Part shown: one piece after another, positions 1 to 64,000 of the stretch
Numbering within the stretch: position 1 is the stretch's first letter
How the letters are laid out: each line of letters begins with the position of its first letter
Assembly: GCA_004298675.1 (NCBI GenBank)
Contig: SCRI01000002.1
Location: 1 to 64,000, forward strand
Reading direction: 5' to 3'
Source of the DNA: a bacterium
GTDB taxonomy: Bacteria > Vulcanimicrobiota > Vulcanimicrobiia > Vulcanimicrobiales > SCRA01
DNA: 64,000 bases
Translations under genes and position numbers: made by a program
Notes under the pieces: generated by a model
Seen by the model: only the letters and a program-made list of their open reading frames with translations
What the model was told of the DNA's origin: nothing
Database searches by the model: none

Positions 1-1333
1 TGTCGCCCGCGCCCATGCACAGCAGCAGCGTACCGGGCTGCGCGCGCGCCACCAGCGCAGCGGTCACCTCTTGGCCACCGCCCACGTAGGCCACGCTCAG
101 CTCCGGCGCTAGCCGCCGCAACTGCAGCGCGATGGCCTCACCGCTCACTCCCGGCACGGGCTGCTCGCCCGCGGCGTAGATCTCCGCCACCACCACGTCG
201 TCCGCTGTGGCCAGCGCGCGCGCGAAGTCGTCGATGAGGTATGCGGTGCGCGTGAAACGATGGGGCTGGAACGCTGCCACCACGCGCCCCGGCCAATACT
301 GTCGCGCCGCGGCGATGGTTGCCGCCACTGCGGTGGGGTGATGGGCGTAGTCGTCGACGACGGCCAGGTCAGCGGAGCGGAAGAGCACGTCGAAGCGGCG
401 GCGTACGCCCCGAAAGTCGCTGAGGCCGCGCGCGATGCGCTGCGCTGGAATCTTCAGCTCCAGCCCTACCGCGATTGCGTGCAGCGCGTTGGATACGTTG
501 TGCAGACCCGGCACCGCCAGCTCGACGTCCAGCACCGGCTGACCGTGCAGCAACGCGGTGAAGTGGCTCGCGCCGGACCGCTGCGTCAACGCGCTTGCCG
601 TCAGATCGGCCCCCGCGGCCAGGCCGGTGGTGAGCGTGCGCGCGGCGCGCGCGGTGGCGGCCAGGCGCGCGGAGCTCGGACAATCGACGCCGATCACCGC
701 CAGACCGTTGCGCGGCAGCAAGTCGGTGAAGCGGTGGAACGCATCGCAGAGAGCCTCGAGCGTGCCGTAGTGCGCCAGGTGATCGTTCTCGATGTTGGTG
801 ACCACCGCGATGCGCGGCCGCAGCTCGAGGAACGAGCCATCGGACTCGTCGCTCTCGGCCACCACGTAGTGGCCGCCCCCGACTTTGGCGTTGACGCCGC
901 GGCCGGCCATCTCGCCGCCCACCAGCACCGTAGGATCGAGCCCGCCTGCCTCGGCCACCGCCGCCACCATCGTGGTGGTCGTCGTCTTCCCGTGCGTGCC
1001 GGCGACGGCGATGCCGAAGCGCCCTTGCATCACCTCCGCCAACAACACCCCACGGGTGACGATGGGAATGCCGGATTCGCGCGCGGCGCGCACCTCGGGA
1101 TTCTGCGGCGCGATCGCGGACGAGACCACGACCCGGCGTGCCCCCTTGACGTTCTCGGCACGGTGGCCGACGCTCGCGCGCACGCCCAACTCACGCAACT
1201 GACGCAGCCGCGTGGACTCGTTGAGGTCCGAGCCGGAGACGGCGACGCCTTGCGCGACGAGCACGCGTGCCAGCGCGCTCATGCCGATCCCACCGATACC
1301 GACGAAGTGAACGTACCCCGAGTCCTGAGTCAA
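1..1333 (-). CDS. murC: UDP-N-acetylmuramate--L-alanine ligase MurC (3' end cut off by window)
   Basis: Cytoplasmic Mur ligase that adds L-alanine to UDP-MurNAc using ATP. Reading the minus strand from a TTG at 1333 gives the MurC N-terminus with the Rossmann motif VGIGGIGMSA, then the ATP loop GTHGKTTTT, the ESDESDGSF segment and the NIENDHLAHYG region; about 444 codons are present, so only the last few residues are missing. The TTG start overlaps the murG stop as TTGA, and a GGAGGAAG ribosome binding site lies just upstream inside murG. It is the last visible gene of the division/cell-wall operon. Family assignment is secure; the TTG start rests on the overlap, the binding site and the match to the family N-terminus. 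Confidence 0.95.
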   Translation of the reverse strand, partial: MTQDSGYVHFVGIGGIGMSALARVLVAQGVAVSGSDLNESTRLRQLRELGVRASVGHRAENVKGARRVVVSSAIAPQNPEVRAARESGIPIVTRGVLLAEVMQGRFGIAVAGTHGKTTTTTMVAAVAEAGGLDPTVLVGGEMAGRGVNAKVGGGHYVVAESDESDGSFLELRPRIAVVTNIENDHLAHYGTLEALCDAFHRFTDLLPRNGLAVIGVDCPSSARLAATARAARTLTTGLAAGADLTASALTQRSGASHFTALLHGQPVLDVELAVPGLHNVSNALHAIAVGLELKIPAQRIARGLSDFRGVRRRFDVLFRSADLAVVDDYAHHPTAVAATIAAARQYWPGRVVAAFQPHRFTRTAYLIDDFARALATADDVVVAEIYAAGEQPVPGVSGEAIALQLRRLAPELSVAYVGGGQEVTAALVARAQPGTLLLCMGAGD

Positions 1334-2445
1334 ACTTCCTCCGGGAGCGCGCTCCCCGTCAGCAGACGCTCCACCAGCATCTGCTCCACATCGTCGTGTG
1401 CCAATCCACGCGCCGCGGCCCGCATCGCCTCCAACGTTCCCGGCGCCCGCAACGCAACCAGCGTCCACCACAAGCGGTCACCATCGAGTTCGTTATCGGC
1501 AATCGTCACCGCCGCGCCCGCGCGCACGAAAACCTCAGCATTTCTGGCTTGGTGCTGCTCCGCCGCAAAGGGGTAGGGAACCAAGACGGCGGCGGTCCCC
1601 GTCGCCGCGAGCTCCGCGAGCGTCGAGGCACCCGCGCGCGCCACGACGAGGTCGGCGGCGGCGTAACCCAACGCCATGTCGTCGAGATACGGCAGGAGCG
1701 CTACGCTATTTCCGGGGGCCAGGTCGTGCTCCTCCGCGTGCATCCACTCATAATCGCGCGGCCCCGTGACGTGGATCACCTGCCAGCCATCGAGCGCTCG
1801 CCGTGTCACCAGAGCGGCGATGGCCTGGTTGATGCGGCGTGCGCCCTGACTGCCGCCCAACGCCAGCAGCGTGGGGCGCGCGGGATCGAGCCCGAGCGCC
1901 TTGCGCGCGAGGTCTTGGGGGCGCCCGCGCCGCACCTCCGGCCGCACGGGTACCCCCGTGACGTGGAACTTTCCGCCGAACGCCTCCGCCGCGTCGGCAT
2001 ACGCCCCCCACACCTCGTCCGCTAACGGCGCAGCCAAGCGGTTGGTGAGGCCGGGCGAGGCGTTGGGCTCCAACAGCGCGATGCGTGCGCGCGAGAGCGG
2101 GCGGATGAGCCAGGCCGCCCACACCACCGGAAGGCTGACGTAGCCGCCCGTAGCTACGACCACCTGCGGCTTGAAGGCGGCGAGTTTGCCGCAGGCGATC
2201 GTCAGCGCCGCGAGATTGATCGCCGCCGTACGCAGTGCCGCCAGCGAAAGTTTGCGCTCGAGCGGTGCCCCGGGCAAGGCTTCGAACGGGTAACCCGCCG
2301 CCTGCGCCAGGCGCGCTTCGATGCCATCGGCCATGCCGAAGAAGCGGATCTCGGCAGCGGGGTCGCGCTCCTTGAGCGCGGCGGCCAGCGCTAGCGCGGG
2401 ATAGACGTGGCCCCCGGTGCCCCCACCGGCGAAGGCGACTCTCAA
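1330..2445 (-). CDS. murG: UDP-GlcNAc--lipid I N-acetylglucosaminyltransferase MurG
   Basis: Membrane-associated GT28 transferase that converts lipid I to lipid II. The 371-residue product starts at a TTG, giving the N-terminus MRVAFAGGGTGGHVYPALAL with the family glycine-rich loop; the second domain shows LALGGSQGARRIN and the UDP-GlcNAc-binding segment RAGASTLAELAATG. The open frame extends about 95 codons further upstream, but that part is antisense-like sequence inside ftsW, and the family start coincides with TTGA overlapping the ftsW stop. Lies between ftsW and murC, as in most division clusters. Confidence 0.95.
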   Translation of the reverse strand: MRVAFAGGGTGGHVYPALALAAALKERDPAAEIRFFGMADGIEARLAQAAGYPFEALPGAPLERKLSLAALRTAAINLAALTIACGKLAAFKPQVVVATGGYVSLPVVWAAWLIRPLSRARIALLEPNASPGLTNRLAAPLADEVWGAYADAAEAFGGKFHVTGVPVRPEVRRGRPQDLARKALGLDPARPTLLALGGSQGARRINQAIAALVTRRALDGWQVIHVTGPRDYEWMHAEEHDLAPGNSVALLPYLDDMALGYAAADLVVARAGASTLAELAATGTAAVLVPYPFAAEQHQARNAEVFVRAGAAVTIADNELDGDRLWWTLVALRAPGTLEAMRAAARGLAHDDVEQMLVERLLTGSALPEEV

Positions 2446-3596
2446 GCGGCGGCTCCGCCGCGCAGGCCCAGCGCACGGACGCGGATGCCGGCGCGACGGC
2501 TGCAGCCCACGTTGAGTATCAGCGCCACGCAGACGAGATTGACCATCAGCGAGCTGCCGCCGAACGAAATGAACGGCAACGGAACGCCGGTAACCGGCCA
2601 CGACGAGGTGACCACGCCGATATTGACCAGCGCCTGCAGCACGATGGTGGCGGCGCAGCCGGCAGCAAGATAGAAACCGAAGGCGTCCGGTGCGGCGATG
2701 GCGATGCGGATAGCGCGATAGGCCAGCCACACGAAGAGTCCCAGCACCACGACCGACCCGATCAGTCCCAACTCCTCACCGATGACGGCGAAGATGAAAT
2801 CCGTGTACTGCTCGGGCAGATAGAAGAACTTCTGGCGCGACTCACCCAAGCCCAGGCCGAAGATGCCGCCGCTGCCCAGTGCCAGCAGCGACTGAATGAT
2901 GTGGAAGCCGGTGTTCTGTGGATCTTTCCATGGATCCAGGAACGCCATGATGCGCGCGCGCTTGTACGGCGACATCAGCACGGCATAGGCCACCAGCGGC
3001 GCCATGCAGCCCAGCGTCGCGACCAGGTGCGGGATGCGCGCGCCGGCCACGAAGAGCATCAACAGCCCCACCATCACGTAGAGGCTGGCCGTGCCCATGT
3101 CCGGCTGACGCAGCACCAGCAGTGCCAGTATTCCGATCACCACGACGATGGGAAAGACGCCGCGCTGCAGCGAGGTCACGCGCTCGCTCTTCTGGGAGAG
3201 CGCGTGGGCGAGGTAGATCACCAGCGCCAATTTAGCGAACTCCGAAGGCTGCAGTGAGACCGGCCCCAGCGCGAACCAGCGCCGCGCGCCGCCCACCATC
3301 GTTCCAACGTGGGGCAGCAGCACCGCCGCCAGCGAGAAGACCGCCAGCCCCATCAGCCACGGCGTCCAGCGCTCGAGTCTGCGGTAATCCATGCGGTACG
3401 CCAAGAGCGCCGGCGGCAGCGAGAGCGCCAGCCACAGCAACTGCCGCTTGAGATAATATGTCGTGTCGTGATGCTCCGCGAATCCCGAGACGCTCGACGC
3501 CGAGAAGATCATCACCAGGCCGATGCCCACCAGCGCAGCCACTCCGGCCACCAAGGTCCAGTCGGGCGCGGCGCGCTCGCGGCGATTACGCGCCAC
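2442..3596 (-). CDS. ftsW: Lipid II polymerase / cell division protein FtsW (SEDS family)
   Basis: Multi-pass SEDS glycosyltransferase that polymerises lipid II at the septum together with the class B PBP (FtsI, also in this operon). The 384-residue product has about ten hydrophobic segments, the conserved loop GARRWFALGPVSLQPSEFAK, and the C-terminal signature PVTGVPLPFISFGGSS. The start is a GTG at 3596, 11 nt inside the 3' end of murD; a longer open frame upstream is murD in another frame. Adjacent genes murD and murG support FtsW rather than RodA. Confidence 0.94.
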   Translation of the reverse strand: MARNRRERAAPDWTLVAGVAALVGIGLVMIFSASSVSGFAEHHDTTYYLKRQLLWLALSLPPALLAYRMDYRRLERWTPWLMGLAVFSLAAVLLPHVGTMVGGARRWFALGPVSLQPSEFAKLALVIYLAHALSQKSERVTSLQRGVFPIVVVIGILALLVLRQPDMGTASLYVMVGLLMLFVAGARIPHLVATLGCMAPLVAYAVLMSPYKRARIMAFLDPWKDPQNTGFHIIQSLLALGSGGIFGLGLGESRQKFFYLPEQYTDFIFAVIGEELGLIGSVVVLGLFVWLAYRAIRIAIAAPDAFGFYLAAGCAATIVLQALVNIGVVTSSWPVTGVPLPFISFGGSSLMVNLVCVALILNVGCSRRAGIRVRALGLRGGAAA

Positions 3597-5001
3597 GCGT
3601 CGCGCCCCGCTGCGCCAGCGCTTCGACCAGCGCCGTGAAGACTTGGCCGCGCTGCTCCGCCGATTCGAACATGTCGAACGAGGCGCAGCCGGGCGCCAGC
3701 AGCACCACGTCCCCGGGCTGCGCCAGCGAGCGCGCCCGCTCCACGGCTTCCTCCATGCTCTCCACGCGGTGGAGCGGCGCCCGCACCACGTGGGCGGCGA
3801 TGGCGTCGGAGGCCTCGCCCAGCAGCACCACCGCGCGCGCGCTGGCATCCAGCGCATCGCCCATCTCGCTGAAATCCGTGCCCTTGGCCTTGCCGCCGCA
3901 GATCGCGACGATGCGGCCGGACTCGAACGCTTTGAGCGCGGCGATCACCGCGCCGGGGTTGGTGCCCTTGGAGTCGTCGACGTAGCGAACGCCTTCGATT
4001 TCGGCCACCAGTTGCAGCCGGTGCGGGAGGGCGTGAAAGGCCTTCACCGCCTCGCGAATCGCCACGGCGGAGGCGCCGGCGGCCAAGGCCGCGCCGGCGG
4101 CACCCATCACGTTGTAGACGTTGTGCTCGCCCAGCAGCGGAATCTCGCTCACGGACATCAGCGCCTGTGCGCGCGGCGCCCCGGGCTTGGCAAAACAGAT
4201 CTTGCCGTCGCGCACGTAGAGCGCGGAGTTGCGATGCGGCTCGTGCGAGAACCACCACGCTTCGCAGGGGATGCGGTAGCTCTCCACGTCGGTAGCCAGC
4301 GGCGCGATGTACGGATCGTCGAGATTCCCGATGAAGACGTCGCCCACGCCCTGGTTGGCGAAGATGCGCAGCTTGGCTTCGCGGTACTCCTCCATCGAGT
4401 GGTAACGATCGAGGTGATCCGGCGAAAGGTTGAGGATCAGCGAGACGCGCGGCTTGAACGAGCGGATCGACTCGAGCTGGAACGAGCTGACCTCCGCCAC
4501 CACCCAATCTTCGGGCGCGGCACTGGCGGTCTCGCGAATAAGCGCGTTGCCGATGTTTCCGCCCACGTGCACGACGCGGCCGTCGGCCGCGAGCATCGCC
4601 CCCAACAGCGCCGTGGTGGTGGTCTTGCCCTTGGTGCCGGTGACGGCCAGGAGCGGGGCGCGGCAGATGCGGTAGGCTACCTCGATCTCGCTGTAAACGG
4701 GGATGCCGCGATCCTGCACGCGGCGCACCGTGGGCGTCGTCAGTGGAACGCCCGGCGAGAGCACCGCCGCGCCCAGCTCGGGGAGCACGCGTTCCAACTC
4801 CTCACGATCCAAAAACGTCGCGCCGGCAGCCTCGATCTCGCGAATGGCGGGCTCGATCTGCTCGGCGGGCTTGTCGTCGACGCCCCACACCTCCGCGCCG
4901 CGCGCGCGCAGCACCTCCACCGTCGCGAGGCCGCTGCGTCCCAAGCCGATGACGAGCACGCGCTCGCCCTTGGTGAAATGCATGCCCTGCTCGTCGATCA
5001 T
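3586..5001 (-). CDS. murD: UDP-N-acetylmuramoyl-L-alanine--D-glutamate ligase MurD
   Basis: ATP-dependent ligase adding D-glutamate to UDP-MurNAc-L-Ala. The 471-residue protein has an N-terminal Rossmann motif VLVIGLGRSGLATVE, the ATP loop VTGTKGKTTTTALLG, the AEVSSFQLES motif typical of MurD, LSPDHLDRY, and the C-terminal VDDSKGTNPGA segment. The ATG at 5001 overlaps the mraY stop as ATGA; an internal ATG seven codons in is an alternative start. The frame stays open far upstream, but that stretch is mraY. Confidence 0.95.
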   Translation of the reverse strand: MIDEQGMHFTKGERVLVIGLGRSGLATVEVLRARGAEVWGVDDKPAEQIEPAIREIEAAGATFLDREELERVLPELGAAVLSPGVPLTTPTVRRVQDRGIPVYSEIEVAYRICRAPLLAVTGTKGKTTTTALLGAMLAADGRVVHVGGNIGNALIRETASAAPEDWVVAEVSSFQLESIRSFKPRVSLILNLSPDHLDRYHSMEEYREAKLRIFANQGVGDVFIGNLDDPYIAPLATDVESYRIPCEAWWFSHEPHRNSALYVRDGKICFAKPGAPRAQALMSVSEIPLLGEHNVYNVMGAAGAALAAGASAVAIREAVKAFHALPHRLQLVAEIEGVRYVDDSKGTNPGAVIAALKAFESGRIVAICGGKAKGTDFSEMGDALDASARAVVLLGEASDAIAAHVVRAPLHRVESMEEAVERARSLAQPGDVVLLAPGCASFDMFESAEQRGQVFTALVEALAQRGATRGA

Positions 5002-5954
5002 CGTATCACCACGTATCCCGCGAGCGCGAGGATCGCGCCCGCCGTCCAGAACCGTTTCGTCACCATCGTCTCGGGCCATCCACCCAACTCGAAGTGGTGA
5101 TGCAGCGGACTCATGCGGAAGATCCGCCGGTGCGTGGTCTTGAACGAGGCCACTTGCAGGATGACCGAGAGTGCTTCCGCTGCAAAGACGCCGCCGATCA
5201 GCGGCAGCAGCAACTGCGTGCCGGTGAGGATGGCACCACCTGCCAGCAGCGCCCCCAGTGCGAGCGAGCCCGTGTCGCCCATGAAGACGCGCGCGGGGTG
5301 ACGATTGTAGTAGAGAAAACCGCCGCAGGCGCCGATCATCGCCGCCTCCACCAGCGCCACGCCGTGCGCCCCCGCAGCGGCAGCCGCAGCGATGGAGACG
5401 GCCAGCGCAGGCACCATCACGCCCGCGGCCAAGCCGTCCAAGCCGTCGGTGAGGTTGACGGCGTTGGTGGTGGCCAGCACCGCCAGCAGCGAGAGCACGT
5501 ACCACAGCACCGGCCCGGCATCGAGTGCCCCGCCCGCATGCCAGCGCGCGATGGCGTGCTCGTGCCCGGCAGGGAGCACCGCCGGCGCATACGCGAGGAA
5601 CAGCACGGCAGCCAACGCAATCAGCAGAAACTTCGTGCGCGCGCGCAGGCCCAGCGCGCGCTTGTAGCGCACGATCAGCCAGTCGTCGAGCAGGCCGATG
5701 CCGCCGCACGCAAGGGTGAGTCCAACCAAGAGCCACGCCTGCGCCGTGTGGGCGACGGCGCCGCCCACCAGTGCCGCGCCCAAGAAGAGGATACCGCCCA
5801 TCGTGGGCGTGCCGCTCTTGCTGCGATGCGATGCCGGCCCGTCTTCGTAGATGTGCTGACCGAACGCCAGCCGGCGCAACTGCGCGATGAGCGGCGCCCC
5901 CGCCATCAGCGTGACGATCAAACCGGCGGCCAAGGCCAGCAGCAGCGCGCTCAC
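4998..5954 (-). CDS. mraY: Phospho-N-acetylmuramoyl-pentapeptide transferase MraY
   Basis: Integral membrane enzyme that transfers phospho-MurNAc-pentapeptide to undecaprenyl phosphate, making lipid I. The 318-residue product shows the signatures SKSGTPTMGGI, GLLDDWLI, TTNAVNLTDGLDGLA, FMGDTGSLALG and MSPLHHHFE (the last is the MraY HHH motif), spread over about ten membrane segments. The GTG start at 5954 overlaps the stop of the CofE-like gene as GTGA. All expected catalytic Asp residues appear present. Confidence 0.95.
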   Translation of the reverse strand: MSALLLALAAGLIVTLMAGAPLIAQLRRLAFGQHIYEDGPASHRSKSGTPTMGGILFLGAALVGGAVAHTAQAWLLVGLTLACGGIGLLDDWLIVRYKRALGLRARTKFLLIALAAVLFLAYAPAVLPAGHEHAIARWHAGGALDAGPVLWYVLSLLAVLATTNAVNLTDGLDGLAAGVMVPALAVSIAAAAAAGAHGVALVEAAMIGACGGFLYYNRHPARVFMGDTGSLALGALLAGGAILTGTQLLLPLIGGVFAAEALSVILQVASFKTTHRRIFRMSPLHHHFELGGWPETMVTKRFWTAGAILALAGYVVIR

Positions 5955-6649
5955 GCCGCCTCCGCAAGTGGATTGGGGCCGCTGCCGCGCCACTTGAGCA
6001 CCACCAGCGGGGTTTGCTGATCGGCGTTGCCGTGAGGGTTGGAGCGCATCGCCTCCTGCAGCAGCGCGCGATTGATACCGCCGCTGGCGCCCAGAACGTG
6101 CGCCTTCTCTAAGTCGTTGGCATCGATCACCGCCACGTGGCAGCGCAATGCCTGCGCCAACTGTTCCGAGACCTCGTCGGGCTGCGCCGGACCCAGCACG
6201 ATCGCGCGCTCGTAGGGCGGCAGCGTTCCGGTGTACCCATCGATCGCGGCGATGGCCTCGCCGAGTATCTCGTAGAAGAGCCCGCGCCGCCCCAGCACGC
6301 GCCCGAGCGCGCTGGCGGCAACAGCGAAGAGCACTTTGGCCGTGCCGACGTCGTCGATCACCAACTGCATCGACTCCGGCTGGGCCACGGTTGCCAGCGC
6401 TCCGGCCCGGCGCGAGAGCGCGAAGGCGAGCCGGCTGGGGCGAATGTACTCGGCGGGAACGAAGCGCCCTTGCGCGATAGCCACGGCCGTCTCCGCGATA
6501 CAGAGCACATCGCCGTCGCACGCGATGCCGTTGGTTGCCTCGCGCGCGAGCGTGAGCAGATCGTCACCCGGGCCGATGAGACGCGTGCGCACGGGCAATG
6601 CCACGATGCCTCGCGGCAGCCCTTCGCGTGTGATGACCAACCTGCTCAC
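5951..6649 (-). CDS. CofE-like F420-0:gamma-glutamyl ligase family protein embedded in the mur cluster
   Basis: A 232-residue soluble protein resembling coenzyme F420-0:L-glutamate ligase (CofE, COG1478): PVRTRLIGPGDDLLTLA near residues 20-36, then GDVLCIAETAVAIAQGRFVP, a central PYERAIVLGPAQPDE region, and a C-terminal NPHGNADQQTPLVVLKWR. CofE adds L-glutamate to F420-0 with GTP. In this copy the Lys-Ser-Lys-type segment of archaeal CofE reads AETAVAIAQGR, a form I associate with the divergent bacterial branch, so F420 activity is doubtful. It is translationally coupled on both sides (ATGA with murF, GTGA with mraY), which argues for a role in the envelope pathway. No other F420 biosynthesis gene is in the window. 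Function is unassigned; glutamyl transfer to a wall precursor is only an inference. Confidence 0.8.
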   Translation of the reverse strand: MSRLVITREGLPRGIVALPVRTRLIGPGDDLLTLAREATNGIACDGDVLCIAETAVAIAQGRFVPAEYIRPSRLAFALSRRAGALATVAQPESMQLVIDDVGTAKVLFAVAASALGRVLGRRGLFYEILGEAIAAIDGYTGTLPPYERAIVLGPAQPDEVSEQLAQALRCHVAVIDANDLEKAHVLGASGGINRALLQEAMRSNPHGNADQQTPLVVLKWRGSGPNPLAEAA

Positions 6650-8082
6650 CGGCGTAAGCCCTCCAGGATCTCCTCCATCTTATAACGGCGCGAACCCTTC
6701 AAGAGCACGGCGTCGCCCGGACGAAGATAGTCCCGCAGCCACTCGGTGGCGTCGGCGTTGCTGGCATAACGCGTGATGCTGGCGGGCGGCGCGCCGCCTG
6801 CGATGGCACCCTCTTCCAGCGCGCCGGAGAACTCGCCTCCGACCAGCAGCGCATCCAGTGCGCGCCGGCGCGTCAACGCGCCCGCGCACGCGCCCACGCG
6901 GCGATGCAGCTGCTCGGCGTTCGAGCCGAGCTCGGCCATGCTCGACAAGACGGCGATCCTGCGCCGCGCGTGCTGTCCGGCGAACGTCACAAGGGCGGCC
7001 TCGGTGGACGAAGGCGCGGCGTTGTAGGCGTCATAGACCAAGCACGCGCCGTTCGGCAGCTCGACGGACTCGTAGCGCCCCTCCGGAAGTGCCGCCTGCG
7101 CTAACGCGGCGACCGCTGCCTCAAGATCTCCGCCTAACACCGCCACGCACCCCAGCGCTAGCGCGGCATCCAAACGATGGTGGGCGCCGGGAATGGCGAA
7201 CTTCGCCTCCAAGACGCGAGCCGCGCGCGCGCCGGGCTCCCGGTACTCGACGCGCACGCGCCCTGCGCCCGCGGCGCTAACGCGCAGCTCACCAGCGCGC
7301 GGATCGCCCGCCTGTGTGCCCGCTTCACCGTAGCAGAGGAGCGGCTCGCGCTCGATCACGCGCTCCAGCCGCGCCAGCGACGCGCCGTCAGAGCCGCTGA
7401 TGACGGGGCGCGCGCCGAAGGCAAACAGTCCCCACTTCGTCTCCTCCAGCGCCGCAAGCGACTCGAAGTTCTCGAGATGCGAGTCGCCCACGCCCGTCAG
7501 GATGCCCACCTCGGGTAGGACGGCCCCGGCGAGCACCTCGATCTCGCCGGCATGCCGCGCCCCCATCTCGACTACGAGCATCCGCGGCGTGGTCTGCGCG
7601 CGCAGCGCGCGCAGGAGCAGATGGCCGACGCCGATCTCGTTGTTTTCGTTCGCCGGCGTGGCCAGCACCGGCCCCAGCCCGGCCGCTTGGCACAACGTGG
7701 TGCAGAAGGCCTTGGTGGTCGTCTTGCCCACGCTGCCCGTGATCGCCGCCACGTGCCCCATGAAGCTATCGCGCGCCGTTCGCGCACAGGCCAGGTAGGC
7801 CCGCGTGGTGTCCTCCACCACGATGCCGGGAAGATCCGGCGGCAACGCTTCCGCACGCTCGACGATCGCGCCAACGGCGCCGCGCGCGCGCGCCTGCGGT
7901 AGGAAATCGTGTCCGTCGAAGCGCTCGCCGCGCAACGCCACGTAGACTTGCCCGGGGCGCAGGGCGCGCGTGTCCGTCGAGGGGTCGAGCGCGGCGCCAA
8001 ACGCCGCGCGCGAGGGCACGCAACGCCCACCCGTCTGCTCCAAGACGCGCTCGAGTTCGAGCGCGACGGCGCGCTCGCTCAC
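6646..8082 (-). CDS. murF: UDP-N-acetylmuramoyl-tripeptide--D-alanyl-D-alanine ligase MurF
   Basis: Mur ligase that adds D-Ala-D-Ala to the UDP-MurNAc-tripeptide. The 478-residue product has the N-terminal substrate domain (DTRALRPGQVYVALRGERFDG), ATP loop ITGSVGKTTTKAF, the TPANENNEIG motif typical of MurF, VVEMGARHAGEI, and the C-terminal YDAYNAAPSS motif. GTG start at 8082 overlaps the murE stop (GTGA), and its own stop overlaps the next gene (ATGA). Length is normal for the family. Confidence 0.95.
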   Translation of the reverse strand: MSERAVALELERVLEQTGGRCVPSRAAFGAALDPSTDTRALRPGQVYVALRGERFDGHDFLPQARARGAVGAIVERAEALPPDLPGIVVEDTTRAYLACARTARDSFMGHVAAITGSVGKTTTKAFCTTLCQAAGLGPVLATPANENNEIGVGHLLLRALRAQTTPRMLVVEMGARHAGEIEVLAGAVLPEVGILTGVGDSHLENFESLAALEETKWGLFAFGARPVISGSDGASLARLERVIEREPLLCYGEAGTQAGDPRAGELRVSAAGAGRVRVEYREPGARAARVLEAKFAIPGAHHRLDAALALGCVAVLGGDLEAAVAALAQAALPEGRYESVELPNGACLVYDAYNAAPSSTEAALVTFAGQHARRRIAVLSSMAELGSNAEQLHRRVGACAGALTRRRALDALLVGGEFSGALEEGAIAGGAPPASITRYASNADATEWLRDYLRPGDAVLLKGSRRYKMEEILEGLRR

Positions 8083-9587
8083 TGCAGCCGCTCCTCCAGC
8101 GCGGCGCGTGCGACCGCGGCATCGGAGAACGGGCGGCGCTCCGCTCCCACGATCTGATACTCCTCGTGTCCCTTGCCGGCGATCACCACGACGTCCGCCG
8201 GCGCGGCCGCCGCCACCGCCGCACCGATCGCCGCGGCGCGATCGGGCTCCACGTGGACCTCACAGCTCGCGCCGTGCGTCTGCGCCAACGTCACGCCCTC
8301 CAGTACCTCGTCGAGAATGCGCCGCGGATCCTCGCTGCGCGGGTTGTCGGAGGTGACGTAGAGCACGTCGGCGCGCCGCGCCGCGGCCGCTCCCATCAGC
8401 GGACGCTTGCCGCGGTCGCGATCGCCGCCGGCACCGAAGACCACGATGACCCTGCCGCGCGCGCCCGGACGCACGGCCTCCAAGACGTTGGCAATGCCGT
8501 CGGGCGTGTGGGCGTAGTCGACGATCACGGCCGGCAGCGTCCGCGCGCCGGCACCGCGCTCGGGCAACCGCACGCTCATCATCCGCCCCGGCACGTCGCG
8601 CACGCGCTCCAGGCTGCGCGCAATCGTTGCGAGATCGAGCCCGAGCGCAATCCCGCAGCCGGCGGCGCAGAGCGCGTTTGCAACGTTGAAGCGCCCGGGC
8701 AGGCGCAGCGCGACGGGCGCGGCCGCGGCGGCGTGGCGCAACACGAACCTCGTCTGCTCCGCGTTCACCTCCACGTGCTCGGCGCGCACGTCGGCGTCGC
8801 TCTCGTCGCCGATCGCGTAGCGCAGCGTACGCGCAACCGGCCACGCATCCGCCAGCCAATCGCGCGCAGTGGCATCGTCGGCGTTGAGCACCGCGCTCCC
8901 GGGCGCCTTCACGCGCTCGGACTGGCGCGCCGAACGCGCCAACAGCTCCGTAAAGAGCACGCGTTTCGCGGCCGCGTACGCCTCCAGCGTGCCGTGGAAG
9001 TCCAAGTGATCCTGCGTGAGATTCGTGAACGCCGCCACGTCGAACTCCACGTCGTCGGCGCGATGGAGCGCCAGCGCGTGCGAGCTCACCTCCATCACGA
9101 CGGCTCGTGCGCCGGCCGCGCGCACCTCCGCCAGCAGCTCCTGCAACTCCAACGCCAGGGGCGTGGTGTTCTCCAGAGCCCACGAACGATCGGCAAGGTG
9201 CGCCCCCAGCGTGCCGATGGCCGCGCAGGGCACACCGGCCTCCTCCAATACCGCCTGCACCAGATACGTCGTGGTGGTCTTGCCGTTGGTGCCGGTGATG
9301 CCGATGCAGCGCAGCGCGCGTGAGGGCTGGTCAAAGTACGCCGCCGCAAGCGACGAGAGCGTGGTATGGGCGTTCTCCACGACGATCGACTCCACGCCGG
9401 TAGGCAACACCAGCGGGCGTTCGCTCACCACGGCGGCGGCGCCCCGGCGGACCGCCTCGGCGACGAAGTCGTGGCCGTCGGCGCGCGCGCCGCGCAGGCA
9501 GACAAAGACGTCACCCGGGGTGACGCGGCGTGAGTCCACGGCGATGCGGCGCTGCGTTAGAGGCTTCACGCCGGCGTCTTCGGTCAC
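8079..9587 (-). CDS. murE: UDP-MurNAc-L-Ala-D-Glu--2,6-diaminopimelate ligase MurE
   Basis: Mur ligase that adds the third stem residue. The 502-residue product carries DSRRVTPGDVFVCLRG, ATP loop GITGTNGKTTTTYLV, MEVSSHALAL, NLTQDHLDFHG and, decisively, TSDNPRSEDP. The DNPR motif marks enzymes that use meso-diaminopimelate rather than L-lysine, so the organism should have A1-gamma-type, Gram-negative-like peptidoglycan. GTG start at 9587 overlaps the ftsI stop as GTGA. Confidence 0.95.
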   Translation of the reverse strand: MTEDAGVKPLTQRRIAVDSRRVTPGDVFVCLRGARADGHDFVAEAVRRGAAAVVSERPLVLPTGVESIVVENAHTTLSSLAAAYFDQPSRALRCIGITGTNGKTTTTYLVQAVLEEAGVPCAAIGTLGAHLADRSWALENTTPLALELQELLAEVRAAGARAVVMEVSSHALALHRADDVEFDVAAFTNLTQDHLDFHGTLEAYAAAKRVLFTELLARSARQSERVKAPGSAVLNADDATARDWLADAWPVARTLRYAIGDESDADVRAEHVEVNAEQTRFVLRHAAAAAPVALRLPGRFNVANALCAAGCGIALGLDLATIARSLERVRDVPGRMMSVRLPERGAGARTLPAVIVDYAHTPDGIANVLEAVRPGARGRVIVVFGAGGDRDRGKRPLMGAAAARRADVLYVTSDNPRSEDPRRILDEVLEGVTLAQTHGASCEVHVEPDRAAAIGAAVAAAAPADVVVIAGKGHEEYQIVGAERRPFSDAAVARAALEERLQ

Positions 9588-11341
9588 GGCCGCTTCGCCC
9601 CCGTGCGAGCCAAGCGTTCGTTCGGCACGACACCCGCATGCAGCATCGCTAAGCGTGCGATGCGAGCGAAGGCCGGCGCCGCGACTTCGGAGCCGTAGAT
9701 CGAGCCGCGCGGCCGCTCCACCTTCACGAGAATGACGAAACGTGGATGCTGGGCGGGGATCATGCCGATGAACGACGCGTTATACGCGCCGGAGGCATAG
9801 TAGCCGTCGATCGCGATCTGCGCGGTGCCGGTCTTGCCGGCCGTGGTATAGCCCGGCACTTGCGCGGTGGGATTGCCGGTGCCGCGCACCACCACTTCGC
9901 GCAGATAATGGCGCAACTGCGCTGCCACGCGCTCGGAGACGACGCGGCGCACCACCTCGGGCGCGTACTGGTAGAGCACGCTGCCGTCCGGCGCCAGCAG
10001 GCGGTCCAAGATGCGCGGGCGCAGCAGCATGCCACCGTTTGCAATCGCGGCGTAGGCCATTGCCAACTGCAGCGGCTCAACGGAGATGCCCTGACCGAAG
10101 GAGATCGTGGCCACGCCCACCCGATTCCAGCCGTCGGCGCCGGGCATGATACCGGGGTTCTCACCCGGCAATCCCACGTCGGTGGGGACACCGAAGCCGA
10201 AGGCGCGCACGGTGCTGTAGAGCGCGGAGGCCCCCACGCGCAGGCCGATCTCGGCCGCTCCGACATTGTGCGAGTAGGCGATGATGTCGTCGATGCTCTC
10301 GTAACGCTTGCCGGAGGCCATGAAGCCGTCCTCGGCGTTGTGGATGACGTGTCCGCCCACCTCGATGCGATCGTGCGCGGGGAACAGCGCGTGCGGCGGG
10401 ACGCCGTGTTCCAAAGCCGCTGCGGCGGTGATGAGCTTGAAGGTGGAGCCGGGCTCGTAGGAGTCCTCGACGGCGTGATCGCGCCAGGCGTCGGGCTTGG
10501 CGCGCCAGTAGGCGCCGGGATCGAAGTCCGGCAGGCTGGCCAGCGCCAAGATCGCGCCGGTATTGGGATCGAGCACGATCGCCGTGCCGCTGCGCGCGTG
10601 CCAGGTACGGATCTGCTGCCCCAGCGCCTGCTCGGTGACGAACTGCAGGTAGCGATCGACGGTGAGTTGCAGCGAGACGCCGGGCCGTGCCGGAACGACG
10701 ACCTCGGGCGCGAACGGGATGGGATCTCCGAAATGATCGGTTTCCAGCGTGATCTTCCCGGGAGCTCCGCGCAGCAGGCGATCGAAGGCGTACTCCAAGC
10801 CGGCGAGACCGTTCTCGTCCACGCCCACGAAGCCGAGGATCGGTGCGGCCAGCGTGCCGTCGGCGGCGGTGCGCTGCCCGGTCTCCTCGTGGATGACGTT
10901 GATGCCCGTGAGCGCCGCGTCGCGCAACCGCTGCGCCTGCGCCTGCGGAATCTTGCGTGCCACCCACGCGAACTCACCGCCGCCCGTGAGCAGCGGTTGC
11001 AGCTGCGTGGCGGGCAGGTGCAGGATCGACGCCAGGCGGCGCGCCGTCTCCTGCGGATCCTTGATCTGCGACGGAACGGCGAAGACGGATTCCGAGGGCT
11101 GGGAAGAGACCAGCACGAGCCCGTTGCGATCGAGGATCTCGCCGCGCCGCCCCGGCACGTCGAGCGACTCGCGCTGCTGCAGCAGCGCGTCGCGCGCGTA
11201 GACCTTGCCGTTGAGCACCTGCACGTCGAACAGACGCCACGTGAGATACGCGCCGAGCACGAGGAGCAGTGCGAAGAACCACTTCGCCCGCATGGGAGGG
11301 ATGCGGGCGAAGCTGCGGTGACGAGTCAATCGAGGCCGCAC
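9584..11341 (-). CDS. ftsI: Septal class B penicillin-binding protein (FtsI/PBP3)
   Basis: Septal D,D-transpeptidase that crosslinks peptidoglycan made by FtsW. The 585-residue product has one N-terminal membrane anchor (about residues 20-35), the GRRGEILDRNG motif of the class B N-terminal domain, and a transpeptidase domain with SxxK = STFK at 299-302, SxN = SHN at 357-359 and KTGT at 503-506. No PASTA repeats follow. The GTG at 11341 starts 1 nt after the ftsL stop; an internal Met at residue 17 is an alternative start closer to the membrane helix. Confidence 0.93.
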   Translation of the reverse strand: MRPRLTRHRSFARIPPMRAKWFFALLLVLGAYLTWRLFDVQVLNGKVYARDALLQQRESLDVPGRRGEILDRNGLVLVSSQPSESVFAVPSQIKDPQETARRLASILHLPATQLQPLLTGGGEFAWVARKIPQAQAQRLRDAALTGINVIHEETGQRTAADGTLAAPILGFVGVDENGLAGLEYAFDRLLRGAPGKITLETDHFGDPIPFAPEVVVPARPGVSLQLTVDRYLQFVTEQALGQQIRTWHARSGTAIVLDPNTGAILALASLPDFDPGAYWRAKPDAWRDHAVEDSYEPGSTFKLITAAAALEHGVPPHALFPAHDRIEVGGHVIHNAEDGFMASGKRYESIDDIIAYSHNVGAAEIGLRVGASALYSTVRAFGFGVPTDVGLPGENPGIMPGADGWNRVGVATISFGQGISVEPLQLAMAYAAIANGGMLLRPRILDRLLAPDGSVLYQYAPEVVRRVVSERVAAQLRHYLREVVVRGTGNPTAQVPGYTTAGKTGTAQIAIDGYYASGAYNASFIGMIPAQHPRFVILVKVERPRGSIYGSEVAAPAFARIARLAMLHAGVVPNERLARTGAKRP

Positions 11342-11342
11342 G

Positions 11343-11750
11343 CTACCGCATCCGGAAGATCGTACCTAGCGGCAGCGGCCAGCGCGACGCCACCGCCGGC
11401 GGCGGGACCAAACGCACGACCAGCTCCGTGCCCGGATCCTTCATGCCCAGGCGTTTGGCGATGGCGGCCAAGCGTTGCGGTGACTGCAGACGCGCCGCCT
11501 CGTCCTGCAAGACGAGGTGCTCGGTGCGCGCCGCCTGCAGCTCGCTCTGTGCATGCGCGTAGCTGTACCCCAAACTCGTGACGTGGGCCATGAGCCCGAC
11601 GTAGGCCATCACGGCCAGGAAGGGCACCGCCGCGCAGACGGCGATCCGCAGCCACATGGCGCGGCGCATGGTGGCACCGCGCCGTGGCCGCGTCAGCTCG
11701 CGCTCGCGCCGGCGCGGATCGGGGGACGGAAGGAGACGCGCGGCGATCAC
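11343..11750 (-). CDS. ftsL: FtsL-like small cell division membrane protein
   Basis: A 135-residue protein with a basic N-terminus, one transmembrane helix (about residues 33-55) and a downstream helical segment rich in Ala, Gln and Leu compatible with a short coiled coil, ending in a proline-containing tail. Size, topology and position between rsmH and ftsI are those of FtsL, which bridges FtsB/FtsQ and the FtsWI complex. FtsL is poorly conserved in sequence, so the call depends mainly on context. GTG start overlaps the rsmH stop (GTGA). Confidence 0.8.
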   Translation of the reverse strand: MIAARLLPSPDPRRRERELTRPRRGATMRRAMWLRIAVCAAVPFLAVMAYVGLMAHVTSLGYSYAHAQSELQAARTEHLVLQDEAARLQSPQRLAAIAKRLGMKDPGTELVVRLVPPPAVASRWPLPLGTIFRMR

Positions 11751-12631
11751 GACGGCTCCTCTCGTTTACGCGCGGCACGCAGCTTCGAGCTCCGAGCGCG
11801 GGGGTTGGCCTGACGTTCGGCCTCGCTCGGCGTGACGGGTTTGCGGGTCAGCACCTCCAGACGGCGGTCGCTGCGGAAGTGCTCTTTGACGATCTTGTCC
11901 TCTAGCGAGTGGAAGGAGATGGCGACGATACGCCCACCTTCGACGATGCGATCGGTGGCCGCCACGAGCGACTCGCGCAGCGCGCCCAGCTCGTCGTTGA
12001 CGGCGATCCGCAGGGCCTGGAAGGTGCGGGTAGCGGGGTGGATGCGCTCGCGATGGCCATAACGGTGCAGCACACCCGCGATCAGCGCGGCCAAGCCCGT
12101 GGTGGTAAGGGGGAGACGGCCCTCTTCGCGGCGGCGCACGATCGCACGCGCGATGCGCCGCGCCGCTCGCTCCTGGCCGTACTCGAAGATGATCTGCGCC
12201 AATTCGGCCTCGCCAAGTGCCCCCAACATCTCGGCGGCGGTGGGGCCGGTGGTCGGATCGAGCCGCATGTCCAACGTCGCCTCCTCACGAAAACTCATGC
12301 CGCGCTCGGCGGCGTCCAACTGCATCGACGAAACTCCCAAGTCGTACAGAATCCCATCGATGGTGCCGGCGCCCAGCGCGTCGAGCCGGTGCCCCAACTC
12401 CCTGAAGTTGGCATGCACCAGCGTGAATCGCTCGGCCGGAAAATCCGCGCACCGCTCTCGCGCCTGGGGGTCGGCGTCGAAGGCGATCAGCCGCCCGGTG
12501 GAGAGCCGCTCGAGGATCCTCCGCGCATGCCCGCCGCCGCCAAACGTAGCGTCGACGTACGTGCCCTGCGGACGAATCGCCAGATACTCGAGCGCCTCGG
12601 CCAAGAGCACGGGGACGTGCCCCGCGTCCAT
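11747..12631 (-). CDS. rsmH: 16S rRNA (cytosine(1402)-N(4))-methyltransferase RsmH (MraW)
   Basis: SAM-dependent methyltransferase acting on C1402 of 16S rRNA in the 30S subunit. The 294-residue product begins [17 protein letters not shown], has the SAM-binding DATFGGGGHARRIL, and the family motifs ILYDLGVSSMQLD, MSFREEATLDMR, RTFQALRIAVNDEL and SFHSLEDKIVKE. ATG at 12631 shares one base with the mraZ TGA stop (TGATG), so translation is probably coupled. Confidence 0.95.
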   Translation of the reverse strand: MDAGHVPVLLAEALEYLAIRPQGTYVDATFGGGGHARRILERLSTGRLIAFDADPQARERCADFPAERFTLVHANFRELGHRLDALGAGTIDGILYDLGVSSMQLDAAERGMSFREEATLDMRLDPTTGPTAAEMLGALGEAELAQIIFEYGQERAARRIARAIVRRREEGRLPLTTTGLAALIAGVLHRYGHRERIHPATRTFQALRIAVNDELGALRESLVAATDRIVEGGRIVAISFHSLEDKIVKEHFRSDRRLEVLTRKPVTPSEAERQANPRARSSKLRAARKREEPS

Positions 12632-13071
12632 CAGTAGAGGCCTAGCTCCGTCATCAGATCGGCGACGTTCTCAACTTCCGGCTGCCGGTGATACGCCTGC
12701 GCGCTCCACATCTCCACGCGCGTCAGCGTTCCGACGAGCACCACCTCCCGTTCGATGCCCGCGTCTCTGCGAAGGTTGGGGGGAATGAGCAGGCGCCCTT
12801 GCCCGTCCGTCGAGACCTCTTCGGTGCTGCCGAAGAGGCGGCGGACGAATCGACGGTACCGCTCGTCCTTCCGAGGTGCGGCCTCCAGCCGGTCGCAGAA
12901 TGCCTCCCACGCCCGCTGGGGGTAGATTGCCAGACAGGGATCCGGCGGCGCGATCGTGATGACGAAAGCCCCACCCAGTCGCTCGCGGAGCCGGGCAGGC
13001 ACGACCAGTCGCCCCTTGTCATCGAGCCGAAGCTCGTACGACCCCGAAAAACGGGGGAACTCGGACGCCAC
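12631..13071 (-). CDS. mraZ: Transcriptional regulator MraZ
   Basis: DNA-binding regulator of the division operon with two SpoVT/AbrB-type MraZ half-domains: residues near 12-50 ([19 protein letters not shown]) and near 85-125 ([19 protein letters not shown]). Starting at the GTG at 13071 gives 146 residues, the usual MraZ length; the open frame continues 25 codons upstream through the promoter and operator, so that extension is rejected. First gene of the operon. The four upstream repeats (separate entry) match the way MraZ recognises its own promoter. Confidence 0.93.
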
Positions 13072-13078
13072 TGACTTA

Positions 13079-13112
13079 CCACTTGGCTCCACTCTCGACC
13101 ATTTGCAACCAC
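13079..13112 (-). promoter_or_regulatory. MraZ operator: four TGG-type repeats at 10-bp spacing
   Basis: On the minus strand GTGG, ATGG, GTGG and GTGG occur at exactly 10-bp intervals (plus-strand CCAC/CCAT at 13109, 13099, 13089 and 13079), placed between the -10 box and the mraZ start. Known MraZ proteins bind three or four short TGG-containing direct repeats with a 10-bp period upstream of mraZ. The first repeat overlaps the -10 element by two bases, which suits autorepression. Confidence 0.8.
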
Positions 13113-13139
13113 TATACCCTAGCGCACCTGAAGAAGCAA
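13111..13139 (-). promoter_or_regulatory. Promoter of the mraZ division/cell-wall operon
   Basis: Minus-strand -35 TTGCTT (13139-13134) and -10 TATAGT (13116-13111) separated by exactly 17 bp, near sigma70 consensus. The transcript should start around 13104, about 30 nt before the mraZ GTG, so the MraZ repeats fall in the -10 and early leader. Confidence 0.72.
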
Positions 13140-13193
13140 CCTCCACGGCATCCCAAAGGTGAGAGCAGCGCGAGGCGACAAACTCGCTCTACG

Positions 13194-13667
13194 TTGCTGC
13201 GTCCGCTGCTTATCCCGGCCACCGCTGTCGTGCTCGCCGCCGTCCTAGCCGGTTGCGGGTCCGGTGGCTTGTTGCCCCCTGGTCCCGGCGGCGCGTCGCT
13301 GCACGGGATGGTCGTGGCCGCCTCGGCCCAGAGCCGGGTTCCGGAGCGCCTGACCTACGCGATGGTGCGGGCGGAGTCCGCGGGTGATCCCACGGCGCTC
13401 TCGCGGACCGGCGCGATGGGTTTGATGCAGCTGATGCCCCAGACCGCGCGCGCCTACCGCGTGGACGACCCCTACGACCCCTGGCAGAATCTGGTCGGCG
13501 GCACGCGCTACCTCCACGACTTGCTCGCGCGCTACCACGGCAACGTCACGCTGGCCGTGGCGGCATACAACGCCGGGCCGCGCGCCGTGGACCGCTACCG
13601 CGGGATCCCGCCGTTCACCGAGACGCGCGCCTACGTGTCACGCGTGCTAAGGGACCTCGGCTCGTAA
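13194..13667 (+). CDS. Lytic transglycosylase lipoprotein (SLT/GH23 domain)
   Basis: Exported enzyme that cleaves MurNAc-GlcNAc bonds. From a TTG at 13194 the 157-residue product begins with a short lipoprotein signal ending in lipobox VLAGC, then a compact SLT domain: catalytic Glu in [30 protein letters not shown] and [12 protein letters not shown]. The frame is open back to an ATG at 13083, but that start would run across the mraZ promoter and bury the signal peptide; no strong ribosome binding site decides the matter. Divergent from mraZ and 3 nt before the LptF/G permease gene. Confidence 0.85.
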
Positions 13668-13670
13668 TCG

Positions 13671-14825
13671 ATGGCGGCCAGCAGCCTGCGCGCGTTGCGA
13701 ACCACGCCGCCTAGCGGCCGCCCCGCGTTCTCGATCCTCGATCGTTACCTGCTGGCCGAGTGCGTGGGGCCCTTCGGGTTCGCGCTGGCGGCCTTTCTGC
13801 TCTTCGAATTCATCAACTTCTTCTTCTTAGCCGCGGACTACATCATCAACGCACACGCGCCGGTGGGCTTGGTGTTGCGCTTCCTGGTCTTCCGCGTGCC
13901 ACTGGTGGTCCCGATGGCGGCCCCCTTCGCCTGCCTCTTCGCGACGATGATGGCCTTCGGGCGCCTCGCCGCCGACAACGAGATCACCGCCCTACGCACC
14001 AGCGGCGTGAGCTTCACGCGCATCTGCACGCCGCTCTTGCTGAGCGGTGTCGCGATCTTCATCTCGACGTATCTCATCAACGAGCACGTCACACCGTACA
14101 CGGTCGATCTCTCGACGCGCTCGTTCTACCAGATCGTCTATCGCACGGCGACGCTGCCCGTCGAGCCCCAGTTCTTCCGGCGCGATCCCGAGAGCGGGCG
14201 CATCTTCTATGTGACGCGCATGGAGCCGGACGGGCGCACGATGGACGGCGTCATGATCTTCGAGCCCGGGCGCACCGATTTCTTTCAGAAGGTCACGACG
14301 GCGCAGCGCGCCTTCATCCTCAACGAGCAGTTGGTGCTGCAAAACACGCGTCAGGTTGCGTTCCGGCCCGATGGTACGGTAGCATACAGCGTGACCGGCA
14401 AGACCGTGACCGTTCCGCTGCCGCTGCAGGAGACGGCCTCGCAGTTCCTCTCGACGTCGAATACGGACCCCTACACGATGTCGTCGCGACAATTGGGTAC
14501 GCAGGTCAGCGCGATGAAGGCACAGGGGTTGGGCGGACCCTCCGTCGGTATCTTGGAGATCACGCTGGCACAGAAGCTCGCCTATCCCTTCGGCGCGTTC
14601 ATCGCGGTGCTGATCGGCATTCCTTTGGCCACGCGTTTTGGTAAGAAAGGGCGCGCGCTGGGCATCACGCTCTCCATCGTCGTGCTCTTCATCTATCAGC
14701 TCTTCATGGCGGCGATGGCCGCCCTGGGACGCAATGGCGAGATCAACGCCTACGCGGCCGCTTGGATTCCCAACGTCGTCACCGGCGTGGCCGGAGGCAT
14801 CCTACTCTACATCGAGGACCGCTAG
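13671..14825 (+). CDS. LptF/LptG family permease (YjgP/YjgQ)
   Basis: Inner-membrane half of the LPS export ABC transporter. The 384-residue product has the family layout: N-terminal ILDRYLLAE entry helix and three membrane helices to about residue 150, a periplasmic beta-jellyroll region with FFRRDPESGRIFYVTR, and three C-terminal helices containing GILEITLAQKLAYPFGAFIA and FGKKGRALG. Only one LptF/G homologue is seen here, so it may act as a homodimer or pair with one elsewhere. It runs directly into the LptD-like gene (stop TAG followed at once by GTG). Confidence 0.88.
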   Translation: MAASSLRALRTTPPSGRPAFSILDRYLLAECVGPFGFALAAFLLFEFINFFFLAADYIINAHAPVGLVLRFLVFRVPLVVPMAAPFACLFATMMAFGRLAADNEITALRTSGVSFTRICTPLLLSGVAIFISTYLINEHVTPYTVDLSTRSFYQIVYRTATLPVEPQFFRRDPESGRIFYVTRMEPDGRTMDGVMIFEPGRTDFFQKVTTAQRAFILNEQLVLQNTRQVAFRPDGTVAYSVTGKTVTVPLPLQETASQFLSTSNTDPYTMSSRQLGTQVSAMKAQGLGGPSVGILEITLAQKLAYPFGAFIAVLIGIPLATRFGKKGRALGITLSIVVLFIYQLFMAAMAALGRNGEINAYAAAWIPNVVTGVAGGILLYIEDR

Positions 14826-17321
14826 GTGCGTTTCGTCGCTCTGCTGCTGGCGCTGGCCTTCACCAGCGTCTCCCTGCTCCCCGCGCGTGCCGCGGAGCCG
14901 GTACCACAACCGCTAACTACGGACAGCGCGAGCGCGCCGTGCTCGGTCGCGCAGGCGTACCCGAGCACAACGCCATCCGAATCACCGTCGGCACAGCCCT
15001 CGGCATCGGCCTCACCATCGCCGTCGCCCTCACCCGCGCTGACGCCGCTGCCGTTCACGCATCCCGGCCAGGGCATCCCGATTCTCGTTCCGCCACAGCC
15101 CACGCCCACACCGCCTGCGGTGACGCCACCGCCGCCGCCCACGCCCACACCGGTTCCCACCGGCAGCGCCGGCCCAGTCTTCCTGGTGCATCCAAGCCCG
15201 CTTCCACCGGGCGCATCGCCGACGCCGGTACCCACCATTCCGCCCGCCGGGGCCTCACCCGTGCCGGCGGAGGTTCCCACGCCAGCGGGTCCCACACCGA
15301 TTCCCACGCTTGGCCCCGATCAAGTCGCCGTGATCGCCGATCGCGTCACCGGTACCAATGCCGAACATCAGCCCATGGACGCCGACGGCAACGTGCGCGT
15401 CTACTACCGCGACGCCATCCTCAGCGGCGATCACGCGCACTACGACGGGGATCGCACGATCACGCTCACCGGAAATCCCAGCCTGCGCAATCAGCGCGGC
15501 GACGCCGTCCTCAACGCTCAGGTGATCACGTTCGATACCGTCAAGGGTTTGGCGACGCTCACCGGCGGAACGGGAGCCACGACCGAAGGCGTGGAGCACG
15601 GACGCCTCTACTATACCGGCACGCGCATCGAAGCGCTGCGCAGCGGCGTGACGCACATCGACCAGCCGTCCTTCACCACCTGCGACGTTCCAAAGGCCGG
15701 CTATCACATCGCGGCACGCTCGGCCGACCTCTACCCGAACGACAAGCTCATCGCACGCAAGGCGGTGCTCTACCTCGGCCTCATCCCCGTCGCCTACATT
15801 CCCGTGCTGGTGATCGGGTTGGCGCGGCGCCCGGCGCGTTTCGTCAACTCCTCGACGCCGGAGCTAGGTTACACGCAGACCACCGGCGTCTTCGCCAAGG
15901 AGCGGCTGGGCTTCTATCGCAGCGACGACTGGTACGGCTACTACGTGCTCAACTACTTCCAGAAGTTGGGCATGGAGTTGGGATACGTTGCCTTCTATCG
16001 CCGCGCTGACAATCGGCGCAGCGGCTCGATCAACTTCGACGACTTCAACTACAACAAGCTCAGCGGCGGGCAGAAGCGCTACAACCTCGCGATCAACGAC
16101 GCGGAAAACTTCTCGCAACGGCTGCGCGGTAACTTCGCCTTCACCTACAACGGCAACTACGGCCCGTTCGTCTACCTGCCGCCATCGTTCTCGCTGAACT
16201 CCAGCGTCTCGTACGCGGGCATCCGCGGCCAGGAGAACTACACCTTCTCACGTTATCAGTCCGGCAGCCAGCAGGCCAACACCGCCTACGGCTTCACGGA
16301 TAGCCGGCAGTTGAGCGCCCACGTCAGCGAACAGATCAACATCAGCCAGTCCTCCAATCGCAACGAGCTCTTCACCACCGGCAACACCGACGTGCTCCAC
16401 CTGAACTCACTGACGCACGTCACGGAGCGGGGATTCGACGCCGACATCAACGTCGACAAGACCAATCAGACCTTCCTCGCCGGCATCGACAAGCTTCCGG
16501 AGATCACGCTGCGGCCGCATCTGCGCAGCTTTACGCGCTTCCCCTACTCGCTGAACTTCGTCCTGGGCCGCTATCACGAGTTTCCCACCAACGTGGAGAC
16601 CAGCAAAGAGGAGGCCAACCTCACGTTGGGACCCGTGTACTACCGGGTCTTCAACAACACCGACTTCAACATGGGCGTGAACGTGCGTCAGGACGTCTAC
16701 GGGACCGGCGACGAGAAGGCGCAGATCACGCAAAACATGGCGCTCTCCTCCACCTTCGGCCGGCACGTCACCAACTCGCTGAGCTATAACGAGATCAACA
16801 CCAACGGCAACCGCTTCGGACCGTTCCAGACCTTGGACGTACTAGGCGGAAATTCGTCATCGGCTCAGGACGTGCTGCGCGTCTTCAACCAGAGCTACTA
16901 CAACCTCACGCTCTCCACGGGCACCAGCTTCAACCACATCGCGCAGCCGGTATCGTACCAACTGACGCTGCGTCCGTTCAGCGTGGCGTACGTGCAACTA
17001 GGCGGCTCGTACGATCCCAGCTACTCGAAGTTTGGCCCAACCAACGTGCAGATCGCCACGCCCTTCGGGCACGACAGCGAGATCCAAATCGCAGCGAACG
17101 TCTTCTACGGCGGCGTCTTCGGCCAGCGCGGCATCCGCAACAAAGCCATCTACTACCGCCACATCGTCGGCAACTGTTACGAAGTGCAGCTCAGCTACCG
17201 CGAAGACCTCAAAGAGTTCGACGCGACCATCAATTTGCTGGCCTTCCCCAGCCGCGCGGCCAGCTTCGGCATCAACCAAAACGGCCCGATCATCCCACAG
17301 AGCTTCACCTACGGCGGCTAG
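14826..17321 (+). CDS. LptD-like outer membrane LPS assembly protein
   Basis: An 831-residue exported protein: signal peptide to about residue 22, a long Pro/Ser/Thr-rich spacer (about 35-165), an OstA/LptA-type jellyroll (residues about 170-250, including ADRVTGTNAEHQ and HAHYDGDRTITLTGNP), then a large region with amphipathic beta strands and many aromatic residues, as in LptD barrels. The jellyroll plus barrel and the location directly after lptF/G indicate LPS insertion into the outer membrane. The N-terminal spacer is unusual for LptD. The GTG start abuts the previous stop; family assignment is good, orthology to E. coli LptD less certain. Confidence 0.8.
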   Translation: MRFVALLLALAFTSVSLLPARAAEPVPQPLTTDSASAPCSVAQAYPSTTPSESPSAQPSASASPSPSPSPALTPLPFTHPGQGIPILVPPQPTPTPPAVTPPPPPTPTPVPTGSAGPVFLVHPSPLPPGASPTPVPTIPPAGASPVPAEVPTPAGPTPIPTLGPDQVAVIADRVTGTNAEHQPMDADGNVRVYYRDAILSGDHAHYDGDRTITLTGNPSLRNQRGDAVLNAQVITFDTVKGLATLTGGTGATTEGVEHGRLYYTGTRIEALRSGVTHIDQPSFTTCDVPKAGYHIAARSADLYPNDKLIARKAVLYLGLIPVAYIPVLVIGLARRPARFVNSSTPELGYTQTTGVFAKERLGFYRSDDWYGYYVLNYFQKLGMELGYVAFYRRADNRRSGSINFDDFNYNKLSGGQKRYNLAINDAENFSQRLRGNFAFTYNGNYGPFVYLPPSFSLNSSVSYAGIRGQENYTFSRYQSGSQQANTAYGFTDSRQLSAHVSEQINISQSSNRNELFTTGNTDVLHLNSLTHVTERGFDADINVDKTNQTFLAGIDKLPEITLRPHLRSFTRFPYSLNFVLGRYHEFPTNVETSKEEANLTLGPVYYRVFNNTDFNMGVNVRQDVYGTGDEKAQITQNMALSSTFGRHVTNSLSYNEINTNGNRFGPFQTLDVLGGNSSSAQDVLRVFNQSYYNLTLSTGTSFNHIAQPVSYQLTLRPFSVAYVQLGGSYDPSYSKFGPTNVQIATPFGHDSEIQIAANVFYGGVFGQRGIRNKAIYYRHIVGNCYEVQLSYREDLKEFDATINLLAFPSRAASFGINQNGPIIPQSFTYGG

Positions 17322-17324
17322 ACT

Positions 17325-17576
17325 CTACCCTTTACGGGCGCGTGAGAGATCGCCCGCGAGGTCGCGATACAGCGCGCGTCCGGCGCGTGCCAGCAGCTCC
17401 ATGACGCGGAAGAGCCCGTCGCCCGAAAGCGTGATCGCCTGCCACTCGACGCCGGCGTGGCGGTGCACGAGCGAGTAGGTGTCGTTCTCGAGCTGATAGA
17501 TCGCGAACTCGTTGGATTCGGCCAGCGGAGCCGCGTGCTCGATGTTACGGCGGTCGATGGTGGTCAAGAGTTGCAT
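17325..17576 (-). CDS. Small conserved-looking protein of unknown function
   Basis: An 83-residue acidic/basic soluble protein beginning MQLLTTIDRRNIEHAAPLAE, with no membrane segment or recognised motif. A GGGAGG ribosome binding site sits at normal distance before the ATG, which supports real translation. It ends 3 nt from the convergent stop of the LptD-like gene and lies 36 nt downstream of the lipoprotein gene on the same strand, so the two may be co-transcribed. Function unknown. Confidence 0.6.
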   Translation of the reverse strand: MQLLTTIDRRNIEHAAPLAESNEFAIYQLENDTYSLVHRHAGVEWQAITLSGDGLFRVMELLARAGRALYRDLAGDLSRARKG

Positions 17577-17612
17577 GCTGTGCCTCCCATGGTGACATGG
17601 TGGAGAAAGCCG

Positions 17613-18371
17613 CTACGGCGCGTTGATGATCTCGCCGCCGCTGATGAACGCCGCCGGATCCGCAACCTGATCGGCACCCGACGGCTTGAAGATCTGCTGA
17701 TCGAACGACGCGGTGGTCAACAGGCCCTGACTGAATGAGGTATCACTGATACCCGTGGCGCCCAGTGCGTCAATCGGCGCCTGCGTGGCCGCGTCGAGCG
17801 TGAAGAAGTTGAAGTACCAGGTCTGCTGGGCCGCCGTCGTCGGCACCGGATTGGGCAGCCCTGCCGGCGGCGGGGTCGTGCTGGGCAGGGGACCTGGCGA
17901 GGGCGAGGCGGGGCTAGGCAGGTAGAACAGCGCACGCGGGAAGAGAATCGCGAACTCCGTACCCTGGCCGTTGTCGTTGGGCGTGAGCTGAATGATGTTG
18001 GCTGGGATCGGTGGCTGGTTGACGCGGACGCTGTTGGGGCCGCCGCCGGGAACGGTGAAGTACTGCAGCAGCGTTGCCTGAGCGGTACCCGGAGCGGGGC
18101 CGGTCACCCCAAACGCGAAGGAGAAGTTCTGGAAACTGCCAGTCGACTGCGCGTTCGCGTACGGAGTGATCCCGGAGCCGGTCGTGTTGAAGACGATGAG
18201 GTACTGATACTTCTGAAAATTCATCGCGCCGGCGGTCCTGAAGCGAACCATCATGTCGCCTGCCGGGATGCCGACGTTCGGATTGCTGCCCGGGGGCAGC
18301 GTCACGATCTTGCCACAGGCGCCGAGCGCCAACGCCGCCGCAACCACGAGGACTCCGAACCAGCGTAGCAT
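17613..18371 (-). CDS. Predicted lipoprotein of unknown function
   Basis: From the ATG at 18371 (preceded by GAGGTGG) the 252-residue product has a lipoprotein signal MLRWFGVLVVAAALALGAC with Cys at the cleavage site, followed by a beta-rich region and a Pro/Ser-rich linker (PSPASPSPGPLPSTTPPP, about residues 155-175). No enzyme motif is visible. The open frame extends 160 codons further but that part is antisense to lnt. Its start codon overlaps the lnt start on the opposite strand (CATG). Surface or periplasmic role inferred from the lipobox only. Confidence 0.7.
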   Translation of the reverse strand: MLRWFGVLVVAAALALGACGKIVTLPPGSNPNVGIPAGDMMVRFRTAGAMNFQKYQYLIVFNTTGSGITPYANAQSTGSFQNFSFAFGVTGPAPGTAQATLLQYFTVPGGGPNSVRVNQPPIPANIIQLTPNDNGQGTEFAILFPRALFYLPSPASPSPGPLPSTTPPPAGLPNPVPTTAAQQTWYFNFFTLDAATQAPIDALGATGISDTSFSQGLLTTASFDQQIFKPSGADQVADPAAFISGGEIINAP

Positions 18372-19884
18372 GTCCACCTCTCGCCCACTCGACGCCATCG
18401 TCCGGATCGCTGCGCCCGCAACGGTGACTTCGCTCGCCCTGCCGGCACTCTCGGCGGTGCTGCTCGCGGCGACGTTTCCGAAGATCAACGCGGCGTGGCT
18501 CGGCCCCATCGCGCTGGCCCCGCTGTTCTGGCTGTGGAGACGCTCTTCCTGGAAGTCCGCACTGCTCAGCGGCTGGCTTGCGGGAACGTTATTCTTCCTC
18601 TTGACGATGGCGTGGATCGGCACGTCGCTGGGAGAGTACGTCGGTACGCTCGCACCGCTCGCGGTCGTGCTCTTCGCGGCGATCGAAGGACTCTTCTTCG
18701 GTGTCGCTGGGGCAGCGTGCGCGCGCCTTGCCGTGACACGCACCGCACTCTGGCCGCTCGGGTGCGCGGCGCTCTGGACGCTGCTGGAATTAGCGCGCGG
18801 CAACGGCCCCGTGGGCGTTCCCTTTGGCCTGCTTGGAGACGCGCAGGCGGCGACGCCGTTCATCGCGATCGCCGCCTACCTCGGCGTGTACGGCATCTCG
18901 TTCGCGCTGGCGCTGATCTCCGCAGCTACCGCGGACCTCTGCGCGGACGCCACCCGGCGCAGCGGCGCGGCATGGATCGTGGGAACGCTGGCGCTCACCG
19001 GCGTATCGTGGTGGCTCTGGCCCGCTCGCGTGCACGCGGCGGCGCCCACGATGCGCGTCGCGGTGGTTCAGGGCAACGTCTCGCAAGACGTCAAGTGGAG
19101 CCCGCAGTTCTTCTGGAGCGAGTTCGGACGCTACGAGCGCGGCACGCTCGCCGCAGCCGCCGGCGATCCGGCGCTGGTGGTCTGGCCGGAGACGGTGGTC
19201 ACGACGTTTCTCAACGAGAGCCCGGCCGTGCGCGACCGCCTCTCCCAACTCGCGCGCCGCACGGGCTCCGCGCTGCTGATCGGTACCGACAGCCGCAGCG
19301 GCAAGCATCTTGCCAACCAGATGTGGGGTTACGGACGCAACGGCAACGTCGAAGCGATCTATACCAAACGCAATCTCGTACCGTTCGCGGAGTACCTGCC
19401 GCTGGAGGGGCTGCTCGGCGCGATCCCGCTCTTCGATCCGGTCTCACGTTTCTCGGCCGGCAGCGCGGCAGTGGTCTTCCACGACGCGCCGCTGCCGTAC
19501 TCCGCGCTGATCTGCTACGAGAGCGCTTTCCCGCGGGACGCGTGGGACATGCTGCGCGCGGGGGCGCAGGTGCTGGTGATCGCCACCGACGATGCCTGGT
19601 TCGGAACCTCCGCCGGGCCGTATCAGCACGCCGAGTTGGCGCAGTTACGCGCGGTCGAAGAGGGCGCCTACGTCGTGCGCGCCGCCGCCACCGGCATCTC
19701 GGGCATCATCGCCCCCGACGGCACCTGGCGCATGCGTATCCCGCTGGGCGTCGAGCGCACGGAGAGCGGCATGGTGGGAGCGCCCACCTGGACGCCGTAC
19801 CGCGCCGTGGGACCCTGGGGTCCGCCCGTGCTCGCGCTGCTGGCGCTCGCGGCCGCTCTCGCGGTGCGGCGTTCCCGGATATGA
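18370..19884 (+). CDS. lnt: Apolipoprotein N-acyltransferase Lnt
   Basis: Inner-membrane enzyme that adds the third acyl chain to lipoproteins. The 504-residue product has an N-terminal membrane domain with about six to seven helices and a C-terminal nitrilase-type domain with the catalytic set Glu274 (VVWPETVV), Lys333 (YTKRNLVPF) and Cys382 (ALICYESAFP). The start at 18370 fits the family; the frame is open to 18253 and no clear ribosome binding site settles it. Downstream LptC-like gene overlaps by ATGA. Supports a diderm envelope with triacylated lipoproteins. Confidence 0.92.
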   Translation: MSTSRPLDAIVRIAAPATVTSLALPALSAVLLAATFPKINAAWLGPIALAPLFWLWRRSSWKSALLSGWLAGTLFFLLTMAWIGTSLGEYVGTLAPLAVVLFAAIEGLFFGVAGAACARLAVTRTALWPLGCAALWTLLELARGNGPVGVPFGLLGDAQAATPFIAIAAYLGVYGISFALALISAATADLCADATRRSGAAWIVGTLALTGVSWWLWPARVHAAAPTMRVAVVQGNVSQDVKWSPQFFWSEFGRYERGTLAAAAGDPALVVWPETVVTTFLNESPAVRDRLSQLARRTGSALLIGTDSRSGKHLANQMWGYGRNGNVEAIYTKRNLVPFAEYLPLEGLLGAIPLFDPVSRFSAGSAAVVFHDAPLPYSALICYESAFPRDAWDMLRAGAQVLVIATDDAWFGTSAGPYQHAELAQLRAVEEGAYVVRAAATGISGIIAPDGTWRMRIPLGVERTESGMVGAPTWTPYRAVGPWGPPVLALLALAAALAVRRSRI

Positions 19885-20423
19885 GCAAGCGCATCCAGCG
19901 CGTGGTCGCCCTGGCGGTGCTGGCCGTCGCGGCGATCCTCGCCGTCGTGGTCTATCGCGCGGGCATCAACGAGCTTCCGCCGCCGCCGACCGGCTCGACC
20001 GTACTCGACGAAGCCATCGGCACCGGCACGCACGGAACGCACGACGCCTGGCATTTCCAAGCCAAGCGCATCGTCACCTCGAGCGACGGCAACCTTACCA
20101 CGCTGGAGGGCATCGAGAGCGCGGCGCTTTACGAGAGCGGGAAGGCGTACTTGACCCTACACGCCGACCGGGTCACCGTGGACATGCGCACGCGCGACGT
20201 CACCGTCGCCGGCCACATCGAGCTTCGTAGCGCCAACGCGCCCATCGTGCGCACGCTGCGCACCGAGCTGATCACCTGGAACAACGCACTGCAGTCGCTC
20301 TCGATCCCCACGGCGATCACGCTCACAGCCAGCGGCGAGCACCTGAGCGTCGGCAATCTCCAATGGAACGTGGCCACGGGCCGGATCACCGCACAAAAGA
20401 TCGACGGCACCGCTAAACTCTGA
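19881..20423 (+). CDS. LptC-like LPS export protein
   Basis: A 180-residue protein with one N-terminal membrane anchor (residues about 7-26) followed by a repeat-like beta structure (WHFQAKRIVTSSDGNLTTLEG, ESGKAYLTLHADRVTVDM, VTVAGHIELRS) typical of the LptC/OstA jellyroll. LptC links the LptB2FG complex to the periplasmic LPS bridge. ATG overlaps the lnt stop as ATGA. LptC sequences diverge strongly, so the call leans on topology and the neighbouring LptF/G and LptD-like genes. Confidence 0.75.
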   Translation: MSKRIQRVVALAVLAVAAILAVVVYRAGINELPPPPTGSTVLDEAIGTGTHGTHDAWHFQAKRIVTSSDGNLTTLEGIESAALYESGKAYLTLHADRVTVDMRTRDVTVAGHIELRSANAPIVRTLRTELITWNNALQSLSIPTAITLTASGEHLSVGNLQWNVATGRITAQKIDGTAKL

Positions 20424-20471
20424 GCACGGTGCCGCCGCACGCCGTTCCAAGAGCTCGACCGAAGGTGCGCC

Positions 20472-20702
20472 CTACGTGCGCTTTCCGTCCTCGATGAAGC
20501 GCTTGACCTTCTGACCGCCTTTGTGACCGATCTCCTCGTAGAAGGTCGGACCATACTTCTCTTTGGTGGCTTCGCCGCCCTTACGGCCGATCGATTCGTA
20601 GAATTCGGCGCCGTACTTGGCCTTCACGGTGTCGCCGCCTTTTTTGCCGGCTTCACGAACCGTCATCCCGCCACCGGTGGGGCGCCCCTTGATCGTTGCC
20701 AT
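20472..20702 (-). CDS. KGG-repeat stress protein (GsiB/Con-10 type)
   Basis: A 76-residue hydrophilic protein with three repeats of the stress-induced KGG motif: EAGKKGGDTVKAKYG, SIGRKGGEATKEKYG and EIGHKGGQKVKRF. Such proteins are made in general stress or desiccation; their biochemical role is not established. The ATG at 20702 is preceded by a strong GAGGAG-type site; an upstream ATG 15 codons earlier is open but lacks repeats. Convergent with the LptC-like gene. Single cistron. Confidence 0.82.
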   Translation of the reverse strand: MATIKGRPTGGGMTVREAGKKGGDTVKAKYGAEFYESIGRKGGEATKEKYGPTFYEEIGHKGGQKVKRFIEDGKRT

Positions 20703-20814
20703 TGCCTCGTCTCCTCTTCTGCTAGCCGGTTGGCATCCCTTACCCACCGCGCGGCGGCTCTAACTCCCTAGGCGCGGGCGGAGGCATAGGGCTTTGGGTC
20801 CAACCCTGGACTCC

Positions 20815-22395
20815 ATGCTCTCGATCATCTTCCGCGACGCCCGCCTCTACGATGGCCGCGGCGGACCGCCCCAGGTGGTCGACGTGGCGACCTATCGCGA
20901 CCGGATCGCGCTCATCGGACGGCTGAACGAGCGCGAGGCGCGCGAGGTCATCGACTGCCGCGGCCTGGCGCTCTGCCCAGGCTTTATCGACATCCACAGT
21001 CATACCGACGAGCTTTGGCTGGCGGAGCCGCGCATGGAATCGAAGCTGCTGCAAGGCGTGACCACGGAGATCGGCGGAAACTGCGGCGCGTCCGCCGCGC
21101 CGCTCGTCGACGCCGGCCTGCGCCGCCGGCGCGCACAGCGCCTGCGAGTCTACGGCGTGGACGTGACGTGGAGCAACGTGGACGAGTTTCTCGCACTCGT
21201 GGCACACGAGCACCCGGCCATCAACGTGGCAACGTTGATCGGCCTGGGCACCACGCGCGCCAACGTCGCAGGGGACGACCCCAGGCCGTTGGCGCGCGAA
21301 CAGATTCAAGCCCAAGCGCGGCTCGTGCGCGAGGCAGTCGAGGCCGGAGCGTGGGGTGTCTCGAGCGGCTTGGTCTACCCGCCCGGCTCGCACGCCACGA
21401 CGGAGGAGTTGACGGCCATGGCTCAGGCCGCGGCAGCTGCGGGCTCCGCGCTCTACGCCACGCACCTGCGCTCGGAATCCGACGGCTTAGAAGAAGCCGT
21501 CGACGAGGCACTGCACGTCGGCGCCGCGGCGGGAGTGAGCGTGTTGCTCTCGCACCACAAGGCCTGGGGCAAGCGTAACTGGGGGCGCGTGCATCGCACG
21601 CTGGCCACCGTCGACGCCGCGCGCGACCACGGTCAGCCCGTCTTCGCCGATGCCTATCCATATCTGGGCGCCTGGACGGAGTTGGCGCAAATGCTGCCCG
21701 CCGACGCCCGCAGCGGCGGAATCGACGCGACCCTGGAGCGCTTGCGCGATCCGGCGCAGCGCACCGCCCTGGCGCTGACACTGGAACTGTCCTGGCAGGG
21801 CCGCTGGCACGAGGTCCTGATCACCGACGTCGCGTCGGCGCGCAACGAGGAGCTGGTGGGGCTGCGTTTGGACGACGTGGCACGGCGCTGGAGGATGCAG
21901 CCCGCGGCGGCGCTGCTGCGCCTGTTGGACGAAGAGGACTTGACGCCGGCGGCGATCTTCTTCGAGATGACGCAGAGCGACGTCGACGCTGTCTTCTCGG
22001 CGCGCTTCGTGGCCGTAGGCAGCGACGCGTCCGCGCGCGCGCTGCGCGGCGTGACCGCACGCGGCCTCCCGCACCCGCGCGCGTTCGGCGCCTTTCCACG
22101 CGCCGTCGGCCGCTATAGCCGCCGCCGGCACGTCTTCGACGTCGCGGAGGGTGTGCGCAGGGCTACCTCGCTGCCGGCGGAGATCCTTGGCCTGCATGGG
22201 CGTGGCACGATCGAAGAAGGCGCCTACGCCGATCTCGTGCTCTTCGACGACGACACCTTGATCGACCGTGCCACCTACGAACAGCCGACACTCCCGCCCG
22301 AAGGGATTCGCGCGGTCTATGTGAACGGTGTCTGCGCGTCGCGCGAAGGCACGCTCACCGGCGAGCGTCCTGGGCACGTCCTGCGGCGCCCATGA
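20815..22395 (+). CDS. N-acyl-D-amino-acid deacylase / D-aminoacylase family amidohydrolase
   Basis: Metal-dependent amidohydrolase of about 526 residues. It shows the beta-barrel metal motif GFIDIHSHTD, the GNCGASAAP segment shared by D-aminoacylases, SVLLSHHKAWG and AVGSDASARA near the C-terminal metal ligand, and an ending ILGLHGRGTIEEGAYADLVLFD typical of the composite beta domain. Likely hydrolyses N-acyl-D-amino acids or a related amide; substrate not readable. A TTG at 20794 with GGAGG 9 nt before it is an alternative start. The next gene, malonyl-CoA decarboxylase, follows after 10 nt, suggesting one transcript. Confidence 0.85.
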   Translation: MLSIIFRDARLYDGRGGPPQVVDVATYRDRIALIGRLNEREAREVIDCRGLALCPGFIDIHSHTDELWLAEPRMESKLLQGVTTEIGGNCGASAAPLVDAGLRRRRAQRLRVYGVDVTWSNVDEFLALVAHEHPAINVATLIGLGTTRANVAGDDPRPLAREQIQAQARLVREAVEAGAWGVSSGLVYPPGSHATTEELTAMAQAAAAAGSALYATHLRSESDGLEEAVDEALHVGAAAGVSVLLSHHKAWGKRNWGRVHRTLATVDAARDHGQPVFADAYPYLGAWTELAQMLPADARSGGIDATLERLRDPAQRTALALTLELSWQGRWHEVLITDVASARNEELVGLRLDDVARRWRMQPAAALLRLLDEEDLTPAAIFFEMTQSDVDAVFSARFVAVGSDASARALRGVTARGLPHPRAFGAFPRAVGRYSRRRHVFDVAEGVRRATSLPAEILGLHGRGTIEEGAYADLVLFDDDTLIDRATYEQPTLPPEGIRAVYVNGVCASREGTLTGERPGHVLRRP

Positions 22396-22405
22396 GGAAC
22401 GTTAC

Positions 22406-23755
22406 ATGCCCTTGACCGATACCGCCGCCCGCCTGCGCTTGCTCTGGCACGAGATCGCCGCGGCGGCGCGCGGTGCCATGCCGTCCACCGGTTCCTCGAA
22501 ACTGGACGGACGCCAGACGCAGCGCCTGCGTGAGGAGCTACAGGCGGTACTCGAGGAGCGCGGCGGTGAGATCGCAGCGCGAGCCCGCGCCGCGCTAGCC
22601 GGGCAGCTCTATCTCTCGCTCGACGCCGAAGGACGCGAACGTTTTCTACGCGTCTTGGCCTCATTCGGAGCCGAACGCGAGCGCGTCGACGGCTTGGCGG
22701 CGGAGCTGTGCCGGACCGACGAACCCGCGCAGCGCCGGCGCGTCGAGCGCTCGCTCCGCCGCGCGCTCGAACCCCCGCGCGTCGCGCTGCTGCGGCGCTT
22801 CAACAGCCTGCCCGAGGGCGTCAAGTTCCTGGTCGATCTGCGGGCCGATCTGCTCGACGCCGCCGGCGACGATCAGGAGCTGCGCGGGCTCGAAGGCGAC
22901 CTTCACGATCTCCTGGTCTCGTGGTTCGACATCGGGTTTTTGGAGTTGCGTCGCATCACGTGGGACTCTCCGGCGGCGCTGCTGGAGCGCCTAGCCAACT
23001 ACGAAGCGGTACACGAAGTACGCGGCTGGTCCGACATCAAGAATCGCCTCGACGCCGACCGCCGCTGCTTCGCGTTCTTCCACCCGCTGATGCCGTCGGA
23101 ACCGCTGATCTTCATCGAGGTCGCACTGGTCAACGAGCTCTCCGGCGATATCGCGGCGCTGCTGGACCAGCGGGCGCCGCTGGGCGCCGCGCTCACCTCC
23201 ACCCACGCGATCTTCTACTCGATTTCGAACTGCCAGCGAGGATTGGTCGGCATCAGCTTCGGTAACGCACTGATCAAGCGCGTGGTCGACGTCCTCTCCA
23301 CGGAGCTGCGCAACGTCAAAACGTTCTCGACGCTCTCACCGATTCCGGGCTTCTCTACTTGGCTGGAGCACGCCGACGAGCGGCCTACGGGCGACGGCTC
23401 ACCCAACGCGCTGCGCGCGATGCTGGCCAAACGCGCCTGGTACCGCGATCCCGAAAGCGTGGAAGCCGTGCGCGAGCCGCTCATGCGGCTGTGCGCGCAC
23501 TACTTGATCGAGGAGCGCCGCGCCGGCTCCACACGCGCGCTCGACCCGGTGGCCCACTTTCACCTGAGCAACGGCGCGCAGATCGAGCGCATCAACTGGC
23601 TGGGCGACCGCTCGCCGCGTGGCTTGCGCGAATCCGCGGGCATGATGGCCAACTACGTCTACCGGCTGGATCAGATCGACGACAACCATCAAGCCTACAC
23701 CCAGCGCGGTGAGATCGCCGCCGCAAGCGGGGTGCGGCGGCTGCTGCGCCACTAG
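22406..23755 (+). CDS. Malonyl-CoA decarboxylase
   Basis: Converts malonyl-CoA to acetyl-CoA and CO2. The 449-residue product has an N-terminal helical oligomerisation domain and a C-terminal GNAT-fold catalytic domain with the conserved segments FFHPLMPSEPLIFIEVAL, YSISNCQRGLVGISFGN, LSPIPGF and DPVAHFHLSNGAQIERINW, which include the usual Ser/His active-site residues. The ATG at 22406 follows a GAGGAAC site. A MatB-like acyl-CoA synthetase is also in this window (62034-63533), so malonate use is possible. Convergent with coaE; the stops share CTAG. Confidence 0.9.
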   Translation: MPLTDTAARLRLLWHEIAAAARGAMPSTGSSKLDGRQTQRLREELQAVLEERGGEIAARARAALAGQLYLSLDAEGRERFLRVLASFGAERERVDGLAAELCRTDEPAQRRRVERSLRRALEPPRVALLRRFNSLPEGVKFLVDLRADLLDAAGDDQELRGLEGDLHDLLVSWFDIGFLELRRITWDSPAALLERLANYEAVHEVRGWSDIKNRLDADRRCFAFFHPLMPSEPLIFIEVALVNELSGDIAALLDQRAPLGAALTSTHAIFYSISNCQRGLVGISFGNALIKRVVDVLSTELRNVKTFSTLSPIPGFSTWLEHADERPTGDGSPNALRAMLAKRAWYRDPESVEAVREPLMRLCAHYLIEERRAGSTRALDPVAHFHLSNGAQIERINWLGDRSPRGLRESAGMMANYVYRLDQIDDNHQAYTQRGEIAAASGVRRLLRH

Positions 23756-24345
23756 ACCGCGGCCCCGGCGCGCAACAGCCTCCAGAGCACCTCGACACGC
23801 GCGCGCAGGTCCTCTAGCGTGCCGTCGTTCTCCACGACGTAGTCCGCGCGGCTGCGTGCAAGCGCCGGCTCGATCTGTGCCGCCATGCGCGCGCGCGCCT
23901 GCTCCAGGCTGGCGCCATCGCGCTCCACGATCCGGCGCAGGCGCGCCTCCAGCGGCGCGATCACCGCCACGGTCTTGTCGCACATCTTCCAAAAATCCGA
24001 CTCGAAGAGCAACGGCACCACGAAGACGACGATCTCACCGGGCGTGGCCCGCGCGGCCTGCGCGAGAGCCAGCTCACGGATGCGCGGATGCAGCAACGCG
24101 TTGAGCTCGGCGCGAGCCTGCGGATCGGCGAAGACGACGGCGGCTAGCGCCGTGCGGTCCAGCGTCCCATCCACGGCAAGCGCCTGCGGCCAACGCCGCG
24201 CGATGGAGGCAAGCGCCTTGCTGCCGGGGGCGACGGCCTCGCGCGCGAGCAGATCCGTATCGATAATGCGCGCGCCGTGGCCGCGCAGCAACTCCGCCAC
24301 CGCGGACTTACCGGAACCGATACCCCCGGTCAGCCCAACCCTCAT
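23752..24345 (-). CDS. coaE: Dephospho-CoA kinase CoaE
   Basis: Final enzyme of coenzyme A synthesis, phosphorylating dephospho-CoA on the ribose 3'-OH. The 197-residue product begins MRVGLTGGIGSGKSAVAELL with the P-loop, then IIDTDLLAREAV and the VFVVPLLFESDFW segment of the family. The ATG at 24345 fits the family; more upstream frame is open but has no homology. It stands alone on the minus strand; its stop overlaps the malonyl-CoA decarboxylase stop (CTAG). Confidence 0.93.
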   Translation of the reverse strand: MRVGLTGGIGSGKSAVAELLRGHGARIIDTDLLAREAVAPGSKALASIARRWPQALAVDGTLDRTALAAVVFADPQARAELNALLHPRIRELALAQAARATPGEIVVFVVPLLFESDFWKMCDKTVAVIAPLEARLRRIVERDGASLEQARARMAAQIEPALARSRADYVVENDGTLEDLRARVEVLWRLLRAGAAV

Positions 24346-24443
24346 GCCATGCCTCGCATCGTCGCAAATATACGCAGCGCATTCGCGGGTGCCTCCGTGG
24401 CTCCGCCGTTTATCGGCGGCCCGGTGCGGTGAAATGATGGCTG

Positions 24444-25106
24444 ATGGGAGCAGGCATCGAGACGCGGGACGTCGAGATCGCGGCCGCCGGGGCGCAGTTG
24501 CGGGCAATCGTGAGCCTACCGGCTACGCCGCTAGGGCTCGTGTTCTTCGCGCACGGAAGCGGCAGCAGCCGCTTTAGCACGCGCAATCAGCAGGTGGCAG
24601 CGGTGCTGCAAGGCGGGGGGTTGGCAACGGTGCTGCTGGACCTGCTGACGCCGCGTGAGGCCGTGATCGACGAGCGCACGCGCGAGTACCGCTTCGACAT
24701 CGAACTGCTGGCGCGCCGGCTGGACGGCGCTACAACCGCGGCGCCGGCGCTCGTGCGCGGCGCGCTGCCGCCACTCGGCTACTTCGGCGCCAGCACCGGC
24801 GCGGCGGCGGCGCTGATCGCGGCGGCGGTACGCACGGACGTCCGCGCCGTCGTCTCGCGCGGCGGACGCCCCGACTTGGCCGCCGGTGTACTCGCGCGCG
24901 TCCACGCCGCAGTGCTGCTGATCGTGGGCGGCAACGATCCCGAAGTCCTGCGGCTGAATCAGTCCGCGCAGCGTCAACTAGCCGGCAAGAGCGATCTGTT
25001 GGTGGTTCCTGGAGCTACCCACCTGTTCGAAGAGCCGGGCACGCTGGGGGTTGCGGCACAAGCGGCCTGTGACTGGTTCCTGCGTCATCTAGCCGGCGGA
25101 TCGTAG
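24444..25106 (+). CDS. Dienelactone hydrolase-like alpha/beta hydrolase
   Basis: A 220-residue alpha/beta hydrolase with FFAHGSGSS (oxyanion region), nucleophile Ser in FGASTGAAAAL, Asp in VGGNDPEV and His in GATHLFEEPG, a complete Ser-Asp-His triad. The family is often fused to or next to phosphoribosyltransferases, but none is here. Substrate cannot be predicted. Faces away from coaE across a 98-nt gap in which I see no further feature. Its 3' end meets the hairpin shared with rpsA. Confidence 0.8.
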   Translation: MGAGIETRDVEIAAAGAQLRAIVSLPATPLGLVFFAHGSGSSRFSTRNQQVAAVLQGGGLATVLLDLLTPREAVIDERTREYRFDIELLARRLDGATTAAPALVRGALPPLGYFGASTGAAAALIAAAVRTDVRAVVSRGGRPDLAAGVLARVHAAVLLIVGGNDPEVLRLNQSAQRQLAGKSDLLVVPGATHLFEEPGTLGVAAQAACDWFLRHLAGGS

Positions 25107-25112
25107 ACAAAA

Positions 25113-25150
25113 AAGGAGAGGCGGCGCCCATAGGGGTGCCGCCTCTCCTT
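25113..25150 (-). terminator. Intrinsic terminator of the rpsA operon
   Basis: Perfect 13-bp inverted repeat (arms 25113-25125 and 25138-25150) with a 12-nt loop that can pair further. On the minus strand the stem is followed by six T residues, so it terminates rpsA transcripts. On the plus strand it follows the hydrolase gene but lacks a T run, so it may act weakly in that direction. Confidence 0.85.
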
Positions 25151-25167
25151 GCTGCAACGCGCAGGCT

Positions 25168-26325
25168 CTAGGCCTCCGAGAAGGGGTCCTCCCCGATGAT
25201 GTCGCCGATGGTCGTGCCGTGCTCGCCTTCGGAGTGGTAGTACTCCGTGAAGTCCTCCACACCGGTGACGCGCAACGAGCCCGTGATGCGGCGCGTGGAC
25301 TGATTGACGGTCATGAGCTTGACGTCGATCTCCTCGCCGCTCTGGTACTGCTTGTTCGGATCGAACTCGCCCTTGGGCACCATAGCGAGGATGCCGGGGA
25401 AGACTTCGACGAGCAAGTAGTTCGGCGTGATCTTGACGACCTGCGCCTTGTGGACGTAGTTTTCGACCAAGTCCGCCGCATGCTCGACCCAGGGGTCGGG
25501 CAACGAGTGCTTGAGCGAGAGGCTGACCTTCTTGGCTTCGGGATCGAACTTCATGATCTCGACGTTGACCACGTCGCCGACCTTGACCACCTCGGACGGG
25601 TGCTTGATGCGCGCGTACGAGAGTTCGGAGTTGTGGATGAGACCATCCACGCCGCCGAGATCGACGAACGCGCCAAACTCCGCCAGACGCACCACGGTGC
25701 CCTCGCGGATCTGCCCCACGGCCAGGGTGCTCAGCAACTCCTGCTTCTTCTGGTTGAGCTCTTCCTCGAGCACGAGTCGCTGCGAAAGCACGACGCGATG
25801 GCGCTTGTGGTCGAGGTCGATGACCTTCAAGCGCAGTTTCTTGCCGACCAGCTCCTCGAGATTGCCGACAGGCTGACGGCGAATCTGCGACGCGGGAACG
25901 AACCCGCGCATGCCGAGATCGACGAGCACGCCGCCCTTGACCACCTGGGTGGCCGTGGCTTCGATGACTTCGTCGTTCTCGTGGGCGGCGATGACCTTCT
26001 CCCAGGTCTTGAGGGCACGCGCGCGACGCTCGGAGAGAAAGAGATCACCGTCGTCGTCGACGCGGTGGATCATCACTTCGAGTGTGTCGTTGACCTTGAG
26101 TGACTTGGCGTCGATCGCGAGCGAAAGCTCGCGGAACGGGAGGATGCCCTCCGATTTGCCGCCGATGTCGACCAGGAGCTCGTCCTGGTACTTGGCGACG
26201 ATGGTGCCGGTCAGCACCTGGCCCTCGTCGAGGACCTTGAGACTCTCTTCGTAGAGGCGCTGCTCGAGCGCGAACTGGTCTTCTTCCTCCGTCTGCTGCG
26301 CGACGTTCGGATGCGTCTCTGTCAA
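25168..26325 (-). CDS. rpsA: 30S ribosomal protein S1 (four S1 domains)
   Basis: A 385-residue RNA-binding protein with four S1 folds, for example TGTIVAKYQDELLVDIGGKS (1), VVKGGVLVDLGMRGFVPAS (2), LAEFGAFVDLGGVDGLIH (3) and KITPNYLLVEVFPGILAMV (4). S1 helps mRNAs dock on the 30S subunit. The four-domain form is shorter than the six-domain proteobacterial S1 and like that of many other phyla. The TTG start at 26325 gives MTETHPNVAQQTEEED; the open frame runs further back into mutM. Lies 38 nt after mutM and ends at a strong terminator. Confidence 0.9.
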   Translation of the reverse strand: MTETHPNVAQQTEEEDQFALEQRLYEESLKVLDEGQVLTGTIVAKYQDELLVDIGGKSEGILPFRELSLAIDAKSLKVNDTLEVMIHRVDDDGDLFLSERRARALKTWEKVIAAHENDEVIEATATQVVKGGVLVDLGMRGFVPASQIRRQPVGNLEELVGKKLRLKVIDLDHKRHRVVLSQRLVLEEELNQKKQELLSTLAVGQIREGTVVRLAEFGAFVDLGGVDGLIHNSELSYARIKHPSEVVKVGDVVNVEIMKFDPEAKKVSLSLKHSLPDPWVEHAADLVENYVHKAQVVKITPNYLLVEVFPGILAMVPKGEFDPNKQYQSGEEIDVKLMTVNQSTRRITGSLRVTGVEDFTEYYHSEGEHGTTIGDIIGEDPFSEA

Positions 26326-26363
26326 AATGGTGATGTAACCTAATCCTTCACTGTTATATTTGC

Positions 26364-27170
26364 CTACCGTTGGCAGCGCGGGCAGTAGAACGTGCCGCGT
26401 TGACCGAGGGTGACCCGTTTTACGGGCGCATGGCAACGAAGACACGAGAGGCCCTCCCTGCCATAGACGGCCAGCTTGTTCTGGAAGCCGCCTGTGAGTC
26501 CCTCCGCGTCCACGTAGTGCTCCACGCTGGTCCCGCGCCAGGTGATGGCCTCCTCTAAGACCCGGACCAGGGCTGAATGGAGGCGCCGGACCCTGACGCC
26601 GGAGATGCGGCCGGCTGGCCTGGCCGGATGGATACCGGCCCTAAAGAGGGCCTCGCAGGCGTAGATGTTGCCGATCCCAGCGATGAGACGCTGATCGAGC
26701 AGGAGCGTCTTGATCGGCCCGCGATGGCCGGCAAGCAGGCTGGCGAGGCGCTGGGGCGTGAAGGCGGGGTCCAGCGGCTCCACCCCCAGACCGGCCGCCC
26801 AGGCGCCGTCCTCGGTCAGGCGCATGCGCCCGAACCGGCGCACGTCGGAGAAGCGCAGCCAGCCGCCCTCGCGGAAGTGCAGGCGCACGCGCGCGTAGGG
26901 ATCCTCGGCCGGGCTCGGCTCGACGATCAGCCGCCCGGTCATGCGCAGATGGACCGTCAGCGTGCGCCCTGACGCCAGGGGAAAGACAATGAACTTGGCC
27001 CGGCGCGAGACGCTCTCGATGCGCTCGCCGCGCAGCAGCGCGGGAAAGTCGCCGGGTAGATCGTTGACGACGCTGGCGGGGGTTTCCACGCGCACCTCCG
27101 CGATGCGCCGCCCAGGAATGGTCCGTGCGAGACCGCGCACGATGGTCTCGACTTCGGGAAGCTCGGGCAT
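26364..27170 (-). CDS. mutM: Formamidopyrimidine-DNA glycosylase MutM (Fpg)
   Basis: Bifunctional glycosylase/AP lyase removing 8-oxoguanine. The 268-residue product begins MPELPEVETIVRGL, where the Pro after the removed Met is the catalytic nucleophile, contains the H2TH region (LLDQRLIAGIGNIYACEALF) and ends in a zinc finger with CLRC and CPRC pairs. Complete length. Lies between the DUF192 gene (51 nt upstream) and rpsA. Confidence 0.95.
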   Translation of the reverse strand: MPELPEVETIVRGLARTIPGRRIAEVRVETPASVVNDLPGDFPALLRGERIESVSRRAKFIVFPLASGRTLTVHLRMTGRLIVEPSPAEDPYARVRLHFREGGWLRFSDVRRFGRMRLTEDGAWAAGLGVEPLDPAFTPQRLASLLAGHRGPIKTLLLDQRLIAGIGNIYACEALFRAGIHPARPAGRISGVRVRRLHSALVRVLEEAITWRGTSVEHYVDAEGLTGGFQNKLAVYGREGLSCLRCHAPVKRVTLGQRGTFYCPRCQR

Positions 27171-27221
27171 AGCCTGGTGGACTTGTTCTCCTCGATCCTC
27201 GCTCCCTATCGCCAGGAGCGC

Positions 27222-27659
27222 TTACTCTCGAGCGAGCTCCGGCAGGCCAGAGACGCGCGCGCCTTCGCGCAGGCCGTCGTGCGCAGCTTCGTTCGCCGGC
27301 AGCTCGAGCACGTAGGCGCCGACACCCGCGCGCCTGGCGACGCGATCGTCGGGCGTTCCGGACGGAGTGCGCGGCACGCGCACCGCGACGGAGGAGACCG
27401 TGCCGTCTCTGCGCAGCCAAACCATATCGAGATCGATCAGCGTGTCCTTCATCCAGAACGTCCACGGCTTCTCCGCCGCAAAGACGAAGAGCATTCCGGT
27501 ATGCGGCGCCAACGCCGTCACATGCATCAAACCGCGCTCGCGCTGCGCGCTGGTACGCGCTACTTGTACGTGCAGTGCGGCGTTGGGTGCGTGCAACTCC
27601 AGTGCCTGCAGCGGTGCGGCGACGGCAAGCACTGAGGCCAGCGCCATCAGCGCGATCAC
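27222..27659 (-). CDS. DUF192 family exported protein
   Basis: A 145-residue protein with an N-terminal hydrophobic signal (residues 1-20) and the DUF192 core: ERGLMHVTALAPHTGMLFVF, WTFWMKDTLIDLDMVWL, and AYVLELPANEA. Proteins of this family are usually secreted or periplasmic; their function is unknown. The GTG start overlaps the polA stop as GTGA, so it is translated with polA. Confidence 0.85.
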   Translation of the reverse strand: MIALMALASVLAVAAPLQALELHAPNAALHVQVARTSAQRERGLMHVTALAPHTGMLFVFAAEKPWTFWMKDTLIDLDMVWLRRDGTVSSVAVRVPRTPSGTPDDRVARRAGVGAYVLELPANEAAHDGLREGARVSGLPELARE

Positions 27660-30328
27660 GACACCTCTTCGGCCGCGGCCGTCTCCTCCACCATCTCCAC
27701 GTCGTACCAGGTGGGTCCGACCTTCATCGAGACCTCTAGCGGCACGCTGAGCTCTAGCGCGCCGGTCATCTCCCGCCGCACCACAGCGATCGTACGGTCG
27801 AGACCATGCTGCGCGACGTCGAAGAGCAGCTCATCGTGAATCTGCAGCAGCATGGCGGCATCCAGACCCTCCGCGCGCAGCGCGCGCTCCACGCGCACCA
27901 TCGCCAGCTTGACGAGATCGGCGGCACTGCCTTGCACGGGCGCATTGACGGCCTCGCGCTCGGCGGCGCCGCGCACCGCGAAATTCTTGGCACGCAAATC
28001 CGGCAGATAACGCCGGCGCCCCAGGATCGTGGAGACGTAGCCGCGCTCGCGGCCCTGCTTCACGATGCCGTCGAGGAAGGCGTGCACGCTGGGAAAGCGC
28101 GCGAAGTAGGAACGCGAGATCTCGTGTGCGGCGGCGCGGTCGATCTCCAAGCGCTGCGCCAAGCCGAAGTCGCTCATGCCGTAGAGCAAGCCGAAGTTGA
28201 CGGCCTTGGCCATACGGCGCTGCTCCGGCGCTACCGTCGTGCCTGTCGGCACGTCGAAGATGCGCCGCGCCGTGAAGTCGTGGATGTCCTGACCCTCGTG
28301 AAAGGCGGCGCGCATCGACTCGTCGCCGGAAAGGTGCGCCATCAGACGCAACTCGATCTGCGAGTAGTCCGCCGCCAGCAGCACGCGCCCTGGGCCGGAG
28401 GCCACGAAGGCACGGCGCACGCGCCGCCCCAGCTCGGTGCGCACGGGAATGTTCTGCAGGTTGGGGTTGATCGAGGAGAGCCGCCCCGTGGCCGTGGCAG
28501 TCTGACGCCACTGCGTGTGCAGGCGCCCGCGTTCGTCCGTCAGCGTGGGCAGCACGTCCACATAGGTGGAGCTCAACTTCGTGAGCTCGCGCCACTCCAA
28601 GACGAGCGCGCAGATGGGGAAGTCGCGCGCCAAGCTCTGCAAGATCTCGGCACCCGTTCCCCAACCCGTCTTCGTGCGCTTGCCGCCCGGCAGCGCGAGG
28701 TCTTCGAAAAGTACCTTCCCCAACTGCTGCGGTGAGGCGAGGTTGAACTCGTGTCCGGCCAAGTCGTAGATCTCGCGCTCTACCTGCGCCGCGCGCTCGG
28801 TGATGCCGCCGCTCATCTCGCGCAGCGCTGCGGCGTCGAGCGCGATGCCCGTCTCCTCCATGCGCGCGAGGATCGGAACCAGCGGCACCTCCACTTCTTC
28901 GTAGAGCCGCATCTGCTCGCGCTCGGCCAGGGCGCCGCGCACGGCCGCCGCAAGGCGCAGCACGGCGTCGGCACGTGCGGCGGGCTCCCAGGGCAGGCCT
29001 ACATCGAGATGCTCCCGCACCGCGTCGTCGAGCTCGCCATACGCGCGCGAGGGATTCAGCAGGTGTGCCGCCACCATCGTGTCGTCGCGCAGGCCCGTGG
29101 GCTCGATGCCGGCGGCGATCAAGCGGCGCAGCAACGGCTTGGCATCGTGCATCAGCTTGGGCTGGGCCGCGGTCCAGAGGCGCGCGAAGGGCGCCCGCAC
29201 CGGATCGGCCAGGGCGGCCGCCAGACTCAGCGAGAGGCCCTCCCCGGCGCGTCCGCATAGACCGAGCTGCTCGCCCGCGCCGTCCAGGTACACGGCTACC
29301 GTTTCGGCAGCGCACAACTCATCCACTAATGCGGCCAAGCGCGCGAGATCGGGCGGATCCACCGCGGCGAGATAGGAGCGATACGTTCCCTGCACCGTCG
29401 CTGCCTGCGGCGCCGCCTCGCGCCGCTCGGGCAACTGCAGCTTTGCCAGCAGCGCCTTGAACTCGAGCTCCGAGAAAATCGGGTAGAGGCGCTCGTCGCT
29501 GGGCGCGGTGTAACGGGCCTGCTCCCAGGTACGCGCGATGGGAACTTCACGATCCACACGCGAGACGTCGCGACAGAGCAGTGCCTGCAGCGCGTGCGCT
29601 CGAATCAAGTTGGCGAGCTTCTCGCTGCCCGCCAGCTCCGGGTGAGCGACGAGGTTATCCAGCGTGTGCGCCGCTTGGATCATCTTAATCGCGGTCTTCT
29701 CACCCACGCCCGGCACGCCGGGGAGGTTGTCCGAGGGGTCGCCTTTGAGCCCGCGGTAATCCACCAGCTGCGCCGGCTCCAATCCGTAACGCTCTTGCAC
29801 GGCCGCGACGTCGTAACGGCCGAGATCGCTGATCCCACGCCGCGTCACCAGCACCGTCGTGCGCTCGTCCACGATCTGCAGCAGGTCCATGTCGCCGGTG
29901 ACGACCAGCGTGTCGAAGCCGTCTTCGCCGGCCTGGCGGGCGATCGTCGCGATCACGTCGTCGGCCTCTTTGCCCTCGTACTCCGCCACGGGAATGTCAT
30001 AGGCTTCCAGAATGCGGCGCACCAGCGGAAACTGCGAGCGCAGATCGTCGGGCGTCTCCTGCCGCTGCGCTTTGTACTCTTTGAACAGCTCCACGCGCTC
30101 GTGCGGCAACCCCTTGTCGAAGCAGGCGATGAGGTGCGTGGGGTGCTCCTCCGCGATCAGCTTGCGCAGCATCATCGTGAAGCCTAAGACGGCGTTGATC
30201 GCCACGCCTTTGGTCGTGGTGAGCGCAGGCAGCGCGAAGAACGCGCGATAGACCAAACCATACGAGTCAAGTAACAGCAGCCGCCCGGAGGGATCGCGCC
30301 GCCGGTCGAAGAGCGTAGCCTCCTTCAT
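27656..30328 (-). CDS. polA: DNA polymerase I
   Basis: The 890-residue protein has a complete 5'-3' exonuclease domain (LLLLDSYGLVYRAFFAL, TGDMDLLQIVD, YRGLKGDPSDNLPGV), a central exonuclease-like domain and a family A polymerase domain with motif A LLAADYSQIELRL, motif B RRMAKAVNFGLLYGMS and motif C LLQIHDELLF. The central domain lacks the DxE of an active proofreading site: the equivalent strand reads AVYLDGAGEQL. It probably cannot proofread. The ATG at 30328 overlaps the upstream gene's stop as ATGA; the longer open frame belongs to that gene. Role: Okazaki fragment processing and repair synthesis, next to mutM. Confidence 0.94.
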   Translation of the reverse strand: MKEATLFDRRRDPSGRLLLLDSYGLVYRAFFALPALTTTKGVAINAVLGFTMMLRKLIAEEHPTHLIACFDKGLPHERVELFKEYKAQRQETPDDLRSQFPLVRRILEAYDIPVAEYEGKEADDVIATIARQAGEDGFDTLVVTGDMDLLQIVDERTTVLVTRRGISDLGRYDVAAVQERYGLEPAQLVDYRGLKGDPSDNLPGVPGVGEKTAIKMIQAAHTLDNLVAHPELAGSEKLANLIRAHALQALLCRDVSRVDREVPIARTWEQARYTAPSDERLYPIFSELEFKALLAKLQLPERREAAPQAATVQGTYRSYLAAVDPPDLARLAALVDELCAAETVAVYLDGAGEQLGLCGRAGEGLSLSLAAALADPVRAPFARLWTAAQPKLMHDAKPLLRRLIAAGIEPTGLRDDTMVAAHLLNPSRAYGELDDAVREHLDVGLPWEPAARADAVLRLAAAVRGALAEREQMRLYEEVEVPLVPILARMEETGIALDAAALREMSGGITERAAQVEREIYDLAGHEFNLASPQQLGKVLFEDLALPGGKRTKTGWGTGAEILQSLARDFPICALVLEWRELTKLSSTYVDVLPTLTDERGRLHTQWRQTATATGRLSSINPNLQNIPVRTELGRRVRRAFVASGPGRVLLAADYSQIELRLMAHLSGDESMRAAFHEGQDIHDFTARRIFDVPTGTTVAPEQRRMAKAVNFGLLYGMSDFGLAQRLEIDRAAAHEISRSYFARFPSVHAFLDGIVKQGRERGYVSTILGRRRYLPDLRAKNFAVRGAAEREAVNAPVQGSAADLVKLAMVRVERALRAEGLDAAMLLQIHDELLFDVAQHGLDRTIAVVRREMTGALELSVPLEVSMKVGPTWYDVEMVEETAAAEEVS

Positions 30329-32673
30329 CGTACCTCGACGTTCGACGCGGCCGCTCCAACGCGGCCGTCGGCGGAGATCACGAGCACGGAGAGCGCGTAG
30401 CGCCCGCGTTCCTTGGGTGCGGTGACGGCCGCGGAGAGCGCTCCGCCGCCGCCGCGCACCACGCTCCAGGCGTAGATACGTACCGGCGTGGACGGCGCCG
30501 CGGCACGTCTGGTTGCGATCCGGGTGCGCTGCAGCGCGAAGAGATCGCCCACGTTGGAGCCTGCCGGCGTCACCCACGCGTGCCACACGGCGTCCCGCGG
30601 CGCGGAATCCTGCGTCGTCACGGCGGACGACGACAGCAGCGCCACCGCATCTCCAAAGCCCGACCCTGGCGACGCCGCCTCGTCCGCGATGCGCACCACC
30701 GCCGTGGCGGCGTTGCTCGTGCCGACGTGAACGCGCAATTCCGCTGAAGCACCCGGCGCCAGCGCCTGCAATGGATCGACGTGCACGTCCAGCCGTCCCG
30801 CGCTGGGCATAGCGGCGTCGCGCCAGACTAGCGTGCCGTCCTTGACGAAGCAGACGCCGATCGCGGCATTGTCGGCGACGCCCTTGAGTGCGAGGCGCGC
30901 CTGCGCGTGCCCAGCGCGCACGGCTACCGTCTGCGCGTCGAGTACACGCGCGGTCTGCAGCGCCACCAGCGCCGAACCCGTTGCGCCGCTCAGATCCGCG
31001 TCGACGCGCAACGCCTCGCCGTCGCGAGCGGCGTGCACGTTGATATCGGACGATGAGGCCGCCGCCGGCTCCAGCGCTAGATCCTGCGGCGCGCTCACTA
31101 CGCCCACCGCATCGACGGCATCTTCGTCCTTGGCGACGATGAGATTGCCTCCAAGATACGGGCTGTTGAAGGCCAGCGTCGCCTCGCCCGCGCGATCCAG
31201 GCGCACCGTCTGACTCTGCACGGAGAGGCCGTGTGAGAGCGTCACCCGCACCTCGCGGCCCGGCGTGGGGGCGCCGTCGGCGACTTGATAGCCGCGAATC
31301 TGCAAGCGGACCGGCGCGCCCGCCGCCACGCGATTGCGCTCCGGCACGATCTCCAGCGCCCGCGCCGCGGAGGCCACGACCACCGCCTCGGCCGAGGCGT
31401 TGCTGGCCGTCGCGCGCACGACGTAGGTGGACGGCAGCCCGTCCGTAGGCGGCTCCAGCGTAAACTCGGCGCGGCCGTTACCGTCCGTTCGCAGCGTGCG
31501 CGCGAAGACGGTTGCGGCGCCCCAGAGATCGTCGAGGTTACCCGAGAAACTAGGCGGCAGCGCGTGGGGAGCGCGCACCACGCTCACCTTCACCGTGACG
31601 CCGGCCTCGGCGCTGCCATCGCGCCGGACCGTCAGCGAGACCGGCACCGCAGCCGTTGCGGAAGGATTAGCCGGCGCACCGACGTTGAGCGTGACCCCCT
31701 CGCTGCGCGGGGCCACGTGCAGCGGCGCGCTGCCTGAAGCGCCCGCGGCGGAGGCCAGCACGGCGTAGTCGCCTTGTGGCAGCGTGTACGGGAGCGTCAG
31801 CTCGGCGGCAAAGGCGCCGTTGGAATCGAGCGCCGCGCGTGTCGACGCCGCGGCGTGCGCGGAGCCCACCAAGTGCACCTGCACCTCACCCCCCGCCGGC
31901 ACCAGGTCCTCGCCTTTGCGCACGCGCGCGAAGCCCGCCACGCGTACGGCCTCACCGGCACGCGCCGTGTCGCGATCCAGACGTACCACGAGCACGGCAC
32001 GCGGATCGGGGGCCTGCGGCAAGAGCGAGAGGAACGGCTGACTCTTCCCCCACGCGCCGAGCACGAAGATGGGGCGCGCGCGCCCCGACCAATGATAGAG
32101 ACCGTTGAGGTCCGTGTAATGGGTGTCGAAGCGGCCGCCCGCCACGAAGGAGAGCCGCAGATGCGAGAGCGGCTGGCCGCTGCGCAGGTCGGCGGCGTAG
32201 ATCAGCAAACCCTCCGGCCCGGACTTCGCTAGCAACCCCACGGACGAAACGTTCAGCCACACTTGCTGCGCGGCGTCGCCGCGCCGGGCCTCGAGAACGT
32301 AGAAGCCCTCGCGCCCGTTGACGGGCACGCTCACTTGATTCGAGGTGTAACGGTAGCCCTCGGGAGGCGTGAAGCGCCAATGTTCGACGGCACGGGCGTG
32401 CGAGAGATCGATGGCCCGCTCTTTGACCGTCGCGCCGTTAGCGATCAGCACGTCGGCGGGATCGACGGCGTAGAGCGAGAGATCGACCGGCGCGCCGGAG
32501 TACGTGTCGAGACGCACCTGCACGGGCTGCCATGGTTGGTACTCGTCACGCGCGAACAGCGCAAAGTAGCGATCCCACTGGTGCTGGTCGAGCAACGGCC
32601 TTGCCGCTCGTGCCGGCGCTGCGGAGAGCGACAGCAAGACGATGGCGAGAACGGCGAGCAGGCGCGATTTCAT
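30325..32673 (-). CDS. Exported alpha-2-macroglobulin-like (MG domain) protein
   Basis: A 782-residue secreted protein: signal peptide MKSRLLAVLAIVLLSLSAAP to about residue 27, then repeated beta-sandwich domains of macroglobulin type (LDRDTARAGEAVRVAGFARV, EIVPERNRVAAGAPVRLQI, DPLQALAPGASAELRVHVG). The bacterial macroglobulin thioester motif (CxEQ) and the terpenoid-cyclase-like thioester domain are absent, and the length is half that of YfaS, so it is not a classic protease trap. Function unknown; perhaps a periplasmic structural or binding protein. Coupled to polA by ATGA. An upstream frame of 28 codons lacks a signal. Confidence 0.7.
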   Translation of the reverse strand: MKSRLLAVLAIVLLSLSAAPARAARPLLDQHQWDRYFALFARDEYQPWQPVQVRLDTYSGAPVDLSLYAVDPADVLIANGATVKERAIDLSHARAVEHWRFTPPEGYRYTSNQVSVPVNGREGFYVLEARRGDAAQQVWLNVSSVGLLAKSGPEGLLIYAADLRSGQPLSHLRLSFVAGGRFDTHYTDLNGLYHWSGRARPIFVLGAWGKSQPFLSLLPQAPDPRAVLVVRLDRDTARAGEAVRVAGFARVRKGEDLVPAGGEVQVHLVGSAHAAASTRAALDSNGAFAAELTLPYTLPQGDYAVLASAAGASGSAPLHVAPRSEGVTLNVGAPANPSATAAVPVSLTVRRDGSAEAGVTVKVSVVRAPHALPPSFSGNLDDLWGAATVFARTLRTDGNGRAEFTLEPPTDGLPSTYVVRATASNASAEAVVVASAARALEIVPERNRVAAGAPVRLQIRGYQVADGAPTPGREVRVTLSHGLSVQSQTVRLDRAGEATLAFNSPYLGGNLIVAKDEDAVDAVGVVSAPQDLALEPAAASSSDINVHAARDGEALRVDADLSGATGSALVALQTARVLDAQTVAVRAGHAQARLALKGVADNAAIGVCFVKDGTLVWRDAAMPSAGRLDVHVDPLQALAPGASAELRVHVGTSNAATAVVRIADEAASPGSGFGDAVALLSSSAVTTQDSAPRDAVWHAWVTPAGSNVGDLFALQRTRIATRRAAAPSTPVRIYAWSVVRGGGGALSAAVTAPKERGRYALSVLVISADGRVGAAASNVEVR

Positions 32674-32705
32674 AGGCTCGAAGGCGCTTCGGCGGCGGGG
32701 AATCG

Positions 32706-33656
32706 CTACCTCCGGGTGGCCTCGTCGTGCCGGTAGATCACGCCGTATTTCTCGCACTGGGCCAGCACCGCTTCAGGCGTGGTGTGCGCCAGCAGCCGGC
32801 GGCGCGCGTGATCGACGAAGGCCAGCACGGTTGGCGAGCGGTAGCGCCTGCGCGGCAACACGGAGGCTACCGTACGCGTCGGAGCGTCGGTGATGGGCAC
32901 CGCCACCAGCTCGCCGGCAATCAGCAGCGCCAACCGCGGTATCAGCGCCACGCCCAAGCGCGCGCGCACGAAGCCCGCCACGGTGATGATGTCGTCGGTG
33001 GTCCAACGCCGCTGCGGCTTGCGCCCGGTGGTCCGTTCGAACACCGCCACGATCTCCTGCCACGCTCCGCTGCGGTCGCCGAAACCCACCAGAGGCTCGT
33101 CCACGATGTCCGCCAGAGAGACTTCGCGGCGACTCGCCAGCGGATGGCCGGGTGGAGCAATCAGCATGTACGGCTCGGTGAAGATCGGAGCGACGTCCAA
33201 CTCGGGATCGTCGACCGGCAGCAGCACGAACCCGACGTCAGCCTCCGCGCGCTTGACCATCTCCGCGACGTCGTCGCGCTCGCCCTCGAGCAGCAGAAAA
33301 TCGACCCCGGGATGCAGGTGCACGAAGTCGGCGATCAACTCCGGCATGAGGCGGCCGGCCACCGATTGGAAGGCGCCGATGTAAATTCTGTCACGCTCGG
33401 CGTTGAGCACGCCGCGAATCTCCTCCGCGGCCGCGCGCAGCTCCGCGACCGCGCGCTCAGCGCGCGGCAGCAGGACCTCGCCCAACGGGGTTAGACCCAA
33501 ACGGCGCCCCAGACGATCGAAGAGCGGGCCGCCGTAGCGCTCCTCCAGCGCCGCGATGGACTGGCTGACGGCCCCTTGCGTACGGTCGAGCGACTCGGCG
33601 GCACGCGAGAAGCTCCCCACACGCGCCGCCGCGATGAACGCTTCGATGTGGCTCAT
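32706..33656 (-). CDS. LysR family transcriptional regulator
   Basis: A 316-residue regulator with an N-terminal winged helix-turn-helix (SHIEAFIAAARVGSFSRAAE, then QGAVSQSIAALEERYGGPLF) and a periplasmic-binding-like effector domain from about residue 90 (IYIGAFQSVAGRLMPELIAD). The ATG at 33656 matches the family start; GTG codons at 33689 and 33701 are possible alternatives. It lies 32 nt upstream of the macroglobulin-like gene and may share its transcript. Effector unknown; an inverted repeat about 70 nt upstream is a candidate self-regulatory site. Confidence 0.88.
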   Translation of the reverse strand: MSHIEAFIAAARVGSFSRAAESLDRTQGAVSQSIAALEERYGGPLFDRLGRRLGLTPLGEVLLPRAERAVAELRAAAEEIRGVLNAERDRIYIGAFQSVAGRLMPELIADFVHLHPGVDFLLLEGERDDVAEMVKRAEADVGFVLLPVDDPELDVAPIFTEPYMLIAPPGHPLASRREVSLADIVDEPLVGFGDRSGAWQEIVAVFERTTGRKPQRRWTTDDIITVAGFVRARLGVALIPRLALLIAGELVAVPITDAPTRTVASVLPRRRYRSPTVLAFVDHARRRLLAHTTPEAVLAQCEKYGVIYRHDEATRR

Positions 33657-33724
33657 GTTGAGGTTACCGAGCAGATGGTTGTCGTTCACGGCTCCCCGCA
33701 CGGCGTCAGCACGCCTTCATCGAT

Positions 33725-33739
33725 ATTAGCATCGCTATT
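33725..33739. promoter_or_regulatory. Candidate LysR operator (TAGC-N3-GCTA dyad)
   Basis: The sequence ATTAGC-ATC-GCTATT is a near-perfect dyad with exact TAGC/GCTA arms, located about 70 nt upstream of the LysR start. LysR proteins usually bind such interrupted dyads at about this distance from their own gene. Inference from position and symmetry only. Confidence 0.35.
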
Positions 33740-33813
33740 CTGAAGCCTCGCGAGACACCCCTATCTCTACGGAGTGGCCGGTCTTACGATACGGGTGAGG
33801 AGCATAGAACCAC

Positions 33814-34014
33814 ATGTTGATCACCACCGCGATCCTCGCACTCTTGGCCCTGACCATCGTTGGGCACGGCCACCCGGTCGACTCGCGTCTGGACGCCAGC
33901 GAATACCCGTTCTTCCGGCGCGGCAGCCGGCCGGAGCTGCGCAACCTAACCTACGACGCTGCCCCCGCCCGCGAAAACGAGCTGCGCGAGCATAGGCTAG
34001 CCCGCGCAGCCTAA
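33814..34014 (+). CDS. Small protein with one hydrophobic segment (uncertain)
   Basis: A 66-codon frame with a hydrophobic N-terminus (MLITTAILALLALTIVG) followed by a charged tail rich in Arg and Glu. A GAGGAG sequence lies 11 nt before the ATG. It sits between the LysR gene and the Nramp-family gene and may be a leader or membrane peptide. No family recognised; coding status uncertain. Confidence 0.4.
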   Translation: MLITTAILALLALTIVGHGHPVDSRLDASEYPFFRRGSRPELRNLTYDAAPARENELREHRLARAA

Positions 34015-34062
34015 CCCGCGCAGGCCGCAATAGCGCCAAACCGGGCGCGGTAGAATAGCGGC

Positions 34063-35322
34063 ATGTCGCGGATCGCGCGGTTCTTCCGGGTTCTCGGCCC
34101 AGGGCTGATCACCGGCGCGGCCGACGACGACCCCTCCGGTATCTCCACGTATTCAGTCGCCGGCGCCACAACCGGCTACTCCCTGCTCTGGCTGACCTTG
34201 ATCTCCACTCCGATGATGGCCGTCGTCCAAGGGATGGCGTCGCGCGTCTCGATGGTGACCGGCGAAGGCCTCGCCGCGCTCATGCGCAAGTCGCTTCCGC
34301 TCTCCCTCGCCTATGCGCTGGCGGGCCTCGTGATCGTCGCAAACACGTTCAACGTCGGAGCGGACATCGGCGGCATGGCCGAGGCCGCGCACCTGGTGCT
34401 CCCGCTGCCGAGCGACGCCTGGGTCTTTTTCTTCGGCATCGGACTCATCGCCGCGCAGATCTGGCTTTCGTACGCAACGATCGCGAGCGTGTTCAAGTGG
34501 CTGACGCTGGCCCTGTTCGCCTACGCCGCCACCGCAGCCATCGTGCATGTTCCCTGGAGCACCGCTCTTCGCCACCTCGTGTTGCCTGAACTCCGCTTCG
34601 ACGGCCAGTGGCTGGTCACCACGGTCGCCGTGCTCGGGACCACGATCACGCCCTACCTGTTCTTCTGGCAATCTTCGTTGACGATCGAAGAGGAGAAAGA
34701 GGCCGGCAACACGACCATCGCCTCACGCCACGGCACCGATACCAGATCGATCAAGGCGATGCACACCGACGTCAACGCCGGCATGGTGTTCTCGAACGCC
34801 GTCGCACTGTTCATCATCGTGACGACGGCCGCCACGCTGGGCGCGCACGGAAGGCACGACATCGCCACCGCGCAACAGGCGGCCGAGGCGCTGCGCCCGC
34901 TGGCCGGGCGCTTCGCCGAGTTGCTGTTCACGCTGGGCATGGTGGGCACCGGCATGCTGGCGGTTCCGGTCCTGGCCGGATCCTCCGCCTACGTCGCCGC
35001 GCAGACGTTTAGATTCCGCGAGGGCCTGGACGAGCCGCTGCAGCGCGCGCCGAAGTTCTACGGCATCATCGCGGCGGGGATTCTTATCGGGATCGCGATG
35101 AATCTGCTGCAGATCGACGCCATCAAGGCGCTCTTCTGGTCCGCCGTGCTCAACGGCTTCGCCGCCGTGCCACTCATCGCCATCCTCGTCCGGCTAGCCT
35201 CGAATGCGAAGCTCATGGGCAAGTGGCGCAGCTCGCCGCTGGCCGTCGCGTGGGGTTGGGCCACCGTTGCGCTCATGGGCGGCGCGGCTCTGGGGATGGT
35301 CTACTCGATGTTCGCTCACTAG
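34063..35322 (+). CDS. Nramp-family divalent metal transporter with altered metal-site motifs
   Basis: A 419-residue protein with about eleven membrane helices and the LeuT-like Nramp architecture (GPGLITGAADDDPSGISTYS at the start, TTITPYLFFWQSS in helix 6). Classic MntH proteins have DPGN in helix 1 and MPH in helix 6; here these read DPSG and TPY, so the sulfur ligand that favours Mn/Fe is missing. This resembles the Nramp-related branch, some of whose members carry Mg2+. Substrate is therefore open. Its last 50 nt overlap the 3' end of cydB on the other strand. Confidence 0.85.
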   Translation: MSRIARFFRVLGPGLITGAADDDPSGISTYSVAGATTGYSLLWLTLISTPMMAVVQGMASRVSMVTGEGLAALMRKSLPLSLAYALAGLVIVANTFNVGADIGGMAEAAHLVLPLPSDAWVFFFGIGLIAAQIWLSYATIASVFKWLTLALFAYAATAAIVHVPWSTALRHLVLPELRFDGQWLVTTVAVLGTTITPYLFFWQSSLTIEEEKEAGNTTIASRHGTDTRSIKAMHTDVNAGMVFSNAVALFIIVTTAATLGAHGRHDIATAQQAAEALRPLAGRFAELLFTLGMVGTGMLAVPVLAGSSAYVAAQTFRFREGLDEPLQRAPKFYGIIAAGILIGIAMNLLQIDAIKALFWSAVLNGFAAVPLIAILVRLASNAKLMGKWRSSPLAVAWGWATVALMGGAALGMVYSMFAH

Positions 35323-36301
35323 GCTTCCCCGCCATGCGCCGCGCGGCCATCAACGTGTATGCCACCACGATGATCAAGCCAGCAATCGTCGCCGTCAGCG
35401 CCGTGGCAAGTGCGGTTGCGGAGGGTGACGCGTCGTAGATCGAGAGTCCGCCGTGCCGTGCGGGAAAGCTCGGCAGTAAATAGGGAAATAGCGTTGCCGC
35501 CGCGGCGGCCAGCAGCGTTGTGAGCAGGGCGCACGATGCCGCGAACGCCGTCTGCTCCCGCCCGGCGCGGCCCGCCGTGCGCAGCCAGAAGAACGTGGCC
35601 AGCGAGAGCAGCGGCAGGACGGCGGTCAACGCCGGAGCGCGCGTGAAGAAACCGCGCTCGAGACCCGTCGCGACGGTAACGATCGCGTAGAGCGCCAGCA
35701 CGACCCACCACAGCACGCGCAAGAGCGCTCGAGCACGCAGAGCGGGGGGACCCTCGACCCGTAACACGAGGAAGGCGGCTCCGTGCTGTGCCAGCACGCC
35801 GATCGCGAGCAGCCCCACCAGGAGCGCGTAGGGATTCAACAGATACGCGAAGGTACCGAGAAAGTAACCCTGCGGCGAGAGCGGCAGGCCGCGGAGGAGG
35901 TTGCCTAGCGTGATGCCCAGCAGCAGGATGAGCAGCGTGCTCGACGCCGAGAATGCGAAATCCCAGAAATCGTGCCACACCTGACCGGAAAAGTGATTTC
36001 GCACCTCCATCGCGATGCCGCGGAACATGAATAGCCAGAGCACGATCGTGAACGGCAGATAGAAGCCGCTGAACGAGACGGCATACGCCGCCGGAAAGAG
36101 TGCGAACAGCGCCCCACCGGCAGCGATGAGCCAGACCTCGTTACCGTTCCAGAAGGGGCCGATGCTGGACATCGCGGCGGCGCGCTGGCTGTCCGTGCGG
36201 GCGACAAGGGGCACGATCGCGGCAACTCCCAGATCGTAGCCGTCGAGCAGGACGTAAGCCGTGATCATCGTCGCAAGCAGAAGAAACGCAACGACGCTCA
36301 T
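35273..36301 (-). CDS. cydB: Cytochrome bd ubiquinol oxidase subunit II (CydB)
   Basis: Membrane subunit of the high-affinity bd oxidase. The 342-residue product has eight to nine helices, begins MSVVAFLLLATMITAYVLLDGYDLG and contains IGPFWNGNEVWLI, a CydB signature, and FRGIAMEVRNHF. ATG overlaps the cydA stop as ATGA. The 3' end runs 50 nt into the convergent Nramp gene, ending in a basic, proline-rich tail. No small CydX/CydS frame was seen after it. Confidence 0.93.
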   Translation of the reverse strand: MSVVAFLLLATMITAYVLLDGYDLGVAAIVPLVARTDSQRAAAMSSIGPFWNGNEVWLIAAGGALFALFPAAYAVSFSGFYLPFTIVLWLFMFRGIAMEVRNHFSGQVWHDFWDFAFSASSTLLILLLGITLGNLLRGLPLSPQGYFLGTFAYLLNPYALLVGLLAIGVLAQHGAAFLVLRVEGPPALRARALLRVLWWVVLALYAIVTVATGLERGFFTRAPALTAVLPLLSLATFFWLRTAGRAGREQTAFAASCALLTTLLAAAAATLFPYLLPSFPARHGGLSIYDASPSATALATALTATIAGLIIVVAYTLMAARRMAGKPSERTSSRPSPEPRRP

Positions 36302-37623
36302 GCGGGGCCCGTCTCCGCCGTTTCACTGGGACCGGCGGCGATCTCGCGCAGGATCAAGTAGAGAAAAAGTACGCCCAACAGGAAGTACATCCCAAGAAAA
36401 CCGATGAGCGTGAAGATCGTTTCTCCTGCGGCGACGTTGGGCGAGGATCCCTGCGCCGTGCGCATGAGTCCGTAAACGATCCACGGCTGGCGCCCCACCT
36501 CGGTGACGATCCACCCCGCCTCGTTCGCGACGTAGGGAAAGGGCATGAGGAGCAGCAGCAGCCAGAGCAACCAACGCGCGGTGAACAGACGTCTTCGCCA
36601 GAGCAGCAAGGTGGCCAGCGCCGCCACCGCAAGGAAGATCGTTCCCAGGCCGACCATCACGTGGTAGGCGTAGTACGTTAGCTCAACGGGTGGCCAGAGC
36701 TCGCGCGCATACGCGGTGAGGCCCTTGACCTCCGCTCTCGTGTTGCCGTAAGCCAAGTAGCTCAAGATGCTGGGCACGAAGATCGGATCGATGAGCCGTT
36801 GCGCTCGCGTATCCGGCATGCCGATGATCGCCAGCGGAGCGCCGTTGACCGACTGGAAAAGGCCCTCCATGGCGGCGAGCTTCACGGGTTGATCCACGGT
36901 CACGTCGGCGCTGTTACGGTCGCCCGTCGGAAAGATCAAGAGCATCGAGAAGACGAAGGCGGTCAGCGCGCCGGCAGCGGTGAAGCGGCGCCCAAAGGGC
37001 CCCTCGCGCCGGGCCAAGAGATAATACGCGCCGACCCCGGCGACGATGAAACCGCCGGCGGCCATGGCACCGCAGAGGACGTGCAGGTACTGCCACCACG
37101 CGAAGGGATTGAGCAGAACGGCAGCGATGCTGCGCAGCTCGACACGCCCACCTGGAGCTAGCGCGTAGCCGACGGGATGCTGCATCCAAGCGTCGGCTGC
37201 GACGATGAAGAAGCCGGAGAGCCAAGACCCTAGCCACACCAGCGTCGCGGAGGCGGTGTGAAGCCTGGGCGTGACGTGCTGCTTACCGTAGAGAAGCACA
37301 CCCAGGAAGACGGACTCCAGGAAGAACGCGTAGACGCCTTCCATCACCAGCGGCTGACCGACCACGCTGCCCGTCTGGCGTGAGAATTGCGCCCAGTTCG
37401 TTCCGAATTGAAACTCCATGGGAATGCCGGTCACGACGCCGGCTGCGAAGTTAACGGCAAAAATCTTTGTCCAGAAGCTCGCGGCTGCTGCGGCTCCTGC
37501 GTCCACTCCGCGCCGGGCGCGCAACGTGTAGAGCGCGACAAACGGCGCCAGACCCATCGTCCCGATCGGAAAGAGGTAATGGAACATGATCGTAAAGGCG
37601 AACTGTAACCGATCGGCAAGCAT
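36298..37623 (-). CDS. cydA: Cytochrome bd ubiquinol oxidase subunit I (CydA)
   Basis: Haem-bearing subunit that oxidises quinol and reduces O2 to water. The 441-residue product shows the haem-ligand His region FTIMFHYLFPIGTMGLAP, NFAAGVVTGIPMEFQFG, and the quinol-site motif VGRQPWIVYGLMRT. It is of the short Q-loop type by length. First gene of cydAB; no cydCD or regulator adjacent. Implies respiration at low O2 tension. Confidence 0.95.
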   Translation of the reverse strand: MLADRLQFAFTIMFHYLFPIGTMGLAPFVALYTLRARRGVDAGAAAAASFWTKIFAVNFAAGVVTGIPMEFQFGTNWAQFSRQTGSVVGQPLVMEGVYAFFLESVFLGVLLYGKQHVTPRLHTASATLVWLGSWLSGFFIVAADAWMQHPVGYALAPGGRVELRSIAAVLLNPFAWWQYLHVLCGAMAAGGFIVAGVGAYYLLARREGPFGRRFTAAGALTAFVFSMLLIFPTGDRNSADVTVDQPVKLAAMEGLFQSVNGAPLAIIGMPDTRAQRLIDPIFVPSILSYLAYGNTRAEVKGLTAYARELWPPVELTYYAYHVMVGLGTIFLAVAALATLLLWRRRLFTARWLLWLLLLLMPFPYVANEAGWIVTEVGRQPWIVYGLMRTAQGSSPNVAAGETIFTLIGFLGMYFLLGVLFLYLILREIAAGPSETAETGPA

Positions 37624-37631
37624 GGGATTAT

Positions 37632-37655
37632 CGCCGGCCTATGCGTTAGCCGGCG
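37632..37655. other. Inverted repeat between DUF6496 gene and cydA
   Basis: Seven-base arms CGCCGGC and GCCGGCG with a 10-nt loop in the 65-nt gap. No T run follows on either strand, so a terminator or cydAB leader hairpin are both possible. Confidence 0.3.
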
Positions 37656-37688
37656 TTCGCCTGCGTGGGCAACATCGGAAGCCCAGGC

Positions 37689-37970
37689 CTAACGCTTGCG
37701 AGCCGCCTTGCGCGGAACTTTCGCACCGGCCTTGCGCGCCTTGCTCAGGCCGATGGTGATTGCCTGCTTACGGCTTGTGACCGGCTTACTCGAACTCCCT
37801 GATACCAACTCGCCCTGTTCCATCTCGTGCATCGCGCGCTCCACCGACTGTTGCGCCTGCGGTCCATACGCGCGCGTCTGCTGCTCCGCGGGCGCCTTGG
37901 ATCCGGCGTTTGTCTTGCGGCTCTTCTTCGGCGCGGCTCTCTTCGAGGTATGACGCTTCGTTGCAGCCAT
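37689..37970 (-). CDS. Small basic DUF6496-type protein
   Basis: A 93-residue Lys/Arg-rich protein: a basic N-terminus (MAATKRHTSKRAAPKKSRK), an amphipathic centre (SVERAMHEMEQGELVSG) and a basic tail with SRKQAITIGLSKARKAG, the segment typical of DUF6496 proteins. The composition suggests nucleic acid binding, but no function is known. A TTG four codons upstream is an alternative start. Monocistronic, between cydA and the oxidoreductase gene. Confidence 0.7.
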   Translation of the reverse strand: MAATKRHTSKRAAPKKSRKTNAGSKAPAEQQTRAYGPQAQQSVERAMHEMEQGELVSGSSSKPVTSRKQAITIGLSKARKAGAKVPRKAARKR

Positions 37971-38070
37971 GGCAGCCCCCAATCATAATCTTGCGCTCGC
38001 GTCCCTCTACCCGCCCGCGCGCGGCGGCAAACGAACGTCGCGAGCACTCGCGCTCGCCGTTGTCGCCCTC

Positions 38071-39639
38071 CTAGCCTGCGGGGTCCCCCTCGTTGCCGGC
38101 AGCTTCGGCCTGAGCCGCGTCAGCCAAGACCGCCTCCGCCGCAAGCAAGCCGGGCGCGCCGCTGACGCAGCCGCCCGGGTGGGCGCCGGAGCCGCACAGA
38201 TACAGACCTGCGACGGGCGCCCGCGCGGCAAAGCGATCGCCGAAGATTTGGCCCGGCAAGAGTTCCCCGTGAAAGATGTGGCCGTGATAGAGGCCCAGCA
38301 GCTCCTCTAGATCCGGCGGCGCCAACACCTGCCGCGCCTCCACAACGTCAGGGAGATTGGGCGCATAACGCGCGAGTGTCTCCAAGATCACGTCGGCGGC
38401 CTGTTCGCGCCGCGCCGCGTCCCAGCCGCCCGTGCGGCCGTACGGGAACCACTGCGCGAACACCGAGAGCAGATGCTTACCCGGCGGCGCGATGCTCGCG
38501 TCGGTTGGAGATTGCATGAAGCACTCCAGCAGCGGCGCCTGCGAGACCCCGCCGGCAGCGGCATCCTCGTAGCCGCGCTGAAGATACTCGAGCGACGGCG
38601 CTACGTGTATCGTCGCACGATGGTGGGCTTGCAGTTGCGTGCCGGGGCGCGCGCTAAAATCCGGCGCCTCGCCCAGCGCGAAGTTTACTTTCAGCGAGAC
38701 GCCCTCACAGCGCCATGCGCGCACGTGCGCCGCGAACTCCGCCGCGATGCTCCCAGCGGGAAGTAGCTCGAGAAACGTGCGCTGCGGCGTGGCGTTGGAG
38801 AGGACCGTCGCCGCGGCAATCTCCGTCCCGTCGCGCAAGACCACTCCCCGCACGCGTCCACGCTCCACGACGATGCGCTCGACCTCCGCCTGCGTGCGAA
38901 TCTCACCACCGGCGCTACGCAGCGAGAGCGCCAAGGCGCGCGTGATACCGCCCATGCCGCCGCGCACGAATCCCCAGGCCCCCTGCACGCCGTGCGCGCG
39001 CCCCGCGTAGTGATGCGCAAGCACGTAGCCCGTGCCGCCCTGCTCCGGGCCGGCAAAGGTACCGATGAGCCCGTCGGTGGCCAGTGTGGCTTGCAGCACG
39101 GGCGCGTGCACGTAACGGCGCACGAGCTCGGCGGCGCTGGCTTCGAGGATGGACCACGCATCGTTCTCGCCCCAGCGCGCCGTCAAAATGTCGCGTGACG
39201 GCGCTGGTTGCGCAAGCGTCTCGTGAACGAATCCGCCCCAGCGCTCGGCAGCGCTCGTAAACTGCCGCAGTCCGTCGACGTCGCGCGGATCGAAGCGCGA
39301 GACCTCCAGCGCATTGGCGGCGTCGTCGGAGCCCAGTAGCAGCGAGCGCCCGTCCTCCAGCGGCGTAAACGATGCCGGTTCCTTGCGGTAGGCTTCGTAA
39401 CCAAAGCGGGCCAACTCCAGTTCGCGGACCACGCGCGGATGGAGCAGGCTCACGACGTATGCGGCGGTCGAGACGCGCCAGCCCGGCCACGGCGATTCCG
39501 TGACACAGGCGCCTCCCACCACCTCGCGCCGCTCCAGCGCCAGCACCCGGAGGCCGGCGCGCGCAAGCAGCGCCGCCGCAACCAGCCCGTTGTGGCCGCA
39601 GCCGACGACGACGACGTCGTACGTAGTACCTGCCTTCAC
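38071..39639 (-). CDS. FAD-dependent oxidoreductase (phytoene desaturase / PYROXD2-like)
   Basis: A 522-residue flavoprotein with the N-terminal dinucleotide fold YDVVVVGCGHNGLVAAALLA, the ERREVVGGACVTE loop, and the C-terminal FAD segment GLYLCGSGAHPGGCVSGAPG. These features fit the carotenoid-desaturase-like branch that includes PYROXD2; no carotenoid genes are nearby, so the substrate is unknown. The GTG at 39639 follows GAGGAGG and overlaps the permease stop as GTGA, so the permease and oxidase probably act together, perhaps on an imported amine or amino acid. Confidence 0.82.
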   Translation of the reverse strand: MKAGTTYDVVVVGCGHNGLVAAALLARAGLRVLALERREVVGGACVTESPWPGWRVSTAAYVVSLLHPRVVRELELARFGYEAYRKEPASFTPLEDGRSLLLGSDDAANALEVSRFDPRDVDGLRQFTSAAERWGGFVHETLAQPAPSRDILTARWGENDAWSILEASAAELVRRYVHAPVLQATLATDGLIGTFAGPEQGGTGYVLAHHYAGRAHGVQGAWGFVRGGMGGITRALALSLRSAGGEIRTQAEVERIVVERGRVRGVVLRDGTEIAAATVLSNATPQRTFLELLPAGSIAAEFAAHVRAWRCEGVSLKVNFALGEAPDFSARPGTQLQAHHRATIHVAPSLEYLQRGYEDAAAGGVSQAPLLECFMQSPTDASIAPPGKHLLSVFAQWFPYGRTGGWDAARREQAADVILETLARYAPNLPDVVEARQVLAPPDLEELLGLYHGHIFHGELLPGQIFGDRFAARAPVAGLYLCGSGAHPGGCVSGAPGLLAAEAVLADAAQAEAAGNEGDPAG

Positions 39640-41000
39640 GCTGCCTCCTCTGCAACGGCGACGCCGGCGGCTCCGCGCCGCAGCAGCGCGAAGGGAACGC
39701 CGAGTATCAAGCCGCTGGCGGCAATCCAACGCTGCACGCCATCGGCACCCACCACGCCGTAGACGACGATGGCGCCCAGCCACAGCGCACCGAGCAACGG
39801 CAGCGTGACGGTGCGCAGCCGCTGCAAGCCGCGCGCGTGCGGCGCGAACACCGCCGCGCAAGCCAGAGCCGAGAGCACGAAGAGCGCACCCAAGAAGACG
39901 CTCGAAGCATCCACGATCGCGTTCAATGCCACGTTGACCGACGGCGAAAGGCCCGCCAGCCCCGTCGAGATCACCGTCACGATCAGCATGCCCAGAATCG
40001 CGCCGTCAGGCGTCCCCAAGCGCGGATGGACATGCGCGAGACGCCTAGGCAGCACGCCGTCGCGCGCCATGGCGAAGGCGGAGCGCGAGAGGTAGAGCAT
40101 GGTCGTGAAGAGCGAGGCCGCACTCGAAACGAGTACCGTCGCGGCCACGACGCGTAGCCACAGCCCGCCTCCCAACTGCTGCGCGACGTACTCCATGGCG
40201 TCGGCACTGTGCTTGGCGTAACCGTCGACCGTTCCCAAGCGCAGCGCCACGGTCGCGAACAGCGCCAGCGCCACGGCGGTTACCGCCAGTGCCGTCACGC
40301 CGGCGAGGCCGGGCTCGCGGCTTGCACCCAGACGCTCCTCGCTCGATGCGGCGGAGGCCTCCCATCCATCCACCACCCAAATCGAGAGCACCGCCGCGCC
40401 GAGTACGCCTGCGAAACCCGTGTGATGGAAACTGCGCAGTACCGCGTGCGCCGGCGCCACGCTAGGATGGAGCAGGATGGCGACCACCAGCGCACCCAGC
40501 ACGGCAAACTCCGCCGCCAGCATCGCCGCGCTGACCTCCGCCGTTGGACGCGCGCCCGCGTAGAGCAGCGCCGACGCGGCCACGATCCACACCATCGCTA
40601 CCAACCCCACCACGAACGCCGAGGGCGTGCGCTCCGGCGCCAGTAGCGCCAGCGTGTAGGTCGCGGCGGGCCATGCGGTAGCCATGGTGGCGAAGAAGTT
40701 GGCGCACAGCAGCGTCCACGCGCCGTACGATCCCACGCCGCGCCCAAACGCCATGCGGATCCACGCGTATGACGACCCCGCCGACGGATGCGCGCGCACG
40801 AGATGGCCGAAGGCAAACGCCACCAGCGTCATGGGAACGCAGAGCATCAGCAGCGCCAGCGGAGCGTCGTATCCCGCCGCGGCTACCATCAGCCCCAGCG
40901 TTGCGGCCAGACTGTACGCGGGCGCCATCGAAGCGCTGCCGATCACTGCGAGATCGCGCAACGAGAGGACGCGTTTGAGTGCACGATCCGTGACGGCCAT
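39636..41000 (-). CDS. APC-superfamily amino acid permease
   Basis: A 454-residue carrier with about twelve helices. The entry segment LKRVLSLRDLAVIGSASMAP and the internal AHPSAGSSYAWIRMAFG match the amino acid-polyamine-organocation family. ATG at 41000 follows AAGGAG. Coupled (GTGA) to the FAD oxidoreductase downstream. Substrate not readable from sequence. Divergent from the gluQ gene with 46 nt between starts. Confidence 0.85.
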   Translation of the reverse strand: MAVTDRALKRVLSLRDLAVIGSASMAPAYSLAATLGLMVAAAGYDAPLALLMLCVPMTLVAFAFGHLVRAHPSAGSSYAWIRMAFGRGVGSYGAWTLLCANFFATMATAWPAATYTLALLAPERTPSAFVVGLVAMVWIVAASALLYAGARPTAEVSAAMLAAEFAVLGALVVAILLHPSVAPAHAVLRSFHHTGFAGVLGAAVLSIWVVDGWEASAASSEERLGASREPGLAGVTALAVTAVALALFATVALRLGTVDGYAKHSADAMEYVAQQLGGGLWLRVVAATVLVSSAASLFTTMLYLSRSAFAMARDGVLPRRLAHVHPRLGTPDGAILGMLIVTVISTGLAGLSPSVNVALNAIVDASSVFLGALFVLSALACAAVFAPHARGLQRLRTVTLPLLGALWLGAIVVYGVVGADGVQRWIAASGLILGVPFALLRRGAAGVAVAEEAA

Positions 41001-41046
41001 CCTCGCTCCTTGAAGGTGTCGGCCCCGGGCGGGGAAAGAAGCGTTC

Positions 41047-41967
41047 GTGGTCCAGACCGACGCTCCCCGGCGGCGGGGGCGTTTCGCGCCGAGCCCCACG
41101 GGGCCGATGCACCTAGGAAACGCCCGTACCGCGCTGCTGGCATGGCTGGACGCACGCGCCGGCGGCGGCCGCATCGTCTTACGCATCGAGGATCTCGACC
41201 CACAGCGTTCGCACCGCAAGCACGCCGAGCTCGTGCAGCGCGATCTAGCTTGGCTGGGCCTGGACTACGACGAAGGACCTTACTACCAGAGCCGGCGCAC
41301 GGCGCGTTACGCGGCGGTGCTGGAGGCGTTGAAGGCACGCGATCTCGTCTATCCCTGCTGGTGTTCGCGTGCCGACGTCCACCGTGCTGCCGGCGCGCCG
41401 CACTTGGGTGAGGAGGCTCGCTATCCCGGCACCTGCGCGCGGCACGCCGCGCCGCCGGCGGGGAGACGGCGCGAACCGGCGTGGCGCCTGCGCACGCCGG
41501 CACGCGCCTACGCTTGGGACGACCTGGTGCTCGGCGCCAGCAGCGAGCGTGCCGATCTGTACGGAGATTTAGTGGTCCGGCGCGCCGATGGTGCGTTCGG
41601 CTACCAGCTCGCCGTCGCGATCGACGACGCCGAGCTGGGCATCACGCGCGCGATCCGCGGCGGGGATCTCATCACATCGACACCGCGCCAGCTCGCGCTC
41701 TATGACATGCTGAACTATCGCCCGCCGCGCTTTGGCCACGTGCCGCTGCTGTTCGATGCAGCGGGGCGGCGTCTAGCCAAGCGCACGCCGTCGACCACGA
41801 TCTCCGGGCTGCGCGACGCCGGCGAGGACCCACGCGCCGTGGTGGGCATGCTCGCCGCACAACTCGGCTGGGCGGCGCCGGGCCAACGCTTGTGGCCGCG
41901 AGAGCTGCTGCAGGCGGGCTATGGTGTTGAGCGGATCGGCGCACCGCTGGAACGGCGGCATGCGTAG
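41047..41967 (+). CDS. gluQ: Glutamyl-Q tRNA(Asp) synthetase
   Basis: Class I synthetase paralogue that glutamylates queuosine in tRNA(Asp). The 306-residue protein lacks an anticodon-binding domain, as expected. Motifs: GRFAPSPTGPMHLGNARTAL (HIGH region read as HLGN), LRIEDLDPQR, zinc ligands in CWCSR and YPGTC, DDAELGITRAIRGGDL, and a KMSKS variant RLAKRTPST. Start is GTG. It overlaps the following lipoprotein gene by 8 nt. Confidence 0.9.
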   Translation: MVQTDAPRRRGRFAPSPTGPMHLGNARTALLAWLDARAGGGRIVLRIEDLDPQRSHRKHAELVQRDLAWLGLDYDEGPYYQSRRTARYAAVLEALKARDLVYPCWCSRADVHRAAGAPHLGEEARYPGTCARHAAPPAGRRREPAWRLRTPARAYAWDDLVLGASSERADLYGDLVVRRADGAFGYQLAVAIDDAELGITRAIRGGDLITSTPRQLALYDMLNYRPPRFGHVPLLFDAAGRRLAKRTPSTTISGLRDAGEDPRAVVGMLAAQLGWAAPGQRLWPRELLQAGYGVERIGAPLERRHA

Positions 41968-43570
41968 CTACCTGCGCACCGTGATGCTGCTCGCGCTTGC
42001 CGCTGCCACGCTTGCCGGCTGCCAGCGCGTGGGCGACCAGCGCTGGGGCACGCCACATGTTCTGCGCATCGGCATCGTGAGCGACCCCTCTTCGCTCAAC
42101 CCGCTCTTCGTCACCTCACAAGCGGGCGTCGACGTCGGACAACTCTACACCGAGACGCTGATCGGGCTCTCGCCGAACAACGAGTTGATTCCGCTCGCAG
42201 CGCAACGCGTGCCCACGCGCGCCAACGGCGGCATCTCGTCCGACGGACGCACGATTACCTACCATCTACGCCGCGACGAGCGCTTTGCCGACGGGCAGCC
42301 GCTGACGTCGGCCGACGTAGCCTTTACCTACCGCGCGATTCTCGATCCACGTAACCCCACCACTGAAGCCGAACCGTACCGGCGCATCGCCTCGCTCACC
42401 ACGCCGGACCGGTACACCGTGCGCATCCATCTGCACCAGCCCTGGGCTGCCGCGGTCTCCGAGCTCTTCGCCGCCTCCGACTACGCCTACGGCATCCTCC
42501 CCGCGCACGCGTTCGGATCCACCGACCTGCGGCATGCCGCCTGGAACGAGCGCCCCTACGGCAGCGGGCCCTTTCGCGTCGCCTCCTGGCAGCACGGCGA
42601 CGAGATCGTGCTCGTGCCCAACCCCTACGCGCGCCGCAAGCCGCACGTACAACGTCTGACGCTGAAGATCGTCCCGGATTCGAACACGCTGTTCATGCAG
42701 GTGCGCACGCACGCCGTCGACGTAGCCGAGCTCACCGACGCGGATGTACCCCAAGCACGCGCGCTCACCGGCGTGCGCGTCATCGAGACGCCGCAGAACC
42801 ACACCGATTTCCTGGAGTTCCAGACGCAGCGTCCGCCTCTGAACGACGTGCTGGTGCGCCGCGCGATCAGCGCGGCCATCGATCGCGGCGCCATCGCGCG
42901 CACCGTTTACCGCGGCCTGTATCCAAGTGCGACCACCGAGATACCGCCGGCGCTGTGGGCTCACGACGCCGCGATCGAAAGCCAACCCTTCGACCCCGCA
43001 CGCGCCGCCGCCGGCCTGGAACGCGCCGGGTGGCACCTGCGCGGAGACGAGCGCGTGAAGAACGGCACGGCGCTGACGCTGGACTTCGCCTTCGTGGGCA
43101 GCAACGCCACGGCGCAACGGCTCGCCACGCTCGTGCAGGCGGAGCTACGTGCGGCCGGCGTTGCCGTCACGCTCAAGGCCTATCCTTCGACGCTCTTCTT
43201 CGCCCCCGCCGCCGCAGGCGGCATCGATCGCGGCGGCCGCTTCAACCTTGCCTACGATGATTGGTACGGCGGTGCCGATCCGGAGGCATCCGAGCTCTAC
43301 ACCTGCGATCAGCGCGCCCCCGCCGGCCCAAACAGCGAGCGCTGGTGCAGCGCAGCCTACGATCGCCTCTTTGCGGAGCAGGCCCGCACGACCGACCGCA
43401 CCGCGCGTAAGCGCGCCTTCGCCGGCATGCAGCGCCTGATCGGCGCCAACGCGGTGGCCGATTTTTTGGTCTATCCCGCGGCCTTTACCGCGCTCAATCC
43501 CGCCGTCAGCGGTTATACTCCGAACATGCTCTACGCCTTCGGCAACAGCCAAGATTGGGACGTGCGCTGA
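41960..43570 (+). CDS. Peptide/oligosaccharide ABC transporter substrate-binding lipoprotein
   Basis: A 536-residue family 5 binding protein with a lipoprotein signal MRSYLRTVMLLALAAATLAGC and the typical segments RIGIVSDPSSLNPLF, YHLRRDERFADGQPLTSADVA, YGSGPFRVASW and VRRAISAAIDR. It should capture di/oligopeptides or similar ligands. No permease or ATPase genes lie beside it, so it must work with components elsewhere. ATG at 41960 lies inside the end of gluQ. Confidence 0.87.
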   Translation: MRSYLRTVMLLALAAATLAGCQRVGDQRWGTPHVLRIGIVSDPSSLNPLFVTSQAGVDVGQLYTETLIGLSPNNELIPLAAQRVPTRANGGISSDGRTITYHLRRDERFADGQPLTSADVAFTYRAILDPRNPTTEAEPYRRIASLTTPDRYTVRIHLHQPWAAAVSELFAASDYAYGILPAHAFGSTDLRHAAWNERPYGSGPFRVASWQHGDEIVLVPNPYARRKPHVQRLTLKIVPDSNTLFMQVRTHAVDVAELTDADVPQARALTGVRVIETPQNHTDFLEFQTQRPPLNDVLVRRAISAAIDRGAIARTVYRGLYPSATTEIPPALWAHDAAIESQPFDPARAAAGLERAGWHLRGDERVKNGTALTLDFAFVGSNATAQRLATLVQAELRAAGVAVTLKAYPSTLFFAPAAAGGIDRGGRFNLAYDDWYGGADPEASELYTCDQRAPAGPNSERWCSAAYDRLFAEQARTTDRTARKRAFAGMQRLIGANAVADFLVYPAAFTALNPAVSGYTPNMLYAFGNSQDWDVR

Positions 43571-43611
43571 TCCGGAGAAGTCAACTCTAAGTATACAACT
43601 GACTGCCAACG

Positions 43612-44259
43612 CTATTCAACGAGGCGCAATGGCGGACTCTCGACTTCGTCACCCCACTGATGCCAGCTCCGCCGATAGTGCCGTGCAAACAATTCTATTC
43701 TTGGCCCCTTGCTGCAACGCTCGATAATGGTCCACATTTCATCCGGCTTCTGCGAATGTCGACGTTTGCGCGTACCGATCAGATTGACTTGCGTCCGTCC
43801 GGGCTGAAGGGTTCGCAGTTTTCCGCGTGTCCCGAAAAGTACCAGCTCCGTAACGTTCCGGAAATAAAATCCAACGCCTCGACCGTCTGGCCCATTGTCT
43901 TTTCGTACCTTATACCAGACGAGATTCGTCTTATACGTGAAGCCCCATCGTTCCATCACTTCAAGGCCTTCTCTGATTAACGCATTCGGGACCCACAGAT
44001 AGAGATGAGACTCCGGCAACGCTATCTGAGCAACGGGAAGCTCCATAATCTCCTTGAGAGTCATGGTGCTGTAGCGTGAAAGGCGACGATGCTCGGGCGC
44101 CATTTTACCCGTTCGATTCGAAAAACGCCATGGCGGATCGGCATAAACGGTGCCGAATTTATTACCATCAGCAAACTCAAGAAGTGATTCGGCCGGCGTA
44201 AGGCCAGATTCAGCAGGACTTTCGAGGCAAGACCGATCCAGAATACGAGACTCTGACAC
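43612..44259 (-). CDS. MT-A70 family DNA adenine methyltransferase (restriction-modification)
   Basis: A 215-residue methyltransferase with the DPPW catalytic motif at 41-44 (TVYADPPWRFSN), LPESHLYLWVPNALI, and the GFYFRNVTELVLFGTRG region. MT-A70 proteins methylate adenine at N6. Starting GTG at 44259 follows GGAGG. It is divergent from a BglII-type endonuclease gene, so it should protect the host at the cognate site. Codon use is clearly AT-richer than the flanking genes, suggesting horizontal arrival. Confidence 0.87.
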   Translation of the reverse strand: MSESRILDRSCLESPAESGLTPAESLLEFADGNKFGTVYADPPWRFSNRTGKMAPEHRRLSRYSTMTLKEIMELPVAQIALPESHLYLWVPNALIREGLEVMERWGFTYKTNLVWYKVRKDNGPDGRGVGFYFRNVTELVLFGTRGKLRTLQPGRTQVNLIGTRKRRHSQKPDEMWTIIERCSKGPRIELFARHYRRSWHQWGDEVESPPLRLVE

Positions 44260-44282
44260 CTGCTTTACCTCCAGCTCATTAC

Positions 44283-44310
44283 AGCATACTGCTCATCGTT
44301 TCCATGCCAA
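44283..44310 (-). promoter_or_regulatory. Candidate promoter of the methyltransferase gene
   Basis: Minus-strand TTGGCA (44310-44305) and TATGCT (44288-44283) with 16-bp spacing, placed so that the transcript would begin just before the GGAGG site and GTG at 44259. Confidence 0.45.
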
Positions 44311-44328
44311 GTTACAGCCATTGCAATA

Positions 44329-44482
44329 CGCGGAAAACGTCCGCGCCCCCTCCAGGAATTTGCCACTCTTATTCTAGTAAGGACCCTGTGCCACCGTCAT
44401 GGCACACCGACGAAACAGATATTGGAGCCACAGGATGTCAAGGAGTCCTGCGTAATCATACAGATTACGATGATCGCGATCA
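44329..44482. other. Intergenic dyads of the restriction-modification pair
   Basis: The 269-nt gap between the two divergent starts holds three perfect inverted repeats: CGCGGA-N5-TCCGCG (44329-44345), TGTGCCA-N6-TGGCACA (44387-44406) and the palindrome TGATCGCGATCA (44471-44482). Any could be an operator or a recognition site. No gene for a controller (C) protein was found. Confidence 0.45.
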
Positions 44483-44528
44483 AAGTCGAAGAAGCTCTGC
44501 CGCAGTCTTCGATTCGGGAGAGGCATGT

Positions 44529-45269
44529 ATGTCCGAGCTACTCCCGGGCTTAGGATCGCTTGGATTCGAGGTCGAGTTTCATAGCCACGCTGAGGCGATT
44601 CTAAGTATCGACTTCCCAGAGGTTCTAGTTGAGCTCGACCAAACGCTAAGCACGATCAAGATTCCGATCGATTCTCTCGTCAGGGGTGGCGGTGGCGAGC
44701 ATGAGCTCACTCAGGAGCTCCGCCGGAGGCTAGCTACAAGATTGTGGCATAAACACAACTTCGAAATCAAGAAACTTATCGATGGCATAGAGCGCGAATC
44801 AATTAGCCACGAAGTCGATCACGTCCGTAGTTGCGAAAACGGCAAAGTTGCGCTCGAGATCGAGTGGAATAACAAGGACCCGTTCTTCGACCGTGATCTT
44901 GAAAACTTTAAGCGTCTTCACGCTGAGGCTGCAATATCGGTTGGTATCATCTTGACTCGCGGAACCAGTCTTCAAAATGGGCTTCGGTCAAAGATCCTAG
45001 AGTTTGCCCGATCTCGCAAGATTAAGTCCTTCAATGACTTGGTGCCATTTGGAATATCTCCAACGGCGCGGCAAGAAAGTCTTGTTACTTCTCGACTTGC
45101 TCGAAACGGGGACGTGTTTGCGGAGGCATGGGCCGATGTATTCGTATCCGACAAGTTCGGACAGGCGACGACGCATTGGAGAAAGCTTGAAGAAAGAGTC
45201 CATCGTGGAGTGGGCAATCCATGCCCACTGCTCTTGATCGGCATCCCGCTCGGCGTCGTCACGCCATGA
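44529..45269 (+). CDS. Type II restriction endonuclease, BglII-like
   Basis: A 246-residue protein resembling the BglII/BamHI-fold endonucleases: SHEVDHVRSCENGKVALEIE contains a candidate metal site (Asp97, Glu110 and Glu112), followed by WNNKDPFFDRDLENFKRLH and AISVGIILTRG, which are typical of this family. It should cut unmethylated DNA at a short palindrome; BglII relatives often read sites around GATC, but the site cannot be deduced. ATG at 44529 follows GGGAGAGG; 75 upstream codons in frame are excluded. AT-richer than its surroundings. Stop overlaps the next ATG (ATGA). Confidence 0.85.
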   Translation: MSELLPGLGSLGFEVEFHSHAEAILSIDFPEVLVELDQTLSTIKIPIDSLVRGGGGEHELTQELRRRLATRLWHKHNFEIKKLIDGIERESISHEVDHVRSCENGKVALEIEWNNKDPFFDRDLENFKRLHAEAAISVGIILTRGTSLQNGLRSKILEFARSRKIKSFNDLVPFGISPTARQESLVTSRLARNGDVFAEAWADVFVSDKFGQATTHWRKLEERVHRGVGNPCPLLLIGIPLGVVTP

Positions 45270-45469
45270 GACCACCCTCTTCGACCTTGAGATTTCTCGC
45301 CGTCGCCAACGGCGCCGCGGCACTGCTCTGCGCGCTCTTCGCCTTCTGGCTTCTCCACTTCGTTTGGAGGGCGTGGACGTTTGCGCTGGTCGAAATTCTC
45401 TTGGCCTTCCTCTGCTTCCGCGCATGGAAGGCCGCAAAATCTCACTGGGCGCAGCGGACTAAAGAGTAG
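45266..45469 (+). CDS. Small two-helix membrane protein
   Basis: A 67-residue frame starting at an ATG overlapping the endonuclease stop (ATGA), with two hydrophobic stretches (about residues 10-30 and 33-47) and a basic C-terminus (KAAKSHWAQRTKE). Base composition returns to the GC-rich host style at exactly this gene. No family recognised. It may be a host gene whose original upstream neighbour was replaced by the restriction island. Confidence 0.5.
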   Translation: MRPPSSTLRFLAVANGAAALLCALFAFWLLHFVWRAWTFALVEILLAFLCFRAWKAAKSHWAQRTKE

Positions 45470-45534
45470 GCGCCTCGCCTGCCGCGCGCGATGTGCCGCG
45501 CACGCCGCCGCTCGAGGAGTTCGAGTGCGATGGT

Positions 45535-47043
45535 CTACGATAGAACGGCGTGGACGAGAGGCGTCGTCGCCGCCACGGCGGCTTCATAGCGCGCGAACGC
45601 GCGCGCATACCGAGCGTGGCGCTGCGCATCCGTGGCGATGCGTTCGGGGTAGTGCACCAGCCGGCGCACGGCGGTGAGATCGCTCAAGACCCCCACGGCC
45701 ACGGCGGCCATCGCTGCGGCACCGAACGCCGAGGCCTCCGGCTGGTCCGGAAGCCAAGCCTCACGGCCGAAAACGTCGGCGACCAGTTCTCGAAACAGCG
45801 ACGCGTGCGTAAGGCCACCGGAGAGCAGCAGCGCGCTGACGCTGCCCGCCCGCTCCTCGACCACGCGCGCGACCGCGAAGAGCGCGAAGACGATCGACTC
45901 CATGGCGGCGCGCAGCAGGTGGCGGCGGTCATGCGCGAGGTCCAAGCCTAAGAAGCCGCCGCGCAACTCCGCGTCCCAATACGGCGCGCGTTCGCCGGAG
46001 AGGAACGGCAAGCAGGTCACGCCGCCCGCGCCCGGCGTGACCGAACCCGCGAGCTCGACGGCGCGTGCGAAGCGCTCCGTTTCTTCGACGTCCGGCAGCA
46101 GCAGATCGAGCAGATGCGTCAGCACACCGCCGGCTGACGACGTGGGCCCGCCCACGACGTAGCGCGTGTCGTCGAGCGCATAGCAGAACGTGCGGCCGCG
46201 CTCATCAAAACAGGGCTGCTCCGTAACGACGCGCGCGGCGGCGCTCGTGCCCAGCGTCACCGCCATCGTCGTGGCGTCCACGGCACCGACACCGACATTG
46301 GCCAGAGCGCCGTCGCTGGAACAGAGCACCAGCGGCACGTCCCGTACCAGGCTGAGGGTGCCGGCGATCGCGGCACGTATGCCGGTACGGCGTGTCAAGC
46401 CGGAGGCTGGGGTGGAGAGACGCTCGGCGCCCACGCGCGCCAGCTCTAGCGCGCGCACGTCCCAGGCGCGGCGCTGCACGTCGAAGTAGCCGGTACCGGA
46501 GGCGCTGCCGTGATCGATCAGCCACTCCCCAAACCAGCGGTAGACCAGCAGCTCCTTCACGGAGACGAAGCGCGCCGCACGCGCGAACGTCTGCGGCTCG
46601 TGCTCGGAAAGCCAGCGCAGCTTGCACAGTGGAAGCATCGGATGCATCGGCGCACCGGTGCGCGCATACAGCTCGAGCGCGGTTCCGCCGGCCCGCCACC
46701 GTTCGGCGATCTCGGCACTGCGCCGGTCCATCCAGGTGATGAGCGGTCCCAGCGGCTCGCCGTGTTCGTCCACGCAGAGGACGCCGTGCATGGCACTCGA
46801 GAGGCCGATGGCCAATACTTCGTGGCCGCGCAGATGCGCGCTGTCGATCACGCGCCGCAACGCGCGCATCGCCGCTTGATAGATCTCGTCGGCATCCTGT
46901 TCGACATAGCCCGGCTGCGGCACGGAGAGATCGTAGTGTTCGGCGGCATCGGCGACGGCGCGGCCCTCGGGCGTAAAAGCCACCACCTTGGTAGCGCTCG
47001 TCCCAAGGTCGACACCGACGACGACGCCGCTCCCGTTACTCAC
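45535..47043 (-). CDS. FGGY-family carbohydrate kinase
   Basis: ATP-dependent sugar or sugar-acid kinase. The 502-residue product has the N-terminal phosphate motif VVVGVDLGTSATKVVAF, HGVLCVDEHGEPLGPLITWMDRR, and the C-terminal FGGY region LPFLSGERAPYWDAELRG and LLLSGGLTHASLFRELVADV. The WMDRR and GERAPYWD segments are like gluconokinase/xylulokinase members; substrate not certain. GTG start overlaps the stop of the MFS carrier gene, so it likely phosphorylates what that carrier imports. Last gene of the six-gene operon. Confidence 0.88.
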   Translation of the reverse strand: MSNGSGVVVGVDLGTSATKVVAFTPEGRAVADAAEHYDLSVPQPGYVEQDADEIYQAAMRALRRVIDSAHLRGHEVLAIGLSSAMHGVLCVDEHGEPLGPLITWMDRRSAEIAERWRAGGTALELYARTGAPMHPMLPLCKLRWLSEHEPQTFARAARFVSVKELLVYRWFGEWLIDHGSASGTGYFDVQRRAWDVRALELARVGAERLSTPASGLTRRTGIRAAIAGTLSLVRDVPLVLCSSDGALANVGVGAVDATTMAVTLGTSAAARVVTEQPCFDERGRTFCYALDDTRYVVGGPTSSAGGVLTHLLDLLLPDVEETERFARAVELAGSVTPGAGGVTCLPFLSGERAPYWDAELRGGFLGLDLAHDRRHLLRAAMESIVFALFAVARVVEERAGSVSALLLSGGLTHASLFRELVADVFGREAWLPDQPEASAFGAAAMAAVAVGVLSDLTAVRRLVHYPERIATDAQRHARYARAFARYEAAVAATTPLVHAVLS

Positions 47044-48317
47044 GCCGGTTCCGCGATCGGCTCGACCTTGCCCAGCACGAAGAGATAGAAGACGATGCCG
47101 ATGAGCAGCACGATGCCGGCGGTGATGAACGCGTTGGAGAACGAGTTGCTCGCACCGACGATGAAGCCCGTGACCGCGGGAGCGACGAAGCCCATCATGT
47201 TGTTGACGAAATTCATGATGCCGCCGACGACGCCGACGCTGCCCTTCGGTGCGATGAGGCCGGGGAGTGACCACCCGACCGGCGCCGAGAAGGCCAGTCC
47301 GCCCAGCGCAATTGAGATCCAGACGATGGCGACGTTGGGATCGGTGGTGAAGGCCGCTGGAATCACGGCTAGCCCCAGCAGCATTCCCGCAATCAGAATC
47401 GTCTTGCGGACTTTGGTCTCCTCACCGCCGCGCGCGATCAAATAGTCGACGAGCCAGCCGCCGATGACCAAATCGGTGATCGTGGCTACGAGCCACGGAA
47501 TGGCCGTGTAGGCCGCGGACTTCAAGATATTCATGTGCGCGGTCTTGACGAGATAGCCGGGCAGCCACGTCAGGAAGAGATAGAACGAGTAACCGTAGGC
47601 GGCGAAGCCGATCGTCAGTCCCCACACCTTGACTTTGGTCAGCAGATAGCCCAGCGTCGCGCCTTCGTTCTTGGGCGAGAGCCCCTCGGGCTGCGCCCCA
47701 CCCGCGCTGATGTACTGGCGCTCGCTCTCCGACAAGCCGGGATGTTCGCTTGGATTGCGATAGATGACGTAGAAGGCGATGAAGTAGAGCATACTGAGAA
47801 TCGCCGTCATGCCGAAGCCCCAGCGCCACCCGAAGCGGAAGACGAAGAACGCCACCAGCGGGACGCCGATGACGTTCGAGAACTTGGCGGCTGCATCGAA
47901 GAGCGAGGTTGCTAGGCCACGCTCGCGCCGCGGAAACCAGTACGCGGTGGCCTTACCATTGGCGGGGAACGCCGGCGCCTCCGCGACGCCGAGCACGGCG
48001 CGAGCGGCGATCAGGTGACCCAGACTCGTGGAGAAAGCGATGACCGCGGAGGCGATGCTCCACAAGAAGGCGGCCCAACGATTGATGAGCGTGACGCCGA
48101 AACGGTCGAGGATCAAGCCGACGGGAATCTGGAGGAGTGAGTAGGTCCAGAAGAAGGCGCCGAAGAGGATGCCGAGCTCCTGCGGCCCGATGTTGAAGAC
48201 CTTCTCTAAGGACGGACCGGCCACGGACAGGTTGACGCGGTCGATGTAGTTGATGAGTGTGCCTACGCCGAGCAAAACCCCGATGCTCCAGCGCAGCTTC
48301 GGTATGCTCTGTACCAT
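47040..48317 (-). CDS. MFS transporter, anion:cation symporter (ACS) family
   Basis: A 425-residue carrier with twelve helices. It starts RWSIGVLLGVGTLINYIDRVNLSVA, the ACS signature (NY-DR), and has GVAEAPAFPANGKATAYWFP between helices 4 and 5, as in glucarate, galactonate and related organic-acid importers. Coupled to the FGGY kinase by GTGA and 9 nt after the phosphatase gene. Probably imports an organic acid or sugar acid by proton symport. Confidence 0.88.
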   Translation of the reverse strand: MVQSIPKLRWSIGVLLGVGTLINYIDRVNLSVAGPSLEKVFNIGPQELGILFGAFFWTYSLLQIPVGLILDRFGVTLINRWAAFLWSIASAVIAFSTSLGHLIAARAVLGVAEAPAFPANGKATAYWFPRRERGLATSLFDAAAKFSNVIGVPLVAFFVFRFGWRWGFGMTAILSMLYFIAFYVIYRNPSEHPGLSESERQYISAGGAQPEGLSPKNEGATLGYLLTKVKVWGLTIGFAAYGYSFYLFLTWLPGYLVKTAHMNILKSAAYTAIPWLVATITDLVIGGWLVDYLIARGGEETKVRKTILIAGMLLGLAVIPAAFTTDPNVAIVWISIALGGLAFSAPVGWSLPGLIAPKGSVGVVGGIMNFVNNMMGFVAPAVTGFIVGASNSFSNAFITAGIVLLIGIVFYLFVLGKVEPIAEPA

Positions 48318-48326
48318 GTCTCGAGT

Positions 48327-49001
48327 CTACCCACCGAGCCAGCGTAAGGCCTGCTCGGCGTATTCTACCATCGACGAGACACGCAACTCCGTCTTGGCCG
48401 GATCGTAGGGCGTGGCGTTGCAGAGCCGCACCATGGCATGGCCGCCTTCGTACTCGATCAGGTTGATGCAGGCGGGATCCTGCTCCAGCGCTGCGAACGC
48501 GTCGTACTCCGCACGCAGCACGCGCCCTAAGATGGCGCGGTTGGTGGCGCCGTGCGCCACCACCAGCAGCTGCCCCCAACCCGCGTCCGTCAACAGCTGT
48601 TCGTAGGCGTGGTGGACCCGGCGCGTGAAATCGCCAAACGACTCTCCACCAAGAAAGCGCCGCTCGGGTCCGAGTCCCTGGAACGCACCCGCGATCTCCC
48701 GCTGCAGGTTTTCCGGCGCGATGTCGGCCAGCCGCCCGCCTTCGATCTCGCGCAGGTCGTCATGCGTCTCCACCGCAACGGAGCGTCCCTCCAGCACGAT
48801 GCGCGCGGTCTCCAGCGTGCGCGGCAAGCCGCTGGTCACGCAGCGGTCGAAGTCCACGTTACGTAGCGCGCGCTGTAGCGCCTGCGCCTGCACGCGTCCA
48901 CGCTCGTTGAGCGGCACGGAGCGCGGCGGCAGCGCGCGCCCGTGCTCGTCGAAGTAGGAAACTTCGGCGTGGCGCAGCAGCCAGAGGCGTCTAGCCGGCA
49001 T
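48327..49001 (-). CDS. Histidine phosphatase superfamily protein
   Basis: A 224-residue protein with the phosphohistidine motif LWLLRHAEVSYFDEHGRALP (RHxE-type), CVTSGLPRTLETARI, and the second catalytic His in VVAHGATNRAILGRVL. It hydrolyses a phosphate monoester or phosphorylates through His; substrate unknown. ATG at 49001 lies 11 nt inside the DUF6285 gene, indicating coupling with the kinase-dehydrogenase module upstream. Confidence 0.85.
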   Translation of the reverse strand: MPARRLWLLRHAEVSYFDEHGRALPPRSVPLNERGRVQAQALQRALRNVDFDRCVTSGLPRTLETARIVLEGRSVAVETHDDLREIEGGRLADIAPENLQREIAGAFQGLGPERRFLGGESFGDFTRRVHHAYEQLLTDAGWGQLLVVAHGATNRAILGRVLRAEYDAFAALEQDPACINLIEYEGGHAMVRLCNATPYDPAKTELRVSSMVEYAEQALRWLGG

Positions 49002-49368
49002 TGCCGCCCTCGAGAAAACGAGGATTCGCAACCGCCAACTTCGCCTCGACGCTGGCGCGGGCGTAGTCGAGGATGGCGCGGCGCCAGGGACCCCCGTCGG
49101 CGGCACCGCCGCGGATGCGCCGCGCCAACTCCAAGCGCAGCTCCCGCACCTCGCCTTCGGACGTGCGGAGCAACGCGCGCAGGGTCTCACGCTCGCGTGC
49201 TGCGGGTGCCGCGCCGGCGTTCAATTCGCGCACGACGATGCGCAGCGCATTGGCGGCGATCAGCGTGCGAAACTTGCCGCGTTGCTCCTGCTGAGCGGGC
49301 AGCACCTCTTGCTCCAGGAAGTGCCGGACCGCCTCGATCAGCTCGACGGCATCGGGTCGATCCTGCAT
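48991..49368 (-). CDS. DUF6285 (LvaB-like) protein
   Basis: A 125-residue, largely helical protein beginning MQDRPDAVELIEAVRHFLEQ with RGKFRTLIAANALRIVVREL. I associate this with DUF6285, whose genes usually follow an APH-type phosphotransferase gene. In the Pseudomonas putida levulinate pathway, the small protein LvaB in the same position is required by the kinase LvaA; the match here is by size, order and partner, not by a computed alignment. ATG shares one base with the kinase TGA. Confidence 0.7.
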   Translation of the reverse strand: MQDRPDAVELIEAVRHFLEQEVLPAQQEQRGKFRTLIAANALRIVVRELNAGAAPAARERETLRALLRTSEGEVRELRLELARRIRGGAADGGPWRRAILDYARASVEAKLAVANPRFLEGGNAG

Positions 49369-50345
49369 CAGGCGCCCTCCGTTTCGGCGAGCAGCCGCAG
49401 CGTCTCCAATTCCATCTCCGCAGCCAACCTTCCGAGCACGGCCAACTCGATGCTCAACTCCTCGCCGCGCAGATGGCGCGAGGCTTGCGTCAGCGCGCCG
49501 ATGCCCCACTTCACGTTGCCGAAGATCTCCCAGTAGCGCAGCCGCTCCAACGTCACGGCATGGCCTCCGGCGTTGCGGTAGGCCTCCAGCATACGTTCGC
49601 GCGTGGTGATGCCGCCCGCTGGCAGATCGTCGCGGCCGAAGCGCCAAGCCCGCACGCAGAACCAGCCCAGGTCCTCGTCGGGATCGCCCGCGTGTGCCAG
49701 CTCCCAGTCGAGCACACCGCGCAAGCCCTCGGGGCCTACCATGAAGTTTCCGACGCGGTAGTCGCCGTGGACCACGGCGGCACGCTCCAGCGGCGGCGCA
49801 TTCAAACGCAGCCAGCGCAGCCCCAGCTCGAGCGCCGGGTGACCTTCGTTGCAGGCGTCGAGATCTCGCTCCAACGCCGCGATGAGATCCTGCGGGCCTC
49901 TCGCCGTGCCCAGAAAGGCCACGCTGCGCAGCGGAATGTCGTGAATGCGCACCAGAGCCTGCATCGTCTGAGCGGGCAGCAGTAGGCGCGCCTGCGCGTG
50001 CGCCTGGTCGCGCACCAGACGTCTTCCGATGGTCTCGCCCTCCAAGTGCTCCATGAAGAAGGCCTCACGTCCCTCCACGGTCAGCGGTTCGAAGAGCACC
50101 CGCGGAACGGGGACGTTCGCGGTGTGCGCTGCCGTCAGCAGCGCGTACTCCTCGCCGCGCGTCCGCGCCGACGAGCTGAGCGCTCCACCCATGTCGCGGC
50201 GCAGCACGAGGTCACGCTCCTGGCTACCGTCGCGAACGCGCACCAGCCAGGCTTCCTGCGAGGCTCCGCCCGCCAAACGCCGCAGCGCGATCAGGCGATA
50301 GCCGTGCGGCTCGAGGTAGCGTTCCAGCTCCTCGGAGAGGCTCAC
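49368..50345 (-). CDS. APH-family phosphotransferase (LvaA/ACAD10-11 kinase-domain type)
   Basis: A 325-residue kinase-like protein with the APH active-site HGDYRVGNF (His193-Asp195) and metal-binding VLDWELAHAGDPDEDLGW (Asp213). This subfamily, found as separate genes in bacteria and as the N-terminal domain of animal ACAD10/11, phosphorylates the 4-hydroxyl of hydroxyacyl-CoAs. The GTG start overlaps the acyl-CoA dehydrogenase stop (GTGA), and the DUF6285 gene follows, exactly as in known modules. Not an antibiotic-resistance kinase by context. Confidence 0.85.
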   Translation of the reverse strand: MSLSEELERYLEPHGYRLIALRRLAGGASQEAWLVRVRDGSQERDLVLRRDMGGALSSSARTRGEEYALLTAAHTANVPVPRVLFEPLTVEGREAFFMEHLEGETIGRRLVRDQAHAQARLLLPAQTMQALVRIHDIPLRSVAFLGTARGPQDLIAALERDLDACNEGHPALELGLRWLRLNAPPLERAAVVHGDYRVGNFMVGPEGLRGVLDWELAHAGDPDEDLGWFCVRAWRFGRDDLPAGGITTRERMLEAYRNAGGHAVTLERLRYWEIFGNVKWGIGALTQASRHLRGEELSIELAVLGRLAAEMELETLRLLAETEGA

Positions 50346-51529
50346 CTACGCGCGGCCTCATGGCGGCGGAAGAGCCGCGCCGCGATGGCCATGCGGTGAA
50401 CCTCGGAGGGGCCGTCGTAGATGCGGAACGGACGCGATTCGCGCAGAAACAGGCCCAGCGGGACGTCGTCAGAAACGCCCAGCGAGCCACAGACCTGCAA
50501 GGCGCGATCGACGGCGCGGAAGACGGCCTCGGCCACGAACGTCTTGGCCATCGACGATTCGTGGCGCGCGTGCTCGCCGCGATCGAGCATCCACGCCGTG
50601 TGCCAGATCATCAAGCGCGCCGCATGCAGCTCGATCTCACTGTCGGCAAGCTGAAAAGCCACGCCTTGGTGCTCGCTCAAGTGCTTGCCGAACGCGGTGC
50701 GCTGCGAGGTGCGCTGGATCGCAATCTCCTGTGCGCGTGTGGCGACGCCCAGCCAGCGCATGCAGTGCGTCAGTCGCGCCGGTGCCAGCCGCACCTGGGC
50801 GTAGCGGAAACCCTCGTCCACCTCTCCGAGCACGGCGTCGTCGGTTACTTCGCAGCGTTCGAAGGCCACTTGGCAGTGGCCGCCGGGCGTGACGTGATCG
50901 AGCGTGCCGATGCGCCGGCGCACGCGCATGCCGGGATTGTCCGCGTCGACCAGGAACATCGTCGCGCCGCGCCGCCCGCTGGGATCCTCCGACGTGCGCG
51001 CCATGCAGATTGCGAACGACGCGCCCTCGGCACCGGTGATGAACCACTTCTCACCGTCGATGACCCAACCGCCGGAGGTCTTGCGCGCCCGCGTGCGCAG
51101 CATCGCAGGGTCGCTCCCGGCCCCCGGAGAGGGTTCGGTCATCGCGAAGCACGAGCGCACCTCGCCGGCTGCGAGCGGCCGCAGATAACGCTCGATCTGC
51201 TCGGCTGAAGCCACCTCGTGCAGCAGGTGCATATTGCCCTCATCCGGCGCGGCGCCGTTGAGCGCAAGCGGACCGAGCAGGCTGCGCCCCGCGGCCTCGA
51301 AGACCACGGCCACCGAACGCCAGTCCAGTCCCAAGCCCCCTACGTCGCGCGGCAGCTGCGGACCGTAGATGTTCTCAGCACGCGCTTTGGCACGCAAGCT
51401 TGCTATGGTTTGCGGATCCGGCGGCTCGCCGCGCAGCCGCGCCTCCAGCGGTATCGCTTCACGGTCCACAAAGGCGCGCACGCGATCGCGCAGGGCGACG
51501 AGGTCACCGGGAAGTTCGAAGTCGATCAC
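50342..51529 (-). CDS. Acyl-CoA dehydrogenase (LvaC/ACAD11-like)
   Basis: A 395-residue flavoenzyme with the family motifs CFAMTEPSPGAGSDPAMLRT, WVIDGEKWFITGAEGA, QRTAFGKHLSEHQGV and QVCGSLGVSDDVPLG. Near the C-terminus the catalytic-base segment reads IYDGPSEVHRM, with Asp where short and medium chain dehydrogenases have Glu. That fits the ACAD10/11-like branch that works with an APH kinase. GTG start at 51529. First gene of the operon, divergent from the tricorn-like protease gene, 84 nt apart. Confidence 0.88.
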   Translation of the reverse strand: MIDFELPGDLVALRDRVRAFVDREAIPLEARLRGEPPDPQTIASLRAKARAENIYGPQLPRDVGGLGLDWRSVAVVFEAAGRSLLGPLALNGAAPDEGNMHLLHEVASAEQIERYLRPLAAGEVRSCFAMTEPSPGAGSDPAMLRTRARKTSGGWVIDGEKWFITGAEGASFAICMARTSEDPSGRRGATMFLVDADNPGMRVRRRIGTLDHVTPGGHCQVAFERCEVTDDAVLGEVDEGFRYAQVRLAPARLTHCMRWLGVATRAQEIAIQRTSQRTAFGKHLSEHQGVAFQLADSEIELHAARLMIWHTAWMLDRGEHARHESSMAKTFVAEAVFRAVDRALQVCGSLGVSDDVPLGLFLRESRPFRIYDGPSEVHRMAIAARLFRRHEAARR

Positions 51530-51613
51530 GAGCCGGACGTTTCCACCTGGCTAGCGCCCGCGCCTCGTCCGGCGGCGCGGGGACCAGCGGCGCGCTGGCA
51601 GAATGCGGCGGGC

Positions 51614-54600
51614 ATGGAGCATCCCGGTTACCTTCGCTACCCCACCATTCACGCCGAGCGCATCGTCTTCGCCTCCGAGGAGGACCTCTGGTCCGTCGAT
51701 GCCGGCGGCGGCGTCGCGCGGCGGCTCACCGCCGCGCACGGCGAGTGCAGCTACCCGCGCATCTCGCCCGACGGCACCACGATCGCCTTCGTGGGGCGCG
51801 ACGAGGGCTCGCCCGAAGTCTACGTCATGCCGGCGGGGGGCGGACCGGCGCGGCGCCTCACGTATCTGGGTGGGCGCATGTGCATCGTCTCCGGCTGGCG
51901 CCCCGACGGCGGCGCCGTGCTCTTCGCTTCGGATCACGGCACGCCGTTCATCAAGCACTCCGTTGCGTACGCGGTCGCGCCCACGGGGGGACACCCCGAG
52001 CCGCTGCCCTACGGAGCCGCGGTGACGCTGGCGCTCTCGCCGCGCGGCGGCGTGCTGATCGGCCGCAACAACGCCGATCCCGCACCGTGGAAGCGCTATC
52101 GCGGCGGCACCGCCGGCGTGATCTGGATCGATGCCGGCGGCAGCGGCGTCTTTCGCCAGCTGGTGCGCCTCAACGGCAACCTCTCTTCGCCGATGTGGCT
52201 GGGCGGCCGCGCCTACTTCCTCTCCGATCACGAGGGTGTCGGCAACATCTACTCCGTCGAACCAGATGGCGGTGATCTGCGCCGGCACACGGACTGCGAG
52301 GAGTATTACGCGCGCTTCCCCTCCACGGACGGCGAGCGCATCGTCTACTCGTGCGGTGCCGACGTCTACCTGTACGATCCGCGCACCGATCGCAGCACGC
52401 ACGTCCAGATCGAGACGCCGTCGACGGCGCCTCAGACCGCGCGCCGCTTCGTCGCGGGAGCGCCGCTCCTGGAAGACTACGCGCCGCACCCCGAAGGCCA
52501 CTCGCTGGCGCTGATCGCGCGCGGACAGCCGTACACCATGGCGTTCTGGGAGCAGGGCGTGCTCCACCACGGTCACGGCAGCGCCGTGCGCTATCGGCTG
52601 GCGGAGTGGCTGAACGACGGCGCACGCATCGTGGTTACCAGCGACGAAGGCGGCCGCGAGCGCTTCGAAGTCCACGCCGCCGACGGGATGACGCCGCCGC
52701 GCGTGGTGGAACCGAGCACCGACCTCGGACGCACCGTGGAGCTGGCCGTCTCGCCCGCGCGCGACATGATCGCCGTCGCCAACCATCGTCAAGAAGTCTA
52801 CACCGTCGAGCTCGAGAGCGGCGCGGCGCGGCGCCTGGACCACAGCCCTGGCGCGCGCGCGGCGGATCTCGCGTTCTCTCCCGACGGCCGCTGGCTGGCC
52901 TATGTCTGGGCACCACAGCACGATCTCTCGATCATCCGTGTGGCGGAGGTGGCCACCGGCGCGCTGCACGATCTCACGACGCCGCTGCGCAACGACGAAG
53001 CGCCGGCCTGGGATCCCGAGGGCAAGTATCTCTACTTCCTCTCTACGCGCGAGTTCAATCCCGTCTACGACGCGCTGCAATTCGATCTCGGATTCCCGCT
53101 GGGCATGCGTCCGTTCGCCATCACGCTGCGCGCGCAGACACCCAACCCGTTCGTTCCGCGCCCCCGTCCGGTGGTCCATCGTGACGAGCACGACGACCGC
53201 CCCGACGACGGCGAGCCGGTACCGGTCGAGATCGATTTCGAAGGCATCGCGGGGCGACTGCTGGCCTTCCCCGTGGACGAAGGACGTTACGAGCAGATCG
53301 CCGCCGTCAAAGGGCGCGCGCTCTTCACGCAGGTGCCGTTGCGCGGCGCACTCGAGAACGGGAGCTGGGCCGATCACGACGTCGACGCCGAGGCCACGCT
53401 GATGGCTTACGATTTTGAAGAGCAGCGCGCGGCGGCGCTGGCCAAAGAAGTGACCGACTTCCGGGTGGCGGCGGACCATCAAACGGTGATCTACCGCTCC
53501 GCAGAGCGCCTGCGTGCCATCGACGGCACGGAGAAGCTGCCGGAGAACGGCGATCAGGAGGAGCCTGAGGACGAGATCGGCCGCAAGAGCGGCTGGATCG
53601 ATCTCGAGCGGCTACAAGTGAACGTCGAGCCGCGCTGCGAGTGGGCGCAGATGTACGACGAGGCCTGGCGCCTGCAGCGCCAGCAGTTCTGGGACGAGCG
53701 CATGAGCGCCGTCGATTGGGACGTCGTGCGCGCGCGATACGCGCGGCTGTTGCCGCGCATCCGCACGCGCAGCGAGCTCTCCGACCTGATCTGGGAGATG
53801 CAGGGAGAGTTGGGCACATCGCATGCCTACGAAGGCGGCGGCGACGTTCGCAAGCCGCCGCAGTACGCGCTGGGCTTCCTCGGCGCCGATCTGCGCTACG
53901 ACGGAGCCAGCGGCGGCTACCGCGTGGAGCACGTCATCCGGGGCGATTCGTGGGCCCGCGACTGGGACTCACCGCTGGCCGAGCCCGGCGTGCAAGTGCG
54001 CGAGGGGGAGACGATCGTCGCCGTGGGCGGCGCCGCACTCTCACGCGAGCATCCGCCGGCGGAGTTTCTCGTCAACCTCGGCGGCGCGGCGGTGGCGCTG
54101 CGCGTGCGCGGCGTAGACGGTTCGGAGCGCCAGGTGGTGGTGCGCACACTCAAAGACGAGCGCCCGCTGCGCTATCGCGCCTGGGTGGAGGCCAATCGCG
54201 CGCGCGTCCACGCGGCCACGGACGGACGCATCGGCTACCTGCACATCCCGGATATGGGCCCGTGGGGCTTTGCCGAGTTTCACCGCGGTTATCTCGCCGA
54301 AGTCGGCGGACGCGACGGCTTGATCGTGGATGCGCGCTTCAACCGCGGCGGACACGTCTCACCGCTGCTGCTGGAGAAGCTCGCACGCAAGCGCGTCGGC
54401 TACGACGTCTCACGCTGGGGGCCGGCACAGGCCTATCCACCCGAATCGGTCGCCGGCCCCATCGTCGGGTTGACCAACGAGTTCGCGGGCTCCGACGGTG
54501 ACATCTTCAGCCACGTCTTCAAGCTCTACGGACTCGGCCCGCTGGTCGGCAAACGCACCTGGGGCGGAGTCGTCGGCATCTGGCCGCGCCACGCGCTGGT

Positions 54601-54889
54601 GGACGGGACGGTGACCACGCAGCCCGAGTTCTCGTTCTGGTTCAACGACGTCCACTGGAGCGTGGAGAACTACGGTACCGATCCGGACGTCGAGGTCGAG
54701 ATCGCGCCGCAGGACTACGCCGCCGGCCGCGACCCGCAATTGGAGAAGGCCGTTGCGTTAGCGCTCGACGCACTGGCGCAGGCCCCCGTCACGCTGCCGC
54801 CGTTCGACGAGCGTCCGCGCTTGGGTCTGCCCAAACTTCCGCCACGGGCTGTACTGCATGCGCCGGTGGGATTTCAAACCACGGAATAA
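51614..54889 (+). CDS. Tricorn-like S41 protease
   Basis: A 1091-residue protease homologous to tricorn: an N-terminal beta-propeller of WD40/TolB-like repeats (LTAAHGECSYPRISPDGTTI), a second propeller to about residue 650, a helical domain, His737 in LGTSHAYEGG, a PDZ domain, and the nucleophile Ser960 in TNEFAGSDGD followed by GKRTWGGVVGI. Tricorn degrades short peptides made by larger proteases. No signal peptide is evident, so it is probably cytoplasmic. ATG chosen where the propeller begins; 132 more codons are open upstream but antisense to the dehydrogenase gene. Confidence 0.9.
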   Translation: MEHPGYLRYPTIHAERIVFASEEDLWSVDAGGGVARRLTAAHGECSYPRISPDGTTIAFVGRDEGSPEVYVMPAGGGPARRLTYLGGRMCIVSGWRPDGGAVLFASDHGTPFIKHSVAYAVAPTGGHPEPLPYGAAVTLALSPRGGVLIGRNNADPAPWKRYRGGTAGVIWIDAGGSGVFRQLVRLNGNLSSPMWLGGRAYFLSDHEGVGNIYSVEPDGGDLRRHTDCEEYYARFPSTDGERIVYSCGADVYLYDPRTDRSTHVQIETPSTAPQTARRFVAGAPLLEDYAPHPEGHSLALIARGQPYTMAFWEQGVLHHGHGSAVRYRLAEWLNDGARIVVTSDEGGRERFEVHAADGMTPPRVVEPSTDLGRTVELAVSPARDMIAVANHRQEVYTVELESGAARRLDHSPGARAADLAFSPDGRWLAYVWAPQHDLSIIRVAEVATGALHDLTTPLRNDEAPAWDPEGKYLYFLSTREFNPVYDALQFDLGFPLGMRPFAITLRAQTPNPFVPRPRPVVHRDEHDDRPDDGEPVPVEIDFEGIAGRLLAFPVDEGRYEQIAAVKGRALFTQVPLRGALENGSWADHDVDAEATLMAYDFEEQRAAALAKEVTDFRVAADHQTVIYRSAERLRAIDGTEKLPENGDQEEPEDEIGRKSGWIDLERLQVNVEPRCEWAQMYDEAWRLQRQQFWDERMSAVDWDVVRARYARLLPRIRTRSELSDLIWEMQGELGTSHAYEGGGDVRKPPQYALGFLGADLRYDGASGGYRVEHVIRGDSWARDWDSPLAEPGVQVREGETIVAVGGAALSREHPPAEFLVNLGGAAVALRVRGVDGSERQVVVRTLKDERPLRYRAWVEANRARVHAATDGRIGYLHIPDMGPWGFAEFHRGYLAEVGGRDGLIVDARFNRGGHVSPLLLEKLARKRVGYDVSRWGPAQAYPPESVAGPIVGLTNEFAGSDGDIFSHVFKLYGLGPLVGKRTWGGVVGIWPRHALVDGTVTTQPEFSFWFNDVHWSVENYGTDPDVEVEIAPQDYAAGRDPQLEKAVALALDALAQAPVTLPPFDERPRLGLPKLPPRAVLHAPVGFQTTE

Positions 54890-54944
54890 AGATTGCTCTT
54901 CGCGAGAGTAACGTGGCAGGAATGGCCTTCGTTGACGGGGTGAT

Positions 54945-54990
54945 ACGAGCCTAGCGAGACTGTGCTCGTGGCACGGTTCGGTTTTCCGAA
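54945..54990 (+). promoter_or_regulatory. Leader of the first binding-protein gene with inverted repeats
   Basis: The 121-nt gap before 55011 contains ACGAGC-N13-GCTCGT (54945-54969) and a TTCGG-TTTT-CCGAA hairpin (54977-54990), followed by a strong GGAGGGG ribosome binding site. They may be operator or leader structures; no convincing promoter boxes were found. Confidence 0.3.
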
Positions 54991-55010
54991 TCCTACGGAG
55001 GGGTCTGAAT

Positions 55011-56282
55011 ATGTCCGGACATCCCATCTCTCGCGAAACATTCATCAAGGGCGCGGCCGTCGGTGCGGCTGCGGTATCCGCGGGCTTTCCCGCCTTCATT
55101 CCCAGCCGCGGCGAAGCGGCCGACGTCATCAAGATCGGTAACACCGAAGAGAACACCGGCGTCTACTCCGCGCTGGCGCGCAACCAAACGCGCGGTATGG
55201 CGATGGTGCTCGAGAAGTGGAACAAGAAGGGCGGCGTCCTCGGGCGTAAGGTCGAGATGGTCATCGAAGACAACGCCAACGATCCTGGCGTGGCCGTCCA
55301 AAAGGCCCGCAAGCTCGTCAACCAAGACAAGGTTGCCGCGCTGATCGGTACGGTCTCGAGCGCGGTAGCGCTCTCCACCAGCGGCGCCGCCAACACGCTG
55401 AACACGCTGTTCATCGACACGGGCGGCCACGCCGATCCCATCACCGGCAAAAACTGCCACTGGAACACGTTCCAAGTTTGCCACACCACGTGGGCGCTCA
55501 GCCACGCGTCCGGCTACGGCATCGCCAAGAAGTTCGGCAAGAAGTGGTACATGATCACGCCGGACTATGCCTTTGGCCATTCGCTGGCCGAAGGCTATAC
55601 CGACGTGATCAAGCACGTCGGCGGCCAGATCCTGGAGAACGATCTGGCGCCACTGGGCACCAGCGACTTCAGCCCGTATCTCACCAAAGTGCTGGCGGCC
55701 AAGCCCGACGTCTTCATCGTCAACGGTCTCAGCGGCGACGACTACGTCAACTGCATGAAACAGGCCAGCTCTTTCGGCCTACTCAAGAGGATCCCGGCAG
55801 CCGGACCCTATGCCGAGCTCGAGACGGTTTGGGCCCTCCCTTCCGTCGCACGCGTTGGCTATTGGGGCACGGAGTGGTACTACAAAGGCGACAACGTTCT
55901 CGGCTCCGCGAACACCGAGGCCAAAGCCTTCGCAACCGAATACCGCAAGCGTTACAACGAGCCGCCGACGCCGCGCAGCGCCTTCGGCTACGTAACGATG
56001 GACCGCTTGCTGTGGGCGATCAGCACGACCAAGTCGACCGACGCGACCAAACTGGCGCGTGCACTTGAGGGTAGCGAGTTCCAGTCGATCTGGGGCAGCA
56101 AGGCTGCCTTCCGCAAACAGGATCACGCGCTGATCTGGCCGATGTGGGTCGGCACGCTGCGCCCCAACGGCTCGCCCTCGGACAAGTACGATGTCTTCGA
56201 CGTCGAGGACGAGGAGCCGGGGGACAAGATCTTCATCACGCCCGAGGAGGCAACCAAGGCCTGCAACCTCGGCTATCCGTAG
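55011..56282 (+). CDS. Branched-chain amino acid-type ABC substrate-binding protein (copy 1)
   Basis: A 423-residue type I periplasmic binding protein. N-terminus MSGHPISRETFIKGAAVGAA resembles a Tat signal but with SRE in place of SRR. Mature part: KIGNTEENTGVYSALARNQT, VEMVIEDNANDPGVAVQKAR, MITPDYAFGHSLAEGYTDV, GFGYVTMDRLLWA-like end region. Ligand probably an amino acid, amide or small organic acid. Paralogue of the protein at 60601-61872 and of equal length. Strong GGAGGGG site. It is on the plus strand, with a terminator behind it, and faces the livHMGF operon. Confidence 0.9.
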   Translation: MSGHPISRETFIKGAAVGAAAVSAGFPAFIPSRGEAADVIKIGNTEENTGVYSALARNQTRGMAMVLEKWNKKGGVLGRKVEMVIEDNANDPGVAVQKARKLVNQDKVAALIGTVSSAVALSTSGAANTLNTLFIDTGGHADPITGKNCHWNTFQVCHTTWALSHASGYGIAKKFGKKWYMITPDYAFGHSLAEGYTDVIKHVGGQILENDLAPLGTSDFSPYLTKVLAAKPDVFIVNGLSGDDYVNCMKQASSFGLLKRIPAAGPYAELETVWALPSVARVGYWGTEWYYKGDNVLGSANTEAKAFATEYRKRYNEPPTPRSAFGYVTMDRLLWAISTTKSTDATKLARALEGSEFQSIWGSKAAFRKQDHALIWPMWVGTLRPNGSPSDKYDVFDVEDEEPGDKIFITPEEATKACNLGYP

Positions 56283-56303
56283 ACGCGGCTCGCATCAAGG
56301 CAA

Positions 56304-56332
56304 CGGGAGGAGGGGCGCTGCCCCTCCTCCCG
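56304..56332 (+). terminator. Terminator hairpin after binding protein copy 1
   Basis: Perfect 13-bp stem (56304-56316 with 56320-56332), 3-nt loop, 22 nt after the stop codon. The following T content is low, so it may also serve the convergent hydrolase gene. Confidence 0.65.
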
Positions 56333-56354
56333 CGCTTTCTGCGCGACCGCGCGT

Positions 56355-57086
56355 TCAGCGCGACAACGTACGCTTGAAGAAGGCCTGCACCAGCGGCCAC
56401 ACGTTACGTGCGGCGGGAGTCGAAGCGCCGTTCGCGCCGCGCCGGAAGAAGGCGTGGCCCTCCTGCGGGTAGACGCGCAACTCGAACTCTTTGTGGCTCG
56501 TGCTCAGCGCGGCGCGGATCCGCTCCACCGACTCCATGGGGATCGAATGGTCCCTGCCTCCGAAGGCGAGCAGGAGCGGCGCGTGCACGCGCGCCACGTC
56601 GTCCAGCAGCTCCGGCTCTCCGCCGGGTAGCGGGCGCGCGATCGCGCCCCCGTAGAACGAGCAGGCGGCATCGATCTCCGGCAGTGTCGCCGAGTAGAAC
56701 GCCACCGTTCCACCCATGCAGAAGCCCCACGTACCGACGCGGCCGTTGCAGAACGGTTGACCGCGCGCCCAGCCTGCGGCGGCACACAAATCCTCCGCCA
56801 GCGTCGCACGCGTGAGTTTGCGCGCTGCCGCCATGCCCTTGTGCACGCCTTGCTGATCGTACGGAAGATCCAGATCGGGATCGCTCCGATGATAGTAGTT
56901 CGGCGCGATGCCGACGTAACCGATCGAGGCCACCAGATCGGCAACGCGCCGCATCTCCGCATTGACTCCGAAGATCTCCTGAAGCACCAGGATGACGGGG
57001 CGCGCCTGCGCCCCGCGCGGGCAGGCCAGGTACGCGGGCATCGCGCCTTCTCCGACCCCGATCTGCACGGGGCCGGAATCCGTCAC
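56355..57086 (-). CDS. Dienelactone hydrolase family protein
   Basis: A 243-residue alpha/beta hydrolase with the family's nucleophilic Cys in TWGFCMGGTVAFY, the LVLQEIFGVNAEMRRVAD segment, Asp in FGGRDHSIP and His in YPQEGHAFFRRG. Typical for carboxymethylenebutenolidase-like enzymes. GTG start shares one base with the livF stop (TAGTG), so it is the tail gene of the transporter operon; substrate is unknown. Confidence 0.88.
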   Translation of the reverse strand: MTDSGPVQIGVGEGAMPAYLACPRGAQARPVILVLQEIFGVNAEMRRVADLVASIGYVGIAPNYYHRSDPDLDLPYDQQGVHKGMAAARKLTRATLAEDLCAAAGWARGQPFCNGRVGTWGFCMGGTVAFYSATLPEIDAACSFYGGAIARPLPGGEPELLDDVARVHAPLLLAFGGRDHSIPMESVERIRAALSTSHKEFELRVYPQEGHAFFRRGANGASTPAARNVWPLVQAFFKRTLSR

Positions 57087-57805
57087 TACGAGGCCGCCTC
57101 TTGCAGGCCCATCAAGGTGCGGATCATGGCGCGGTCGCGCTCCAACTCCGAGGCCACGCCCGAGTAGACGATGCGCCCTTCGTCCATCACGTAGGCTCGA
57201 TCGGCCACCTTGAGCGCCAGCAGCGCGTTCTGCTCGACCAGCAGGATCGAGGTGCCGGCGGCCTTCATCTCCTCCAGGATCTTGTAGACTTCCTCGACGA
57301 TCAACGGAGCGAGGCCCTGCGAAGGCTCGTCCACCAGCATCATGGTCGGATTGGCCACGAGCGCTCGCGCGATCGCCAGCATCTCCTGCTCGCCGCCGGA
57401 GAGGCGGCCGGACTTACGCGCGCGCAACTCCTGGAGCTTGGGCAAGCGCTGGAAGACGCGGTCGATGGTCCAGGCCCCCTTACGGCCCGTCTCGGCAATC
57501 TGGAGATTCTCCAGCACCGTCAGCTCCTTGAACATGCGCCGCCCCTCCGGGACGTAGCCCACGCCCAAGCGCGAGACGCGGTAACTGGGCCAGCCCGAAA
57601 TATCCCGACCGCTGAACTTCACCGTTCCAGCGCGGGGACGCGTCAGCCCCAAGATGCTGCGCATCGTGGTAGTCTTGCCGGCGCCGTTGAGTCCCAGCAG
57701 CGCTACCAGCTCCCCTTTGCCCACCGTGAGCGAGACGTCGTGGAGGATGTGGCTCTTGCCGTAAAACGTGTTGAGATTGTCGACTGCGAGAAAAGACTCA
57801 GACAC
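57086..57805 (-). CDS. livF: Branched-chain amino acid-type ABC transporter ATP-binding protein LivF
   Basis: A 239-residue ATPase: Walker A LLGLNGAGKTTTMR, signature LSGGEQEMLAIARAL, Walker B MMLVDEPSQGLAPL, plus the LivF-type GYVPEGRRMFKELTVLENL. GTG start at 57805, overlapping the livG gene by 8 nt. Pairs with LivG to power LivHM. Confidence 0.93.
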   Translation of the reverse strand: MSESFLAVDNLNTFYGKSHILHDVSLTVGKGELVALLGLNGAGKTTTMRSILGLTRPRAGTVKFSGRDISGWPSYRVSRLGVGYVPEGRRMFKELTVLENLQIAETGRKGAWTIDRVFQRLPKLQELRARKSGRLSGGEQEMLAIARALVANPTMMLVDEPSQGLAPLIVEEVYKILEEMKAAGTSILLVEQNALLALKVADRAYVMDEGRIVYSGVASELERDRAMIRTLMGLQEAAS

Positions 57806-58568
57806 GGTTGAGCACCTCTTGACCGAGATAGGCTTCGCGGACGGCTTGGCTGTTGGAGATCTCGCTGGGCGTGCCTTGCGCCAACATGGCGCCACGGTCG
57901 AGCACGGTGATGTGATCGGCCAGCGAGAGCACCACGCGCATGTTGTGCTCCACGAAGAGCACGGTCAGCCCCAAGCGATCGTGAAGATCGCGAATGACCC
58001 GCATGATGCGCTCGGTTTCGGCCTCGGCCAGCCCTGCCATCGGCTCGTCGAGCAGCACGATCGTGGGATCGACCGAGAGGCTCATCGCGATCTCACAAAG
58101 GCGCTGGCTGCCGTGCGAGAGCTCGGCCACCGGGCGATCCTTCAAATGCGCGAGATTGACGAAGCCGAGCAGCTCGTCGATCTTGGCGTCGATCTCCTTC
58201 TTACGCGACGCCGACGGCAGCCGCAGCTTGAACGCGATCTTCTGCTGGCTCTGCACGCCGATCAAGAGATTCTCGTAGACGGTGAGCTCGGGGAAGATGC
58301 TGGGCGTCTGAAACGTGCGGCTCATGCCCAACTGCACGCGTTGCCAATTGGGCATGGTGGTGATGTCCCGGCCCTGATACAGCACCTGCCCGCCATCGGG
58401 ATAGTAGAAGCCCGACAGCGCATTGAAGAACGTCGTCTTCCCGGCGCCGTTGGGTCCGATCACCGCGTAGATCGAGCCATGCTCGATCTTGACGGAGACG
58501 TCGTTGACGGCGAGGACACCGCCGAAGTTCTTCGAGACGTTCTTCGCCTCGAGAAGCGTCTGCGCCAT
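57798..58568 (-). CDS. livG: Branched-chain amino acid-type ABC transporter ATP-binding protein LivG
   Basis: A 256-residue ATPase: Walker A VIGPNGAGKTTFFN, signature region ELSHGSQRLCEIAMSL (LSHGS, a common LivG variant), Walker B IVLLDEPMAGLAEAE and the LivG-typical MSRTFQTPSIFPELTVYENL. Starts directly after the livM stop without a gap. Confidence 0.93.
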   Translation of the reverse strand: MAQTLLEAKNVSKNFGGVLAVNDVSVKIEHGSIYAVIGPNGAGKTTFFNALSGFYYPDGGQVLYQGRDITTMPNWQRVQLGMSRTFQTPSIFPELTVYENLLIGVQSQQKIAFKLRLPSASRKKEIDAKIDELLGFVNLAHLKDRPVAELSHGSQRLCEIAMSLSVDPTIVLLDEPMAGLAEAETERIMRVIRDLHDRLGLTVLFVEHNMRVVLSLADHITVLDRGAMLAQGTPSEISNSQAVREAYLGQEVLNRV

Positions 58569-59651
58569 CTATGACTCCTTCTGTTCGGCAGCGGCCACCG
58601 CCGCGCCGGTGGGGGTACCGGCGGATCCGCCGTGCTCCCAGGTCTTGTGCGCCACCTCTTCCTCGGAGACCGGAGCACCGACGTCACGGCGTGCGATCGC
58701 ATAGAGGAGCGTCCCCAGCAAGCCGCGCGGGAAGGCCAGCACGCAGATCACGAAGAGCGCACCGATGTAGATCTGCCACGTCTGGGTGAGCGTGGAGACG
58801 ATGTCCTTACCGATGACGTAGATCAGCGAGCCGACGATTGGACCCCAGATGGTACCGGCGCCGCCGAGAATCATGATCATCACGAAGTCGCCGGACTGCT
58901 GCCAATCCAGCATCAGCGGTGCGGCGAACATGATCAGCAAACCGTAGAGCGCGCCGGCCAAGCCTGCCATTCCCGCCGAAACCAGCAGCGCGACGAAGAT
59001 GAACTTGTTGGAGTCCAGGCCCAGGTAGCGCACGCGCAGCTCGTTCTGCCGGATGGCTTGGAGCGTGCGGCCGAACGGCGAGCGCACGATCAGCCAAAAG
59101 CCGAGCAGCACCGCCGCGAAAACCAGCAGCATCAAGTAGTAGAACGTCGTCTCGTGGAGATCGGTGTGCCAGCCCGGAAACCCGAAGTACGGCCGCGAGA
59201 AGCTCATGCCGTCCTCACCGCCGGTGAACTCGTTGGCCCGATAGGCGATGAAGTAGAACACCTGGCCGAACGCCAGCGTCAGCAGCGCGAAGTAGATCCC
59301 GCGCCGGCGCAACAGGAACGGGCCCACCAGCAATCCGCCGATGAACGCGATGGCCGTGCCGATGAGGGCGCCTTCGATGAAGTTGACGTTGAGGTAGTGG
59401 ATCGAGAGGCCCGCACCATAGGCGCCCAGACCGAAGTAGGCTGCGTTGCCGAAGGACATCAGCCCGGTGTAGCCCAGCAGCAGATTGACGCTCATCGCGG
59501 CGATGCCGAAGAGCAGCATCTCGCTGAGGATGGAGACATCCAAATGCATCAGCGAGAGCACTGAGTGAGAGCCCATCTTGAGCGGCAGGACCGCTAGCAG
59601 CACGACGGAGATAATCGCTCCGACGTACCCTTGCATCTGTCTGTTTTTCAT
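58569..59651 (-). CDS. livM: Branched-chain amino acid-type ABC transporter permease LivM
   Basis: A 360-residue permease with about nine to ten helices; conserved segments NLLLGYTGLMSFGNAAYFGLG, RSPFGRTLQAIRQNELRVRYLG and MIMILGGAGTIWGPIVGSLI. A hydrophilic tail of about 40 residues (SEEEVAHKTWEHGG onward) extends past the core. ATG overlaps the livH stop (ATGA). Confidence 0.93.
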   Translation of the reverse strand: MKNRQMQGYVGAIISVVLLAVLPLKMGSHSVLSLMHLDVSILSEMLLFGIAAMSVNLLLGYTGLMSFGNAAYFGLGAYGAGLSIHYLNVNFIEGALIGTAIAFIGGLLVGPFLLRRRGIYFALLTLAFGQVFYFIAYRANEFTGGEDGMSFSRPYFGFPGWHTDLHETTFYYLMLLVFAAVLLGFWLIVRSPFGRTLQAIRQNELRVRYLGLDSNKFIFVALLVSAGMAGLAGALYGLLIMFAAPLMLDWQQSGDFVMIMILGGAGTIWGPIVGSLIYVIGKDIVSTLTQTWQIYIGALFVICVLAFPRGLLGTLLYAIARRDVGAPVSEEEVAHKTWEHGGSAGTPTGAAVAAAEQKES

Positions 59652-60520
59652 CCGAACAGGCCCTCCGTCCCGAAGAGGCCGCGCGGACGGATCAGCAGTA
59701 CGACAGCCATCAGGATGTACATGATGATCTCATTGGCGGCCGGCACGAACAGCGTCGTGACGCTGATCGCCAAGCCCACCAGTAGGCCGCCTACGATGCT
59801 GCCGAAGAGGCTACCCATGCCGCCGATGATCGCCACGACGAACGCCGGCATCAGCAGCGCGTTACCCATGGTCGGCGAGAGGCCCAGCAGACCCGAAGCG
59901 AGCACTCCGGCCAAGCCCGCCAGCGCCATGCCCAACGCGAAGTTGACCATGTAGAGCAGCTGCGTGTTGGTGCCCATGGCCGAGATCATCTCGGTGTCCT
60001 GGATGGCTGCGCGCAGGCGCAAGCCGAAGCGCGTCCGCCACAAGAAGAGCGCGAGCGCCACCATGGCCGCTGCCAGCACCCCCGCGATGAACAGCCGCAG
60101 CGTTGGGAACTGCATGAAGCCCAACGAGATGCCGCCTCCAAGGACGCCCGGGGCCGAGAACGGTACGCCGTTCGGCCCCCAGATCAATCGATAGACCTCC
60201 TCCGCGATCAGCGAGAGGCCGAAGGTCAACAACAAGCTGAAAATTGGATCGCGCTTGTACAGCGGCACGATCAGCAGACGCTCGACCACCACGCCTACCA
60301 CGACGGTCAGCAACGGTGCGAGGAGCAATGCGAACCAAAACGACGTGCCCTTCGACACCAGCGTAAACGCCAAGTAGCCCGCCAACGTAAGGAAGCTTCC
60401 GTGAGCGAGGTTGATCGTGCCCGTCAGATTCATGATCAGTGAGAGGCCGATCGCGACGAAGGCGTAAAACGCGCCGAGGACAAGACCGTTGAAGACCGAT
60501 GGTACGACGTTGGATAGCAT
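59648..60520 (-). CDS. livH: Branched-chain amino acid-type ABC transporter permease LivH
   Basis: A 290-residue permease with eight or so helices; FNGLVLGAFYAFVAIGLSLI, GTINLAHGSFLTLAGYLAF and AFVVAIIGGMGSLFGSIVGG are typical of LivH. First permease gene after binding protein copy 2, separated by 80 nt that include a hairpin. Confidence 0.93.
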   Translation of the reverse strand: MLSNVVPSVFNGLVLGAFYAFVAIGLSLIMNLTGTINLAHGSFLTLAGYLAFTLVSKGTSFWFALLLAPLLTVVVGVVVERLLIVPLYKRDPIFSLLLTFGLSLIAEEVYRLIWGPNGVPFSAPGVLGGGISLGFMQFPTLRLFIAGVLAAAMVALALFLWRTRFGLRLRAAIQDTEMISAMGTNTQLLYMVNFALGMALAGLAGVLASGLLGLSPTMGNALLMPAFVVAIIGGMGSLFGSIVGGLLVGLAISVTTLFVPAANEIIMYILMAVVLLIRPRGLFGTEGLFG

Positions 60521-60533
60521 CTCTTTATCCTAT

Positions 60534-60563
60534 GACGGGGAGCCGCCGAAGCGGCACCCCGTC
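60534..60563 (-). other. Intercistronic hairpin between binding protein copy 2 and livH
   Basis: Arms GACGGGGAGCCGC and GCGGCACCCCGTC (one mismatch), 4-nt loop, in the 80-nt gap. Hairpins in this position usually protect or partly terminate the message so that the binding protein is made in excess over the permease. Confidence 0.6.
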
Positions 60564-60600
60564 GTCGTCGGAAGCGGTGTAACCCGGCCGGATCCGGAGA

Positions 60601-61872
60601 TCAAGACGGGTACTTGAGGTTACAGACCTGTGCCTGCTCGGCGGTAGTTTTGGAGATCTTGTCCGCCGGCTGGCGATCGATCACGTTGAAGATGTCGTCC
60701 TTATCCGCGGCCGTGCCGTGCGAGCGCACCTCAACGAAGTAGTTCGGCCACATGAGCTGGTGATCGGTACCGCGGTAGTAAGCGCCGCCGTCCCAGATCG
60801 TCTCGAAATGCGCGTTCTCCAATTTACGCGCCACTTTGACGGGATCCGTGGACTTGGTTTCGTTCATCGCCCACAGCATGCGGTCTAAGGTGACGTAGCC
60901 GAAAGCGCTGCGCGCGCTGGGCGGTGTGTTGTGCTTGGCGCGGTACTCCTTGACGAAGTTCGCGGCCGCCGTGTTGTGCTTGCCGAATACCAGATCGCTA
61001 TTATAGTACCACTCCACGCCCCAGTAGCCGACGCGCGACTCCGGCGGGAGGGCGAGGAAGGGCTCGAGCTCAGCCTGCGGGCCCGCCACCGGGAACTTCT
61101 TGAGCAGCCCAAAGGAGTTGGCTTGCTTCAGGAAGTTGACGAAATCGGCGCCCGCCAGCAACACGATGATGACATCCGGCTTGGCCGGTCCGATCTTCGT
61201 GATGTAGGTGCTGAAGTCGCTGGTACCCAGCGGAGTCAAGTCGTTGGCAACGATCGTTCCGCCGACTTTCTTGATGACGGCCTCGTAGCCCGCGGCCAGC
61301 GAGTGGCCAAAGGCGTAGTCCGGCGTGATCATGTACCACTTCTTGCCGAACTTCTTGGCGATCGACAGGCCCGTTGCCTGAGTCTCCTGCCAGGCCGTAT
61401 GGCAGGTGCGGAAGACGTCCCAATGACACTGCGCGCCGGTGACGGGATCGGTGTGTCCGCCGGTGACCATGTAGAGCGCGCCCAGCGAGTTGGCCGCGCC
61501 GCTGGCCGAGAGCGCGATGGCGCTGTTGACGGTCCCGTAGACCGCGGCGACTTTGTCCTGGTTGACGAGCTTGCGGACTTTTTGAACGGCGACGCCGGGG
61601 TCGTTCTGATCGTCCTCGACGACGACCTCGACCTTGCGCCCCATCACGCCGCCCTTCTTGTTCCAGTGCTCCAGCGCCAAGGCGGCGCCGAAGACTTCAG
61701 GCTGCGAGATGTCCACGTAGACGCCGGAGAGCTCGGCGATCTGCCCGATCTTGAGCACGTCGGCGGCTTCGCCCCGGCTGGGAATGAAGGCGGGGAAGCC
61801 CGCGCTGAGGGCTGCGGCACCAACGGCCGCGCCTTCGAGGAAGCTCTCGCGAGAGATCGACTGGTTACCCAA
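60601..61872 (-). CDS. Branched-chain amino acid-type ABC substrate-binding protein (copy 2)
   Basis: A 423-residue periplasmic binding protein starting at a TTG (61872) after GGGAGGTG. Tat-like signal SRESFLEGAAVGAAALSAGF is nearly the same as in copy 1, again with a single Arg. Mature part: VLKIGQIAELSGVYVDISQP, VEVVVEDDQNDPGVAVQKVR, MITPDYAFGHSLAAGYEAV. It is the likely primary receptor for the downstream livHMGF genes; differences from copy 1 in the first binding loop suggest another ligand. The upstream open frame of 49 codons lacks homology. Confidence 0.9.
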   Translation of the reverse strand: MGNQSISRESFLEGAAVGAAALSAGFPAFIPSRGEAADVLKIGQIAELSGVYVDISQPEVFGAALALEHWNKKGGVMGRKVEVVVEDDQNDPGVAVQKVRKLVNQDKVAAVYGTVNSAIALSASGAANSLGALYMVTGGHTDPVTGAQCHWDVFRTCHTAWQETQATGLSIAKKFGKKWYMITPDYAFGHSLAAGYEAVIKKVGGTIVANDLTPLGTSDFSTYITKIGPAKPDVIIVLLAGADFVNFLKQANSFGLLKKFPVAGPQAELEPFLALPPESRVGYWGVEWYYNSDLVFGKHNTAAANFVKEYRAKHNTPPSARSAFGYVTLDRMLWAMNETKSTDPVKVARKLENAHFETIWDGGAYYRGTDHQLMWPNYFVEVRSHGTAADKDDIFNVIDRQPADKISKTTAEQAQVCNLKYPS

Positions 61873-61990
61873 ATGACACCTCCCGGCGCGCGTATCGGCG
61901 GCTTCACAAAAGTCGCTCGCGCGCGTTGAAAAACAGAAACTTGCGAAATGACTTTCCAATGAGAACCAGGGCGCTGGATTTTTCCTTATC

Positions 61991-62017
61991 GGCCCGCGCG
62001 ACCTGCTCGCGCGGCCC
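61991..62017 (-). terminator. Candidate terminator hairpin after the acyl-CoA synthetase gene
   Basis: Eleven-base arms with one mismatch and a 5-nt loop, 17 nt past the stop on the minus strand. No T tract follows, so it is weak or Rho-assisted. The rest of the 161-nt gap to the binding protein start shows nothing clear. Confidence 0.35.
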
Positions 62018-62033
62018 AAAAACTGTCGGGACG

Positions 62034-63533
62034 CTACGACCCCTCGATCATTCGGCGCAGCGTCGGCTTGTCGAGCTTGCCCATCGCGTTGCGCGGGAGC
62101 GACTCGAGAAAGCGAACTTCACGCGGCACCTTGAAGCTGGCGATACGCTCGCGCAGGTGCGTCAGCAGCGCCTCCACGTCGACTCGGACGCCCGGCAGCG
62201 GTGCGACAAAAGCAAGGGGCACTTCTCCTCGCGCCGCTTCGCGCAGCGGAACGACGGCGCTCTCTTTCACACCTGGAAATGCGTCGATCTCCTCCTCGAT
62301 CTCGCGCGGGTAGACATTGAAGCCGCCGGAGATGATCATCTCCTTGAGGCGCCCGACGATGGCATAACTGCGCGATTGCGGATCGAGACGCGCCAGATCC
62401 CCGCTGCGGAACCAACGCCGCCCCCCGTCGTCGGTGAGGAAGGCCGCCGCGGTGGCCTGGGGGTTGCGGAAGTAGCCGGAAAAGACGTTTGGCCCCCAGA
62501 TGCAGAGCTCGCCCACCTCGCCGTCGGCCAAGCGGGCCCCACTGATTTGATCGACAATACAGGCTTCGACGCCGGGAAACGGCAGGCCGACCGCACCGGG
62601 GATGCGCGGGCCGCCGTAGCGGTTGGTCAGGCACATCATGGTCTCGGTGGCGCCGTAGCGCTCGAGGATCTCCTGGCCAAAGCGCTCGCGGAACAGCCCC
62701 CACACCTCCGCCGAGAGCGCCGCCGAGCCGCTGACCCAGAGCCGCAGCGCCGGAGGACGGCGCTCTCCGAGCCGTTCCAACAGGCGCACGTACATCGTGG
62801 GGACGCCGAAGAACATCGTCGCCCGCTCCCGCTCGAGCAGCTCGAGCATCGACTCGGCATCGAAGCGGCGCTCGACGACGATCGTCGAGCCGTTCACGAG
62901 GGTGGTCCCCAGCGCCACCTGGAGACCGTGTACGTGAAAGAGCGGCAGCGCGATGCAGAGGACGTCGTCGGGGCGCCAGCGCCACGCCGTCCGCACCGCC
63001 GCGGCGCTCGCGGCCAGGGCCCGGTGCGGGATCATGGCCCCCTTCGCCCGCCCGGTGGTACCCGACGTGAAGATGATCAGCGCGACCGTCTCCGGGCGGG
63101 CGTCGAACTCCCGCCAGGCGGCGGGCACGGGGTACTCCTCGGCCACCCGCTCGATCTCGGCGGCCTCGATCACGCGCTCTCCGAAGCCCGTCTTGCGGGC
63201 CTCGGCGGCGAGGGCACCCGCGCTCACGATCCCCCGCACCTCCGCATCCTCCCAGACGACGACGGCATCGCGATCGCGATAGAGCGGATTGGTCGGAACC
63301 ACCACCAAGCCCGCGCGCAAGGCGCCGAGATAGGCGTCGACGAAGGCCAGTTGGTTCTCTAGATAGATCGCCAGACGGTCCCCCGGTGCGTGGCCTTGGG
63401 CGCTCAGCCATGCGGCAACGCGGCGCGAGCGCTCCTCCAGCGCACCGTAGGAGAGGCGGCGGCCGTCCATCACCAAGGCGGTGTGGTCGCGGCGGTCGCG
63501 CACCGAGCCCGCAAAAAGGTCGAGCAGCGTCAT
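62034..63533 (-). CDS. AMP-forming acyl-CoA synthetase, MatB-like
   Basis: A 499-residue ANL-superfamily ligase: P-loop IIFTSGTTGRAKGAMIPH, ALPLFHVHGLQVALG, LRLWVSGSAALSAEVW, ERYGATETMMC and GRLKEMIISGGFNVYPREIE with the C-terminal catalytic Lys in RNAMGKLDKP. Segments such as HVHGL, NVFSGYFRNP and the Arg before SGSA resemble malonyl-CoA synthetase (MatB), but medium/long-chain ligases are not excluded. ATG follows GGAGGACC. May supply acyl-CoAs for the dehydrogenase or malonyl-CoA decarboxylase encoded in this window. Confidence 0.87.
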   Translation of the reverse strand: MTLLDLFAGSVRDRRDHTALVMDGRRLSYGALEERSRRVAAWLSAQGHAPGDRLAIYLENQLAFVDAYLGALRAGLVVVPTNPLYRDRDAVVVWEDAEVRGIVSAGALAAEARKTGFGERVIEAAEIERVAEEYPVPAAWREFDARPETVALIIFTSGTTGRAKGAMIPHRALAASAAAVRTAWRWRPDDVLCIALPLFHVHGLQVALGTTLVNGSTIVVERRFDAESMLELLERERATMFFGVPTMYVRLLERLGERRPPALRLWVSGSAALSAEVWGLFRERFGQEILERYGATETMMCLTNRYGGPRIPGAVGLPFPGVEACIVDQISGARLADGEVGELCIWGPNVFSGYFRNPQATAAAFLTDDGGRRWFRSGDLARLDPQSRSYAIVGRLKEMIISGGFNVYPREIEEEIDAFPGVKESAVVPLREAARGEVPLAFVAPLPGVRVDVEALLTHLRERIASFKVPREVRFLESLPRNAMGKLDKPTLRRMIEGS

Positions 63534-63801
63534 GGTCCTCCAGCCCTCCGGAACGGCTGCCCATTCCAGGGCGCGCCGCGGGCACCCTCCAGCCCGACGA
63601 AGGACCACCGCGCCCACGGCGGGAAAGGCGCGCCCCTAGGCGCCCTCGTGGTGCCGGAGAAGTCTCGAGCGGTGCGCCGCGTGCTTTACATGCGCGTAGC
63701 TGTGGATAGGCTTCGGCCGATCTTGGCCGTGAGCCCCCGTGGCGCGTAACCGCCGCGCCCCGCGCTACAACATACGAACGAAAGGTAACATAGGCAAACA
63801 C
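63534..63801. other. Divergent intergenic region without recognised features
   Basis: 268 nt between the acyl-CoA synthetase and RNase E/G starts. It should hold promoters for both, but no box pair close to consensus was found, and no RNA gene or repeat is visible. Confidence 0.5.
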
Positions 63802-64000
63802 GTGCCGACGGAAATCCTCATTTCGAGCGACCCCTGGGAGAACCGAGTCGCCATCGTCGAGGACGGTACTCTCTCCGAAATCTACTTCGAGCGCGAAGAA
63901 AAAATCATCGGCTCCATCTACAAGGGCAAAGTACAGAACGTCTTGCCCGGGATGGGAGCCAGCTTCGTCGACATCGGGCTGGGGCGCAACGCGTTCCTCT
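63802..64000 (+). CDS. Ribonuclease E/G family protein (5' part only)
   Basis: From the GTG at 63802 the frame reads MPTEILISSDPWENRVAIVE, then ERLEK-like FEREEKIIGSIYKGKVQNVL and PGMGASFVDIGLGRNAFL up to the window edge: the N-terminal RNase H-like strand and beginning of the S1 domain of RNase E/G. It processes rRNA and degrades mRNA. About 66 codons are visible; the choice between RNase E and G needs the missing C-terminus. Confidence 0.85.
   Translation, partial: MPTEILISSDPWENRVAIVEDGTLSEIYFEREEKIIGSIYKGKVQNVLPGMGASFVDIGLGRNAFL

Follow-up and report, generated by a model that had tools for sequence, protein, structure and literature searches.

A CofE-fold ligase homologue, apparently unrelated to F420 synthesis, in peptidoglycan operons of Eremiobacterota and of an unrelated order

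The window (the whole stretch of DNA analysed, 64,000 nucleotides) comes from an Eremiobacterota (WPS-2) genome, G000, and contains a complete dcw operon, encoded entirely on the minus strand in the order mraZ, rsmH, ftsL/DivIC-like, ftsI, murE, murF, CofEL, mraY, murD, ftsW, and murG, where CofEL denotes a CofE-fold ligase homologue. The genes preceding murF are mraZ (12631–13146; PF02381, 105 bits), rsmH (mraW; 11747–12631; PF01795, 332 bits), a gene for a small protein (11343–11750) identified weakly as FtsL/DivIC-like from its position and a PF04977 score of 24.6 bits, below the cut-off of 28.9, ftsI, which encodes a class B PBP (9584–11341; PF00905 and PF03717), and murE (8079–9587; TIGR01085, 490 bits). 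The DNPR motif, which is associated with MurE proteins that add meso-DAP, is seen in the MurE sequence. The murF gene (6646–8082) encodes the Mur_ligase N, M, and C domains, and its best NCBIfam match is TIGR01143, at 284 bits against a cut-off of 288.6. CofEL is followed by mraY (4998–5954; TIGR00445, 284 bits, above the cut-off of 192), murD (3586–5001; TIGR01087, 412 bits, above the cut-off of 212), which overlaps mraY at an ATGA, ftsW (2442–3593; TIGR02614, 399 bits, above the cut-off), and murG, whose start is uncertain (1330–2466; PF03033 and PF04101).

CofEL itself is a genuine ORF of 232 amino acids at positions 5951–6649 of the minus strand, with a GTG start. A sequence-only reading of the window had described a CofE-family gene between murF and mraY with 4-nt overlaps on both sides, and this description stands: GTGA is shared by the murF stop and the CofEL start (6646–6649), and again by the CofEL stop and the mraY start (5951–5954). 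The same reading was wrong in regarding the gene as standing in place of a known mur gene, because CofEL is an insertion into an otherwise ordinary gene order in which all of the mur genes are kept and none is displaced. In profile searches, the protein scored 52 bits for PF01996 (the CofE fold; cut-off 25), and the Pfam search identified this domain alone, with no Mur_ligase N, M, or C domain. The score against the CofE equivalog model, TIGR01916, was 34.4 bits and failed the cut-off of 180.65. The only strong structural match of the AlphaFold model (pLDDT 84.4) was to CofE, with 2phn as the best PDB entry (Z 15.2, 186 residues aligned, rmsd 3.4).

Of the 149 genomes of the phylum, 135 contain CofEL, as do 107 of the 117 genomes of the window's class (families f1–f3) when counted from the same table. 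A survey of the neighbourhoods in these relatives confirmed that the position of the gene in the mur operon is conserved. All 53 distinct class loci that have the three genes show the order murF–CofEL–mraY, so the arrangement is not a product of chance. Translational coupling is also conserved, with NTGA at the murF/CofEL junction in 42 of these loci and at the CofEL/mraY junction in 45. In nine of the 10 class genomes with no CofEL match, the mraY gene of the operon was also absent or was cut by a contig end. In the tenth, G085, murF adjoins mraY on a 2.7-kb locus (L171, G085:C95), but the proteins encoded there score far lower than their class counterparts (199 bits for MurF and 288 bits for MraY), and this contig is therefore likely to be a contaminant of that MAG. 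At another locus, L021, the mur operon is of the Eremiobacterota type and includes CofEL; the public record is titled Rhodospirillales and is probably a mislabelled or contaminated MAG.

In the genus g44, MurF and CofEL are encoded in one reading frame. The domains of both proteins were confirmed in a single frame in two genomes only, G026 (L083, 799 amino acids) and G024 (L186, 820 amino acids), where each ORF contains both Pfam domain sets, including the Mur_ligase domains in the MurF part. An open-ended ORF in G025, of the same genus, starts in the C-terminus of murF and fits the same fusion. Judged from sequence alone, an internal start within these frames is possible. Large open frames were also seen in many other genomes, but we rejected them as fusions, as they appear to be mostly left open by high G+C.

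Outside the class, the CofEL genes of Eremiobacterota lie outside the mur operon and encode a longer form of about 400–440 amino acids, consisting of an N-terminal hydrophobic helix, a domain of approximately 150 amino acids with no Pfam match, and the CofEL domain. The hydrophobicity of the helix (Kyte–Doolittle 2.1–3.4 over 19 residues) predicts that these deep-branching proteins are anchored in the membrane, and the basic residues that follow it in several of them, although not uniformly, suggest that the catalytic domain would be cytoplasmic. We make no such claim for the conserved central helix, whose hydrophobicity is too undistinctive to indicate membrane insertion. In 12 of the 17 loci L058–L074 (e.g., L066:4281–6014, minus strand), a gene family oriented away from the long-form CofEL adjoins it; this family has no confident Pfam match and looks repeat-rich, with a C-terminus that is charged and possibly coiled-coil. 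In a wider search, the CofEL family extended to other phyla, where its neighbours vary and include V-type ATPase subunits, ispDF, rpsB, and arginine genes. Very divergent relatives fused to TPR (L138:6983–11092 and L139:3445–7567) face folP and a folK–Mur-ligase fusion, an arrangement that hints at a function in folate metabolism there. No relative was found on viral contigs; on plasmids, the sole match was an annotated cofE from Paracoccus, and the deep-branch query matched nothing.

A second placement beside wall genes was found in the order of G288, which is unrelated to the window's class and in which 65 of 78 genomes contain the CofEL family. At the G288 locus, the gene order is mreB–mreC–CofEL–mreD–PBP2–rodA. 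Among the 31 loci of this order that we read (L130 and L141–L170), CofEL is preceded by mreC and followed by mreD in 26, including L130. In L147, which begins at a contig end, and L163, mreD and PBP2 follow CofEL and no mreC was found, and in three loci of one genus CofEL is elsewhere. CofD was detected in none of the 78 genomes, and FolC scored above the cut-off in 71 of them. On genome content, explanations based on F420 and on FolC fail in both clades.

The observation that no F420 genes accompany CofEL is true of its neighbourhood and, according to the profile searches, of the whole genome, in which CofEL is the only PF01996 gene; it is thus not the sole CofE of a genome with the full F420 pathway. 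Neither CofD nor CofH was found above the cut-off in G000 or elsewhere in its class. The one CofD-type protein of G000 is YvcK (TIGR01826, 373.6 bits; cut-off 196), a UDP-GlcNAc-binding CofD relative; its gene (G000:C46:180696–181547) can be mistaken for an F420 gene. The CofH match in G000 scored 308 bits, below the cut-off of 374, and is likely to be a relative from the menaquinone pathway. Across 148 genomes of the phylum, CofD passed the cut-off in 13, CofH in 13, and both in 12, and all of these genomes belong to families f13–f16, outside the window's class. At least nine deep-branching genomes encode, in addition to CofEL, a second match of the CofE type; four of these matches were read, and the one that was scored (L077) reached 253.8 bits, above the cut-off for CofE. 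Because no F420 genes were found, the suggestion in the sequence-only reading that the protein couples cofactor state to wall synthesis is unsupported.

When 57 sequences were placed in a tree, those of canonical CofE formed one clade, divided from CofEL by a very long branch (3.6 changes per site). Another clade (support 99/97) comprises the members encoded in the mur operon, and the members located between mreC and mreD group elsewhere in the tree, also with support; the two wall-operon placements therefore look independent. CofEL and CofE (2phn, 7uld) share their fold and PF01996, and the N-terminal third is related in sequence, whereas the S-K-A-E-G of canonical CofE is A-I-A-Q-G in CofEL, and the stretch from DxN/DSFG to TP/VP is approximately 27 residues shorter. 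It is in this region that CofE has its hairpin, which is long in the Archaeoglobus enzyme and contacts F420 (PMC10861534). The changes at the SK and E positions may mean that the chemistry of the active site differs from that of CofE. CofEL carries the motifs of its own family (G-x-F-Y, I-D, D-x-N-D, N-P-x-G, and T-P), which lies in a clade apart from canonical CofE. When conservation was scored over 53 divergent family members, the invariant residues included G123, F125, Y126, D137, D176, N178, N204, G207, T213, and P214, and T22, E53, and D179 were conserved at 92–98%. The invariant polar residues suggest an active site. CofEL thus represents a separate branch within a known enzyme fold, unrelated to F420 and apparently not described before.

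The conserved context makes it quite likely that CofEL is linked to wall synthesis. Such a link had been proposed from the window alone, and it is strengthened by the second, independent operon (mreC–CofEL–mreD) and by the MurF–CofEL fusions. The sequence-only reading also suggested that the protein may glutamylate or amidate a wall precursor or a lipid carrier. We see an evenly balanced case for a more specific reading, in which CofEL is a non-F420 amide ligase of the CofE fold that acts on a cytoplasmic, membrane-proximal peptidoglycan precursor; here, we infer the activity, the amide bond, and the substrate. By homology, the enzyme would depend on a nucleotide and a metal and would activate a carboxylate by phosphoryl transfer, after which an amino acid or ammonia would attack the activated carboxylate to form the amide bond. 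It would act on the cytoplasmic side near the membrane, at the stage between MurF and MraY, with UDP-MurNAc-pentapeptide or lipid I as the substrate, and would modify a stem carboxylate that is still free, for example the D-Glu alpha carboxylate or that of DAP. With a MurE of the DNPR type, D-Glu, DAP, and the terminal D-Ala of the MurF product would offer free carboxylates, and modification of one of them by CofEL is the simplest proposal. In its fullest form, this reading makes CofEL a CofE-fold amino-acid ligase, distinct from the Mur ligase superfamily, by which UDP-MurNAc-pentapeptide or lipid I would gain an extra residue or be amidated. The resulting modification would be undescribed and class-wide, and a different lineage would have recruited the ligase separately into its elongation operon; we put this forward only tentatively. 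Several observations count against a precursor ligase: many members outside the class are not beside wall genes, the deep Eremiobacterota genes lie outside the mur operon, the two very divergent TPR-fused members (L138 and L139) adjoin folP and folK, and residues typical of canonical CofE are changed.

Instead of the stem peptide, the target of an amide ligase coupled to wall synthesis could be a different part of the envelope: a lipid carrier or other lipid, or a polymer or protein associated with the wall. The second placement, which is with the shape genes mreC and mreD and not with mur ligases, and the predicted membrane-anchored forms in deep Eremiobacterota are consistent with such a substrate, but we consider it unlikely, given that the class gene is locked to murF, whose product finishes the stem pentapeptide, and is fused to it in one genus. 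It is quite improbable that CofEL has lost catalysis and serves as a scaffold or regulator that joins MurF and MraY or connects the elongasome with the supply of precursors. The fusion to MurF and the replacement of SKAEG by AIAQG at canonical CofE positions would fit that role, whereas D137, D176, N178, N204, and T213 remain invariant across the divergent members, as expected of an active site. We assign an equally low probability to an unrelated housekeeping function that is merely carried in the operon; the varied neighbours in other phyla and in deep Eremiobacterota agree with this, but two separate clades have each fixed CofEL in a different peptidoglycan operon, and one genus has fused it to MurF.

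A folate gamma-glutamyl ligase like FolC2 deserves separate consideration. The Chlamydia protein CT611, which is also a COG1478 member, complements an E. coli folC mutant (PMC1971073), and FolC2 (TIGR04132, the COG1478 folate ligase model, named in Lactobacillus reuteri) resembles CofEL in belonging to the same COG and in using the fold outside F420 synthesis. The folate neighbours of the distant L138 and L139 relatives and the existence of some deep Eremiobacterota without folC above the cut-off are compatible with this function. The latter are G004–G008 and G134–G148 (families f4, f5, and f14–f16), which have no canonical FolC above the cut-off. However, CofEL had no match to TIGR04132 even at E values of up to 10, no folate genes lie near it in the window's genome, and folC is present in that genome (346.9 bits), in nearly all of the class, and in most genomes of the mreC–mreD order. 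CofEL is, moreover, found in folC-positive and folC-negative lineages alike. As a stand-in for FolC, CofEL is rejected for the class, where a normal folC is present, and is retained as an alternative for the family at large; overall, we regard a folate function as doubtful and very unlikely. Finally, it is scarcely credible that CofEL is the genome's ordinary F420-0:L-glutamate ligase, located in the dcw operon by chance, because this reading, despite the single PF01996 gene and the best structural match to CofE, is refuted, to the extent that genome content can decide, by the lack of CofD and CofH above the cut-off in the class, where the only CofD-type match in the window's genome is YvcK, and is opposed by the low equivalog score, the shortened hairpin region, and the separate CofE-type gene that accompanies CofEL in deep Eremiobacterota with F420 genes.

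A CofE-fold ligase acting on a peptidoglycan precursor would resemble the Mur ligases (MurC–F) and MurT in its expected acyl-phosphate activation and amide-bond formation, and MurF is both its operon neighbour and its fusion partner. In contrast to these enzymes, CofEL has no Mur ligase domain and its structural match is CofE; it also differs from the lipid II amidotransferase MurT–GatD in having neither the Mur-ligase core nor a glutamine amidotransferase domain. CofE activates a carboxylate by phosphoryl transfer from GTP and ligates L-glutamate, a chemistry that has been compared with that of MurD, to which CofE has been called non-homologous (PMC10861534). As an isolate of the phylum, Vulcanimicrobium alpinus, is available (PMC9758169), muropeptide analysis is possible. 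In the literature searched, which covered few subscription papers, we found no report of a wall role for COG1478 or of an F420 ligase associated with mreB, mreC, or dcw.

These results indicate that, where F420 genes are lacking, matches to the F420 ligase family can belong to a clade of their own and should not be read as evidence of F420. The set of steps in peptidoglycan precursor synthesis is regarded as complete. If the proposed function is true, a conserved extra ligase in the dcw operon of a whole class, fused to MurF in one genus, and in mreBCD of an unrelated order would represent a missed step or modification in this pathway and an overlooked possible antibacterial target.
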